A stretch of 64,000 bases of DNA. Origin: Irpex lacteus (Eukaryota; Basidiomycota; Agaricomycetes; Polyporales; Irpicaceae). Positions 1-64,000 of this stretch are shown one piece after another. Numbering within the stretch: the stretch's first letter is position 1; each line of letters begins with the position of its first letter. The position numbers and the translations under genes were made by a program. The notes beneath the pieces were generated by a model. It saw only the letters and a list, made by a program, of their open reading frames with translations. It was not told the DNA's origin and ran no database searches. Location: positions 1,054,001 to 1,118,000 of the forward strand of contig MQVO02000003.1 of NCBI GenBank assembly GCA_001986395.2, in the 5' to 3' direction.

Positions 1-2881
1 CCATCATTCGCCCTTTGGTGTTCAAGTATGCAAAACTACAAAACATGGCTGTGGTCTACGCATGCTTCGTCGTGCGCTCCCACTTTCTATCAGAGGCTGA
101 AGAAAATATCGCATATGCTGGGGTGATGTACTCCCGTGCGAGTGTGTGCGAGATTCTAGCCATGAAGTTGTTGAACCGGTTCTCCTCTAACAAGCTTCAA
201 TTGGCTGCCACGCTTTCTGCCAGCTGGAACCCATTGTCTGGGGCACCAGAGTCCATTATAGATGAGGTCAGGGAAAACGTCGGCGGCGAAGACAATCTGA
301 ACGACCCACAATGCGCTTTGGAGGTGAGCCTAGATCTAACGCTAGGAGGCTGTATTACGCTTAACTCTGTAAGATGGCTATTGCGACAGAATCCAAGCAT
401 TTTCTATCATCCCCGCTTGTGCAGACAATCGTGGACGACATATATTACGGTCGCGTGGTGTTTTCAATAACCTCAACGCATTCAGTTTTAGCAGACAACT
501 ACAAACCAAAACCAATAGAAGTGTACAATGTCCGCCGCGCCCCATTCTTGGACCATTACAGGCTTCGAGTGCCACGATATGGTGCAATTTTGGAGTTTCT
601 CAACTTCGCTGTATTGCTCGGATTATTCCTTCTGGTGCTCTCAAGTAAGTATCATGACGAATTCGCTCTTGAAGTTTGTTTCTCACATTTACGGTACTAT
701 TCAGCGAAAAATATTGATTACGTGACGCCATTCGAGGTGCTATTCATTATTTTCGCCACGGCATTCGCTCTCGAAGAGTATACAGCGTCTCAGGAGCACG
801 GTTGGGATAGTAAGTACGTCACGTACTTCCCATATTGTTGACACTACTCACACGGCTTTCAGTCTATATTGCTAGTGTGCGTGGCACAACAGTGCCGAAA
901 CATTTGTCCGAACTCTCACGTCTACCAACAGATTTGGAATGCGCTCGATGCCGCCTTCATAATCATATGGATACTGTATGCAGTTTTTCGCATAAGAGGG
1001 TTGGTTTACCACAATGGTGAGTGGAAACGCATCTCTAAGCCACCGAATTGTCTCTGATGACCAGGTAGCCGATTCTTCCGAGATGGCATTCGACATATTG
1101 GCTTGCGGAGCTTGCATTTTATTCCCTCGGTACGGTTCAATACGTTATTCTTCCACAATCTTCAACTGACTACTATGCTCACAGGCTAGCGTTCTTCGCC
1201 GTTAAGAATAACGTCGTGGTCTTGTACGTACTTGCTAATGTCGATGCAAGAATACACCGGCTGACATGTGATGGACAGAGCCCTACGGGCAATGGCAGCG
1301 GAATTTGTCTTCTTCATCTGCATAGCTGCCATATGCTTTTCCGGCCTGCTCTATACGCTTCACAGTCTGGGTACGTGTCTGGTACTCTCGTGTGCTGCTT
1401 GGTGCTGATATCTTCACAGCGGCCGGTACCTGGAGTGTCAAGTCAATCGCTTGGCTGATGGTTCAAATTTGGTTTGGAAACACGTATCTCAGCTTCGGAC
1501 AGGCTGAGAGTTTCCACCCTGTCTTCGGTCCGATTCTCATGACGTGCTTTGCCGCGTTGTCCAATACTTTGCTACTTACGAGTAAGTGTATTCCACTGAA
1601 ACTAAACATATTGCTCACGAACCTCTAGTTTTAATCTCGATTCTGTCGAATACATTCGCGCGTATTGATGCAGTGAGTCTCCCAACTCTAGAGTTCTTTC
1701 TTGTGCTGACACGCCGCTCCGTCCAGAATGCCAATCAAGAGGTAAAATAACTTAACCTGCTCCAAGGGGTGGGAAGTGCTAATCTTATATACGTAGTACC
1801 TCTTCCAATTTGCGATCTCTACCATAGAAGGGTTTGTCCACAAGTCCGTCACGTCAACTATGAAACTGATCAGGTCGCTCTTGACAGGTCCAAGTCCGAC
1901 GCGCTCTTCAGCTATCAGCCACCCTTCAACCTGTTCGCGTTTCTTATCCTGTGGCCTCTGTCATTCGTTCTGTCACCGAGGGCTCTCCACACAGTCAATG
2001 TATTCATGATTAAAGTCACCGTAAGTGTCCTGTCATACTCATGATATGACTATTCTAAAGATTCCCAGTCATTCCCGTTCTTGATCGTCATCGCCGTATA
2101 CGAACGCTACCTGGCCCAAGGCCGCCAATGGCGTGAGTCGGGTAAAGATGCCGCACAGAACTTCTATAACAGCTTCTCAAGACGAGTGAAGAATGTGCCA
2201 ATCCTGGAGCGACTTGTCGGGTCCAGCGCTTCAGACCTATACGAGGCTATCTTTGACGTGGAGATCAGCGAAGAATACGACCTTTTCCACGATTCGGACG
2301 GCGAAGGTCCTCCCCCAGCGCCGAGCACGCACGTCTCACGAACTTCGTCTCCCACACGGCGCGGTGGTCGTATTCGCTCCCTGTCCCGACGCCGCAGAAC
2401 GGTAAGTGTGCCACACTCACCGACTTCCGCAGGTGTCAGCAATAGGTCGCCGAGGGCGTCTCCGTACAACAGGAATGTTGCTTTACCTGCGCTACTCGAA
2501 CCATCCGCGTCCGGCGAGGTCCAGACTGTTGGTCCCCGGAGTCCCTTAAATAGGTTGTTCAACCACAGACGCGATTTTTCGGCCTCGCAGGAACGTCTTA
2601 TGCCTAGCGTCAGCATGGATGGAATAAAGAAACTAGAATCGATGGTCGATGATATACGCTCTTTGCCAGTTAATAAGCTGAAGGAGGAGATGAAAGAATT
2701 GCAGGTATGTGGAGCTCCGTCGAGCGTTCCGCGTCCATAATGAAATTAGGAACATCTCACGAACCCTTGTCCTCTGCCGCAGGAGCGTCAGGCGCGCATC
2801 GAGAACCTGCTTCTGATGCTGACACGGGGGATGCGTAACGACACCGGAACTCATTCGAACATTCGACATGATACAATGTAA
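1..2881 (+). CDS. yvc1: TRP-like vacuolar calcium channel (YVC1-type), 5' partial
   Basis: Probable non-selective cation channel of the fungal TRPY/YVC1 family, which releases calcium from the vacuole. I read exons 15-323, 374-644, 705-809, 863-876, 932-1016, 1069-1129, 1185-1223, 1279-1370, 1420-1581, 1629-1672, 1727-1741, 1797-1831, 1888-2020, 2069-2704 and 2783-2881; together they give exactly 700 codons with all phases closing. The encoded chain has a soluble N-terminal region, a series of hydrophobic segments (FLNFAVLLGLFLLVLSS, NALDAAFIIIWILYAVF, AEFVFFICIAAICFSGLLY), a pore-like stretch around GNTYLSFGQAESFHP, and the family phrase KSDALFSYQPPFN. The tail is a Ser/Arg/Pro-rich linker followed by a short coiled coil. 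No convincing ATG precedes residue 1, and relatives have roughly 80-100 more residues, so the start lies left of the window. The family is recognised from remembered sequence, not a search. Confidence 0.85.
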
Positions 2882-3775
2882 CCTGAGGAGAGCGGAGCCT
2901 CTTGTCGCTCTGTGCAACCGTAGAGCAACCACACTACATATGCGTAGGTTCTGTATGCCAGGGATGCTTATATCGATAACCTTGTGCATTAAGCTCTTGC
3001 ATCGTGTTTCTGTCCTTGTTTTCGCAATTATCACGGAGTCCTTCCCTTACCACCATCACAGTTCAATGCGTCACGTTGCCGTACTCACGTTCATGTCAAT
3101 GCGGCATCAACCCGCCTCTTGTCCGCCTTCTCAGTCGATGTGACATGGAAGCTTCTCATAGATAAAACACTTGTGCTACGTCGGGATGTCATTGTTGTTG
3201 ACGAGATGCCGCGTCAAGTCCAGGAAATGAGTTGCTGTTACTACAATCAGAAGCAAAGTTCGGGAATTCGAATGAATGGCTCGATTTATATGTAGGTAGG
3301 GTGATTACAATGCAATGCGTAGAGATGCAATAGTGAAGCAGTTGAGTTTGGATGTGTGTACAACATGTATCTGTATGACGAAGAACGGATGTGCTAGCAA
3401 CAATGCAATGCAATAATAGGACGTGCGAGTGTAGAGGTACATATTAAGGCTGCTGAGCGAACGTAAGTAGTATACGTATGCGTACAACGTTATGCGTCCC
3501 GGATATCGGATAGCGAAGAAGGATGAGTGGTATAATACAGTATGCCGAATGCCCCATGTTCCCAGTCGTCTCGCGACCGAGGTATGTCAATAGTGAAAGA
3601 ATAATGGAAGTGCGTGAACGAAAAGGGTATGTCCGTGGTGAGTCTTGCACAGCGAACAAATCATTAGACGAACGAGCGTTGAGTTAGGGTCTAGAGATCC
3701 AAAAGAGCAAGGAGAGGTCGTTGTGCGAGCCGATAAATCAAGTAAGGTGATGAGGAGTCAAGTTGAACCGGACAG
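2882..3775. other. Convergent intergenic region
   Basis: About 0.9 kb between the stop of the channel gene and the stop of the kinase gene. It must hold the 3' untranslated regions of both. Only short, unsupported open frames are present; I see no gene, repeat or RNA. Confidence 0.6.
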
Positions 3776-5366
3776 CTATGAGTTATGGGATGCTGCTCTT
3801 GACTGGGCACGTTGCGAGATGCCTCTCAGGGTGTTCTCACTAGTATGGTCTTCCTCCGGTGTAGGGGAACCGGCTGTAGAGCGGTCGATGATAGTGGCGG
3901 CGGGTTGGAGAGTATTTGTGGCAGATTGCATAACTGCTGTGGGATCATCATCGCTGTGGCTGACCCTGTTGACGAGCGGTTGGTTGTGAGGGTAATAGGA
4001 TATGCGGTTGTTCTTGCTGAAATCATAGACAGTGAATTGCTCTTCCAACTGCCTCAGCTCGGGTTTCATTTTCTCCAGATCCGGATGAGCTTTCCTCTTG
4101 GAGTGTGTGAGCGGTTTCTCAACCATCATAAACTCATCGAGTTCATGTTTCACATCGAAGTTGGCTTTCTTCATCTGTTTGTCGTTGTCAGAAGGTGCGG
4201 TAATGAGATGAGGATTCGACGTACGTCAGGCACATATGGTGGCTGGCATTCTTTGTCCCGGAGGCTCTCCCAGTCTATGGAAGACATCCAAGGATGACTG
4301 CGAACATCATCCATGCCAGTAGTTTTGCTCCGACAGCCTAGCCGTGTCTTCGGATTGCGGTCCAGGATCTGTCGAAGTGAAGCACATCAGTGATGAACAG
4401 CGAAAAGAAGAATGATGGTGAACTTACGTTACGAAGGAACTCCTGTCCATCTGCCGAGCATAGCTCGTCCACATTGCTAGGGAACTTCAAGGGATCCTTG
4501 AGGATTGAATGGGTCATTTTATCAGCGGTGCGCCCGTCGAATGGTCGCTTGTGGAACATGAGCTCCCAAGCAACGACCCCGAGACTCCACCAGTCAACAC
4601 TCCACGTATAGCCTTTCCGGCCGACGACTTCGGGGGCCATGTATGCCATACTGCCTGCCACGCTTGTATGTAGCCGACGTTCGGAATAGTGGATAGCGAC
4701 ATTGAAGTCGGTGATATGGGCGTGGCCCCTTGAGTCGAGCAGAATATTGTCGGGCTTGAGATCGCGATGAATGATGCGTTGCTTGCGGAGGTAATCCAAT
4801 GCCTCCGCAAGCTCAGCCACCCAGAATCTCACCGCCTCCTCCTCCAGTCGTCCTTGTCGCTCTAAGTGGACTGCAAAGGACGGTCAGGACGATTCGGGAA
4901 GGAACAGACGCTGATACATACATCGGAGGTCACCTCCTAGCATGAGATCCAAGACGAAGAAGCAGTTCTCGTCATCCTGAAATGCATAACGGAGGTTTAC
5001 TATGAAGGGGTGGTCGATCTGCGCACGATAGGCTTAATGAGCTCTAGCACAGCATAATCTACCCGTTAGTGGCACGCACCTCCTCGAGTAACCTCCGCTC
5101 CTGGATGATATTAGCAACAGCTTTCTGCTTGATGCACTTTGCCTTGTCAATGTACTTCAGTGCATAGAGCTGTTTCGAACGCTTGTGCTCAACGACGCGG
5201 ACCTATCTGAGGGTGTGAGACACGACTGCGAGCAAGCGATGCAGGGATGGCTGCAGACCTTGCCAAAAGCGCCCTTGCCGACGGCGCGGTGGAGGTCAAA
5301 GTGGTAGAGGTCGACCTCGCCGTCGAAGTTGACGGGGTCGCTGCAGCAACAGAGCACCGCACCCAT
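3776..5366 (-). CDS. STK32/YANK-like AGC serine/threonine kinase, lipid-anchored
   Basis: Protein kinase. Exons on the minus strand are 5259-5366, 5080-5202, 4922-5018, 4428-4870, 4225-4368 and 3776-4174. The chain starts MGAVLCCC: a Gly-2 N-myristoylation signal followed by a cysteine triplet that could be palmitoylated, so membrane attachment is likely. Kinase motifs in order are GKGAFGKV (P-loop), ALKYIDK (catalytic Lys), HRDLKPDN (catalytic loop) and then DFN in place of DFG, followed by SMAYMAPEV. DFN instead of DFG is a hallmark of the metazoan STK32 (YANK) family. The C-terminal part keeps KKANFD and EEKPL-like phrases of that family, then ends in a Ser/Pro-rich tail. It is divergently arranged with the macro-domain gene. 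The physiological substrate is not known from sequence. Confidence 0.88.
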
Positions 5367-5801
5367 GCAGGACGATGTTGAAGAGAGGAGATGCAGAAGG
5401 TTGGATTGAGATGAGGGTAATAAGAGGAAAGTACAAGGCCAGCCAAAAGTTGCAGACACAGCAAGAAGCCCGGAGAGGAACAAGGCACTCCTGCCATTTT
5501 GGGACACGCGCTCGCCCGCCCGGCGAAGAACAATGTCAATGTTGATCCGGACCTGGCCACGCTTTGGTTTAGAAGACAGAAGATGCAAGGCTGAGAGGGG
5601 TTGAGTTCGTTCAGAGACAATAGCTGGTGGTAGCTCAAGAACAAAAGAGACCAGCCATGTCGTAAGAAAGCTTCAGTTCATGTGAAACCCACTATATTTA
5701 AGCGTGGCAGTCTAACGGCGCTCTCCGATCACTCGAGTAGATTGCGGGACGAGGTGAATCTGCCCTTCAGAACCTGGAAAGATATCGTCTGTAAGCTCAA
5801 C
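5367..5801. promoter_or_regulatory. Divergent promoter, kinase / macro-domain gene
   Basis: 435 bases between two divergent starts. It should contain both promoters and 5' leaders. An open stretch (5634-5801) is in frame with the macro-domain gene but has no ATG of its own, so I treat it as leader. No clear TATA element was found. Confidence 0.45.
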
Positions 5802-6981
5802 ATGAAACTCACTCTTTCAGAAATAGGCACCCTGCGAGCTCTTTACAAAGCAGGACAGATCAAACCGGCACCGTCTGCAGTCCTAAAATACAAGCGTTCG
5901 GGGAACCTCCTCGATCGCGTCTCTCTATAGTTAGTAGTAGATGTCGACGGCACGCGGTCAAAGCGCGACAACTGAAGAACATCTTCTAGTCAGGGTACCA
6001 TTACCGAGCTCGAGCTCGACGCCATCGTCAACGCAGCCAACAGGAGCCTTCTCGGTACGTCTTATACCTCGCTTTGATACCCGTCCTGATCAGCTGCTAT
6101 CAGGTGGAGGTGGAGGTAAGACGATCTCAGAGATAGACAGACAATGTGACCTTACCTGTCGTAATATCTCCAGTGGACGGTGCCATACACAGGGCAGCTG
6201 GTAAACAGCTCGTTGAAGAATGTGCGTAGCTTCGCGTTCGCATTCATTCCTGTGGACGTACATCAACTCATCAGTACATCCGGCTCTTTTGTCTCGGTAC
6301 ACGACCACGTCTTCTAGGTCGCACACTAGGCGGATGCGCTACCGGTGACGCCAAGATAACCAAGGGCTATAACCTACCAGCGTATGTTCTCGGCTGCCAG
6401 CATTACATCCTTGCAGGACTGTTGAGTTCCTTCCGACAGAAAACATGTTATCCACACTGTAGGGCCAGTTTACGACGATAGCGATGTTGAAGAGTGCGCC
6501 AAACTTCTTGCCTCATGCTACAGAAGAAGCTTGGAGGTAGCTGTGGATAATTCGCTCAAGCATGCCGTCTGTGTTGCTGAAACAGATCCCTCCGTATATT
6601 TCTAACGGCTAATCACGATGATTCATCCAGGCATTCCCCTCTATCTCTACTGGAATTTACGGATATCCGATTAAGGATGCGACTCACATCGCCATCAACG
6701 AAGTGAGGAAATTCTTGGAGTCCGAAAGCGGTACAAAGGCGAGTCTGTTCCATGCGCATTTGTCAGCACTCAGAGGCGCAGTATCTGATATTACTCTCTT
6801 CTCTTCAGCTTGAACGCGTCATATTCGTAGTCTGGAGTGATGAGGACAAGCTTGTTTATGAGTGAGTGCGACATAAGTACCTCCAGCAGGATACCATCTC
6901 GGCAGCCCTGACAATTTTTCTTTTGCTTTTAGGGAGCTCCTTCCCGTATATTTCCCCCTGGATGAAGTTTCCGAAGAGTAA
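5802..6981 (+). CDS. MacroD-type macro-domain ADP-ribosyl hydrolase
   Basis: Likely removes ADP-ribose from proteins or deacetylates O-acetyl-ADP-ribose. Exons: 5802-5929, 5990-6054, 6104-6115, 6174-6221, 6318 to about 6380, about 6438-6566, 6631-6738, 6809-6861 and 6933-6981. The start at 5802 gives MKLTLSEIGTLRALY, the usual beginning of fungal members. The MacroD signature is intact: DAIVNAAN, then a GGGG loop running into VDGAIHRAAG, then GDAKITKGY, HVIHTVGPVY and the second ligand loop SISTGIYGYP. The GGGG loop is split over three exons, one of only 12 bases. The intron after 6738 seems to begin with GC rather than GT (GC-AG), because no GT donor keeps the frame. The chain ends just after the domain, as in single-domain MacroD enzymes. 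Confidence 0.9.
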
Positions 6982-7889
6982 CGGGTGCACACACGGCACG
7001 CGCAACGTTCCACTCCGGTCGACTGCGCCCTGATTTTCATTGCGATATCCGCCTTTGCCCATTTTTGTTGCCTGGCTTCTTCCAGACCATACTCCCCGGC
7101 CACCTATTTGCACCACAGTAGGCTCTCTTCGTTCGGTCCTTTCGGAGTTTAGCCATTCACACCGTAAATTTGGCCCTCGAGCCAGTTACATGCCACGTGC
7201 GATGTGTAAATATTCGAATGATATTTCACTAACCGTTATATTATCATCCTTATAACGGGACCGTGGATCAGACATATTTCTCCCGTGAACTCTATGCAAG
7301 GTATATGAATGTGCCCAAGCCAACGTCCCCAGATCTGCGAGATGGAGAAGAGCATTGGGTGAGTGCTCTCAATACACTGTCAGGCACGTCTACTCTAATC
7401 TGACAAGTTCCGCAGGTATAACTTATAGGCTCTAGGTCTACCGTGTTTTATAAGCCAACATATTTTTCTAGAACCCGCACAGGCTCGGAGACTAGGCGGT
7501 AAGGGGTGGAGGTCCGAGTGCTCACAGGGTTCGGCATTATATGATGGATCAGGGCGGCCCGGGCATCCCTTCATCGCTTGCACTCCCCTGAGCCCCTGAT
7601 TGGCTGCCCCGCACTACGATTAGTTCCCGCGGCAGCCATGGCCCGCCCAAAGAGTCTGAGACACCTTCCCCAGACCCTCACTGCAACCGTCCAGGTCTCT
7701 CCCAGATGTTTGCGCACCGAGTATTCCCCGCGTTGGGAAATAGACGCAGACATCTCCGAAGAAGTAGATAAAAGGGAAGTCCTAGACTCGGGGGCTTCTC
7801 AACGAACTCTCGTTCTTCTAGCACCCCTTACCCCGCATCGAAGCATACGACCCCGCCCTGTACGACGTGGCACGAACTTAACGAACACC
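6982..7889. other. Intergenic region before the sugar transporter
   Basis: About 0.9 kb in tandem orientation: 3' UTR of the macro-domain gene and the promoter of the transporter. Short open frames on both strands lack splice support or recognisable composition. An A-rich TATA-like stretch occurs near 7767. Confidence 0.5.
7767..7775 (+). promoter_or_regulatory. TATA-like element of the sugar transporter
   Basis: The sequence gataaaagg lies about 115-123 bases upstream of the transporter ATG, a plausible place for a TATA-type core promoter in a fungus. This is a weak match and could be chance. Confidence 0.25.
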
Positions 7890-9824
7890 ATGGTTAACAT
7901 CCGTTTCTTTAACATTTTCACCGCAATATTTTGCGCAATAGGTACGTTTACTCCGGTCTTCGATGTTCTCAACAGCATGCTCACCAGTATCTCTCAGGCT
8001 CCTTTTTATTCGGTTACGATAGGTGAATAGTTCGTGGACGCAGTTGAGAACTGTGCTAACTGGTTTCCAGCGGTATCATTGCCTCCGTAATCACATTCGA
8101 CTCCCTCAAAGACTTTGTTGGGCATCCCGACCAATATGCCAGTTTATCAGGCGCAATTGTCTCTACATTCACAGGAGGCTGCTTCTTTGGTTCTGTACTC
8201 GGTGGATGGTGAGCCATGAGAAACCCCGTACCGTCTTCTCCTCAGAACTAATCACCGCGTGGATAGGTCAAATGACCGAATCGGTCGTAAACGATCAATT
8301 CAGGTACGTCAGACTATGCATGCCACCGAAATAACCTCGAACTTACGATCTTCTGATTCCAGCTTGGCTGTCTTATCGCATTGTGGGGATGTGCGATGCA
8401 AGCCGGCGCCAACAACTTTGCCTGCATGCTCATCGGCCGTATTGTTGCCGGTGTGGCTATAGGTTTATTATCGATGACTGTACCGCTCTACAACGTAAGT
8501 ATCTCATTACTATCGACAATATCTTAATGATTGCTCATTTGTTGCACTTCAGACTGAGATCTCACCCCCGAAGATTCGAGGTTTTGTCGTCGGTCTTGCT
8601 CAGCAAATGATCGGTATCGGTTTCATCGTCGCAAACTGGGTCGGATACGGCTGCCAGTATCTCGACGGAAACAGTGGATGGAGATTAGCACTCGGTCTGC
8701 AGCTCATCCCAGCATTCCTCTTGCTCGTCGGCATTCAATTCCTACCATTCTCACCCGTACGTACCCTCCAGTGCTTTACGTAAATAGACCGACTCACGAG
8801 CATCTTTTCACAGCGTTGGTTGCTTGAGCAGAACAGGGACGATGAGGCCCGTGCAGTCGTCTACAGGCTTCACGGTTCAAAATCTGCCGAGTCTAAGCAA
8901 GAGGCAGAACAGGAGTTCTTGGAGATGAGAGATGTTATCAAGGCTGAGGCGTCAGAGCGCTCTCGTAGCATCTCTGATCTTTGGGCTTCAAGGCCAATGA
9001 TTAAGAGAACATTGGTGGCAGTCGGTGTCCAGGTCATGGGTCAGTTCACCGGTATCAACGGTAAGTAGCTGTTCCGGCCTTCTCTATGGGAACATTTGAC
9101 TGAACATATCGGTATGTTAGTTATCAACTATTTCGGTCCATCAATGTACAAAGCCCTTGGTCTTAGCGATGGCCAGTCGCTTCTCGTGCAAGGAATTTAC
9201 GGTGCTGTAGGACCCATTGCCAACTTCTTGTGAGTCTTTCCGTCAATAGAAACAAACAAACCGACACTCACGAGCTGCTTCAGCTTCATCACCCTCGTCC
9301 TCGATTTCATCGGCCGTAAGAAACCGCTGATGTTTGGTGCCGGCGGAATCACGATTCTATACTCCATCCTCACCGCCATCGTCGCCTCCTACCCACCAGA
9401 AGTCAACGGTCAACCCAATCCACACAAAGACGCCCAACGTGCCGGTATTGCCATGATCTTCATGACCTCTGTCATGTTCTCTCTATCCTTCGGCCCTGTA
9501 TCTTGGGTACTTGCATCCGAAGTCTTCCCCACCAAGACACGTTCCATGGGCACGGCCGTGGCCACCTGCGCCAACTGGCTGTTCAACATCTTGTTCTCGC
9601 AGGTGTCAAATCTCGCCATCGAGAACGTCAGCTGGAAGTACTACATCCTCTTCATTTGCCTCAACGCCATCGACTTCGTCGTCATCTTCCTGTTCTTCCC
9701 CGAGACGAAAGGAAAGTCGCTTGAGGAGATGGCCCAGGTGTTTGGAGACGAGGTGGATGTGAACGCCGTCCAGGATCACGGCGGTTCGGAGATGATTGAC
9801 GAGGGCAAGCACATTCACGCTTAA
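7890..9824 (+). CDS. MFS sugar (hexose) transporter
   Basis: Plasma-membrane proton-coupled sugar importer of the fungal hexose transporter family. Exons: 7890-7941, 7998-8022, 8071-8208, 8267-8303, 8363-8494, 8553-8756, 8814-9060, 9121-9229 and 9284-9824; these sum to 1,485 bases, 494 residues, with every phase closing. Family marks seen: FLFGYDSG in helix 1, the loop motif NDRIGRKR (D-R-x-G-R-R/K type) after helix 2, IGRIVAGVAIG, VPLYNTEISPPKIRG (PxYxxE-like), QFTGINVINYFGP (QxxGxNxxxYY-like, with F for one Tyr), DFIGRKK and FFPETKGKSLEEM (PETKG). About twelve hydrophobic helices are present. The ATG at 7890 gives a very short N-tail. The exact sugar cannot be told from sequence. Confidence 0.93.
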
Positions 9825-10345
9825 TTTATGACAGTAAAATAGCGCACACGTCAACGACACGCAATGTCGGGTGGACGAAAGGGACGCGTAGCGGCAATAG
9901 CATGTCGCAGATACGTTAATAATATTGTACTAGTACTACTTCAGTATATCCATAAGAGTCATACACCTCTTCTTTAACATCCCCTCACGTTGGAATTTCT
10001 CGCGCGGTTTGAAAACTTCGTAAGCATGTTCGAAGTATTCGCTTCTGGTAAGCATGACCGGGAGGCTGTCCAAGCCGACATTGCTCAACAGCAAAGCCTG
10101 GGGAGAACTCGACGATCCTCGTTCGATATATTCAACAAGATTAAGCAATGATAACGACTGATTGGAAAGCACTGTACTTGATACATTCGCCACTTATCAT
10201 GACGTCTAGAAACACAACTGCTAAAATGCTACTAGTACACAATATTTTTGTGACGTAAACGATGGAGCAAGAGAATCTGGAAAGTATTAGGCATTGTCCT
10301 TAGGCGTCCGTATTCATTGCCAACATCTTCAATCTCTATACCAGG
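9825..10345. other. Convergent intergenic region
   Basis: 521 bases between the transporter stop and the P450 stop. It contains an 85-codon minus-strand open frame (9936-10193) with no recognisable domain, which I do not annotate as a gene. Confidence 0.5.
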
Positions 10346-12515
10346 TCAAAGTCCGGAGGCGGGCTTATTTCTTGGGATAGCGTGACAGTAGAAGTTATTG
10401 GGCTTGACAGTAAGCGTCTGCTTGATGTCGAGCTTGTACTCTGGGTCTGCGAGCTTGAAGTCGAACTTCTGAAGGATCATGACAAGAGTCAGGATACCCT
10501 CTTGCCATGCAAACGCACGACCCTACAGACACGAATAGGATGGTTAACTAGGTGACTTCGTGGTAATTCGGAGTGATACGCTTACTATGCACGAGCGGGA
10601 TCCAAAGCCCCATGGCTGCCAGGAGTTAGACTGACACAAAGTCAGTAACTGTGCTCTGAACTGAATGTATAGCAAAAAACATACGGGAAGCGCCTCAAAT
10701 CCGCCGTTCATCATCCTCTCCGGGTTGAACTCGTCAGCGTCAAGACCGTATACAGCAGGATCCCTCTGCGCCTTCTCCGTGTGTATGATTACAACTCGAC
10801 CCTTGGGAATGAAGTACTTGCCACCCCCAATGGTAGTGTCTTCATTGCACTTCACTTGACGCCACGGGATGGTGGGCCCAAGGCGAAGTGTTTCGCGCAT
10901 GACGGCTAGGGGACGCATAGTATCATGAGAGAGATATTTCATGATATGATAGAGCGAATATACCTGTCAAGTATGGTAGCTGGGAAAGGTCGTCCACCTG
11001 AATCTGTTGGTCGCCGATCAAGTCGTCGATCTCGGCTTGTGCCCTGCGCATGACCTCCGGATGCTTGATGAGATAAAATAGGGCAAAGCTCAAGAACCCT
11101 ATCGTGCAGCGATGAGATATTTGTCCTATATAGTGAGCGTCACAAGACAGCACATACCAGCTGTGGTCTCGTGGCCTACCATTCACACATCGCTCAGTAT
11201 ACGGTACATCTTCCACGTTCAATGAATGCGCTCACCGGCTACCAAGAACGTACAGAGCTTTGTATTGCACATCAGCCGGATGACGCCGCGAAGAAAATAA
11301 TTAGAATACTCACGTTTCTCACGATGGCATCATCAGTCAAGGTCTTACCCGACCGAGGATCCTTGTCGTGCATCATCGCGTACAACAGATCGTGCTTCTC
11401 AATCGGGTTCTCCTTTCTGTCGTTCAGAACTACAGAACACGAACGACAACATATGAAATTCAATATGATAGACTGCATCAAGAAGAGGTAACATGGACTC
11501 ACTCTGCTCTGCAAACTCATACATATCATCGATATCCTGGTAGAACTTGGCCGTTGTCGCCGCCATTAGCGTGTTCATGATACCCGGCCGATTGCTGCGC
11601 GCCGAACATTCCGCCAGGAAATCGGACATGTTTTGAACAAACGGATGGTTATCTTGCTATTAAACGAAAGTTTGTTGTTAGTTGGTGTATGCACATTAGG
11701 CAGTATAAGCGCACCCTATAGAAAGAGTTTATCCTGTAAACGAAGATTGAGTCTACACGACTGAATCAGGAGGCAGTGAACCAAATTACCGATACGACAT
11801 AGAGCATAAGGCCAAAATATCGAATGATAGCCGGGTAAATTCCTCCGCGGCGTGGATTGGATGTCTAGGACCAAAGCTATCATAGAGTCGTTTCAATGAT
11901 TAGAGGATCGTAAGAAAATATAGTGCGAATTACGACTGACCGATCCCACTTCAGAATGAGCTGAGACGCGATGTCCATCATGTCCGGAAACATATCACGA
12001 ATGGAACCCATGCCGAATCTGGGCAGTAGGATGCGATCTGTGCGCTCCTTCAGTGAGTATCGCGAACAATGGCCATGGTCAAGCAACCTACTGGCGATTA
12101 TATAGTTTTCGTCATGCTTACTGGCCTGTCAGTCAAGTAAATGTCAGCCATCGTCTATAACGCAAATAAGTAAGCCGTGACGTTACTGTAAAGAGCCCAT
12201 CGCGTCCTAGTTCACGAATTTCTCGGATAGGGCCTTTCATGGTCTTGGTGAACTTGCGGTCATTGGAGCAGTCGTTCATGAGCTCAACAGTGTTCACAAC
12301 GACAGCCTTTCCCTCTGTTGAAAACGCTGAAAGTCAGTATATGCGCGGTGGTGCTCTATAATGAAATGACTGGTCGTACGAATAAAATTAAGCTCGAATA
12401 TCTCGCCAAATTGATTGCCCCATTGTTGCAAGGTCCGTATAGGGACTTCAAGGTCGAAAGACAGAGTGTGACCGATGATAGGCCAGGCTGGAGGCGTAGG
12501 GATCACGCAAGACAT
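10346..12515 (-). CDS. Stand-alone cytochrome P450 related to the CYP505 heme domain
   Basis: Heme monooxygenase, probably acting on fatty acids or similar chains. The start at 12515 gives [21 protein letters not shown]. There is no long N-terminal membrane helix, as in P450BM3/CYP505 heme domains. The I-helix reads AGHETT, exactly as in CYP102/CYP505, and the K-helix has ETLR (ExxR). The cysteine loop reads [11 protein letters not shown], with Trp at the position that is normally Phe. The chain ends in a core close to the end of the fused enzyme's heme domain ([20 protein letters not shown], then HAIPR), followed by a stop at 10346 with no flavodoxin or reductase domain. About ten introns interrupt it. 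It is therefore a paralogue of the fusion at 33057-37286 that lacks the reductase and must take electrons from a separate partner. Substrate unknown. Confidence 0.88.
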
Positions 12516-13367
12516 GCTGAAGGACTGTCGGTCGGGTTGAAAGTGATATGTCTAGTATCACAGATATCCTAGCCAGAGAGACACAGACAAAATGCTGATC
12601 CAAGAGAGGGTATAAATACGGTCGCAATACGAGTGAGCCAGGGGTGCTGAGGATCCGTGTGCGAATATTGTTGCAGATCGCGAACCGTTGGCCGAGGGCC
12701 AGCGGTGAATCTGACGATAAGATGCAGCAAATGCGTTCGGCGGATACATTGTGGCGTTAGGTCGGACCCCAAATGAGTTTCCCTGCTGTCCTCTGTCAAT
12801 GAGCAATAGGGTCGAAACCGAGCAGAATGTTCGGCCCTGTTCCGACGTTCACTGTCACGATAGACCCACTTGCGGAGACTTTTAAACGTAAAATGACCTT
12901 TCTTGTTGCCTGAAGATGTGTTCGAGCATGAAATGTCAGAGGAGGACGTCACCTCTGCTACCTTGATAAGTATGCTTGGTACCTTGTTTGACAAGGACTA
13001 GTGAGTAATGTTATAATAAAGCCTGGTGGTGACAGGGATCGTCGCAGAATCGAGATTCTAACGCATAGTCCCTCAATTATACTTGTATCTGGGGAGTGGC
13101 ATTAGTTCTTCGTTGTGAGTGTCCAACCACAGTGGACGTACCAGACACGTCGTGAGTAGAGGTGTGCATACGTAAACTCAGTTGATAGCGTAGTGGCTCG
13201 GGAGAAGCCGAGACGCAACCAGATCGCGTCGCGTACCCGATTTGGCAACGCACAGCACTACTCCTCCATCAAGATATCCGACCACAGCAAGCCCTACTGA
13301 ACAGGACATTGACGGCAGGTTGCCTGCATTGCTTTCTGCTCTCGCCCCTCATTGTCTTCTGTAGAAA
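12516..13367. promoter_or_regulatory. Divergent promoter region, P450 / AIP1
   Basis: 852 bases between divergent starts, holding both promoters. Only short unsupported open frames are visible. Confidence 0.45.
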
Positions 13368-16050
13368 ATGTCTTACAAGGGTGTTAGTCTGTACCCCTGC
13401 AACCCTGCCACTACACGGGGCGAATCGACCAAGCTCAGTGCGTTCAAGGACAAAATCGCGTATACGAATGGAAGAACAGTCATTGTAAGAAGCCAAAAAC
13501 TGCTTGCACGCCGCTCCTGACACTTTCAACTCCGACAGATTCGCGATCTAAAGGTCTAACTCTATACGAACTCTCATCTTAGAATGGCTATTTACTCTCT
13601 ATTTACTGCTAGGATCCCTCGTCAGTCATCGCGAACTCCGGGCATGTGCAGAACGCTACTGTTGCGAGGATCTCTCCTACCGGTTTTTACTGTGCATCGG
13701 CCGATGCTGGTGGAACAGGTACGTAGCCCTTGACTACAACCCGATAGATTGTAGCTCAAGGTCTCGCAGTGAGAATCTGGGATATCGTAGGAGAAGATCA
13801 AGCACTCAAGGCCGAGTATAGGGTTATCTCCGGACGCGTGTAAGGGGAAATCGTGTATCTCTACTGACAGTGCTTGGGCGCTAAGTCGATGAACAGGAAA
13901 GATCTTGCCTGGGACGGCGAGAGCAAGCGAATAATTGCGGTTGGCGAAGGTCGCGACAAGTCAGTGCACCATGCGTCCCTTATCACGCAACTCCGCTCAT
14001 TATTTGTGCACAGATTTGGCCATGCATTTATGGTGGATAGTGGCTCATCTACCGGGGAAATCATTGGACATTCCAAGGTAGCCCTGAAGTTACCACTAGC
14101 CCGCCTTACGCGTATGTTTTGACATGACACCGATTAGGTGGTGAATGCGGTGGCCATTCGACACCAAAGGCCATTCCGTGCTGCTACTGCCGGCGATGAC
14201 GGCACGATCGTTTTTCATCAAGGTTAGCTCAAAGTTACTTTCATCCTCCGACTGCATGAACAGACTATTCACTGCGAGCTGTCATTCCTTTATAGGTGTT
14301 CCTTTCAAGTACGATAAGGTACTGTTTCTGCCTTGAATGTCAGCTACAATTAAGACCTTGCGGACTTGACTTTATCTCTCTCTCACGGCATTCAGGCAAT
14401 CAAGACGCATACCAAGTTCGTGCAGGACATCAAGTTCGCGTCATCCGGTGACCACTTTGTCAGCGTAGGGTCAGACTCGAAGATATTCTTGTATGACGGA
14501 AAAACAGGAGACACTCTCGCTGAAGTCACAGACAGCCCTCATACTGGCACTATCGTAGGTGGCCTTTCTGAAAAGTCAGTAACTACGAACTTATCGGGAG
14601 GTAGAATGCCGTCAGCTGGAGTCCTGATAACAAGTCTCTCGTCACATCTGCAGCAGATCGCACAGTCAAGCTCTGTGAGTTCATCATTTGTTACATGCGT
14701 TCAATGTATCACAAACTGATGCTTTTTTTCAGGGGATGTCGAGACCAGGAAGGCGATCACATCGTGGACGCTAGGGACCGCAGTAGAACACCAACAGATC
14801 GGTAATGCCTGGACCGACGGTGACGACGTTGTGTCGTTATCCGTCTCTGGTGACCTCAATATCTTCGATAAACGTGTCAGCGATAAGCCTGCTCGTATAC
14901 TCAAGGTAGGTACTTCGCTTCAGTCGGGGCTAATGGAACAACACAGCTTATAATGTCATTTAGGCTCCTGCGAAGTCTATCACAGCAGCTGTGCCGACCT
15001 CTACAAATAATACCTTTATAACCGGTCTCTCAGACGGCCGAGTACTGTCTTTCACAGGGTCCGAATACGAATATGTCGGAGGAGAGGGCCATAAGAGTCT
15101 CGTGTCCGGATTAGGTCTAGCCTCAGATGGAACAGTTTACTCGGCAGGCTACGATGACCTCCTCAGAGAGATCTCTTCGGATGGATCGAGTTTCGTGTAA
15201 GTCGTGACGTCGAAGTATACGTCGCAGATTATTGACGCACTTTTGATTCTGTCAGCCCTGCTACGTTTTCGACAGAAGGCCAGCCCAAGTCTCTCGCGAT
15301 CGCTGGAGACTCCACTGTGTTCCTAGTCGAGCCAGATCGTGTGGAAGCTGTGCGTTCAAACCAAAAGGTGCACGAACTAAAGACCAAGTATGTACCCACG
15401 GCTGTCGGTGCCTCCGGTTCTGTGGTTGCGATTGGTGGAGAGGTGAGCACGTTTACGTCTGTGTGGTCAATTCACTCATCGTCGGTTGTATGTAACAGGA
15501 CCAGAAGGTGCATTTGCATGACTGGGATGGCAAGGCACTGAAAGAAGTCGCAGTTCTCGAGAACAACAAGGGTTCCATCAGCGCATTGGCATTCTCGCCT
15601 GACGGTTCGTTGCTCGTTGCAGGAGATGTAAGCCCACAGTCTGTCGAATATTAATCGGTCTAACTGACAATCTAATGAACAGTCGAGTGGCAAAGTAGTT
15701 TTATATGACGTCAAAGAGCGCAAGGTACCGTGAACACTTCTCGGACTATACGATCGTTTGAATGCTTACTAGAATTGTTGCTCGAATAGCTCGTCACAGC
15801 CCGATGGTCTTTCCACAGTGGCCGTATCCTCTCTCTCGCATGGACCGCGGACGGCCAACACGTCGCTTCTAGTGCGCTCGACACTCACGTCTATATCTGG
15901 AGCACCAAGTTCCCGCTGCGCAACATTTCGATTAAAAACGCTGCTGCTGGAGGGGTCAATGTTGTCTTCTGGGTCGATGGGCAGAAGAGGTTGGCTGGTG
16001 CGGGTGCGGATGGGATTGTCAGGACATGGGATATCACATTCCATGCATAA
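13368..16050 (+). CDS. aip1: Actin-interacting protein 1 (WD40 repeats)
   Basis: WD40 protein that works with cofilin to disassemble actin filaments, found in actin patches. The first residues, [20 protein letters not shown], are typical of the fungal AIP1 N-terminus. The chain then runs through WD-type blades: [88 protein letters not shown] and finally RTWDITFHA before the stop at 16048-16050. AIP1 proteins fold as two seven-bladed propellers of about 600 residues, and this model fits that length. I count about fifteen introns. One of them (14575-14615) must be only 41 bases to keep the frame into WSPDNKSL. A coactosin-like actin-binding gene lies 3 kb away. Confidence 0.93.
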
Positions 16051-16676
16051 GGCTCGATTGTTGTAAGGAAAGGTAATATGTTTGGATTCACGACGTTTAG
16101 AACAATGTACAACGCGGAATGAAGGAATTGAACGTCTATCTTGTAGTTCTCTCACGTGCTTATGATATCCTCTACTGAAGTGGATGATTACCCATGACTT
16201 CCGCTTATCGCGTCATATGTCTTCATTCGTGCGATTGTCCAATCCGTATGTTTCATGAATACTTCGGAAGTGGAAAAAATACAGTGCGTTCGTTGGATAG
16301 CTCGTACGTAGCAGTATCGAAGGGTGTACATGACAACAGCAAGTGACAGAATGAGCAGATGAGATGAGTCGTGAGTTTGAGATGTGGGGAGGAGGAAACA
16401 GAAGGAAGGGACGAGACGAACAAGTGCAGGCTCGAGCGAGAGGATGAAAAGAGCGATGGCAAAGGAGGACATGGGTGAGTGATTCCGTGGGGTGGATTTT
16501 GCAACATAATTGGAACAGAAACCATAGCATACGGATACAAGTGACGGGACCCCTGCGATATTGAAACGACAACTCCTCTACAGGTCGCTCCGATCTTTCC
16601 TCATCGACAGAAACTAAGTGATCGCTGAACCTTCTTCTGGTTACACGCGCGCATCACTGAGTGGTGGCGAGTGCGC
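16051..16676. other. Convergent intergenic region
   Basis: 626 bases holding the 3' ends of AIP1 and NAC beta. Overlapping short minus-strand frames at 16188-16572 lack any recognisable domain or start context; nothing else is seen. Confidence 0.5.
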
Positions 16677-17408
16677 TCAGTTGAGCTCCTCAAGTGCGGG
16701 AGGCTCGTCGTCGGCGCCCTCCTTCTTCTCCTCAGCAGGAGCATCGAAGTTCTCGACGAGATCAGGGACGTCGTCGTCATCCTCCTCAGCACCAGCTGGT
16801 CGTTGCTGGCTCTGCTGAATGGCCTGGTAGGATTCAGCGAGCTTGCGGAGGGATGCGAGGGAGTCGGGGCCGAGCTGGTTGAGGATGCCGGGCACGAGCT
16901 CAGTGAGCTCCTTCACCTGGCCGGTACCGTAAACAGCGAAGGTGTTCGCGGTCACAGCGGCGTGAACTAGATTAGAAGGAAAACGCGGTGATCAGTAAAT
17001 CTCTTCACATTAACAGGCGCATCACAGCAGCTCGCTCGCGTCGCTATTCAACGACTGGACGCGACACGATCTTCACGAGATTGTATTTTACTCACCTTTA
17101 GGTGCAGAGAAATGCAAGACGTTGCCATCCTCCCTGAACATGTTCACCTCCTCAACACCAGGAATGGGCTGGACATTGAGCTTCTTCAACGCGCCCTGGA
17201 GCTTTTTGTCGTCCTGGGCAGCAGCGGGCTTTGTCTTCCGTACAATCTTTCGACGCACAGTACCCTTTCCACCTATATTTCATGTACCAGACCCTCATTC
17301 AGCCTACATTGCTCGAGTCGCGCGATCCACGAGCAATTTGACGGTCAACGCACCGATCCTGTTGGCTGCCGCCGCAGCCTGCAGCTTCGCCAATTTCGCG
17401 GGGTCCAT
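16677..17408 (-). CDS. egd1: Nascent polypeptide-associated complex subunit beta
   Basis: Ribosome-associated chaperone subunit that pairs with NAC alpha and contacts emerging nascent chains. The first exon begins at 17408: [20 protein letters not shown], with an intron after the Gly codon's first base. It continues with [12 protein letters not shown], the basic ribosome-binding motif (RRK-x-n-KK type), then the NAC domain phrases [43 protein letters not shown] and [14 protein letters not shown]. The end is an acidic tail finishing at 16677. The length of about 160 residues is normal for the family. It shares a short divergent promoter with the acetyltransferase. Confidence 0.95.
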
Positions 17409-17661
17409 CGTAGGGTTTGTTTTAGTCGGGGATCGGGGGGCGGGACGACGAGGGCGGGGATTATCGAATTTTGGATGGTCGGCGACGGGCGTTGGTGGAC
17501 GAGAGGGAATTAAGGTTCAAGCACAAACACAACCATACAGAACGGGCTACAGACCAACGCCACCATTTACTTAGTCATACTTTCTTGATCTTGTCTAATC
17601 GAAATTGATCTGTCTCTCCTCAGCACATACTAACCACCTGGAAGAGTACTACCACGTCGCC
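17409..17661. promoter_or_regulatory. Divergent promoter, NAC beta / GNAT gene
   Basis: 253 bases between divergent starts, so both core promoters and leaders must lie here. It has GC-rich and pyrimidine-rich tracts but no clear TATA box. Confidence 0.4.
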
Positions 17662-18541
17662 ATGTCTTCGAGTACAAAAACGCAGTTCTTCATTAGAAAA
17701 TCGCGAGTCGAGGATGTGGTGAGAACAATCTGTCTGCAAACTATATCTTATCCGTTACCTGCCGCTCACAGCGATAACGATATGGCAGGACGCGATCCTA
17801 AAGCTCATTATTGATCTCGTGCGTATCATGCTACACAAGTGTTCTTGGCACAGTTGTGTTCACCGTTTATTATATCAGGCGACGTACGAGAAAGCAGCCG
17901 ACTCTGTCAAGGCTACTCCAGAGCTTGTCAGTCCCAATATGGTTATCGATCAAGAACATAATGAACCTAATATCATATCTCTCAGCTGCGAAAGAACATC
18001 TTCGAAAAGGAGTATGCACATACCTTGTTAGCCTTCCTCGGAACGCCAGAAGCTCCCGGAGAAGCCGTCGGTATGGCTCTTTATTTCTTCAACTTTTCGA
18101 CATGGACCGGCAAACCAGGATTATATGTACGCTCACCTCGATCGCACTAATCGGTCATGCTTAATGACATGTCTGTAGCTCGAGGACTTGTACGTGGCTC
18201 CTGGGTGCCGAGGAACAGGCATCGGAAAGGCTCTCTTCGCGGAACTTGGCAAGATTGCTGAGGAAAAGGTACGGTCACTCCGCTAGGCACCCTCGAACTC
18301 ACTGTTGAATATCTCCTTCAGGAATGTGGCCGCCTGGACTGGTCTGTCCTCAAGGTACGCTTGGCTGACCGTGGCTATCTCGCTGTCAAACTGACTTTGT
18401 TTCCTGGCCCGACAGTGGAACCAGCCCTCTATTGACTTTTATGAGAAGGCACTCGGAGCAACTGCGATGCATGAGTGGCAGGGTATGCGACTTGAGGGGG
18501 AAGGAATCAAGAACCTGAGGAAATTCGCGCCCCAATCTTGA
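17662..18541 (+). CDS. GNAT-family N-acetyltransferase (diamine acetyltransferase-like)
   Basis: Acetyl-CoA dependent N-acetyltransferase. Read through about six introns, the chain begins MSSSTKTQFFIRKSRVEDV and continues with ILKLIIDLATYEKA, which resembles spermidine/spermine acetyltransferase (SAT1/SAT2). It carries [25 protein letters not shown], then the acetyl-CoA loop RGTGIGKAL (R/Q-x-x-G-x-G/A), and motif B WNQPSIDFYEKALGA. It ends at 18541 after about 170 residues, a usual size for this family. Similarity to SAT1 suggests polyamines or small thia-amines as acceptors, but GNAT substrate prediction is unreliable. Confidence 0.88.
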
Positions 18542-18885
18542 GAATAAATTGGCACACGGGGAATTGGCGGCAGTATATCTGACACGGCAAGAATTCGATG
18601 TTGTGAGTGGTTCTGATATACGATGCAGACGTGGGGACAGATTACCTACCGCGCGATGTGTGTAGACGTAATCGAGTGCAGGTTTGGCCCATAGTGACGG
18701 TTAATCATGTTCCTGATCTAGTCCATAGTCAAATTCGTGAATGCCCGGGATTGAATGTAGGATTTGCGCGCGCTCAGGTAGACAGCTCTCAAGCGACATG
18801 GCATGCCGAAACACGTATTGGATTGTTTGACAGAAGTACAGATGCAGAACCGGGGTGACAACGCAAAGCCCGTGTCAAGAGCGAC
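18542..18885. other. Convergent intergenic region
   Basis: 344 bases holding the 3' ends of the acetyltransferase and coactosin genes. No supported gene. Confidence 0.5.
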
Positions 18886-19564
18886 TTAAATACCGTCGTA
18901 ACTGGCTCCGCCAGCCTAAGAATAGCGCACTTCAGTAAGCACAGACCCCGCAATTCAGTAAGAGTCAAAAGTACAAACCTTCCTCAGCTTGACCACGATA
19001 GGTTCCTCCTTAAGATCGTCCTTTTCCCGCGCAGGTACCTCAATGGAGAACACACGAAGAACGCTCTTGACATCTGCGGAGTGTACAGAGATCTGGAAAC
19101 GCGTCAAAGGATAGAACACAACAATTCCGTGTGATATAGTGCTGTGCGATGAGACTCACCTTGGCCTTACGCATGACCTTGCATGACGGGCCAATCCAGA
19201 CGACGAGAATGAACTTTTCCCTCTGGGACTCTTTATCGTTAGAGTATCGGATCCGCACATACGCGTACGAAGCCTTGGAATCGTCCAAGTGCTCACGAAG
19301 CTCTTCCAGACCACCCGTTCCCGTTGCTGTTAGCACGAGCTTATCTGAGCGATCAGACTGCAATAGGGCGCGACGATCAGTACGATACAGCGCGCGCAAT
19401 GTAGATTTTACGCACCTCATAATCCAGCAATAACCAGGTCGTCTCGCTCTTGTCGTCACGCACGGCCTGGTAGGCTACAATACAGAACGGTGTCACAAGG
19501 CGCGTGTCATACGTAGAGTGGTGAGCATGCCTTCTTGGATCTGAGGATCAGAGACGTCGGCCAT
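18886..19564 (-). CDS. Coactosin-like actin-binding protein (ADF homology domain)
   Basis: Small F-actin-binding protein of the ADF-H/cofilin superfamily. The first exon (19531-19564) gives MADVSDPQIQE. The following intron (19475-19530) begins with GC; using it produces EAYQAVRDDKSETTWLLLDYE, the expected coactosin start, whereas the only nearby GT donor would leave a 38-base intron. The chain goes on with DKLVLTATGTGGLEELREHL, YAYVRIRYSND, REKFILVVWIGPSCKVMRKAKV and VHSADVKSVL, and ends in AGGASYDGI. The length of about 145 residues is normal. It is divergent from the RRG9-like gene, with only 270 bases between starts. Confidence 0.92.
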
Positions 19565-19834
19565 ATGAGCTGAGGAGAACGGTGGTCGTAAGAAGACACA
19601 GAAATGAGAGGCGGGCGATGGAAGCCGGGAACGTGAAGGTCGTTGAGCAAAGCGGTTTGGGCGCGACCAGCCCAGCGACGACTGGCGGTTAAGGACCAGG
19701 AGATCTCATCTACGAGATATTCCCACGGGTGATTTACTTATCGCCACTTGAATATTTCCAAGGCGCTGCCAGCACTTTGTAGGTCGACACCGACGCCCGT
19801 CTTCCTCGTCGCCCGACTCATCGTCCAACTCAAC
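19565..19834. promoter_or_regulatory. Divergent promoter, coactosin / RRG9-like gene
   Basis: 270 bases between divergent ATGs holding both promoters and leaders. No element stands out. Confidence 0.4.
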
Positions 19835-20437
19835 ATGCTGCTCAGCGAAGTCGCGAGTAGCGTCGGTGCACGTGCTGCTTCGTCGTACATCGCACTTTAC
19901 TCGACGGTCTCGGGTCTGGCCGCCGTACGAACCTGGCGAGTGTCCAGCCCCGCACCCGTTTCTCTCGTTGGCGACGACGTTCCTGCAGAGACGCAGCAGC
20001 GACCGGCCAGACAAGTAACCTCTAACAATGGCAAAAAGCCTCTTTCGCTCGCACCCACTCCTGTTTTGAACAGAGTTCACAGACAGAAGCTGAAGGAGCA
20101 GTTCCCCGAAGGATGGTCGCCTCCGAAGAAGCTATCGCGGCAAGCTATGGATGGCATACGGGTTATGCATGCGCAGCACCCAGAGGTCTTTACCACCCCT
20201 ATACTTGCCGAAAAATTCAGGGTCAGTCCGGAGGCTGTAAGGAGAATTCTCAAGAGCAAATGGGAGCCAACGCAGAAAGAAAGGGCGAGGATGTTGCAGA
20301 GAGAACAGAGACTCCGCCAGGAGCACATTCAGAATAGACGCCTCAAAGAAATGAGGGATCAGTTAGAGGTGGCGAGGGAGCGAAGTGTGGCTAGAAGACA
20401 ACGGGAGGACACCGAGTCCCAGCTGTCCCTCAGATGA
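19835..20437 (+). CDS. rrg9: RRG9/neugrin-like mitochondrial protein
   Basis: Single-exon gene of 200 residues. The frame is open further upstream but lacks an ATG before 19835, so I start there. The first 25 residues (MLLSEVASSVGARAASSYIAL) are rich in Ala and Ser with an Arg and few acids, fitting a mitochondrial presequence. The core is the neugrin/RRG9 domain: LKEQFPEGWSPPKKLSRQAMDGIR, then HAQHPEVFTTPILAEKFRVSPEAVRRILKSKW, a helix-turn-helix-like unit. The tail is a charged helix rich in Arg, Gln and Glu. Yeast RRG9 is needed for respiratory growth and mitochondrial DNA maintenance, and human neugrin is tied to 16S mitochondrial rRNA. A similar role is inferred. Confidence 0.88.
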   Translation: MLLSEVASSVGARAASSYIALYSTVSGLAAVRTWRVSSPAPVSLVGDDVPAETQQRPARQVTSNNGKKPLSLAPTPVLNRVHRQKLKEQFPEGWSPPKKLSRQAMDGIRVMHAQHPEVFTTPILAEKFRVSPEAVRRILKSKWEPTQKERARMLQREQRLRQEHIQNRRLKEMRDQLEVARERSVARRQREDTESQLSLR

Positions 20438-20757
20438 CGGCCCTCGCGGATCCTATAGTAATGCACGAGGCGGCCTGGCTATTGTTGTCTCGCTAAAGTG
20501 GTAAGCTAGTAACTCAGTCCAGGCATTTGGGGCCCTCCAGAGCTAACACATTGTGCAGACGTGCACACAACGCCTGTTCCTGGCCTGACACGTCTCGTTA
20601 GACGATCGACACTAACATTATCGAGATTATCCTAATGATACATGGACACATAGACTCATACAACCCCTTTATTCGCGATCAGATATAACGTCTAGCAATA
20701 ATAATAAAGTACCAAGTTACTGCCCAGCATCAAGAGTCCTCTACAGTGCTCCACAGT
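20438..20757. other. Convergent intergenic region
   Basis: 320 bases between the stops of the RRG9-like gene and the next P450. It holds 3' UTRs only, as far as I can see. Confidence 0.5.
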
Positions 20758-22751
20758 TCACTTGTCGGTGCGCGCGAAGCGTAAGTAACACGACCCGCTC
20801 GGCGGTTTGCAAGTGAGCGTATCGTTCCAGTTCGGTTGGGGCAGTGGATCTGGGGTGCGTCCTGTTCCATCAACCAGCCGGAACTCCAATGTAGACAGCA
20901 TCAGTGCCGTTATAACCTTCAGCTGCAGCTTGGCCAGGCGCTGACCCATGCAAATCGTTTTGCCTGCAAGTAAGTGATTAGCATCTAAGTTTGTGAACCC
21001 AACTCACACCGTACATACCACCACCCCAGCCGACATATTCGAATGGAAGAGTACGTTCCGGTCTATCGGGTTTAAATGCCCAGGGATCCGGGTACAACTC
21101 CGGGTTGAGGTGGATGTCTGCGAACGGATACACAACATATGCCCCGATGGAATGCGGGTACCGTTGAGGTAGGTCTCAGGACCCATGTTCCTACGCATGG
21201 CAGTGTGAGGCTGGGCCAGACGTAGCACCTCTCTGATTATCTTGTCCATGACGGGTGTATGGTTCTCCCAGGCTTCTAACGGTATCGTCGCGATTCTTTC
21301 TGCAATCGTGCTGTGGCAATCTGCTGACGAGTGTTCTGCCAGAAGGGTCTGTACCTCCTCCTCCGCTTTGCTTTTCCATTCGGGGTGTCCTGCGATGAGA
21401 GTCACCATCCAGGACGCTAGCGGAATTAGGCACGGTAAGAAAACTTTTGTAAGACATAAACCGTCCCGTCTTCCGACTCACCCGTTGTACCAGTCGATCT
21501 TGCGCCGGCCACGAGCAAACCCATGATAAACTGTGGGAATCGTCAGATCATGTAACGCATGGTTTCATGGCAAGAAAACTGAATTACCCCTACGATGACT
21601 AACTTGTCATCCCCATGGTCGAGGAGCATCTGCAGAGTGTCATCGCGTGATTCTCCGCTAGTCATCCTGGCTCTAATAGCTCCGTTAACGATATCATAGA
21701 CCTTCTTTGATGCGTATAATTTCGTCAGCATGCTGGGGCTCGGCAGCCAAGGAAACAGCACGCTGGCCGGAGTCGTGGACTTGTCAAGCGTATCGTACAA
21801 GTTCCTGAGACGCGCCACCACTGAAGGGTCATCGGCGATTTCGTGACAAGCCAGGCACCGTACTGTCGTTTGGAAGAGGACCTGCGAAAGGGAGGAACAA
21901 CGGACAACAAGAGATTAACATCTCTCAAGAACCACGCAAGTGGGGCATGTGAACCGGAGAAGCTACGTACCGCCGGTATGTGTGAGAAAGGATCTATGGA
22001 CCCTGATGCACCCCAAGAACGTAAGGTCTTGTCCGCATCGCCGACGATATATCGAATGACTGGGAACATGTGTAGGTGAGCATCTGGGCGTAATTGAACA
22101 TCTTTAATAAACCGCTCACAATTTGACAGACTATCGCTGTTCTGGGCTGCAGCGAGCCGCTTGTGTATAAGGGCGATACGCCGCGCCTGTAAGTCGGACG
22201 TGATGCCTGGCAACATGGGAATCTGTGTTCGCAGATATCCGCGATGCAGAGAGTCCACGAGTCATTTCAGTCAAATGCTATCACCTGGATAGAAGCCGGT
22301 TTGAACTTTGAAAAGAGACGTACGGCTCCAGAGAGGACCTTGAAGCCCTCGTTGATGTCAAGACCCTTGCACGCGAAGAAATCCCTCCTGGCCGGCTCCC
22401 CCGATACTGCAATGACGGTGTTCTGGTGGAGCGAGTATGAGCCGATGTAATAGTGCCGAAGGACGCGTAAGGATGAATCCGACTAACCTGCAACAGATTG
22501 AACTGGAAAACGGGTTGTCCTGTGACCTGAAAGCCGCTCCTGAGAAAATCGAAGCGGTTCTTGAAGAAGGGCCATATCGTCTCTATTCTCGTCAAAGGGA
22601 GAGTGGCGGCGACTTGACGCTCCTTATCCGGTCTTGCGAGCGTGTAGAGCAACAACAGGAGGGCGACGCCTGGGATAGCTATCGCGAGCTTGACCGCAGC
22701 GTGCTCGGGTGCCAATGACTGCACGAGGATCAGCAGACCGAGGGGGTTCAT
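20758..22751 (-). CDS. Cytochrome P450, class E group IV-like
   Basis: Membrane-anchored P450 of unassigned CYP family. The start at 22751 gives MNPLGLLILVQSLAPEH, then a strongly hydrophobic helix (AIAIPGVALLLLLYTLA) that would anchor it in the ER. Key motifs: I-helix AGARSTGTTASW, K-helix EVLR (ExxR) followed by AQPHTAMRRN, and the cysteine loop VGWGGGKTICMGQRLAKLQ. The I-helix lacks the acidic residue before the conserved Thr, and the cysteine loop starts with Trp instead of Phe; both are seen in the CYP51/CYP7/CYP8-type branch. About eight introns; roughly 540 residues. An upstream in-frame ATG at 22838 is possible but would put about 29 residues before the anchor. Substrate and pathway unknown. 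Confidence 0.85.
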
Positions 22752-25510
22752 GGTTTCGGAGCGGTTGGTCAAACTGCCAAAACAGCCGGAGGTATTTATA
22801 GCAGACACTTGAAAAGTGGAATCAGACAGAACCAACAACGAGATATGGCAGACATGAGACGTACGTAGACGGGTGCGATACAGGCGGGGCAGAGCGGAGA
22901 CTTGACAGCCAGTGCCGATGGGTGGCCAGGCAGATTAGTTGGGCAGTAAGTGAGCGCAATGGAGGCAGGAATGCATCGCAGCGCTTGGTATGGAGAGCGC
23001 AAGTAGTGGTGATTTAGGTTGTGGTGAGAGGACGGATGATGAACGTGGCGAGTGAATTGGGACCAGCTACTTCTCAGGGACCAATTGAACATTCTAGGCA
23101 GCGGGAGCAGTTTCCCGGATCCGGCAATCCTCCTTGAAGGGGTGAAGCATGATCATGCTCTACTTTAGCTTCCAGCTCTCACCTGAGCGCGAGCATTGAG
23201 CCACCCAACGAAGGCGGCCCCGGAGAACGTCAGAAAAGATGCAATATGGGAACACGATGTTGCGTTCACGTACAGCCTGACTTGCATTTTCATTTTCATT
23301 TCGGTCATGGCATAATGCGGGCCCTTCGGTGACTGCCAACAGCCCATGCACGCTATGTGCTGCTTCTGATGCTTATCGGGCGTCTGTACCACTGCGAACT
23401 GTGGCCATCTAAGACGCAGCCCGGGTTGGACCGCCTTGTCCTGCATTGTGTACTCTATCATCGGTCAGGAAATCTGGCTGCCGCAACCATGTCAACTTCC
23501 TCTTCGACAACATACGCACCATATAATATCGTGATGCACGCACCGTGTTCTGTTCACGTCCAAACTGCGCGGCCCGCGGTGACAATCTGCCATACAGATG
23601 AATCAGCGTAATTACGAAGACCACCTTCAAATCCCAGCTTCTGAAGTTCTGACGCTGCGTGTGGCCACAAACGCCTCTCCATGTTACACTCGGCCCCGTA
23701 GTTTAGCGTTGCATTTTGAAGCTTGAAGCTTGACGACTGATACCGGTTTAACGTTAGGTTTCGCCACTGTGGACGATCGAATGCAGGCATAGCGCGTCCG
23801 TAACATGGAGAAGGGAGCATCCTGCCTTTCCGAATAGCTTCTTCCAGAATTTCCTTGCCGCTGTGAGAACAAATGCTCACATCAGTCAGGAATCAGGACT
23901 GCAGATAGTGCATGCTTGTTTCTATGAGAAGGGCAAGTTGCCGGCGGTATGATATGTTGGGAAGATTGGGCTTTGTGCGTTGAAATGGTAACGATGACCC
24001 ACATGGCACTTGCATACGTGCCTACGATGCGTCCTGCCCAGCAACGGTCAACCACCGATTGCGAATGAGGAAGTACTGCTCCATGCATATGCAAGTCTTG
24101 CCTCCTGAGATATGCAACAACCGCATCCTCGTGACTGCGTCTTCTGTGCCACAAGAGTGATGCAAGATGAAAATAGGTCCACGCATGTCCCCGATTGGTT
24201 TAGGTCTAGGCAATTCCACATAGTTGATATATCGCTCCAGAATATCGTACTGAACGACGTATGTGCTCAGGCCTGACGAGTTCACGCGCCTCCGCTGTGC
24301 CCGTCCAGCGTCCTAGGAGACATACAGTACAAACTGCATGCTTCTATCTTTCCAAATCTATAGACGATGTGGCGCTGCAAGCTTCAACATATCGTGGGAG
24401 AAGACGCAGCGAGTGCAGGAAGCCAACTGACCATTTGCTCTCGCGTACGAACAGCTTCGGCACCGTCGGATCCAGAGTTCGCATCTTAGCACTAGAAAGA
24501 AGACTGCAAGTTAGCACACAGGATGCGTATCTTACCCCTTCCAGTTGCGTTCAGTTGTATCACGGCACAACTGTCATGTGAGGGCGATGCTGTTGTGTCG
24601 GTAGCGACGGCTGGACACAGGCAGGGAATCAGCATAGCTGAACGTCATCGGAACTCTTTGCTCACCTGTCTCAAGGCCTGCGGGAGAACTCGGATTGCAA
24701 TTTACTGGCTGTGGTCAGCCCAGTTGGCAGTGGCTATCTATGGCGCAGTGACTCGCATGCACCGTAGTTGCGTGCACCTGATGCGACTGTCTCGGTCGAA
24801 CTCAGTCACAGCAGCTGCGAGCGATGGAGTCTATTGTAATGAACTTCGATTTGAACTGAACCCTGTTATAGTACCTATTAGTGTTGAAGATCAACAAACC
24901 TTCACCACACCTGCAAGCTCTCCTATTACTAATGCACAAGAGTCCCGGTGTCAGGCTGCTCTCACATGGGTACAAGAGCGCGTACATATGTAGAAGGAAG
25001 ATCTCAGCGATAAAACTGGTAGTGAACACTATGGAACTCACGCCCCTGAGATCCAATACTTCTGTTCAACTGCGAGCGCTGATACGTCTCCTGACGACTC
25101 AGTAATATGAGGCCGAGCTAAGTTTTTGCCATATCAAGGTCAACTACGCTGCCGGTAGAGCAAGTGGATGTAAAACAGGGGCCACGAATTCGAAGATCGA
25201 CGAGCGGCGTTTGTTCCTGAACATACCAGATTAGTTTCGTCCAGAAACGCGTGGAGTGAAATTCGAGCGAAATGGATATGAGCATGAAGAAAACATTGGA
25301 TAATGCGGAAGCGAGAGAGCAATGTCTGTGATGGTGATAGGGGCATGAGGATGCTAGTATGTACAGAAGAATGCAGAGCGCGTGAGCATAGCAGAGTTCA
25401 TGTATGGGTGCAGTGCTTGGAAATGGAGGGTATAGGAGGACGACAATTGGATGGTAGATGGAGTCTATGAGATAATGCAAGAAGCAAGGAGCAAGCAAGA
25501 GTAGAACTCT
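22752..25510. other. 2.7 kb gene-poor region
   Basis: No gene with recognisable family marks. It must hold the promoter of the P450 on its left and the 3' end of the KEN-box gene on its right. The best coding candidate is on the minus strand between about 24484 and 23554 (listed separately). No transposon ends, long repeats or tRNA were seen. Confidence 0.4.
23554..24484 (-). CDS. Doubtful multi-exon open reading frame, unrecognised
   Basis: Tentative. A minus-strand ATG at 24484 opens MRTLDPTVPKLFVRES. A plausible intron with a GTTGAA donor joins it to a frame containing VNSSGLSTYVVQYDILERYI and GPIFILHHSC. About 150 bases further on, after an acceptor near 23870, lies another open frame (SGKEILEEAIRKGRM ... 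LGFEGGLRNYADSS) that stops at 23554. The join between the second and third blocks is not resolved. I recognise no domain. It could be an orphan gene, a decayed gene or chance. Confidence 0.18.
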
Positions 25511-26468
25511 TTAGAGAGTGCGGAAGGTGATAGCATCGGAAAGGGGGTCGAAGTCGTAGTCTGAAAACCGGTCGACGCTGGAGGCCCGCGAGTTTTTATA
25601 GCGCTTGGACGTAGGAGATGGCGTGGCGAACGTGAAGACAGAGTAGAGACGTTTTCGCTCCGGAGTCGAAAATATTCCGATCGTTAGTTTAGTAGGAGTC
25701 TTCGTCACGGGTGGTTCGGAAACAGCAGTCGTGTCCTCTGCCTTCGTTTCTGAAGCCTGGACATCATCCTATAAGCAACGATGTTATTGCGTAATACATA
25801 AAATGAGCACAACAAATTCATACTTCGGGCTGGGACACCTCGGCATTTTTGCTAGCCTTCGCCGGCTTCTCTTCCAGGGATAAGCTCGGCTCGGGCGCTG
25901 TCGAGACGTCGGCGGAAGGAGGCGCAGTTAATTCATAGTCCGTCGCGGCCGCGGCCGCCTCAGCGTTCTTCGGTTGAGCCTGCAAACCGCTCTCTGCATT
26001 TCCCTCTTCCGTCGCTACCTCCTCCTCTACCTTCGGCAGTTCAGTGACTTTACGAATTCGGTTCGCCGGCTTCGGTTTATGTTTACGAGACGCAGTCGAC
26101 GTCGATGCAGGTTTCTTCTTCTTGACTTCTACATTCTCTCCAAGTGGACGATTCTTGTCCGTCACTGAAAGCTTGCGCTTTCTGGGGATGGGATGCGGTT
26201 CGGAAAGTGACTTGCTGGGGGCTTTGAGCACTTTGGTGGTGAGTACGGCGCCGCCTTTGCGCTTCAGGGCGGCCTCGTCGCCGCTCGAGCGACGGGCAGT
26301 GGTTGGGAGAAGATTTTCCTTGTCTTTGGCAGTGGTAACTGCGAGTGCGGTGGTAGTTGAGATCGAAGGCGTTTGCTGATCGACGGAGGCTTTAATCTTT
26401 ACAGGAGAAGGCTCGGATGGCTCGTCCTTGAATATAACAAACGTGGCTCTTGTAGCGACGGTGGGCAT
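25511..26468 (-). CDS. Disordered basic protein with KEN box and ABBA-like motif
   Basis: Unrecognised protein of 300 residues; exons 25824-26468 and 25511-25768. It is low in hydrophobic residues and mostly disordered. Residues 10-15 read FVIFKD, an exact fit to the ABBA consensus F-x-[ILV]-[FHY]-x-[DE]. Residues 50-52 are KEN, followed by LLP, as in KEN degrons. The middle is strongly basic (PRKRKLSV, KKKKPAS), and the last part is acidic, with an RxxL (RKRL) followed by YSVFTFATPSPTSK and a C-terminus rich in Asp. KEN, ABBA and D-box motifs are bound by Cdc20/Cdh1 of the anaphase-promoting complex. The layout recalls securins, which are poorly conserved in fungi, but this is inference only. 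It is divergent from the Aly/REF gene. Confidence 0.75.
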
Positions 26469-26981
26469 AGTTTGACTTCACAGAAATGAAGGTTCTGTAG
26501 ATATGATGTTAAAGAGAGGTTAGTAAATCTAAAATGGCCAAAATGAATAGAGCTTGAGGAATCTTGTTTCTGCGAGATTGTGGTTGAAACGCCTCCAGAC
26601 GCTCAAAGTCTCCTAAATGAACCGTGACATCGTGACTAGCGCGTAACGCGCGTAAGCATGATGAAGAATCATGTGACCGTGTCACGGTGCAGATTCTGAA
26701 GAAGAAGGGTGGACTTCTGGTGAATACAAAAGGGATTCAACACGGTAACAAATGGGCCAGTTGCAGTATAGACAAAGTTTAAACAAGTCTCATGAAGAGC
26801 GGAGTATGGAATTCTATCTTACCTGAAGTCTAGGTCGAATTTGAAAGCCCGACAGAGTCCGATGCGCAATACGCCGCGACTGCCACTTGCAGGTGCCGCG
26901 CTGTCCACTGCGCCAAGCTGCTTCTTGTTGCACGTCCACCACCTCCGCTTGCTTTGTCAAACCTACTGTTTTATCGTGAAA
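26469..26981. promoter_or_regulatory. Divergent promoter, KEN-box gene / Aly/REF gene
   Basis: 513 bases between divergent starts holding both promoters. No element is clear enough to name. Confidence 0.4.
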
Positions 26982-28016
26982 ATGTCTACTGGAAGATTCG
27001 ACAAGTCTAAGAAGCCATATAGCGTCAGTAAATCCCCATACATCATCAACTTGTACTTACTCCTTTCGCGACAATTAGCGACCGAATCGCCCAAGGCGGT
27101 CAGAAGGGGACTGGGTACACGACAAAGCACCAGGTAGCAACATTGCGAAGACACCACGTGTCCAAGCCGACACCCCAAACGTGGCTAAGGGCAACTCCAA
27201 CCTGCTCGTCTCAAACTTGCACTACGAGATAACACCGAAGGACCTGACGGTGCGTCTAATTGGCCTCTCTGCCGGCTCTATCCAGTGACACGGTAGCATA
27301 CCCAACAGCAAATATTTGGTCAAGTTGGCACTCTCATCAGAGAGCCTTTAATTAGGGTACGATAATCAGAATGCACCCCATCAGCCTGAAACCAACCGAT
27401 GCCGACCTCCTTTCGATCGTGTCTTTCTTGCAATCAAGTATGACCGTAGTGGTCGTTCCTCAGGCGTCGCGGTCATCTTTTTCGAGACAGCAGCAGATGC
27501 AAAGAAGGCTCTAGAGCAATACGACCAGAAGCTTTGCAGAGGTGAGTCCCTAGCCCTTTCTTAGTACTTGCCGCATCTTTGCTCACGTTAGCTATGAAAA
27601 GGTCAACCGATGACGATTACTTTTGACCATGGCCCGCCTGTTAGGCAGGCGCGTCGTGTCACGAGCGCACCCTCACTTATCAACAGGATCCAGAAGCCGC
27701 CCTTGGCTGAACGCCTCGGTACGGCTGATACGAAGCCTGCTGTCGCGCCAGCACGGTAAGTAGACTTGCATCCGCCTCAGTTCCGTGTATTGATTCCCTG
27801 TTCAGATCCAATGGGACTGGTCCGATACGCAACAAGGGGCGTGGGGCACCGCGCGCCCCGAGAGAACCCAAGAAAGCCCGGAACACACCCAAGACGGCTG
27901 AAGATCTCGACAAGGAATTGGATGCATTCATGAAGGATGACTCAAAGCCAGCTATTCTGCCGGCTGCGCAGTCCGCACCTGCAGTGCAGACCGAGGATGT
28001 TGAGATGGCTGCTTAA
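26982..28016 (+). CDS. Aly/REF-type mRNA export adaptor (THO complex subunit 4)
   Basis: RNA-binding adaptor that links spliced mRNA to the export receptor through UAP56/Sub2. The ATG at 26982 gives MSTGRFDKSKKPYS; an intron then leads to an Arg-rich stretch (RPNRPRRSEGDW) and one RRM. RRM marks seen: NLLVSNLHYEIT (RNP2), FGQVGTL, YDRSGRSSGVAVIFFE (RNP1-like) and ADAKKALEQYD. The C-terminal half has a Gly/Arg/Pro-rich segment and ends in EDLDKELDAFMKDD, the UAP56-binding motif that is diagnostic for this family. About five introns. The N-terminal copy of the UAP56-binding motif is reduced here to FDKS. Nuclear location expected. Confidence 0.88.
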
Positions 28017-28290
28017 TTTTATCTTTCCCCTCTCTATTTGATTCGATTCTTCAGATTGTATTATATTCACGTCTACGTTCGCTTTCCACCAGCCATACAT
28101 ATGCTGCTTTATATCATCATTCAATTTGCAACATTCGCTATACGCTTGTTCACGTCAACACGCATTGGAACATGACAAGGAATAGCAACGGCTACAAACA
28201 CGGTAATGGTACAATTTTATCTTGGATACATGGTTGCCAGCAAGCGGCATTCTTTTGGATTCTATTCCTATTGGCTATCAGGAGCACATC
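28017..28290. other. Convergent intergenic region
   Basis: 274 bases with the 3' ends of the Aly/REF and LYS2 genes; AT-rich, with likely polyadenylation signals on both strands. Confidence 0.5.
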
Positions 28291-31200
28291 CTACGCACCG
28301 CTCCTTCCGACAGCTTTTGTGCCCACAGCATTGTCAAGCTTAGGCAGCGCCTTCGTAGCCTCCCCATTAGGACGGGGCAGGAACTCTACGTCCACCAACC
28401 ATGAGAGATACTTGCCCATAAGCTCTTCGTCCACAGTGCGGTTCGTCTCCTTCATATGAGGAGCCAACAACGCCCTCATATTGGCATCGCTAAGTTCAGG
28501 TGCCTTCGTACTCGTAGGCAGGTCGTCCAGGACGTAATGCAACAACGGGAAAAGCGCGTTGTCTTGAGCTTCCATGACATGCCGCTCGAGCTTTGTCCTC
28601 CAGAGAAGGTAGTCGCACCGTTCGGTTTTGTAGCCGTAGGTGGATAGAGCGGAGAGGAAGTCGTTGAATGTTGGGCGAGGGAATGCGGCGACGTGGAGCA
28701 CGCTCTGGTGGTCGCGAGGAGCAGGCAGGGGTGCTACTGCTGCGAGTGCGGTCGAACGAGCGACGTGGTCTACGGGGACCATGTTGATGGTGTTGTTGAT
28801 ATCAGGAACGAGACCGAGCTGAATGCAACCCTTGACCATTCGCCAGACAAAGTCATCTGTGTTCGTGACTAGAGGAGGGTTTTGTCAGTTGTAAACTCAA
28901 GTCAGGGCCTCAGAACACTTACCAGCGGAGCGGGAGTCGCCAACTACGTAACCGGGACGGACAATATGTCCATTAAGACCTCTTCGGCCAGCTTCGAACA
29001 GCAGCTTCTCAGAGACCCACTTGCTCTGTCCGTACCCGGTCTTCAGATGGTTTCTAGCACCCTCCAGGTCGTCATCCTCCGGTACACCAGCAAGCTCAGT
29101 GCTAGCAAGAGAATCGGATAGTTGAACATAGTGCTCAGTATCGATGGCAGAGGTGGATGATACGAAAACGAAGAGCTTCGGCTTCGCAGTTGCCGCGAGC
29201 TCGATGCCAATGAGTGTACCGAGCACGTTTGCGGGGCGAAGCTTCTCGTAAGGGTAAACCCAATGTACCTGAAGAGAATTATCAGCTGCCTTGTCATCTG
29301 TTGCGGAGCGAGTGTCTTACCAGCGCGCCATTGTGTACAATCGCGTCAGCCTCTTCAGCGATACGCTGCCATGTCGCCTCATCAAGACCGAAACGCTCTT
29401 GATCCAGGTCACCCTTGACTACTTCCACCCTAGATGTCTCTACCCACTTCTCATTCCATACACCACGTCCAGAGGCCGAGTCACGCAGACGCGACAGAGC
29501 CCTCGCGTCGTCTGATGCACGGACGAGACAGATCACCTTTGCGACCCTTTCTTCTCGTTCTAACAGGTCGCGTAAGATGAAAGCACCGAGGAAACCAGTG
29601 GCGCCAGTCAAGAAGACGGTGAGAGGACGTGTCGAATAGTCAGACGGAATTCCAGCGTACGTAGGCCGCAGCTTGCTTAACAGCGCTTCGTAATCTTGAC
29701 CGTACTCGACATGTCGTCCGATATCTGTCTTGGCTGCAGTAGTGGGCGATGGCGCATCCTCTCCCGACTTGTATGAAAAGCCAAGGTCTGTGTTGCGTAG
29801 CTCGTCAACTGCAGTGGACAGACCCTTGATCGTGGGTTTGTCGAAGACCAAACCAAGAGGCGCCTCAACAACAAACGACTTCCGTATCTCGAAGATCAGA
29901 CGAGTGGCCAGAATGGAATGACCGCCCAAATCGAAGAAGTTGTCGTCCAGAGGTATAGGGGAGGGTGCATTCGGCAAGATACGGGCCCATATACTTCTCA
30001 TGGCTTCCTCGGTGGTAGACACTGCGCCTTCCTGACGAGTTTCGGTCACGGCGAGCTGAGCTGTGTCAGGGAAGGGAAGAGCAGGCTTGTCAACCTTTCC
30101 ATTCGGGTTTAGTGGCATACGCTTCAACGGAACGAACACTGATGAAACATTCAGTAGATGATATGACTGAGAACAAGGAATACACACGTGAGGGTATGCT
30201 ATGACCTGGAAGCTTGGTCTTGAGATACTCCCGGATATTCTTGATTAACCGCCTGTACTTCCTCATACCGGCGACGACGTTCTTGTCGTCGTCGCCAATG
30301 TCGCTCGCGTACTCGTCGAGGGATGGCCCACTGACAGGTACGAAGTAGCTAACAAGTATCTTCTCCTCGTCTTTATCCCTACGCACCAAGGTAACGTTCT
30401 CGCGTATGAGGGGGTGTTGGCTGAGATGTGTGTCGATTTCGCCGAGCTCGATACGGAAGCCACGAATCTTGACCTGGTCATCTGCGCGGCCGGTGCACTC
30501 TACGATGCCGTTCGGGAGATAGCGCCCCAAGTCACCAGAGCGGTACATCCGATCCCTTATCCCCTTCCAGAATTGTGCCTCGGGCCCCGGCTCGCCTTGC
30601 AAAGGGTGTGCAATGGTGTCTCGTGGTGCCGCAGTGTTAGCGGAGAACCAGTTCGTGACAAACTTCTCAGCGGTAGCGTTTTCGTCGAGATATCCTTCTG
30701 CCAGACCGCCTGAACGGACGTAGATCTCTCCAACTTCGCCAACCGCACAGGGGATCGTCTTGTCGTTTCTGTTAACCACGAGGAGCTGAACGTCAATCAT
30801 ACCCTCGCCAGCAGGCATGACATCCTTTTGCGTCGCGAGGAAAGTAGGATCTTCCGAAACGCTCGGTATGAGGAAATAAGACACGGCGCGCTGCGTCTCC
30901 GTCGTCCCATACATGTTGACGATACGGACGTTGGCAGCAAGCGATTGCAATCGGAGACAGTCTCGCTTGGTGAGGATGTCTCCAACGAAGAAAGCATTCC
31001 GCAAAGAAGGAATCTGACGCGTCGCTTGCGCGGAGAGAAGCTGACCCATGGCGGGTGTCAAATGTGTGACGGTAACCTCGTTCTCAGCCATCCATTCAGC
31101 CAGGCGTCCAGGGGTGCCAATATCGTCGGCGGTGGGTACATATAGCTGAGCGCCGAAGAAGAGTGGGGTGAACACTAGGAAGCTACAGGTTAATAATAGT

Positions 31201-32771
31201 ACTTTGCTGGATAGTCAGCTGGACGTACTGTCTCGTTGTATAGGGTCGTGGGCGATGCCACTCAGCATGGTGAACTTGGAGTGCTCACCAAGCCCAAAGC
31301 GTTCGCCCATCCAAGGGAAGAAGTGAGTCAAACTGTAGTGTCGGCCCTTGACACCCTTGGGAATACCCGTGCTTCCACTCGTAAACGACAACGTCCCAAC
31401 GCTGTCTGGGCCGAGAGGGATGTTCGGATCCTCATCAGCAAGAGAGCGTTGGGGTGCTAAGACATCCGTGTTGTCAGACGTTGATGACCCTCCCACTAGC
31501 TGGCCATCTGGGAGCAGTTCCAGCGCGGGCACCTCCACGCGAATCTGTACCTCGTTGGTGATGAAGTCACGGACAGTAGGACCAATCTTTCCAGCTCCCT
31601 TGAGGACTACCAATGCACGCGGCCGCGCGACTCCAAGATAGATTGTTTGACGATTCGGTGGATAGGCGGGGTCTATGACGGAGAATGTCGCGCCTGCCTT
31701 GAGTACGGCCATGACAGCAACCACGAGCTCTACACTTCGATATGCGTATACCATAACGACTTCCTCCCTCTGTACACCACCTTGTATGAGATGATGCGCC
31801 AAGGTATTGGCGGCACGGCGAATGCTGTCATACGTAAATACGCGCTTTCCTTGAGGTAACGAAGGGTCAGTCCAGGGCAATGACTGGACAACGCATGGTC
31901 GGTCTGGCCACTGGCGTGCATTGCGGGAAAATATGTCAGGGATAGCTCCCTTCCAGTCGCACCAGTTCAGGTCTGCGGTGGGACTCGGCAATTTGGCGCG
32001 TTGAGCAGGCGTGAGGAGGGGGACTGAACCGACGGCTTGCAGTGGATTCGTGCCAATCTTTCTGAGGAATATGGAAAGTTGGTCAACGATATATGATATA
32101 CGTACAGACGTGAAGAGGAGGGAGTTGTAGAGGATACGGAGAGAGATGTGGGGGGTAAGAGCAGCACGACTTGACTCCTGCTGTCGCGTGATGAATACAG
32201 TGATGTCCGAGGTAAGACTTGTCGTCCTCAGGAAGTTGTCCATCGGAGCATCCGTTTCATCGAAGAAGCGGACGCGAAATAGAGGTCGATTTGCTTCGAC
32301 GGAATCGGAGGCTTTGTCCTTGCCAAGGGCGCGAACAATACTTTCGTATGGGACAGCATCTTCCTCGGCCTCCTGCTCAACCTGTTGTACCTTGCGTACT
32401 ACAGCCCAGAAGGGATCATTTGGATCGACAGGTACACGGAGGACTAGCGGATCGCGTGCGGATGCTGAAGACGAGCCTATCAAAAGATCTGTTTCGCCTG
32501 TAAACCGATGCAAGAGAACACAGAACGCAGCCAGCAGCAGTTGGAATGCGGAAGGAGTCTTCGTAGCGCTTTCCTCTTCTTCCTCTTCTCCATCTTCATT
32601 GTACAGTGCGAGCTTGAGGAGACTGAGACATGTCTGCTCTGAAAGATCTGCGGTCAGTGCAGCCTCGACGAGCCGGTTGCTTCCAAGTTGGCGTGGGTAG
32701 TCAGTGGGCAGAGATATCTCTGGCAGGTTTTGTAGTCGAGCGACGACACGCTGAAGGCGTGCGTCGGTCAT
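28291..32771 (-). CDS. lys2: L-2-aminoadipate reductase (LYS2)
   Basis: Large multidomain enzyme of fungal lysine synthesis; reduces 2-aminoadipate to its semialdehyde with ATP and NADPH. The start at 32771 gives [17 protein letters not shown]. Order of domains: N-terminal condensation-like region; adenylation domain with [14 protein letters not shown] (A3), NMYGTTETQ (A5), [13 protein letters not shown] (A7) and [15 protein letters not shown] (A8); carrier domain with [12 protein letters not shown], whose Ser takes phosphopantetheine; and an NAD(P)-binding reductase domain with [18 protein letters not shown] and [11 protein letters not shown] (YxxxK). The stop is at 28291. The product is about 1,430 residues, normal for Lys2/LysA. 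About five introns, one at about 31176-31228. The carrier Ser implies dependence on a LYS5-type phosphopantetheinyl transferase. Confidence 0.96.
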
Positions 32772-33056
32772 TGTTCTCGAGGCAAGGGTGGCTGAGGCGA
32801 AGTTGGAACATTTCGGATTGAGGAAAGCAGGACTATGTCCATGACTCGTTTATGGGCGCTCGATTAAATTCTGCTTTCTTCGGCGATCCGCGGAGTCTAT
32901 CAGTAGTCTATCGGACCCTTAGCAGTGGCAGAAAATCGGAATCCTTCACAAAGTAGTATATTGTCCAGAATAAAAGCTATCTGTATAGGTACCAAGAATA
33001 TACGTATGTATACTGGCTCGTATAGTGTCTATGTGTCCAGGTTCATGCCATCTTGC
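32772..33056. promoter_or_regulatory. LYS2 promoter and 3' end of the CYP505 gene
   Basis: 285 bases in tandem minus orientation. It must hold the LYS2 promoter and the terminator of the upstream fusion gene. No Gcn4-type TGACTCA site is visible in it. Confidence 0.4.
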
Positions 33057-36000
33057 TTACTCGAAGATATCGGATGCGAAACGGCCGACCACAGCTCGTT
33101 CGAATTTCGCAGAGGCCTCTTGATCATCGCATCCAGTCACCTCCTGAATGATCTTGGTAAGAGTCTCCTTAATAGCACGAGCAACCTTGCTCGATGCACA
33201 GACGTAGTACTATGGAGATGATCAGATAAATATGCCAAAGGTAGAAGACTTGGGACTTACTCTAGCTCCCTGATCGTAGAACTTGGAAATGTCCTCGCGG
33301 TCATTCCATACGCGACTGCACAATTATGAGCATACCAGCCAAACAAATGCGAAGATGACACTTACTCCTGCACATACTTGCACCCAAGTGACTCCTCAGA
33401 TGCCCTTGAGAATGCCGGTCGAACCTTTACCACACCCAGCTCCTCCCATTTTTTCAAGTCAGAGTCGGAATACAAGAAGTCCTCCTTCGGGTTCCTGCAT
33501 CCGAAGAACAGAAGCGCTTCGCCGACGTCTCTGCCACCTTTCTTCTGCAGTGCACGCTCCTGCAAGAAACCGCGCATAGGCGCAAGACCAGATCCAGCAG
33601 CAAAGAGCACAAGTGGGGTCTTGGGGTCGGTTGGTAGATGGAAAGCAGCATTAGATGGACGAACCGCCATCTGCACCTTGTCGCCTGGGCGGAGGTTTGC
33701 GAGGAAGTTGGATGCGACTCCGAGGAATGGCTCCCTTTTGCCTGAGATGGGATCCGCTTGAAGCACACTAACTGTGAGGGTGACATTTGAGGGATTCCAC
33801 AAGGGAGAAGATGATATGGAATATTGGCGGACTCTCATGGATGGCAGCATTGCAAGGAAGCTACCAAACGGAAGCTTGATGTCGCGGTGTTCCTCGAGTA
33901 TGTCGAGCAAGCTAAGTCGCGGTGCAACGACCAGCTCTGCATGGGAGTTCTGAAGTGCCTCTAGTGCCTTCCGTGTATCGTCTGAGAGGTCTGTCGAAAG
34001 AAGGGTGCGAATATCACGGCTCGTTGCCGGCTGAGATATCTCGACATAGCCAGAAAGCAGCGTAGAGATCGTCACGGCTTTGTCAACAGGCAGAGACGTC
34101 GGCGTAGATGATGATAGAACGACTTCTTGTTCTGGCAGCAAGTTGAATCGCGAGATTACGCGATGCACATCTCGAGGTGGGTTCGTCGGCAAGCTGAAGA
34201 AGCTATTAGCGGGAATTGTGACAAGTATGGATCGCAAAATGCTTACATCGCTAAATAATCACCTGCGCGAGCAGTCTGGTCTTCAGGAAGGGCAAACTCT
34301 TACCATGGAATGAGCATTATTGAATAACTTTCTCGCAACTGTAACACTTACCGATGTGCCTCTTTTCCCGTTGTCCGGCAGGAGTTAACAGCCTATTCTC
34401 AACCACGGAACCAAGTGCAGCGTCGGATTGACGGAGCTCAGCGGCTCTTGTAGTTCCTTCGCCAACATTCTTGATCTCTACGCTGGGCAAGCCGGAGTCA
34501 GAATCTGACACGACAGTGTTGTACTCCTATTCGTGCAATGAGACGTCTGCTAAGTAAGTTGACCGGTATGACATACCTTGAGCAGAGCCTCCCAGAGTTT
34601 CGCCTCCCACGCGTCAAAGACCTCAAAGAACTCGGCACTGGCTGCATTGCCTTCTCCACGTTGAGCAATACGCTTAGCTCCACGTTCCTCAAAGGAGGCG
34701 TCCACAAGTGTCGGAATGCGTTGGTACGTCTTGACCCACTCCTTGTTTCCGCATCCAAAGACAGCATAACGTACGTTAGCAAGCTCTTGTCCTTTCAGAC
34801 TTGTGAGCCATGAAACGAAGTGCGTCGCGTTATCGGCAGGCTCGCCTGTGTGTACGTCAGTATTGCGCTTTTCTCCTCGACTAACTGGGAGTATATCGCA
34901 CCTTCAAAGGAGGCACAGACTATAATCACAGGTCCGTCTGTTGGGATATGCTCAGCCGCTGAGTCGAGCGTGCCAAGGGTTGGGCGGAAGCCTGTCACGA
35001 TATATGTCATCAGAATGCATGCAGAAAGAGCTTTTGATACCACATACCATATCTTCCTGCGCCTTCGGCAATACGCTGAGAAAACCGTTCCGAAGTGCCA
35101 GTGTTTGAGCCGTACAACACATACAGAGGCAGCGCAGACTCTGAGATTACTTGAGGAGCAGCAACCTGGACCTTGCCAGCATTTGCAGCAAACGTGGGTG
35201 CAGATGGTGTCGCGTACAAACGCGACTCGGTTGAATGACGCGGGATCGCGTGGATGTAAAAGTGTTTAGGTTTGATGGTTAACGTTTGCTTCAGTTCAAG
35301 CGTATATGAGGGATCAGCAAGAGCGAAGTCGAATTTCTGCAGAAGCATTGCGAGGCAAATAAGAGCCTCTTGCCAGGCGAAGGGCCGCCCCTATTAGGAC
35401 ACGTTAGCCATGGTTGATGATGCCACCTTATAACTCACAATGCACGCTCTTGCTCCGTATCCAAATGGTTGCCAGGCCTGACGCTATAAAGCAAGAGCAT
35501 TAGTCAGACGATGGCTGCACAGAGTTTGAGGACATACAGGGAGCTTCTCAAACTTTTCATCCAGCATCCGCTCAGGCTTGAACTCCTTGGCCTATGGTTC
35601 AAATCAGTATCATAAACTCCTCAAAGCACTGTGCATTTCAATAAACTGAGACGTACGTCGTCACCGTATACCGCAGGGTCCTTGTGGGCGTGATATGCAT
35701 TGATGACAATTGTCTGCCCCTTTTTGATGAAGTACTTCCCATTGCCAATGGTAGTGTCCTCGAAGGGAGCTACCGTGCGCATAGGAGCAGATGGACGAAG
35801 TCGGAGGGTCTCGCGCAAAATGGCTATATAAAATAGCTCATTAGCTGGCCTTCGCTCTAGGAGCTCACAACGTACCAGCAAGATATTTCAGTTTGGATAG
35901 GTCTCCGACCTGGATCTGTTGGTCACCAAGGACTTCATCTACCTCTTCATGTGCCTTGCGCAGAACCTCGGGGTTCTTTGCCATAAAATAAGTGGCGAAA

Positions 36001-37286
36001 GAGAGCATTCCGGACGTCGTTTCATGACCTTGAGGGGCTCTTGTCAGTGTTCCGCGCGGTTACAATATGGAAGTCTATGCGCACCAGCGATCATAAATGT
36101 GAGCAGCTATGAAAGTCGTGTCAGATTGGTATGCAGAAGATTTGTAAATGAACCACTCACATTCTTCCTAATGTTGTCATCGGGAAGGCCCTGACCCGTC
36201 TTGGGATCTTTGGAGAACAACATAGTGTCTAAGAGATCCTTCTTTGCGGTACGATTTGCCTTGCGCTCTCTGATGACTACAGCCCATGTCAGCACCGTGG
36301 ATCTGTCCCTGAGGAATACAACTCACGTTCGTCAGCTACATCCGCCATTGTTTTAATGTCCTCTTCGTATTTCGATCCCATTAAATTATTGAGTATTGTG
36401 GGACGATTCGCGCGTTTGCCACTTTCAATCAGGAAATCGTTCATTGCCTCAATGAACGGGTGGGCCTTGTCCTGTATCACAGCCTCATAATTAGCACTAG
36501 TAGAACCGGGGTCAGTGAAAAACCACTAACCCGATAGTAGGAGTTCAGGCTGTAGCAGAATACCGAGATGACGTTAACAATATTCACTCGCTGTCAGGAG
36601 TGCGACCTTACCGGTAGGACATGGCACACAATGAGATGGTGTCGAACGTGAGACGTGTATAGTCATCTACAGCGTCGATACGGTGGCGAGGCCCGAACCT
36701 ACGAAGTGGTATTCAGCAAAATGCGTTGAGGAGGCAATATCATGGTCATTTACCTATCCCACTTCAATACGAGCTGGGAAGCGATGTCCACCATATCGTC
36801 AAACATCTCTCGAATTGCAGCGGTGCCAAACGCAGGCATCAGCAAGCGGTCTGTAATCATCGACGTTAGTGCATGAATAGCGCATATAGGGACATGTCAT
36901 GAGGGAAGCATACGCGCTATCGCCCAGTTGGGCTCATCTCGTTGAGCAGTGAACAAACCATCGCCGACTGCACTGCGAACTTCGAACGTCCCGGAGGTGA
37001 CAGTCTTGTAGAACCTTTTGTCATCGCTCACTTCCTCCATCAACGCAGCGCTGTTGATCATGATCGGGTTTCGACCTGAAGAACAAAGTAGAAGGGTTCA
37101 TTGTCAATTATGACGAGGCAATGTATCATGTGGCGAGGTTGGTCACTTACCCAACAAGTTCAACTGGTATATCTCTCCATATTGATCAGCCAACAGGTCA
37201 AATGAGAGCAGTGGTGTTTCTCTGTCGAGCTGTGTGGCATGACCAAGGAGGGGCACAGCAGGCGGCGTTGGAATAGGTGTGGTCAT
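33057..37286 (-). CDS. CYP505-type P450/NADPH-P450 reductase fusion (P450foxy-like)
   Basis: Self-sufficient fatty-acid hydroxylase with heme, FMN, FAD and NADPH sites in one chain of about 1,060 residues. The start at 37286 gives [22 protein letters not shown]450 domain: I-helix AGHETT, K-helix ETLR, cysteine loop [11 protein letters not shown] with the usual Phe. A heme-domain end like that of P450BM3 ([19 protein letters not shown]) leads into a linker and then the flavodoxin domain with [12 protein letters not shown]. The diflavin half shows RQYSISSSP (RxYS, FAD binding), the NADPH phrase [17 protein letters not shown], and an end in [10 protein letters not shown]. More than fifteen introns. 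No N-terminal anchor, so it is cytosolic. The stand-alone P450 at 10346-12515 is its paralogue. Confidence 0.94.
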
Positions 37287-38116
37287 GACAAGCTTGAGGT
37301 GGGATCAGAGTCTGCGGGACGCGCTCTGTCGAACAGTGAGGTTATAAGCAAGTCCACTATATTCTACAGTGTCAAACTTTTTGATATTCTTCGCGATGGA
37401 AAGCCAGCACATCATCATCGCCACGAAGTTCGGGGTGACGAGTGGACAGTGATACGGTGGTACGCCTGCGTTTCACCACCGAGATCATGGCCTCGTCGGG
37501 TACAAGAAAGCCGACATCCGACGTCTACCAAGCGAGAGATTATGTCGGCCAATAGAAGAGGCACTCGCCTTCGCAATCCACGATGCTGCGTGCAAATTAT
37601 ACGGGACAACGTTTAGGTGCCAGTGCGCTGGCGAGAAGATTCGTATCTCTCGTCCGCAGGATTTGCTGTCCGCGTCCAGCTGGCTACTTCCCGAGGAAGC
37701 AGTGCATGATGAGATCAACTCTCGACTTCCTGTCTATCAAACTCCAAACTCGTCAATCTACCAGGCCACGGGCGGGTCAGTCATAGCGAATAACACTGAC
37801 CAGCGGGAGTTGCAGGTCGCCTAGAGTCACCGGCAATTGACATGGCGGCGTTCGAGAAACGGCAACGGTTTGCAACCGCTCATCTCACCCTTCCACCGGC
37901 GCATCCACCACCGTGATCGTCACCATATGCCACGAAGGGTCTTAACCTGCAGTCATCTCAGCACGACGTGTATAAACATCCCAAAGCCCTTGCAAAAACT
38001 AAGTACATTACGGGGTATATAGATCTAGTACTAGTGTATAATTCCAACGAATGACAGCGATGATAAGTAAGTAGGTGTGTGTGTGAGGGAAACGACGAGA
38101 GCCAATGAGTCAACGC
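37287..38116. other. Intergenic region upstream of the CYP505 gene
   Basis: 830 bases in tandem minus orientation: promoter of the fusion gene and 3' end of ERG6. Short open frames at 37239-37786 on both strands have no recognisable content. Confidence 0.45.
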
Positions 38117-39405
38117 TTATTGCTCAAGAGGCTTTTTGCTGATGACGAGGTACATAGGTGTAAAGATCTACAGATAACACAAGATGAGATCGAGGCTTGT
38201 ATAAAGGACTCCGGTAAACTCACCTTCAGCTGTCCGGTCTTGACAAGTGCGTCTCCGGCGATCTTCAACGTCTCGCAGACGCTCCATGTACCCTGAGGCA
38301 CGATGCGAAGGAATTCCAGAAGTGCCAAGCCGTGGTGAGACACAAACTTGCCACTTGAGCTCGTTCTCCAACATGTGAAGACATCCCAGAAAGTTTGAGC
38401 TTTCCGAACGTCACCCTCGAGAGGGTAATACCAAGCAACGTCATCAGGACGTTCAGCAAGATCCTCCTCGTGCAGGATCTCGAAACCGACTTTCACGAGG
38501 GCATCGCGAGCCTGCTGGATCGGTCGCATCTCAGGGATACCGTTGCCAATCTCGATCTGGTGAGCCAACTCCTTGTGCTCAGGGATGGATGGATCCCATC
38601 GGTCAGTCATGGCCCACTCGTAAACACCAAACTGAGAATCAAGGGTAAGCAAAAGTAAGCCACTACGTCACGGTACACTTACAATTCCTCCAGGCTTGAG
38701 CACCTCCTTGATCTGACCGTACACACCTTCCCACGAAGGTGCGTGAACAGTCGCCTCAATAGCGTAAACTGTATAGTGGTATTAACATCAAAGTTATTTC
38801 TCATGACCTGATAAATCACACATACCTGCATCGAATGAGTTGGGGCCGAACTGCTCAACGAGCTTCATGAAGTCTCCCTTGACGAACTCGACCTGGTCCT
38901 GGAGACCAGCGTACTTGGTGTGCTTCCTAGCACGGGTGATCTGGTAGTCGTTGTTGTTGAGGCCAACGATGTGCACGTCAGCGAAGCGAGCAATTTCCCG
39001 AGCAGGACCGCCGACACCGCAGCCGACATCGAGGACACGCATGCCAGGGCGGAGATTCATCTGGGCAGCAAGGTAGTGCTCATGACGAGCGAGGGACGCG
39101 ACGAAGGATTCGCCCTTGTAGAAGCGCGAGAAGTGGAAGGAGCCAGCCCAGGCGTACTCGTAGAGCAAAGTCGCGGCATCGTAGTAACCTTTTTTCGCGG
39201 CAACATGAGTAAGTAGAAAACGTAGGCTGGTGGTCAAGGGACACTAACCGTTCACAACGTCAGTGTAGCTGCCAATGCGGTTTTCGGTGTCGACGCCCTT
39301 CTCATTGCTGGCGTCCTTTTGCCAGAACTTGGTGTAGTTCTCCATACGGTCCGACTGGCGACCATCCTGAGTGACCTGGTTCTTCTCTTCAGCGACAGGG
39401 GCCAT
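38117..39405 (-). CDS. erg6: Sterol 24-C-methyltransferase
   Basis: SAM-dependent methyltransferase of ergosterol synthesis; adds the C-24 methyl group to lanosterol or zymosterol. The start at 39405 gives [20 protein letters not shown]. Conserved marks: [26 protein letters not shown], which includes the sterol-binding YEYGWG-like segment (here [11 protein letters not shown]), the SAM motif [59 protein letters not shown], and [10 protein letters not shown]. The C-terminus, after a last intron, is [15 protein letters not shown] with the stop at 38117. The size of about 345 residues is normal. Likely located at lipid droplets and ER. About six introns. Confidence 0.95.
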
Positions 39406-40790
39406 TGTAAATTAATCCTGCAGCGGGGAGGGGTTAGCTTCGGTTCTAAGCATTTTGTGCGACACGAGAAATGTTCAGAGACTTGAATGGTTCCCGAAGG
39501 AATCAACTCTCATTGCACCGAAGCGCATCGAGAAGTTTGCAGTGTTGTGCATCATGTCAAAGAGAGATAAGAACGCGACTTACAAGGATGTAGGAAGGAC
39601 GAAGGAGGAGGGGAAAGGAGAGGTGGGAATGAGTTGCCAGCTGGTCACGTCGACCGTAATTTATTCTTGCCATTTTCCAGGGGTGTCGTTCGATGTTTGG
39701 AATTCCCACGCTCACACACGCCGTCGGCTGCTGTCGGCTATGTCCGAGCTCGTGCTGAACACCATCCATCTTTGCACCGGTCGACTTGCAATTGGCAGCC
39801 ATTCTACATGAAGTGCAAGAATTTCGAAAGCTGCAATGAATCGTGCACAACAAGACTGAATGGATGTCTTTCTTATATGAACCCTAGCTCGAATTTTGTC
39901 GTCTTCAGTGTACTCGTTAGTGAGTGATAGTGAATGCTAACCGTACATGTTCTCATTGCACCCACACCTATCTCAGTGGATTTCGAAATATTAATATACA
40001 TTGACAGTACACTGCTGCGAGATTCTCAGCTGCAACGCTCTCCGTCTACGTGGCTTCTCGTAGCCATTCGTTGCGTGAGATCCCAGACGCCGCCACACTA
40101 GTGGTTTGCAATTGGGCAACAAGCAAAATTGACTTCTCTTCCAGCCTCGAGCAATATGAAAACGAGGTTGTCTGTTGCGATTACTAGCTGTAAATGGAGC
40201 TAAGTATTGCATTCAAACCGTGTACCAATCATCATGCATCATTGGTGAGGTCAGCATCTTCAATGACAGCTTGTGAACCTGGTCTGCTGGAGTCGCTTGC
40301 AATTGGCCTTGTGAGTGTTTTGCCTGCTTTATCTGTGCTCTGATAGTGCGAAGCACATCCAGTCTTGTGTATTGCCAGTGCAAGTAACTGAACCTCCTTC
40401 CTCTAAAATTATACTGACAGACGAGGCCGGGAGAGTGGGAGAATCAGACAGGTCGTAAACGTGAACGGTCGTGATGATGTGCAAAGTGGACAAGTAGAAC
40501 TGTAAATCAAGACAAAGGTATAGCGAGAGTAGTAGATCGTGAGCAAAAGACCCTCCAAAATGAACGGCAACTAGGCGAAATGTATGGTATACGAGGGAAT
40601 GAATAGACAGGCTTTCAAATGATCGGGGACTCGATGTTAACGAAAAGGACAGTAACGGATGCAAAGGTTAGAAGAGCTATGAGGAAGTTGTAAAGCTATG
40701 ATTTCGGATGTGACACAGGCGGTGAGCCGTTTGGAGTGGTAAGGCACGGATGAATAAATCAGCCGTAGCACAGAATACGGTTACTTCGAG
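39406..40790. other. 1.4 kb intergenic region upstream of ERG6
   Basis: Tandem minus orientation: ERG6 promoter and the 3' end of the Rrm4-like gene. Several open frames of under 120 codons overlap in different frames without splice support or domains. I see no gene or repeat. It is unusually long for this window. Confidence 0.45.
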
Positions 40791-43700
40791 TTAGAGGCTT
40801 GGATAAGTAAGGCCTTCTCCTTCAGGACAGAGGGGTAACTGTTCATGAGGTGAGCGAGAGGGCGCAGGTCCTCTTGATCCAGAAGGGCGATAGTGATTTT
40901 GGGCTAAGAATCACAGTCGTTAGCATTAGCATTGAGTTGTAGCGCTTGACCATGGTACTCACTGCGCCCTTGATTCCGAAAGCTTTCACCACACGCCACC
41001 TGATAGAGTAAATTGTCAGCAACTGTAGGATGTCCACAACGGCAGTCCACTCACAGCTTATCACCCAAAGCCTGCTTCTGCTGTTGAACCTGCTTATCCA
41101 AGAGCCCGTCGATGAATTCGTCCGTAGCCTTCACCACCAGAGGATCAGCCTTGGCAAGAGGCAATAAGTCCGCTTTAGGCCCTGAAGCAAGTCTGATGAC
41201 CTCCGACGCGGGAAGACGTGCCAAAGACTCGACAGTGTATGTGGCATTCGCAGTGCTGGGTGTAGCGGGAGCAGGCGACGCAGCTACCGAAGGACCGCGG
41301 GAAGAGAGCGCAGGCGTCTGGGGCGAGGTGACCGAGGGTGCAACCTTCTTCGTCTGAGGGGTCGAAGGCACCTCCGGAACCGGGGGCGACGACGGTGACT
41401 CCTCAGGTTCGTCCTCTGCGTTTAGGACTACTTTGGCATCCGCAATCTTGGCACGCAAGACTTCGACGTTGAACAGGCACATGGCACGTTCACGCTTGGG
41501 CAGGCTCATCAATAGCTCTGTTAGCTCGGCAGCTTGGGCAGACTCCAATCTCGACACTGCGGCTGCCATACGCTCGCGTTCAGAGGGAGGTGGAACAGAT
41601 CCAGAAGGCGATTCTGTACGAGGAGGCGTCGACAGTGAAGCTGGCATTGAAATAGGCGTGGTAGGACGATCAGGCAGGGATGCGGTGGCGTTCGGAACAT
41701 CGAGCAAGCGGGAATCCTGAGAGCCTTGAGGAGAAGGAGACTTGCCAGGCGAAGTTGATGTCTTTGAGATGTTTAGAGATGTAGTTGCTTGCTGGACTTG
41801 TGAGGCAAGCCTATTAGGATCCTGAATGGCCGCAACAACCTCGCTGAGCGATAATGTAGAGATACTTTCGACGATTTGGTCAAGGTCCTCGAGTGGAACG
41901 GTATCCAGTGTCTTGATACGCCTCTGCAACTCTCCAGTGATAACCTCTTTCCGAACGACGGGAGACAGAGCAGATAGGTCGTCATATCGCATGGGTATAT
42001 TGAGAGATCCAGTCAATGCAGCCTAAGCGGGCGGTCAATATGATAAACCAATAAGTAATGATGTATACTTACGTGGTAGTAGCTGCCAGAACTACGGCGA
42101 GCTCTGTTGTCAGACCGGTCAATGTGTCCCATAACGGGTGAACCCAAGACAAGCGAACGGTTAGTTGGGCTGGGCCAGTCACCGAATTCACTGGCAGCCG
42201 GACTAGTAGCGCCGCTCCCGCTCCTTGGGTGATTATTATGACCGCCGAATCTTGCAGCAAGCTTCTCTTGACGGAGTTGCTTGGGTTCGTGCAATCGAAC
42301 GACGAGCTGCTTTGATCCTAGCACGGCTCCGTTCATGGCGTGCAAAGCAGCCGTGGCTGGAACAAAGGGGATAAACTTATGTATGTCAAGGGCGGTATAG
42401 GAAAGTTATGTACCTTGTTCCGGCTGCTGGTATGATACAAAGCCGAACCCACGGCTTTCCCCGTTCTCGTTGCGCATCACACGAGCACTGATCATAATTG
42501 AGTATCATGCCTATGACCAGCGTGCTTTCGCTTACCTGACAATCTGTCCAAACTATCCCGTGTAGTATTAGTATCGTGCAGATTATTTCAAAAACTTAAA
42601 AGTGCTCCTGAGGTAGAACTGTCCACCGACATCCTGTATCTGCCTCTTGATGGTCTCCCAAATTCTGGCAATGGTACATGATGACGGAGTTTGAGCATGC
42701 CGCTCGTTGGCACGTTCGAACTATTCCGACGTCCATGGTAGCTCATCATCCAAAAGATGTGGCTGCACCACACAGTATGCCCTCCGGAGCACTTTTACGT
42801 TTTTGACATAATTCATAGGCCTCTTACCTGACGGAAATGGGAGAATAGGCCATTAGAATCGATGCTGGTATCGATATTCTGCACGGCTACAGTCAGTGAC
42901 ACCCAAACACCACAAAGAAGTTAGCTCACCTTGATGAACAGATTGCACGGATCAACCAGGCCACTGTGGCTGTTCGCCCCAGGACCAGAAAGTGGCGCAT
43001 ATTGAACTTGCTGTCCAGGTCCATGCGTAAACTGAAGGGGGCTTCGTGATCCATAAGGGGAAACACGTGGAGGAGAGTACTATATTCTAGTTAACACATA
43101 GCATATATTGGTGGAATACGGAATCCTGGTACGTACCTGGGTGGGATATGCGCCTGTAGGCACAAACGTCGGCGCGTTCGGGCTGAACTCCGTCCTCACG
43201 GCCGCGGGTCTCCTAGGCTGGTACAGCTGAACAGCAATGTTCTGCCCCTCGACGTCCGCGCAATGCAAAGCCTCTTCGGCATCCCTCGCGTCCTCTTCCC
43301 TCCAGAACTCGACTATACCGGTGTCCTTGCCTGCAGGCGTGGGGGTGCGGACGGAGGCGAGTGCACCGAACGGTCTGAACAGATCGTACAGTTGAGAGTC
43401 TGTGAACCCATACGGTAGTTGCTTCACGAAACGAGGTGATGCCGATGGAGGCGGTAAGGGCGTTGGTGGAGTAGTAGAAGGGTATGGGGACAGTGAGAGC
43501 AGCGCAGGTGGGTCGACGTTGGGTATGGGGCGTGATTGCAGAGTAGCCAAAGCCTTTTCAGCTGTACAATTGAGTCAACATAAGTCGCTCTCATGATTGA
43601 ATGTATGCGTGACCGTACCTTTCTCAATGTACCTAAACTCGATAGTACCAGACAGAGGTCCTCCAGAGCCATCGCGTTTGATGTTTGGCCGGAACGGCGC

Positions 43701-43826
43701 GCACGACACAAATGCTACTGCAAGATCCTGGTCGGTGACATGCGGTGGTACACCAGAGATGTAGAGCAGCGGCTCGTGGAGGTATGGATGAGGTTGGCGT
43801 TCCCCGGTGTTTGGGTAGTCTGCCAT
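40791..43826 (-). CDS. rrm4: Rrm4-like RNA-binding protein with three RRMs and MLLE domains
   Basis: Likely orthologue of Ustilago Rrm4, which rides on early endosomes along microtubules and carries mRNAs. The start at 43826 gives MADYPNTGERQPHPY. RRM1 is near residues 18-85 (LLYISGVPPHV, SGTIEFRY), RRM2 near 115-185 (VKQLPYGFTDSQLYDLF, GIVEFW), and RRM3 follows (NLFIKNIDTSID, GESRGFGFVSY). Then come several C-terminal segments resembling MLLE peptide-binding domains: SPVVRKEVITGELQRRI, ERAMCLFNVEVLRAKI, and the final LGDKLWRVVKAFGIKGAPKITIALLDQEDLRPLAHLMNS. The linkers are Ser/Pro/Thr-rich. About 840 residues. A 17-base exon (42536-42552) is flanked by a 275-base intron (42553-42827), long for this genome. 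Confidence 0.9.
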
Positions 43827-44198
43827 CGCGAAGATCGCTGGAAATTAAGTGAAGTCTGTCAGTGTTTTATGCGTCGTGGCGTGTCGTTAGCGAGCTATGT
43901 GGTCGGAACCGTGAACAGCCACAGATGCGTCCGTGGACGACGAGCGTGGAAAGAGCAAAAAGCTGCGAGTGATGGGGCTGAACTGGCAAAGCCTTTTGTA
44001 CAGCGTCACGTGGCTACTACTGAACATGCGCTTCAGGCGTGTATCCCGGACGCAAATATCGCGATCGATCCTTCACTTTGCTTCCGCTAGCAGCCATTTA
44101 TAGTGTACATAGTCGTGAAGTCTACAATACATGAATTCGTGTGGTTGTAATCGTCAAGAAGAGTTATGTCGTTCAGTATGAAAGCCGCCCCGCACCAC
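43827..44198. promoter_or_regulatory. Rrm4-like gene promoter
   Basis: 372 bases in tandem minus orientation holding the promoter of the Rrm4-like gene and the 3' end of the first MFS transporter. A plus-strand open frame overlaps it but has no recognisable content. Confidence 0.4.
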
Positions 44199-46351
44199 TT
44201 ACGGCACATAACGGAATTCCGGAGCCTGCATCCAGAGTAGATCAGAATGCATAATACGTAAGAAACCTGCCATTCGCGTACCTTGTCTGCAAGTTCTCTG
44301 GTGTCAACTGTGGCATATTCGTCTGCAATTCTGCCATACTTGTGATCCCGTCGTGCATTGTCCACCCGGTAAGATATCTGGATATCACATCCGAGTCAGA
44401 GTTTGCATGAAATAAATGGGGCAGACCTGAGCCTTACCGTGAGCACGAGGGCAGCAATCGAGACCACAAACATGAGCGAGCATGAGACAGCAAAGCCTTT
44501 GATGTAACGGGGCCCTTGAGTGGCAGGGAATATATGCGTGCCGAGGATACTTCCACATTGGCCTATTGCCATGTACATCGGTATACCAGTGGCCTTCTTC
44601 GTTTCCGAACCCAGATTATGAGCGTCTGCGAACAACAAATGAGCCACTGCTAGTAGGTATGAGCGGATAATATGCTTACACCAGGCAATAATCAATCCTA
44701 TGGTAGTGTACGTGCCACTTGTGATGAGGAAGGTGGCGAAGTACCTGACATGGTTGTTGTTTGCAACAGCCAATAGTATGACATAACCGATTCCGCAGAC
44801 AGCGCTAGCTCCGGCAATGAAAAGGCCTCGGCTTTGAATCCTGTCACTGATGTAGGAACAGAGGCAAAGCACGACAGCACAGACAGCGTAGGGAGGAACG
44901 GTCATTAATTGCGCGCGTGCGTTAGCTGAAAACAAACCCGGTAAGTCAAGATGGGTCAAATAGAGAAAGCTGCAGCACTCAACTAAAACCGAAAGTTTTC
45001 AGGATGGTGGGAAGAAAGGCTGAGAGTGCCGCCAATGCGCAATTGGATCCAAAGTACATGACACCGCCTGCATATATCTACCGCAAATTTAGCTAACCCC
45101 CATACTTGAACGAGAGCGAGACTTACACGCCAGTCGCGGAAAGCAGCGAATATATGCTTCTTAGTGAGAGTTCGCCCGTAATCGGCCCTGATTCCGCGGT
45201 TCATTCGCTCTAGCTGAAGTTTACGTTCGGCCTCGTTTAGGAAAGGAGTTTCCTCAGGACGATCTGGGAGAATCCACATAGCCAACACGCCAAGAAGCAC
45301 GGTAGGTATGCCTTCGACGATGAACAGGAGGCGCCAATTCTGGATTGCTACATGGGCATGCTGAACACCAAAGGCGATAAGACCGCCGAATGCGCTATTA
45401 AAGTCATAATAAGGTCCAGATCTTAAACCGCAGAGGCAGAACAGAACTTACCCGGCTACGGCAGCGAAGCCGAACCACTGTGCCATTCGAAGACCCATCT
45501 CATCCTTCGTATACCACAAGGCTGTAAATCGAAAGTTCGGTCAATCCGCCCGTGCAATTCTCGTACCTGACTTACACAAATATAGCGGAACTGAGTTAAG
45601 TTACATCGATTCCATCAGTATGCGGAAATAAATGGGCAGAATATCTCACGCACTTCCTGGACCAAATCCAGCTTCGAAGATACCCAAGAAGACGCGGCAA
45701 ACCATAGCGCCCGCTGGATTGAAGGACGTAGAGAGCAAAGTCGACGCAGTACCCCATCCTATCACGGCGCAACCAATCCATATTCTGGGAGGAAACAACT
45801 TAGAAGTTACGCTCGCAGGTATTTGGAAGAGGATCTATCCAGGGATACCATATTAGCGCGCGGACACGATACGTATGAAATCCGCTTACGTAGGCGATGA
45901 AGAACGCGGTGTTTGTCCAGTCGAAAAGGTTGCCCGTCGGATCTCCTCTGAGGACATCCTGCGGAAACCCCTGCAACCTGGCGTTGCCCAGATTCGACCT
46001 GTCCAGAACTGAGTGTATGCTGTCAGAGCGTGCGATTAGACCAACCGCCATATTCGACTCACATGCAAAGAGGTAGAGGATACATGCTATGGGCATTATG
46101 CGTATATCCAGTTTGCGCACCAGCCTCTTCTCCTCATCGGACATGACGAACTCCTTATGCTGCACCTGTGAACTGCGAGTCGAGCTCGCCCGCTCCACCT
46201 GTACCTCGTCCGCAGCATACTTTTCGTTATCGACCTGCTGCTCCTTTCGAGGGTCGTTGTCGAGTGCCATGTCTGGGAGATCCTGGGGGTGGTCGACTTG
46301 GAGGAGAGGGACTAGTTCGAGTACCTCTTGGGAGGGTCGCCGGAGTGACAT
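44199..46351 (-). CDS. MFS transporter, Dal5/anion:cation symporter type, copy 1
   Basis: Membrane importer of the fungal ACS branch (allantoate, nicotinate, pantothenate and similar organic anions). The start at 46351 gives MSLRRPSQEVLELVP and a charged cytosolic head of about 85 residues ending DEEKRLVRKLD. Helix 1 (IMPIACILYLFA) leads to DRSNLGNARLQGFPQDVL, the ACS motif, then DPTGNLFDWTNTAFFI, PPRIWIGCAVIGWGTAS, FNPAGA and RVFLGIFEAGF. The second half has LLGVLAMWILPDRPEET, KLQLERMNRG, the Arg-rich loop SYISDRIQSRGLFI, and the end SYRVDNARRDHKYGR ... RYVP. About 500 residues and twelve helices. Two close paralogues with the same intron positions lie at 48260-50359 and 54057-56160. Substrate not determinable. 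Confidence 0.9.
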
Positions 46352-48259
46352 CGAGGCATGGTCAGGCTCAGCTTATATTGGGCCGATACATCTTCCTGCA
46401 ATAGAGGCCCATCAGGTGTGATTGACTCCCACCCAGCGTCGAGCGAATTGGAGGAGGTCAGGTGGGGCCGTGCATTCAAATGGAAGACCGCCTGACGTGG
46501 TGGGAACCTACTCAGTTACTGGCGCTTGACCCGCGTTCAGCCACCGGAGGCAAACCGGTACGGCTGTTTCACCTCTACTGTCAGCAGGAAACAAAATTTC
46601 CAGGTGGCGGGGAGGAGGTGGAACAGAAAATCCATCAGGACACTGTAATTTTGTGAGAAGTCAACAGGGTTGAGCTGCCAGGCTGCAGACAGCAATTGAA
46701 TGGGAATGATGGCCAGAAAAACGACGCGATGAGCTTGACAGGCTGAGGCGTGCCCAGCAGGTGTTGTTTCTTTGTCCGTTTGTTGCTCGATAACTTCATG
46801 GTTCGGAATACTCATGGGCATTAGAAAGAAGGAGCTCGACGAAGGGCATCATGGCGGTCGCGACTAGATTCACCTGCCTCCGATTTGAATTTGGAAGATA
46901 ATAGGCGCTTGTTTGCCACGAGCTGCGCCACCAAGCCGTCAGTTGCCAAATATGGACATAGTAGCATCGCGAAAATAATAAGTTTTTGTCCTAGGTAGAC
47001 ATAAATAAAACATCCAAACCTCGCAGCATCACCTAACCCCAGCGAGGGTAATTATTAGAAAGGTAGATTCTGATATCGTATAACTTTCTCATGGGTGATA
47101 TAGTGGTGATCAAGGTAGATATAGTCCGTGGCTGGGTGCTAAACCGCGCAGCGCGCCCCGTTGCTGCTGTCGATAATTCACGCATATAATTGGGAAAAAA
47201 CCATATAATATTACGAATACGACTACACCATGTACACACATGTAACTACTACACTGTACATAACCTATGGACTTTGTCAATGGCACGGGAACCGCGGTCA
47301 ACGAAGTTGATGTCGGCGTAGTGAGCTTGGCTGATATATGCTACGTGCATACAGTATGGTGTCGTGGATGGGCATCTAGATGCTGGGGGCTGTCAAGGTC
47401 TGACATCAAACGAAGGAAATGATTACTCACATACGTAGTCCGCTCAACCCAACTCGTTTCCTCGGTTTGATGACCCCGCCACGAGCCGAAACAGCTGTGG
47501 TTGCAGGGTACTTATGGTTAGCTCACGTGGTTCTGACAAGTATGCGAGCAGCAACAGATGCAACTCACGACTTTGCAGCGCATATATGCGCCTACTTGCT
47601 GTGTGGTCGGCCTGCCATCTGTCCCGGTGTGCATATTAGTCCATGGGACGCGAAAGAAGCTACATAACTCACCATACGGGAGTAGCAACGACGCGCGGAG
47701 AGGACGAGAGGCGGAAGGGAAAGGGGAAGGTAGTGGAAGGAGGGAAAGTTTGAAGGCTCGCCTGAAGCCAGGCATCCTCACGTATATAGCCTGGTTATAG
47801 CTGAAGCGCTAAAGCCCCGCCCCCCGTCTCACTATGGCGGGGGGTCGATGACGTGCAAGACGTTGGAGGCGTAGGCGCCGCACGGGGCGCGATCGAGCTG
47901 AGAGCTGGAAAGAGCTGGACGTAAGCGCACGTATATGAGCAAGGGTGAACTAGGTAGGACATGTTATACCTGGGTACACCACGTAGGGGAAGGTAGACCA
48001 TCCTATCCCACTGTAACCCATGGTGGGTTGTGTTGGTCAGGTCAGTTCTCGTTTCCACACTCTGCAATAGCGTGAGAAGCGTTTATCTACGCCACCACGT
48101 AAGATAAAACTAGTTCCCGATTTGATTATTTTCCCGATGCTAAACGCTGGGTATGTTGCCTAAATTGTATCCTCAAGTGGCCGCCTATCACAGAAAGCAT
48201 ACACTGATGATGGAGAAACAAACGAGCTCATATTCCTTCATAGCAAGTCGCAGTCTAAC
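46352..48259. other. 1.9 kb intergenic region upstream of MFS copy 1
   Basis: The longest promoter-side gap near the transporters. It contains a GC-rich inverted repeat (listed separately) and AT-rich stretches. A 94-codon minus-strand frame at 46537-46821 has no recognisable domain. No transposon ends seen. Confidence 0.4.
47814..47845. repeat. GC-rich inverted repeat with C- and G-tracts
   Basis: Arms ccccccg (47820-47826) and cgggggg (47838-47844) with an 11-base loop. The arms contain GCGGGG-type cores similar to Mig1/CreA glucose-repressor sites (SYGGRG). It lies about 1.5 kb upstream of MFS copy 1. Function inferred only; it could be chance. Confidence 0.3.
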
Positions 48260-50359
48260 CTATGGGATGTAACGAAATTCCGGTGTCTGAATATCGCACA
48301 ATGAATAGATATCGTGATCAACCCCACGAACCAAGGATCTACTTAGTGATGATCTCCCAGCCAACGTACCTTATCCGCAAATTCTCTAGTATCAACCGGC
48401 GCATCTCTATCCACAACATTGCCATACTTGCGATCACGCCGTGCATTTTCCATCCTATAAGATATCTGAATTCGACGGTAAGAATTGGCCTTTCAAACAC
48501 TGGCAAGAAATGCCACTCACTGTGAGTACCAGCGCAGCAATGGAGGCAGCAAACATAAGACAGCAGGAGACCGTAAAGCCTTTGTGGTAAAGTGGACCTT
48601 CCGTGGAAGGAAAGAGATGGGTGGCCAGTATAGCGCCACATTGGCCTATCGCCTGGTAGAGGGGAGTGCCAGTGGCCTTCTTCGTCTCCGAGCCCAAATT
48701 ATGTGCATCTATGAAAAATATCTGAGCTAGCGCTTCCTTCAACGGAGCTAAGATGAATTTACACCAAGCAATGATCAACCCGTTGGTGGTGTAGGTCCCA
48801 CTTGTGATCAAGAAAGTCGCGAAATACCTGACGTGGTTGTTGCTGGCGATAGCCGCAAGCAAGGCATACCCGATACCGCAGGTGATAGTAGACCCGACGA
48901 TGAAAAGGCCGCGACTTTGAATTCTGTCGCTTGCCCAGGAGCAGGTGCATGCCACAACAGCAGAGACAGCATATGGCGGGACCGTCATTAACTGCGAACG
49001 TGCATTTGCTGTATTTTGTGCAGTGAGTTTTGGAACGGATGGTGTGTATGAGATAACACGTACAGAAGCCGAAAGTGCTCAAGATGGTGGGAAGAAATGC
49101 TGTTAGAGCGGCCAATGCACAATTGGAGCCAAAGTAGATGACGGCGCCGGCATATACCTGCGCGAATAATATAAGGTCGCTCACTTCAAAAGTAACAGTG
49201 AATGCCGAGAGACTTACACGCCAGTCGTAAAAAGCAGCGACGATATGCCGTTTGTTGAGGGTACGCCCATAATCCGCTCCAGTGCCCCTGTTCATTCTCT
49301 CCAGCTGGAGCTTGCGTTCCCTGTCGTCCAGGAAAGATGTCTCCTCGGGTCGATCGGGCAGTATTTGCGTGACGAGTAAGCCGAGGAGCACAGTAGGTAT
49401 GCCTTCGATGATGAATAGGAGACGCCAGTTCTCGATTGATACGTGGGCGTGTTGCACGCCAAACGCGATGAGGCCGCCGAATGCACTGCGCAATTCTGTT
49501 GGACACGGGTACTAGTAAACCGAGCAAGTCGAGACTTACCCGGCTACGGCAGCGAAACTAGACCACTGTGCCATGCGAAGACCAATTTCATCCCTCGTAT
49601 ACCATAAGGCTATGCATAGTACATTTGATGAGAGTAGCGTAGCAGAGAAAACGACCCACTTACAAAAATAAAGTGGCACTATTTCAAATCGATTTCAATC
49701 AGCGGGCTAGTATTGTTGAGCCTAGGACGCTCACGTACTCCCAGGAGCGAAACCCGCTTCGAACATGCCCAGAAATGCACGACACACAATAGCACCTGCA
49801 GGGTTAAAGGACAAAGAGAGCATCGTGGAAGAGACGCCCCATCCTATCGTCGCACAACCGAGCCATATCCTAGGAGGGAACAGCTTGGAGATGATGATCG
49901 CAGGTACTGGAAAGAGAACCTGTTCAGATGAGCATGGGGGAGACGGTTGTAGGATGGTATTTGAGCTCACGTAGGAGATGAAGAAAGCTGTGTTCGTCCA
50001 GTCGAAGAGATTTCCTGTTGGGTCTCCGCCGAGGACGTCTTGTGGGAACCCTTGCAGTCGAGCATTGCCCAGGTTTGACCGATCCAAGTCTTCGATGAAG
50101 TGATGAGCTATTTGCTTTAAAGGACGTCATCCAACTTACATGCAAAGAGGTATATGATGGATATAGTAGGTATGATCCGCATATCCAGTTTGCGAATGAG
50201 TCTTTTCTCTTCGTCATTCAACGTGATCTTCTTGGCCAGCGCAGGAAGGTCCAAATCAGTTGGCCCGGGAGGCAGTTGGGATTCATCTGAATCCGGCCTC
50301 TCGTTCTGGGTTTCAGCCTGTTTTTCTCTGCAGCTGTCGGTCTCTTCGTAGTTAGCCAT
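48260..50359 (-). CDS. MFS transporter, Dal5/anion:cation symporter type, copy 2
   Basis: Paralogue of the neighbouring transporter. The start at 50359 gives MANYEETDSCREKQAE and a head ending NDEEKRLIRKLDMRI. It has the same signature stretches: DRSNLGNARLQGFPQDVL, GGDPTGNLFDWTNTAFFISY, FPPRIWLGCATIGWG, NPAGAIVCRAFLGMFEAGFAPG, FGVQHAHVSIENWRLLFIIEG, LPDRPEETSFLDDRERKLQLERMNRG and SDRIQSRGLFIVG. The final exon gives PEFRYIP and the stop at 48260. Intron positions match copies 1 and 3, so these are recent tandem duplicates. Like copy 1, its substrate is unknown. It is divergent from Mad3. Confidence 0.9.
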
Positions 50360-51140
50360 TTGGATAGTCCTAGCTAGTCCTGTGGACGATGTTTGCCAGA
50401 GATTCGAGGGGTGAGAAACATGCACATGGTCGAGCTCTGTACAGAATGTGACATCGTAAAGTTCGCCTGGCTCCCTTGGTGGGAAGAGAAGCTCATACGG
50501 GATGAACTGTTGAAGACGAGTGACGTTGTGAGAAGTATTAGATGTTAGACGATCCCCTGCGCAGTCACTTGTAAGGTTTCGAAGACTATCTTTCACCTGC
50601 CGTGTCCGTCAGGAAATGCTGTTCCGATGCCGTGGGCTGGCACCAAGGACACAGAAATCATCGCGATTGTGCCAGTAGCAGGAGCAGCAAGGGAGTGTAG
50701 AAAGGTGGACGGTTAACCAGGCGCGACGTCATGGCATATGTGACCCCAATTATGGTCCACATTGCCACAGAATGCCCATTGATTGCTCCCAGTATCGACT
50801 TCAAGGAACATACACTTGTAATGAGAGTAATCCGTGAGACTCTGCCACTGATACAGCGATCGCAGTTCAAGGACTTACAAAACATTAGTCAAATTAGTGA
50901 CTGTGTATATCAAAATTTCAACAACGGAAGTAAGTGAACCATGCACCTCTTGCATGGCGGTCACAAATTTAAAAGAGAGACATAACACGGACTCGGAAGC
51001 TTTAATCGACACGATCACGTGCATTTCGTGTTCTAATGTTGCGATCAGCTCAGGGTCGTCCTCGAGCTCAAGCTCGTTCTCCGTCCGCCACCCTGACTTC
51101 GGACTGTCACCTGCTCGCTGCCTTTGGGCAACTTGAAGTC
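50360..51140. promoter_or_regulatory. Divergent promoter, MFS copy 2 / Mad3
   Basis: 781 bases between divergent starts. The Mad3 frame is open upstream of its ATG to about 51036 without another usable ATG. No clear elements. Confidence 0.4.
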
Positions 51141-53477
51141 ATGGCCGACAACGACGAGCTCAACGATGCCGAAGATATCGTACCCCCCATCATCGACTGC
51201 GACGTCTTGGAGGCCGCGAAGGAGAACATCCAGCCACTTGCCAAAGGTCGAAGAGCGACGGCACTCTCAGCAATTCTCGCTACTCCACACGCGCAGCGCG
51301 AGAACAGACTCACCGCAACAAGGAGAAGACTGCGTATGAACGTCGATCTTGCGCTAGAAAATGCAGCGCTGTCCGACGACGAGGATGAGGACGAAGAAGA
51401 ATCCCTTGACGAAGACCCGCTCGAGGCATATTGCACCTACGTTTACTGGGTGGTCGAGAACTACCCTCAAGGACATAGCGCGGAGAGTGGACTCTTGGAA
51501 CTGCTGGAGGAGGCCACACGAGTGCTCAAAGACCTCCAGAATGGCAAGTGGCGGAATGACATTCGGTACCTCAAGCTCTGGGTTCTTTACGCGAGCTACG
51601 TGGAGAAACCGACCATCGTCTACAAGTTTTGTTTGGTCAATGAAATTGGTACAGAACACGCTTTGCTATACGAAGAAGCAGCATTGGCATTAGAGAGAGC
51701 TGGCAGGTATGTCACATCGTTATACCCTAGTGCAGACAACTGACATAAGAACATGGTTGTGACACCAGGAAACCTGAAGCAGACGAGACATACTCTATTG
51801 GAATCGCTCGTAAAGCTCAACCGCTCGACCACCTCGAAGCCAGATACCGCGAATTCCAAAAGCGCATGATGACAACCCCCAGTCTACCTTCAGCCACTAC
51901 ACCCTCAACCACAGAGGCCGCCGTGCCTTCTGAAAGCACGCCCGCCATAGGCTCAGGCTCACGCCCTGCACTCGCAGAGTCCGGTGGAACTGCCCGTAGT
52001 ACACGCGTCACACGCTCGGCCTCCCGCCAGGCCGCCGCCGCTGCATCCTCCTCTTCTACCTCCACCACCCCAACTCTCGCGCCTCCAAAGCCCCAGCCAA
52101 ACGCGCGTATAGCCGTTTTCGTAGATGGCCAAGATGACAGTGGCTCTAATGCCCCAGACGACGCGCCATCTGCGTGGCCAGACCTCGGTACGCGCAAGTC
52201 TCGCATAAAGGAGAACGTCAAGGAGGCGACGAAAGCTGCTGGTACGACTCTCAAGCAGGCCGGTCGATCTAGTCGTGTTGCGTCTAGCAGTCGGACTCCG
52301 AAGATTACTGTGTTCAGGGATGAAGAGATGGATGAAGGGGATGAAGAGAATCATCCAGCTACCGACAGCCCTGAGCCACCTCTACCAACTCCGCCAGTAG
52401 CTGTCAAGGTCTCTAAAAGCTCCAGCTCGAAGTCTATTCCTGTGTTCCGTGATGAGGAGCCTGAACAGCCTAAGCTGAAGAACTCAAAGCCTAGTAAGAG
52501 TATCGACGTGTTTCAAGACGAGGAGCCTCAACCTCCTCCGAAGCCCAAGAACGGGAAGGGGCTTGCGGTGTTCCGCGACGACGAACCAGACGACGAACCG
52601 GAACCAGCGCCTCTTAAGAAGGCGGTGAAGAGCTCGAAGAAGGAGAAAGGCAAAGGCATCGCTGTGCTCAGCGACCCGACACCTCCTGAGGCGGGGAGCT
52701 CGAAAGCCGGCAAAGGGATCGCTGTCTTCCGCGACGACTCGGAGGATCCCTCGCCAGTTCAAGAACCAAAGGTGGCAAAGGGGATGTTGGTATTCCGCGA
52801 CGATGACGAACCACGACCTCCTCAGAAGACGAAGAGCGCGAAAGCAGGAAAAGCGGTGTCGGTCTTCCGGGACGACGACGACCAAGCGGGATCGTCGCAG
52901 AAGGTACCGGTGAAGAAGGCCAGACAGGCATCAGCGAAGGGGATACCTGTTTTCAGGGACGAGTTTGAGGGTGACGCCGCGCCTCAGGCTGGGTCTTCAT
53001 CTTCGGAGAGACGCAAGCCTTCCACCTCGAAATTGCCTTCCAAATCCAAATCACCGATCTCTGTTTTCTGCGATGATGAAGTAGAGCCACAGCCACAGTC
53101 GAAGAAAACGAAGGCGCAGGTGAAGGGAGGTGCTATCCCTGTTTTCCGAGACGAAGAGGCTTCTCCTGGTGCAGGCGCTGGAGATATCGAAGAGAGCGTG
53201 GCGTCGCCTACCGGTTCTGCGGGGTTCAAGCCGTTCAAAGACGAAGATGACGAGGTACGCTTTCATCCACCCTTTTTTACCTGTATATGTTACTGACGGC
53301 TTGCAGGGTGACGCACATGCACCGGCAAAGAACAAAGGTCTCGGACTCGGGATACTTGGACAGGGTGCGAGTAGTGGAAGTGTTACGGTAAAGATGAGCT
53401 TGGAGGCGGAGGCGCTGCGTAAGGATCCGTTGAAGAATTATACTGTTGAGGAGAGGACGTCTGCTGGTTCGGCGTAA
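51141..53477 (+). CDS. mad3: Spindle checkpoint protein Mad3 with repetitive acidic tail
   Basis: Mitotic checkpoint component that holds Cdc20/APC/C inactive. Exons 51141-51706, 51769-53254 and 53307-53477 give 740 residues, all phases closing. The N-terminal KEN box (residues 27-29) sits in EAAKENIQPLAKGRRATAL, the typical Mad3 setting. The Mad3/Bub1 homology region follows (DPLEAYCTYVYWVVENYPQGHS ... RYLKLWVLYASYVEKP ... ALLYEEAALALERAGR). There is no C-terminal kinase, so it is Mad3/BubR1-like, not Bub1. The remainder is disordered and contains about a dozen copies of a motif like K-G-I-x-V-F-R-D-E-E separated by Pro/Ser/Lys linkers (from IAVFVD near 52110 to PFKDEDDE near 53250). I see no clear GLEBS (Bub3-binding) motif. 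It lies between MFS copies 2 and 3. Confidence 0.93.
52100..53254 (+). repeat. Coding repeats: about a dozen V-F-R-D-E units in Mad3
   Basis: Imperfect repeat units with variable linkers. Cores seen in order: IAVFVDG, ITVFRDEE, IPVFRDEE, IDVFQDEE, LAVFRDDE, IAVLSDPT, IAVFRDDS, MLVFRDDD, VSVFRDDD, IPVFRDEF, ISVFCDDE, IPVFRDEE and FKPFKDED. Most are preceded by Lys-Gly or Lys-Ser. Codons differ between units, so they are not a recent slippage array. The cores resemble the ABBA motif F-x-[ILV]-[FHY]-x-[DE], with the first Phe usually replaced by Ile, Leu or Met. Confidence 0.9.
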
Positions 53478-54056
53478 CTCGAATATTGCGGTTGGTTTGG
53501 GTTTCTCCTCGCTGCTTCACTTTTTGCTCTGGTTGCTTTTGTTTTCCTGTATGTTTTCTTGAGTTTGGGGTTTGCTAATCCTTATGCTGTTCTCCTTGCG
53601 ATTTAATTGCATAGTTTTGTTTTCTTGTGACCTTATATTTGACTTTAGTTTGGCTGAACTACATAGATGAAGAGGTCTGTCATTACATTACATTCATACC
53701 TGAACCTCAAGCCCATTCTAGTTTTTTTTAATAGGTTTATCGTTTAAAGTTCAAGAATAGCCTTCACGCTCCACGCGTATCCCGCGATAGTTGATGGGGT
53801 ATTCACGAACTGTCATACACTCACAGATAGAGTTCACAGTACCTGCAATAGCCACGAACGTGACACGCGCGTGTATTGCGGCCTTCTCACAACGTCAGAC
53901 TACTCCCCCGTCTTCTTGCAATAGGCCGCTCCCTCATGACCATTCTCCAACTTGGACTTCCCACAACGAGGGGTGGGAGGCATCATGATTGCTCGTTCGG
54001 AAATAGAGCAGCGTCTGGCCATGGCTCAGTACTCCCACTGATACCCTCACAGAACG
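53478..54056. other. Tandem intergenic region, Mad3 to MFS copy 3
   Basis: 579 bases: T-rich 3' UTR of Mad3, then the promoter of the third transporter. No gene seen. Confidence 0.5.
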
Positions 54057-56160
54057 ATGACTGGTACTATCGACGACAATATCCGAAAGCTCGGTGTCGA
54101 GGATGGCAAGTTCGACGTTGAAGATGTACAGGTCGAGCGAGCAAGTTCGAGCCCGTCCTCTCTGAAATGCGCAGAGACCGTCGTCACAGATGAGGAGAAG
54201 AGACTCGTGCGGAAGCTTGATATGCGGATTATGCCCATTCTGAGCATTGTGTATCTTTTTGCGTGTAAGTGGTACTATACCTATTATAACGTCTTGCAGC
54301 CAGCTGAGGAATCGTTCTCTTTCAGATTTGGACAGGTCTAACCTGGGAAACGCTCGTTTGCAGGGATTCCCAGAGGATGTCCTTGGAGGAGACCCGACGG
54401 GCAACCTCTTCGACTGGACGAATACTGCATTCTTCATTGCCTACGTACGTTTTACAGTACATTTTTCTTGGTCTTCGCCTAACTAACCTCGGACTGCGGC
54501 AGATCCTCTTTCCGATCCCTATGACCATCACCTCTAAGCTCTTCCGTCCCAGGATATGGATCGGCTGCGCAGTGATTGGGTGGGGAGCGGCATCTACACT
54601 ACTTTCTACGACCTTCAACCCGGCGGGTGCTATTGTTTGTCGCGTATTCCTGGGTATATTCGAAGCTGGTTTCGCTCCTGGAAGTACGTGAGCATCCTCT
54701 GACGGACACCCTCACATTACTAACGACGTGAAACAGTGCCGATATATTTCTGTAAGTGTCGTTGTGCCTCCGCTACAGTAATCAGGCCCAACTCGTACTG
54801 TCTAGCTTTATGGTATACAAGGGAAGAAATTGGCTTTCGTATGGCCCAATGGTCCAGCTTCTCCGCCGTAGCAGGGTGAGGACATCATTACTTCCGTCGC
54901 GTTATACCGTGTGACTGATAAAAGCCTCTTCAGCGCGTTCGGCGGCCTTATAGCATTCGGTGTCCAACATGCTCGCGTAGCAATCGAAAACTGGCGTCTC
55001 CTGTTCATCATCGAAGGCGTTCCCACCGTGCTCCTTGGTCTGCTCATGATGTGGGTCCTCCCCGACCGACCTGAAGAGACCTCGTTTCTCAACGCGGCAG
55101 AACGCAAGATCCAGCTCGAGAGGATGAATCGCGGGACTAGGGCAGATTATGGACGGACTTTGACTAAGAAACATATCCTGATGGCTTTTCGCGATTGGCG
55201 TGTAAGTCGAGTCCCGTGCGAAGAAGCGAAAAGAGAAGGTCTCTGATGTGTTGATAGGTTTATGCGGGAGGTGTTATATTCTTCGGGTCTAACTGTGCCT
55301 TGGCTGCGCTATCGGCGTTTCTCCCGACTATTTTGAAGACATTCGGGTTTTGTGAGCAAACTCCAAGCAGCTACTTTCCAACGTTCGGAGGCTGAATGAT
55401 GGCATGTAGCGAATGCGCGCGCACAACTGATGACGGTTCCCCCGTATGCGGTTTGTGCGGTTGTCCTTTGCATATGCTGCTATGCTAGCGACAGAATCCA
55501 AAGCCGAGGACTGTTTATCGTCGGTTCTACTATTGCTTCTGGTATCGGATACGCCTTGCTCTTAGCTATTGCGAACAACAATCATGCTAGGTACTTTGCG
55601 ACGTTCCTGATCACCAGTGGCACCTACACTACCATCGGGCTGATCATTGCTTGGTGTACGTGAACAGGTCACTAGAGCTTCGGTATATATACTCACTCAC
55701 ACTATTGCAGACGCTCATAACCTGGGTTCCGAGTCAAAGAAGGCGACGGGCATTCCGATGTACCAGGTCATTGGCCAATGTGGCAGCATCCTTGGCACGC
55801 ATTTGTTCCCTACCACAGAGGGTCCTCGCTACATCAGAGGCTTTGCTGTTTCTTGCTCTCTGATGTTTGTTGCCTCAATCGCTGCTCTCGTACTCACAGT
55901 AAGTCGCTACTTTCAGCGGTATCATATGCATCTCGCTGAAGACACGGTTCGTTGTTAGGTTTCGTACCGGGTGGAAAATGCACGACGTGATCGCAAGTAT
56001 GGGAAGATTTCCGACAGACATGCACCAGTGGACACTAGTGTGCTTGCAGACAAGGTGCGCAACTGATAGCCTAAAAACTCGAATGCTCAGGCTAATAATC
56101 GTGCTGATATTCACGCGAATACCGGTATGGCAGACTCCAGAATTTCGTTACGTCCCATAA
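54057..56160 (+). CDS. MFS transporter, Dal5/anion:cation symporter type, copy 3
   Basis: Third paralogue, on the opposite strand from copies 1 and 2. The start at 54057 gives MTGTIDDNIRKLGVEDG, with a head ending TDEEKRLVRKLDMRIMPI. Shared stretches: DRSNLGNARLQGFPEDVL, GGDPTGNLFDWTNTAFFIAY, FRPRIWIGCAVIGWGAAS, FNPAGAIVCRVFLGIFEAGFAPG, FGVQHARVAIENWRLLFIIEG, LPDRPEETSFLNAAERKIQLERMNRG, SDRIQSRGLFIVG and ATGIPMYQVIGQCGSILGTHLFP. The end is PEFRYVP with the stop at 56160. It has the same intron positions as the other two. It is closer to copy 1 in several places (IPMY, RYIKGF/RYIRGF, RYVP), which suggests inversion after duplication. Confidence 0.9.
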
Positions 56161-56650
56161 AGATAGTTTGGTTAGCGATAAGCAAAAGCATGGCGCATTA
56201 CTGCTATGAAGCGAATTCGTGTACTATATTTAGAGTACTTAAACTTGAGCATTTCGGACCGACTTCCGGTAGCGTTGTGGCGTCAGACGCCGGATGTTGT
56301 TCACTGCAAGAGAAGGTCGAACATCGTCTGATCCCGCCACTACGACTGCGCTCGTCTCTGTCAGCGTCGATCTACCCGCCTCGCAGCCTTCGTGTGGACC
56401 TCTTCAGAACACTCGACAGCGTGCAGACTATGCAGCATCATGTCTTGCTAACTATCCAAGACGGCTGAGGCTGACCCATCGATATCGACAAATCCTACAT
56501 CAGTCGTAGATCAAACACCGCGTTGTCGTCTTGAAAGAGCGAGGTCAGCCTCACACCATTTCAGCACTGCGTTTTGTTCTTTGTCTTCCACCACGACGGC
56601 CTGCATGCTTGCGAGAACTGACTCGTTTGCATTCAGGTCAGGCAGCTACT
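56161..56650. other. Tandem intergenic region
   Basis: 490 bases holding the 3' end of MFS copy 3 and the promoter of the next gene. No supported feature. Confidence 0.45.
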
Positions 56651-58198
56651 ATGGGGTCCTCCAACATGTCTTACTGGGATGTGGTAGGGTTGACGGGAGC
56701 GCGCCAGGTACGGTCTACGCCACTGGAACCGAATCGCTAAGTACTTATCTCGTGATTTTAGCTTCTTGTCACATCCCCTAGCGGATTCAAGTCTTTTGGT
56801 TCTTTCAATGCACTATCACAAGATGTATGCGCAGACGGCAGTGATAATATACGGCCGTTTCCCTCGCGCCGCCAAGTGCGGTTCTCTAACTCGATTGAAG
56901 AGTTCATTGCATGTTCTGCGTACGAGGATGGAATTGATGAAGATGATTACATCCTTACAACCGTGGATAACGAAAGTAAGGCTCCGTGTGGTTTACCCTG
57001 ACTACTGGTTGACCTTATCTCTGCCAGTTCAAGTGGAGCCTTTGATCTTCGAGTCATTAGCCTCGTCCGATACCGAATCAAGCTCGTCTGACTCTGTCGG
57101 TGAACCTGAGGTCTCGCCGCGGAGATCGGAAGAGAATATAACCCAATCTGAGGCACAAGACCAACGAGATGAAGCATCCACTATTATCTGTGTCCGTCTG
57201 CCGTCTACAAAGCGTGCCTACCTACCAACGCCTCCATTGGTCGATAATAATACAAGACCTTTGGAGGAACCCGAAATTCTGTCGGTATGTAATACTTGAC
57301 TTGAAGAAAGAAATTCAACTTATATGTCGAAAAGATCGTCAATATTACAGAAGACGAAGAGCTACCAGATACCACTGTTTTACATCTTCCTGGAATGCGA
57401 TCTCGCTTGGAGATCACACGTGTTACATGGGTTCGAGAGATACCCCTCACTGCGCCAAGACCCTCACACGAATATGAACCTCAAGAAGGCTACACATACC
57501 CCGATACACGTCGTGTGGCCTGCCCTTCTCCTTCTATAGTCAATCAACATCGATCAAGAGCAACATCTGACCCGTCCTCCTTCTCTTCACGGATGGCGAC
57601 AATAGTCCCCACATACTTCGACTCACATATACCCATGTCGACATTTCCAATTTCCTGCGAGGCTTCGCCTCATGCAGAGACTCCGATCACGCCGTTACCC
57701 TTACGCTCGCCTCATGGCCATTCTCTATCATTCACTGCGTTAGAACGCCCCCAATTACCTCGCACGCTCGCGCCCAATTCAGTCTTTGCCTTGTCGCTCA
57801 ACCATGACGATACTCGCGATAGCGTCATGAGACTGGCGACACATGTTCCTTCAGGTTCTCCAGGTTCTCCACTTCATTCCGGATCTTCTGTTCGTTCCCC
57901 TGCAAGCACGGTGGCTGGTCCATCGAAGACACTTCTAGACATATTGAACGGTTCTTACGCGGATACCCAGCTACCCACCATACCCGCGCCCCATGCCCTG
58001 CCGGCAGCCAGATTGAGTTCGTCTCAGGACCCGCCGGTATTCAAGCCGAAGCCTATCGGTTCAGCGACCTATCCTCGACCTGCCGGACACCGGAGACTAT
58101 CAGACTCGTCGGCGAGTGATGTGGTATATTCCTGGCCGGCAGCGGCACCGGCAGCAGGGCAGGAGGCTCCTCCATGGCCTCCGGTGCTGCTACCTTAG
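56651..58198 (+). CDS. Unrecognised protein with RVxF-like PP1 docking motif
   Basis: Exons 56651-56712, 56782-56975, 57028-57284 and 57335-58198 give 458 residues with all phases closing, which supports the model though no family is recognised. The start is MGSSNMSYWDVVGLTGARQ. Near residues 45-55 it has SRRQVRFSNSIEEF, which fits the [RK]-x-[VI]-x-F docking motif of protein phosphatase 1 and resembles the setting found in glycogen-targeting subunits, though no carbohydrate-binding domain follows. An acidic patch (YEDGIDEDDY), a Ser-rich patch (SSDTESSSSDS) and a large Pro/Ser-rich half follow. TLLDILNGSY near the end is the only hydrophobic helix-like segment. Probably disordered and regulatory. 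The first donor (GTCTAC) is weak, so the N-terminus could differ. Confidence 0.6.
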
Positions 58199-58487
58199 GG
58201 TATCTTTGGCTACCTTTGACGTACTAGGACTGCTGGCGGTGGCTGTAGACACGACGTTGCATGTATTTCTGTAGTATCCTATACGTAACACATTTTATCG
58301 TTGTGTGTCAAAAGCGAACTGAGGACTATCTCTCGGTCGATCCCGGTGTGTACCGCCCGTGGTGGCCGCTGTTTTTCTATTCAGCCCACGCTGTTTCGGA
58401 CGTCCTCCGCCATGGTTGTTGATGAACTCGAGCTCCTGCCCGCAATCCCCAAGCGAGATCCCAACGTGAGCATGTATTTTTCTCTCC
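58199..58487. other. Tandem intergenic region
   Basis: 289 bases between two plus-strand genes. An open frame (58301-58510) overlaps the next start in another frame and is not supported. Confidence 0.4.
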
Positions 58488-60079
58488 ATGCTGCCATCGC
58501 CTGGCCCTAAAAGACACCAGGGGCAGCTCCCACACCAGGCTGCGGCGGGTCACCTCAGCGACTCGTGCGACCGCACAATCCAACAGCAGCAGCCCATGCA
58601 CTGGCAGACAGCATGGGGAACCCAGTCTTTCCCTCAGGAGCTCATCGACACCACCATCGACTACCTCCAGTACGACAAGGCCGCCCTCCAAAAATGCTGC
58701 CTCGTACATCCGATGTGGCTCGATACAGCCAGATTCCATCTCTTCCGCTCCCTTCGCGTCTCTAACGCACCTCACAGCACCGTAGGCAAGCGTAAGGAGG
58801 GTGCGACTCCGAAAAATTTCCAGGCCTTCCTCGCCTTCATCAGTTATGAGGCGTCCGAAGGGTTCTGCTCGAGCGTGCGGACTTTGTTCATGATTGGAGA
58901 CGAGAAAGACCAGGACAGAGATACTCGGACACCAGTGGACACGCAGATGCTCGCGTCGATACTCATGAAGCTGCCCCAGCTGCGAGTCTTGGATCTGCAG
59001 AGAGTCCGCTTCCAAGAACGTGGCTTCCTCACATCGCACATCCCCTCCACTCGATTCCGCCTCGACCTGTTGTCGCTCAACTTTGTCGGGTCGAGAGAGG
59101 ACCCAGTCAGTAGTCTGGTTGGTGTACTCGGTCTATTCGCCGAGCTTGGTATGCTCCGTGCGAGCTATGTCGACGGACTTCGCGAGAACGCGGACGTGAT
59201 CACGCTGCGCAACCCATCCATCATCCAGCTCACTCAACATCTCAGAATACAACGAGCGTCGCTCAAGGGCTGGCCAGGCGCGACTCAGTTCCCTACTGTG
59301 CAGGTGTTCGTGAACATGATGCGCAAAGCCGAGACGGTCAACAGTCTGCAATGGCTCGAGGTGAAATGCAACATCATGCGGGAGGTGGAGTCGCTCGGAG
59401 GGTTCCTGAAAGAGGTCGGGGGGAGTCTTGTGCATTTGGCAATCGACATCTCAGAAGTCTTCCGTAGCCAGCAAGGTGCGTGATAGCCACTTTCGTCTTC
59501 GCGTCTTCTCTCCCTAACGGTTCTTGCTTACCCCCTACAGAACCCGACAAGATCGTCGATGCCTTACATATCCTGGAGTGTCACAACCTGCGATCATTGA
59601 GGATATGCATATTCCCCAACCTCATGAACCCCGTCGGCAACGAAGTAACCCTGGTTGACCGCGCGAGCGACTGTCTCGCCAAGATCCTCTCCGTCATCAC
59701 GCCCACCATACGCCGCGTGACGTTCGTGTTGGGGTACAACGACGTCCCCCTCGAAGCATGCAAGCTTATCAAGTGGGAGATGCTGCAGGACGTTGACTGG
59801 GACCGGTTCCCTAACCTCGAGCAGGTCAACATTGGTCTCATGCCCAGACATTCAGACCGATTGACGGAGATCAATGCTCGAGACCATATCCGCAGTAGGA
59901 TGCCTGGTCTGCACGGGCGCGGGCTGCTCCACTTTGAGGCGATGGTACGCATTTGGTTTCTCTCTTCCTTTGAACACACAACGAGCTGCTAACGATTTCC
60001 TCTCCAGACGTTTTGGGACGAACTCATTGCACCGGCACTGCTTCGCAAAGCCCAAAGCCTCCGCACGAAGACGACGTGA
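58488..60079 (+). CDS. F-box/leucine-rich-repeat-like protein of Agaricomycete type
   Basis: Exons 58488-59475, 59541-59944 and 60008-60079 give 487 residues, phases closing. After an N-tail rich in Gln and His comes FPQELIDTTIDYLQYDKAALQKCCLVHPMWLDTARFHLF, which matches the degenerate F-box start (xPxEL-I-x-x-I-x-x-L) common in large families of basidiomycete proteins. The rest has weak leucine-rich stretches (LPQLRVLDLQRV, LDLLSLNFVG, SLQWLEVKCN, CHNLRSLRICIFPN). Proteins of this layout may be SCF ubiquitin-ligase adaptors, but most are untested. The ATG at 58488 was chosen as the first in frame; Met-37 (MHWQTAW) is an alternative. Confidence 0.75.
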
Positions 60080-60440
60080 CGACAATGCCCCGACGAGAGT
60101 TCCGAGTATATGTGCATGGTAGAATATACCCTCTGTATTCTTGGCAAAAGCTGTCTTTGTAGTATACCGCATTCTTATTTGCTCAGCATTCATTATTTAC
60201 ATGAACACACACGCACGCAATGTACAAACTCATCGTAATGGCATATAATTCGAGCAGCGATTCTCAGCTGGCTGCGTATCGCCTTCACTAACCTCCATAC
60301 TCTCAACATCAGACGTTATGCGCGGTATACAAGAAAGCTCAATGTTGTATTCCAACAGTGCGTATTATATAGCTACTATGTATCGTCCCGATTTCTAGAT
60401 AATGTGGGTTTTACTAACGGGTATGTGGGCGAGCAAGCGT
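60080..60440. other. Convergent intergenic region
   Basis: 361 bases with the 3' ends of the F-box-like gene and CYP51. No feature seen. Confidence 0.5.
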
Positions 60441-62492
60441 TCAATCGAACTTCCTTCTCCTGTAAAGAATCGTCGCAGGCGTCTTGGGGAGCGTAATCAT
60501 CGTCTGCAAGACCACATGTCAGTCATGTGGTATCACGTCAGTAAGAAAAGAAGGCTACGTACGTGGTAGTTGGGCGGAGGAACACCACCCTCAGGCAGCT
60601 TGAGCTCCACTTGACGGATCACGGTAGCAATGAGTGTGCTCAGCTGCAGATAAGCGAACTGAAAAACAGATTGCGATTACAGTCAGGAACGTGTGACATT
60701 CGATGACATAAAGGCCAGCTCTCACCTGTTCACCAATGCACCTATGTCTGCCGGCACCGAAAGGCTGATACGGGGACTCTGTACCCTTGCTGACAAGACC
60801 GAAACCAAAGTCGACCTTGGCACCGTCCGCGTCGTTGTAGGCCTTGTAAGCTTGAGCGGCAACACCCTCAGGGTCAGACCACCGAGTAGGGTCCCACTGC
60901 TGCGCGTTCTTCCAGAGCATCGGGTCCATTTGGCTGACGGCGGCTGAGGACATCACCATGTAGCCCTTGGGAATGACGTATTGGCCATCCTCGGAGGGAG
61001 AAGCGAGGGTTTGGGGTACGACTGCGTCTTCACGGACGGCGCGCATGATACTGTGCAGAGGAGGGTGGATGCGGAGAGTTTCACGGATGACGGAGTCCAT
61101 GATGGGTAGGTCCTTGATTTCATCGTACTCCATGGTGCGCCATGTGCCGTCGGGCTGGCGGAAGTGCTTAACTTGCTCTTCATACAGCGCCTCGCTAAGA
61201 AAGTTGATCAAGATCAATACTCGAAGCTGAGTTAAGTTTCTCGTTCACATACCCAATATCGGTCCTGTCAGCAATGTGCAGGAGCGCCCAAGAGCTTGTA
61301 GCAGAGCTCGTGTGTTGACCAGCCATGAGCAAAGCAATCATAATGTGAGCGATCTCGTGATCCTTGAGTGCACGACCAGCACGGTACTTCTGTCCCATGA
61401 GCGAAGCGATCATGTCATGTTCTTCCTCCTAAAAAGGTCACCCATGTCATCAATTGTGAGCATCTCAAACTAACGTGAGTACTGACCTGACCAGGGTTTT
61501 CCCTACGGTTGCGAATGATGGAAACATACAGGTCACTGATCTTCTTGTGAGCAGCGTCACGCTTCTTGTAGCTAGGAAGAGGAAGATTGGGGAACATCCA
61601 ATGAAGAGGCGTGAAGCCTCCATCCAGGTCGTTGAACACAGCAGCATATTCCTTCGTGATCTTCGACCTGACCTCCCTACCCTGGAGAGTTCTAGACGCA
61701 GTGAGAATGGTGATTTCCGACATGGACTTGGCAGCCTCGAATGAACCCCACTCGTTGATGTCGTTCATCTGGAAGACACGGAAAGACGGTTCGGTCTTCA
61801 TGAATTGCAAGACTTCGTCCTCGATCATGCCGACGTAGGCACGGAAGTTGTCAGTCGACAGACCGAACTTGACGAACTTCTTCTGTTCCATGAGTAACTC
61901 GTTGGGGCAGTCGTAGACGACATCCTTGCCGAAAACTGGGGTAGTCAAATGCTGTATGACCCCCTCAGATGAGTGCCAGCTGGTGGCCTATGTGATGCGT
62001 GTACGCACCGTATAGGCATCCTCTGCGGAGAACACAGTGTGCTTTCCACCCATGATAAAGTTGTTGCCAGCGGGGTTAAGAGCAACGGTGATTCTCCGAC
62101 CAAGGAGAACGAATGTGAAGACGGGTCCATACTTAAACGAGAATGAGTACTGATAAAGGGATATGGTACAAACAACACACCTTTTCCCTGCAGTCAAAGA
62201 AGAACTTGATGGGGTTGTCACCGTACTGTGCGGCGGAGCCAAACCAGGGAATGTAATGGAAAACCACTGGTGGCAACGACCGATCCTGAGGGAGCTATTT
62301 TCGTAGTTTTAGAGATAGTGAGCCTCCTAGAAAATAAGGGGTGCGTACAAGCTGCAAGAGCACGTTAACTGCGATGGCGAAGAGTGGGATATTGACCAGA
62401 GCAAGTATAACGAGTTGGACGGTAGAGAAGCCCTGGAGGAATGTGAGGAGCTGGCCAAAGTAGCCCGCTACGGGCTCTGCGATGGTCGACAT
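60441..62492 (-). CDS. erg11: Lanosterol 14-alpha-demethylase CYP51
   Basis: ER-bound P450 of ergosterol synthesis and the target of azoles. The start at 62492 gives [16 protein letters not shown]; a hydrophobic anchor follows ([24 protein letters not shown]). Marks: [39 protein letters not shown] (keeps the Tyr that corresponds to Candida Tyr132), [10 protein letters not shown]-helix [15 protein letters not shown] (His in place of the usual acid, typical of CYP51), [14 protein letters not shown] (ExxR) and the cysteine loop [19 protein letters not shown]. The end is RRRKFD with the stop at 60441. About 545 residues and roughly eight introns. A TATA-like element lies about 100 bases upstream. 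Confidence 0.96.
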
Positions 62493-63462
62493 GGCTTTGT
62501 TGTCGTTCACCGGGTGGTCGTCGACGTTGTAGACGGTGGCAAGAGCAGAGAAAGGGTGGGCACGTCTTGTCGCGTGGACCACCCTGGAGATTATATTTTT
62601 ATATTTTGATCTTCCTCCCACCCCATCGTGCCATTTCTTATTTCGCTCACACAACAACGCTCACGTAAACTTCTGATGCGCCAGCTCCCGCCACCCCCGC
62701 CAACCTCCTCTGCCTGCTCTCGACCGCGACTCGACTGCGGTCGGCCACCGACACCGACGCCTCGATTCCTGTCAGCAAAACAAACTGGAAATGGGTCGAT
62801 TTTTGTTGCTGTTTTCGAGTGAGCTGAGCGAGGTACCGCCCGTCGATCGCTCGAATAACGTGAGTGGGACATCCATTCTTGTGGGAATTGGCCACGACTG
62901 CGTTTGCTGACCGTACGACCACGTAGACAAAGTACAGGCTGCGCAATAGTTGTGATGAGTGTGTGAGCTCAGCACACCGGCTTACCGCTCGCCAAGCCCG
63001 GATGCTCTCACCCTCTAGGAGCGTACGGCGTTCGTCGTAGAGTGGGTTGTGCAAAGGTGTCTATGCGCATGCTGTGAGATAGCAGTGCGAGTGGTAAATG
63101 CGACATTGGACGAGTGTTAGGCTGTTAGTCGTGCGAGATGCAGCAGGAATAGGTGCGTAGATGAATACATATATACCCAAGGGGTGAACGGGTTAGGAGA
63201 CGCGACTATGCCATACATGGACGTTCAATAACTCTTGTATGTGGCCCGGTGCACTACAGGTATCAAAAATGTGCTCATGCTTGACAGAGGTCATCGCTGT
63301 CGTCCGTATTTTAAACTGGACTGATCGTGCGGCTGACAGCTATCGTGGAGGCATAAGACTCCGCGCAGACCAAGGCTGGCAGTCCGCACGCCTTTCATTC
63401 CTGCTATCATCTTCCATTCATTCCTACTCTTACTTTCACTCCTTTATCCCACACTCCTTAAG
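62493..63462. promoter_or_regulatory. Divergent promoter region, CYP51 / coiled-coil gene
   Basis: 970 bases between divergent starts. Contains the CYP51 TATA-like element, C-rich tracts and short unsupported open frames. I found no clear SREBP-type sterol element by eye. Confidence 0.45.
62591..62607 (-). promoter_or_regulatory. TATA-like element of CYP51
   Basis: On the minus strand the sequence reads aaaatataaaaatataa, about 100-115 bases upstream of the CYP51 ATG. Position and composition fit a TATA box. Confidence 0.5.
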
Positions 63463-64000
63463 ATGCCTCACCGCACTGGTAAAGCTGGGTCCCAAAGATC
63501 GTCCCGGATGCTGCAACCTTCTAAGCAATCTAACCAAGTGAGTCGATCGTGTATTGCCTTCACATGTCGTCTGACGGCTCTGTTCAGCGTTCCCAAGTTG
63601 CAGCCCAACCCAAAGGGCAGCGGGAGTATGAGAACATCGCACCTCAGCAACCTAAGACTGATATAAAGGACGGCAAAGATATGGTGGTTCGTCGATCTTG
63701 CCTCTTCGATACTTCGACATTCGGCTGACACGAATGTCAAGCGCGCTCTAGTCCGCTATAGCCCTCAGGATCTCGAGGACCAATGTGAAAAGCTCAAGAA
63801 GAACAACGCTACCATGGAGCTCGAGCTACTCAAGGCTCGTCAAGAGGTAGAAGAGCTGAAGCGTTACAAAGCCTCGACTGTGAACGCGGTCAGCTGCGCG
63901 TTGGACGAATTGGCCAGAGCCCGTTCAAAACCCGACCATGACAATCGTCGTCTACGCCAGCAACTAGAATGTACCAACAGGGAACTTGTCTCGTCTCAGG
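63463..64000 (+). CDS. Coiled-coil protein, 3' end outside the window
   Basis: Exons 63463-63537, 63588-63683 and 63742 to the window edge, phases closing. The start is MPHRTGKAGSQRSSRM, a basic head. The third exon is a charged helix with heptad-like spacing (LEDQCEKLKKNNATMELELLKARQ, then VEELKRYK and further Arg/Glu-rich helix) still open at 64000. Such a pattern is common to many cytoskeletal or scaffold proteins; no family is recognised. Confidence 0.7.

Follow-up and report, generated by a model that had tools for sequence, protein, structure and literature searches.

The MAD3 locus

The window (the whole stretch of 64,000 nucleotides analysed here) carries a MAD3 gene with three exons, 51141-53477, both introns of which are GT-AG. 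The gene and its features are listed below; the spliced model encodes a protein of 740 aa.

51141-51706, 51769-53254, 53307-53477 (+): exons of the MAD3 gene, 740 aa; spliced model, Pfam, orthologues
51219-51227 (+): KEN1 box, aa 27-29; sequence match, orthologue alignment
51402-51805 (+): Mad3_BUB1_I (TPR-like) domain, aa 88-201, spanning intron 1; Pfam
51962-51973 (+): D-box candidate R-P-A-L, aa 254-257; sequence match
52109-52126 (+): ABBA1 IAVFVD, aa 303; motif scan, aligned with human BubR1 ITVFDE, PDB chain 5lcw_S
52208-52216 (+): KEN2 box, aa 336-338, with a Trp 11 residues upstream; sequence match
52304-52321 (+): ABBA2 ITVFRD, aa 368; motif scan
52436-52453 (+): array copy IPVFRD, aa 412; motif scan
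52502-52519 (+): array copy IDVFQD, aa 434; motif scan
52562-52579 (+): array copy LAVFRD, aa 454; motif scan
52658-52675 (+): degenerate copy IAVLSD, aa 486 (IAVFSD in Irpex lacteus P0001); motif scan, pairwise alignment
52718-52735 (+): array copy IAVFRD, aa 506; motif scan
52784-52801 (+): array copy MLVFRD, aa 528; motif scan
52856-52873 (+): array copy VSVFRD, aa 552; motif scan
52943-52960 (+): array copy IPVFRD, aa 581; motif scan
53057-53074 (+): array copy ISVFCD, aa 619; motif scan
53135-53152 (+): array copy IPVFRD, aa 645; motif scan
53225-53242 (+): terminal ABBA copy FKPFKD, aa 675; motif scan
53403-53441 (+): conserved C-terminal EAEALRKDPLKNY; orthologue alignment

Two similar MFS transporter genes of opposite orientation flank MAD3, at 48759-50608 (-) and 54059-55246 (+). 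Pieces of these genes match Pfam MFS_1 below the curated cut-off, and a near-identical stretch of ~40 residues is common to both.

The gene had been predicted to be a Mad3, and this is borne out by the Mad3_BUB1_I match (112.5 bits against a cut-off of 31.4, E 1.6e-32), by the presence of KEN1 and KEN2 and by the agreement of orthologues. The Pfam search of the 740-aa protein gave no match to a kinase domain. By sequence, S. pombe Mad3 (PDB chain 4aez_C, E 5.7e-31) is the best match with a solved structure; among the proteins listed the closest is Irpex lacteus P0001, with 86% identity over 67% of the query, followed by Irpex rosettiformis P0002, with 59% identity over 99% of the query. P0001, a public gene model, is without the Mad3 N-terminal domain, and its start is probably mis-predicted.

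In 37 aligned orthologues (of 120) KEN1 is invariant, and KEN2 and a D-box-like R-x-x-L are kept as well; R249 and L252 of P0002, also invariant, are taken to stand at the same place as the R-P-A-L candidate of the window protein. Nearly all of the 37 keep a C-terminal EAEALR-DP-KNY element. It may be the MadaM motif reported for basidiomycete MADs (Tromer et al. 2016, PMC5204127).

PF08311 matches were found at two places in the 44.3 Mb assembly: the window MAD3 and one more on the same contig. An ORF with a Pkinase match (44.7 bits) lies ~1 kb on from the second place, which suggests that MAD3 and BUB1 are two distinct genes; the window gene is the BubR1/Mad3-type paralogue of an Agaricomycete. 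The Bub1 kinase-domain ORF (L011 3754-6309, +) has three ABBA-type motifs of its own, FRIFQD, FKPFID and FTPFVD, along with one KEN. MAD3 was found once in the assembly. Near-equal pairs of matches were seen on contigs C37/C147 and C296/C197; they may be leftover haplotype copies.

The motifs of the Mad3 tail

The motif array is real and lies where the original prediction placed it, from aa 303 to aa 680 (52109-53242). It had been described as about thirteen repeats of [ILMV]-x-V-F-R-D-[DE]-[DE]. The number holds, as 12 intact motifs [FIVLM].[ILMVP][FHY].[DE] and one degenerate copy; how many are counted varies with the strictness of the form, 6 copies fitting the predicted one in full, 8 fitting through R-D and 11 fitting [ILMV]-x-V-F-x-D, while the twelfth is F-K-P-F-K-D and the thirteenth, I-A-V-L-S-D, is without the Phe. 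From ABBA2 onwards each motif starts 20 to 44 residues after the one before it, degenerate copy included. The expression [FIVL].[ILMVP][FHY].[DE] matched 11 times in the 445-residue tail; in 20,000 shuffles of the tail the mean was 0.11 and the maximum 3. Genome-wide, the DNA pattern for V-F-R-D-[DE] occurred at 38 places (22 + 16) versus 22 (9 + 13) in the reversed control. Six of these places fall within 0.7 kb in the window MAD3, the next closest being a pair on contig C32 separated by 1.3 kb.

The original consensus, Fx[ILV][FHY]x[DE], has no strict match in the window Mad3; the relaxed ABBA form (I, L, V or M allowed at position 1 and P at position 3), widened for this analysis, gives 12 copies. 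The missing Phe at position 1 had been held against the ABBA reading, a doubt that proved unfounded: human BubR1 ABBA-272 (R-I-T-V-F-D-E) likewise fails the original consensus and still binds Cdc20 when tested in HeLa extract, though less strongly than ABBA-528; a control peptide with Ala at positions 3, 4 and 6 of ABBA-272 showed no Cdc20 binding (PMC5179498). Human ABBA-340, F-T-P-Y-V-E, also binds Cdc20, and the motif is, according to the authors, more degenerate than had been thought (Di Fiore et al. 2016, PMC5179498). The forms of ABBA-272 and ABBA-340 resemble the interior and the terminal motifs of the window protein, respectively; the F-x-P-[FY] form that the terminal copy shares with ABBA-340 (PMC5179498) often ends the motif series in the listed orthologues.

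KEN2 is flanked by the first two motifs. The start positions are aa 303 for ABBA1, 336 for KEN2 and 368 for ABBA2, and the spacing is similar in orthologues (e.g. 310/343/375, 269/299/331, 280/312/341). The human BubR1 cassette has the same order, a similar spacing and an Ile-first ABBA1 (PMC5179498, PMC5204127); after the cassette the window protein has ten intact ABBA copies, human BubR1 one more, ABBA-528. Two Trp are said to define KEN2 (PMC5179498, PMC5204127). Unlike human BubR1, the window protein has no kinase-like domain and keeps only the upstream Trp, at aa 325; with no other Trp beyond aa 295, it lacks the downstream one.

Of the 596 motifs of 121 proteins (orthologues and window), 595 have D at position 6 and all have F or Y at position 4, where the regular expression required [DE] and [FHY], respectively. 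Pro occupies position 3 in 244 of the 596, and in 84 of 233 interior motifs; Pro at this position was described for ABBA by Tromer et al. (PMC5204127). Thus the ABBA reading is sound by form, by place (two motifs flank KEN2) and by conservation in orthologues.

Tandem Repeats Finder reported no DNA array of the repeat's period in 51900-53500; the three short arrays that it did report have periods of 9, 12 and 18. Recent tandem duplication at the DNA level was rejected on this result, and there is no sign of recent slippage. To this extent the original prediction was right. Its further step, that the repeats differ in codons and so have been kept by selection, does not hold, because codon difference shows age, not selection.

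Comparison of cores with linkers is better evidence. The 13 copies of the window protein align one to one with those of I. lacteus P0001, and 76 of 78 core residues are identical as against 264 of 307 in linkers, with 10 more linker residues unaligned (Fisher p 0.0028 over the aligned residues, whose independence is incomplete). Cores differ at two residues, Ile/Val in ABBA1 and Leu for Phe in the degenerate copy; no core residue is unaligned, a one-residue gap beside a core Asp being placed equally well after the core, in an Asp run. Versus I. rosettiformis P0002 the advantage of cores is small (48/76, linkers 139/267). For P0002 to P0005, where copies do not correspond one to one, core identity is 0.63, 0.74, 0.80 and 0.57 versus 0.52, 0.53, 0.50 and 0.46 in linkers. 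Within the 19 proteins with at least seven copies, mean identity of interior motifs is 0.64 (260 pairs) versus 0.57 between proteins (5096 pairs), kinship being uncontrolled.

Copy number in Agaricomycetes

The orthologue set, the best 120 of 241 matches plus the window protein, leans to close relatives, and the length rule of the search excludes proteins under ~407 aa. P0001 was counted from residue 60, and P0059 was cut to 560 residues (fused neighbour); counting only after residue 190 gives 10 for P0001 instead of 13.

By regular expression, all 120 listed orthologues have at least three motifs; absence of the motif, which would have spoken against the original prediction, was seen in none, and copy number varies from 3 to 13. 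The distribution over the 121 proteins is as follows: 3 copies in 4, 4 in 77, 5 in 11, 6 in 10, 7 in 6, 8 in 7, 9 in 3, and 11, 12 and 13 in one each. Among the best 120 of 241 matches plus the window protein, the highest counts are those of I. lacteus (13), the window (12) and Heliocybe (11), and the mode is 4 (77/121). There are a few departures in this list of 120: P0079, P0091 and P0103 have no second KEN by exact letters, in P0065 the regular expression matches nothing where ABBA1 would lie, and P0001 is without KEN1 along with its missing N-terminus.

Mad3 ABBA copy number has changed repeatedly. A tree of 59 proteins, the window protein and 58 of the 120 orthologues, was built from their N-terminal 225 residues; it is weakly resolved, with 19 of 56 inner branches under 80. 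At least eight changes between fewer than seven copies and seven or more are needed on this tree, gain and loss being indistinguishable by such counts. High counts occur at three separate places with SH-aLRT of at least 95: Irpex grouped with Cytidiella, Trametopsis and P0005 (98), Heliocybe next to the 5-copy Neolentinus (99), and Coniophora amid four relatives with 4 copies each (95). The tree does not settle the high count of the Irpex group as separate from those of Panus, Somion, Cerrena and Abortiporus. Another array of short motifs in the checkpoint pathway, that of KNL1, reportedly also changes in copy number, as Tromer et al. are said to have described in 2015; protein and ligand differ from those of the Mad3 array.

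The arrangement had been thought undescribed. It is not: Tromer et al. described ABBA 'repeat arrays' in 2016 in the MAD proteins of basidiomycetes, and also in those of Physcomitrella and stramenopiles (PMC5204127). The basidiomycete arrays agree with the window in protein, motif class, phylum and arrangement. That paper covers 149 sequences; its passage on the arrays gives no copy numbers (PMC5204127). Among the papers listed in searches of a literature that lacks most subscription papers, no report of such arrays was seen besides that of Tromer et al.

Explanations of the array

Among the proteins encoded in the window genome, L003 (PF24807, 216 bits; S. pombe Slp1 as best PDB match) is likely to be Cdc20 and L006 to be Cdh1, and L008 is a third relative. 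Mutations of the human Cdc20 ABBA pocket are R262S and a double one printed as Y179E/I280Q (PMC5179498), the Tyr of which we read, from the alignment, as 279. L003 retains the Arg of human position 262 and the Ile of 280; at 279 it carries His, as does S. pombe Slp1. In the 117 readable of 120 listed Cdc20 relatives Arg is found in 117; 113 have His at 279, and 115 have I, L or V at 280. The loop pattern used for reading left these three letters free.

We regard the window array as a case of the known kind, at its long end, that probably raises the avidity of Mad3 for Cdc20; binding of Cdc20 by the array copies is our inference. The first two copies most likely do the conserved work, at regular spacing, of keeping the checkpoint complex bound to APC/C-Cdc20. 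Copies beyond these, more loosely spaced, would in all likelihood add avidity, as they rebind the same pocket, and could perhaps hold additional Cdc20. The checkpoint complex on APC/C contains two Cdc20 molecules (PMC5179498), each presumably with one ABBA pocket; therefore most copies would not be usable at once. With copy number ranging from 3 to 13 and standing at 4 in most listed relatives, the extra copies are therefore not needed for the pathway as such. The tail of the orthologue P0002 is predicted to be disordered, as would fit a tether for short motifs: in its AlphaFold model (37-sequence alignment) the TPR region is ordered and pLDDT is mostly under 50 from residue 230 on, low confidence being no proof of disorder.

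One could suppose instead that the extra copies are largely neutral, multiplying and disappearing in a disordered tail through slippage or unequal exchange, with only the cassette and the terminal copy of importance. The spread of copy number around a mode of 4 would be expected then, as would the degenerate copy in the window protein, and interior copies resemble others of their own protein slightly more than those of other proteins, as local duplication would give. However, cores differ less than linkers between the window and I. lacteus, whose 13 copies pair one to one, and high copy number is found on separate branches; we hold this explanation to be somewhat unlikely. The same constraint on cores, together with the 12 to 13 copies of the Irpex pair, the most among the 121 proteins (best 120 of 241 matches plus window), could speak for a selected high-valency sink, in which each Mad3 would hold several Cdc20 and arrest would become switch-like. 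The neutral account or plain avidity fits these observations as well, and such a sink seems to us doubtful. Equally doubtful is its extension, by which the tail of the Irpex lineage would be a selected sink, copy number would tune checkpoint strength and such tuning would have evolved repeatedly in Agaricomycetes.

It is very improbable that the array serves another partner, e.g. SUMO or PP2A-B56. The acidic stretch after a hydrophobic core does resemble a SUMO-interacting motif (SIM); however, a SIM expression without Phe at position 4 matches only the degenerate copy (IAVL), and the LxxIxE expression for B56 has no match in the tail. On these results both motifs were rejected as the identity of the tail. 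The Pro found at position 3 in 244 of 596 motifs is likewise ABBA-like and not characteristic of a SIM.

The locus matters less as a new system, the arrangement having been in print since 2016, than as a good test case: Mad3 proteins with 3 to 13 ABBA motifs form a natural series, a ready test of valency versus spindle checkpoint strength.

A Cdc20 loop is changed in these fungi: it reads SGCSDGSIWHHDVR in L003 versus SGSRSGxIHHHDVR in human and S. pombe. SGC-x-DGSIWHHDVR, or a form near to it, stands just after the ABBA-pocket residues in 117 of the 117 readable of 120 listed Agaricomycete-type Cdc20 relatives (P0121-P0240). Co-evolution of this loop with the array was considered and rejected, because the changed form x-DGS-[IV]-W is in all 117 and the list includes species with 4-copy Mad3, e.g. 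Trametes versicolor and Serpula lacrymans (the two lists being compared as wholes). The three unread relatives also show x-DGS-[IV]-W by eye.
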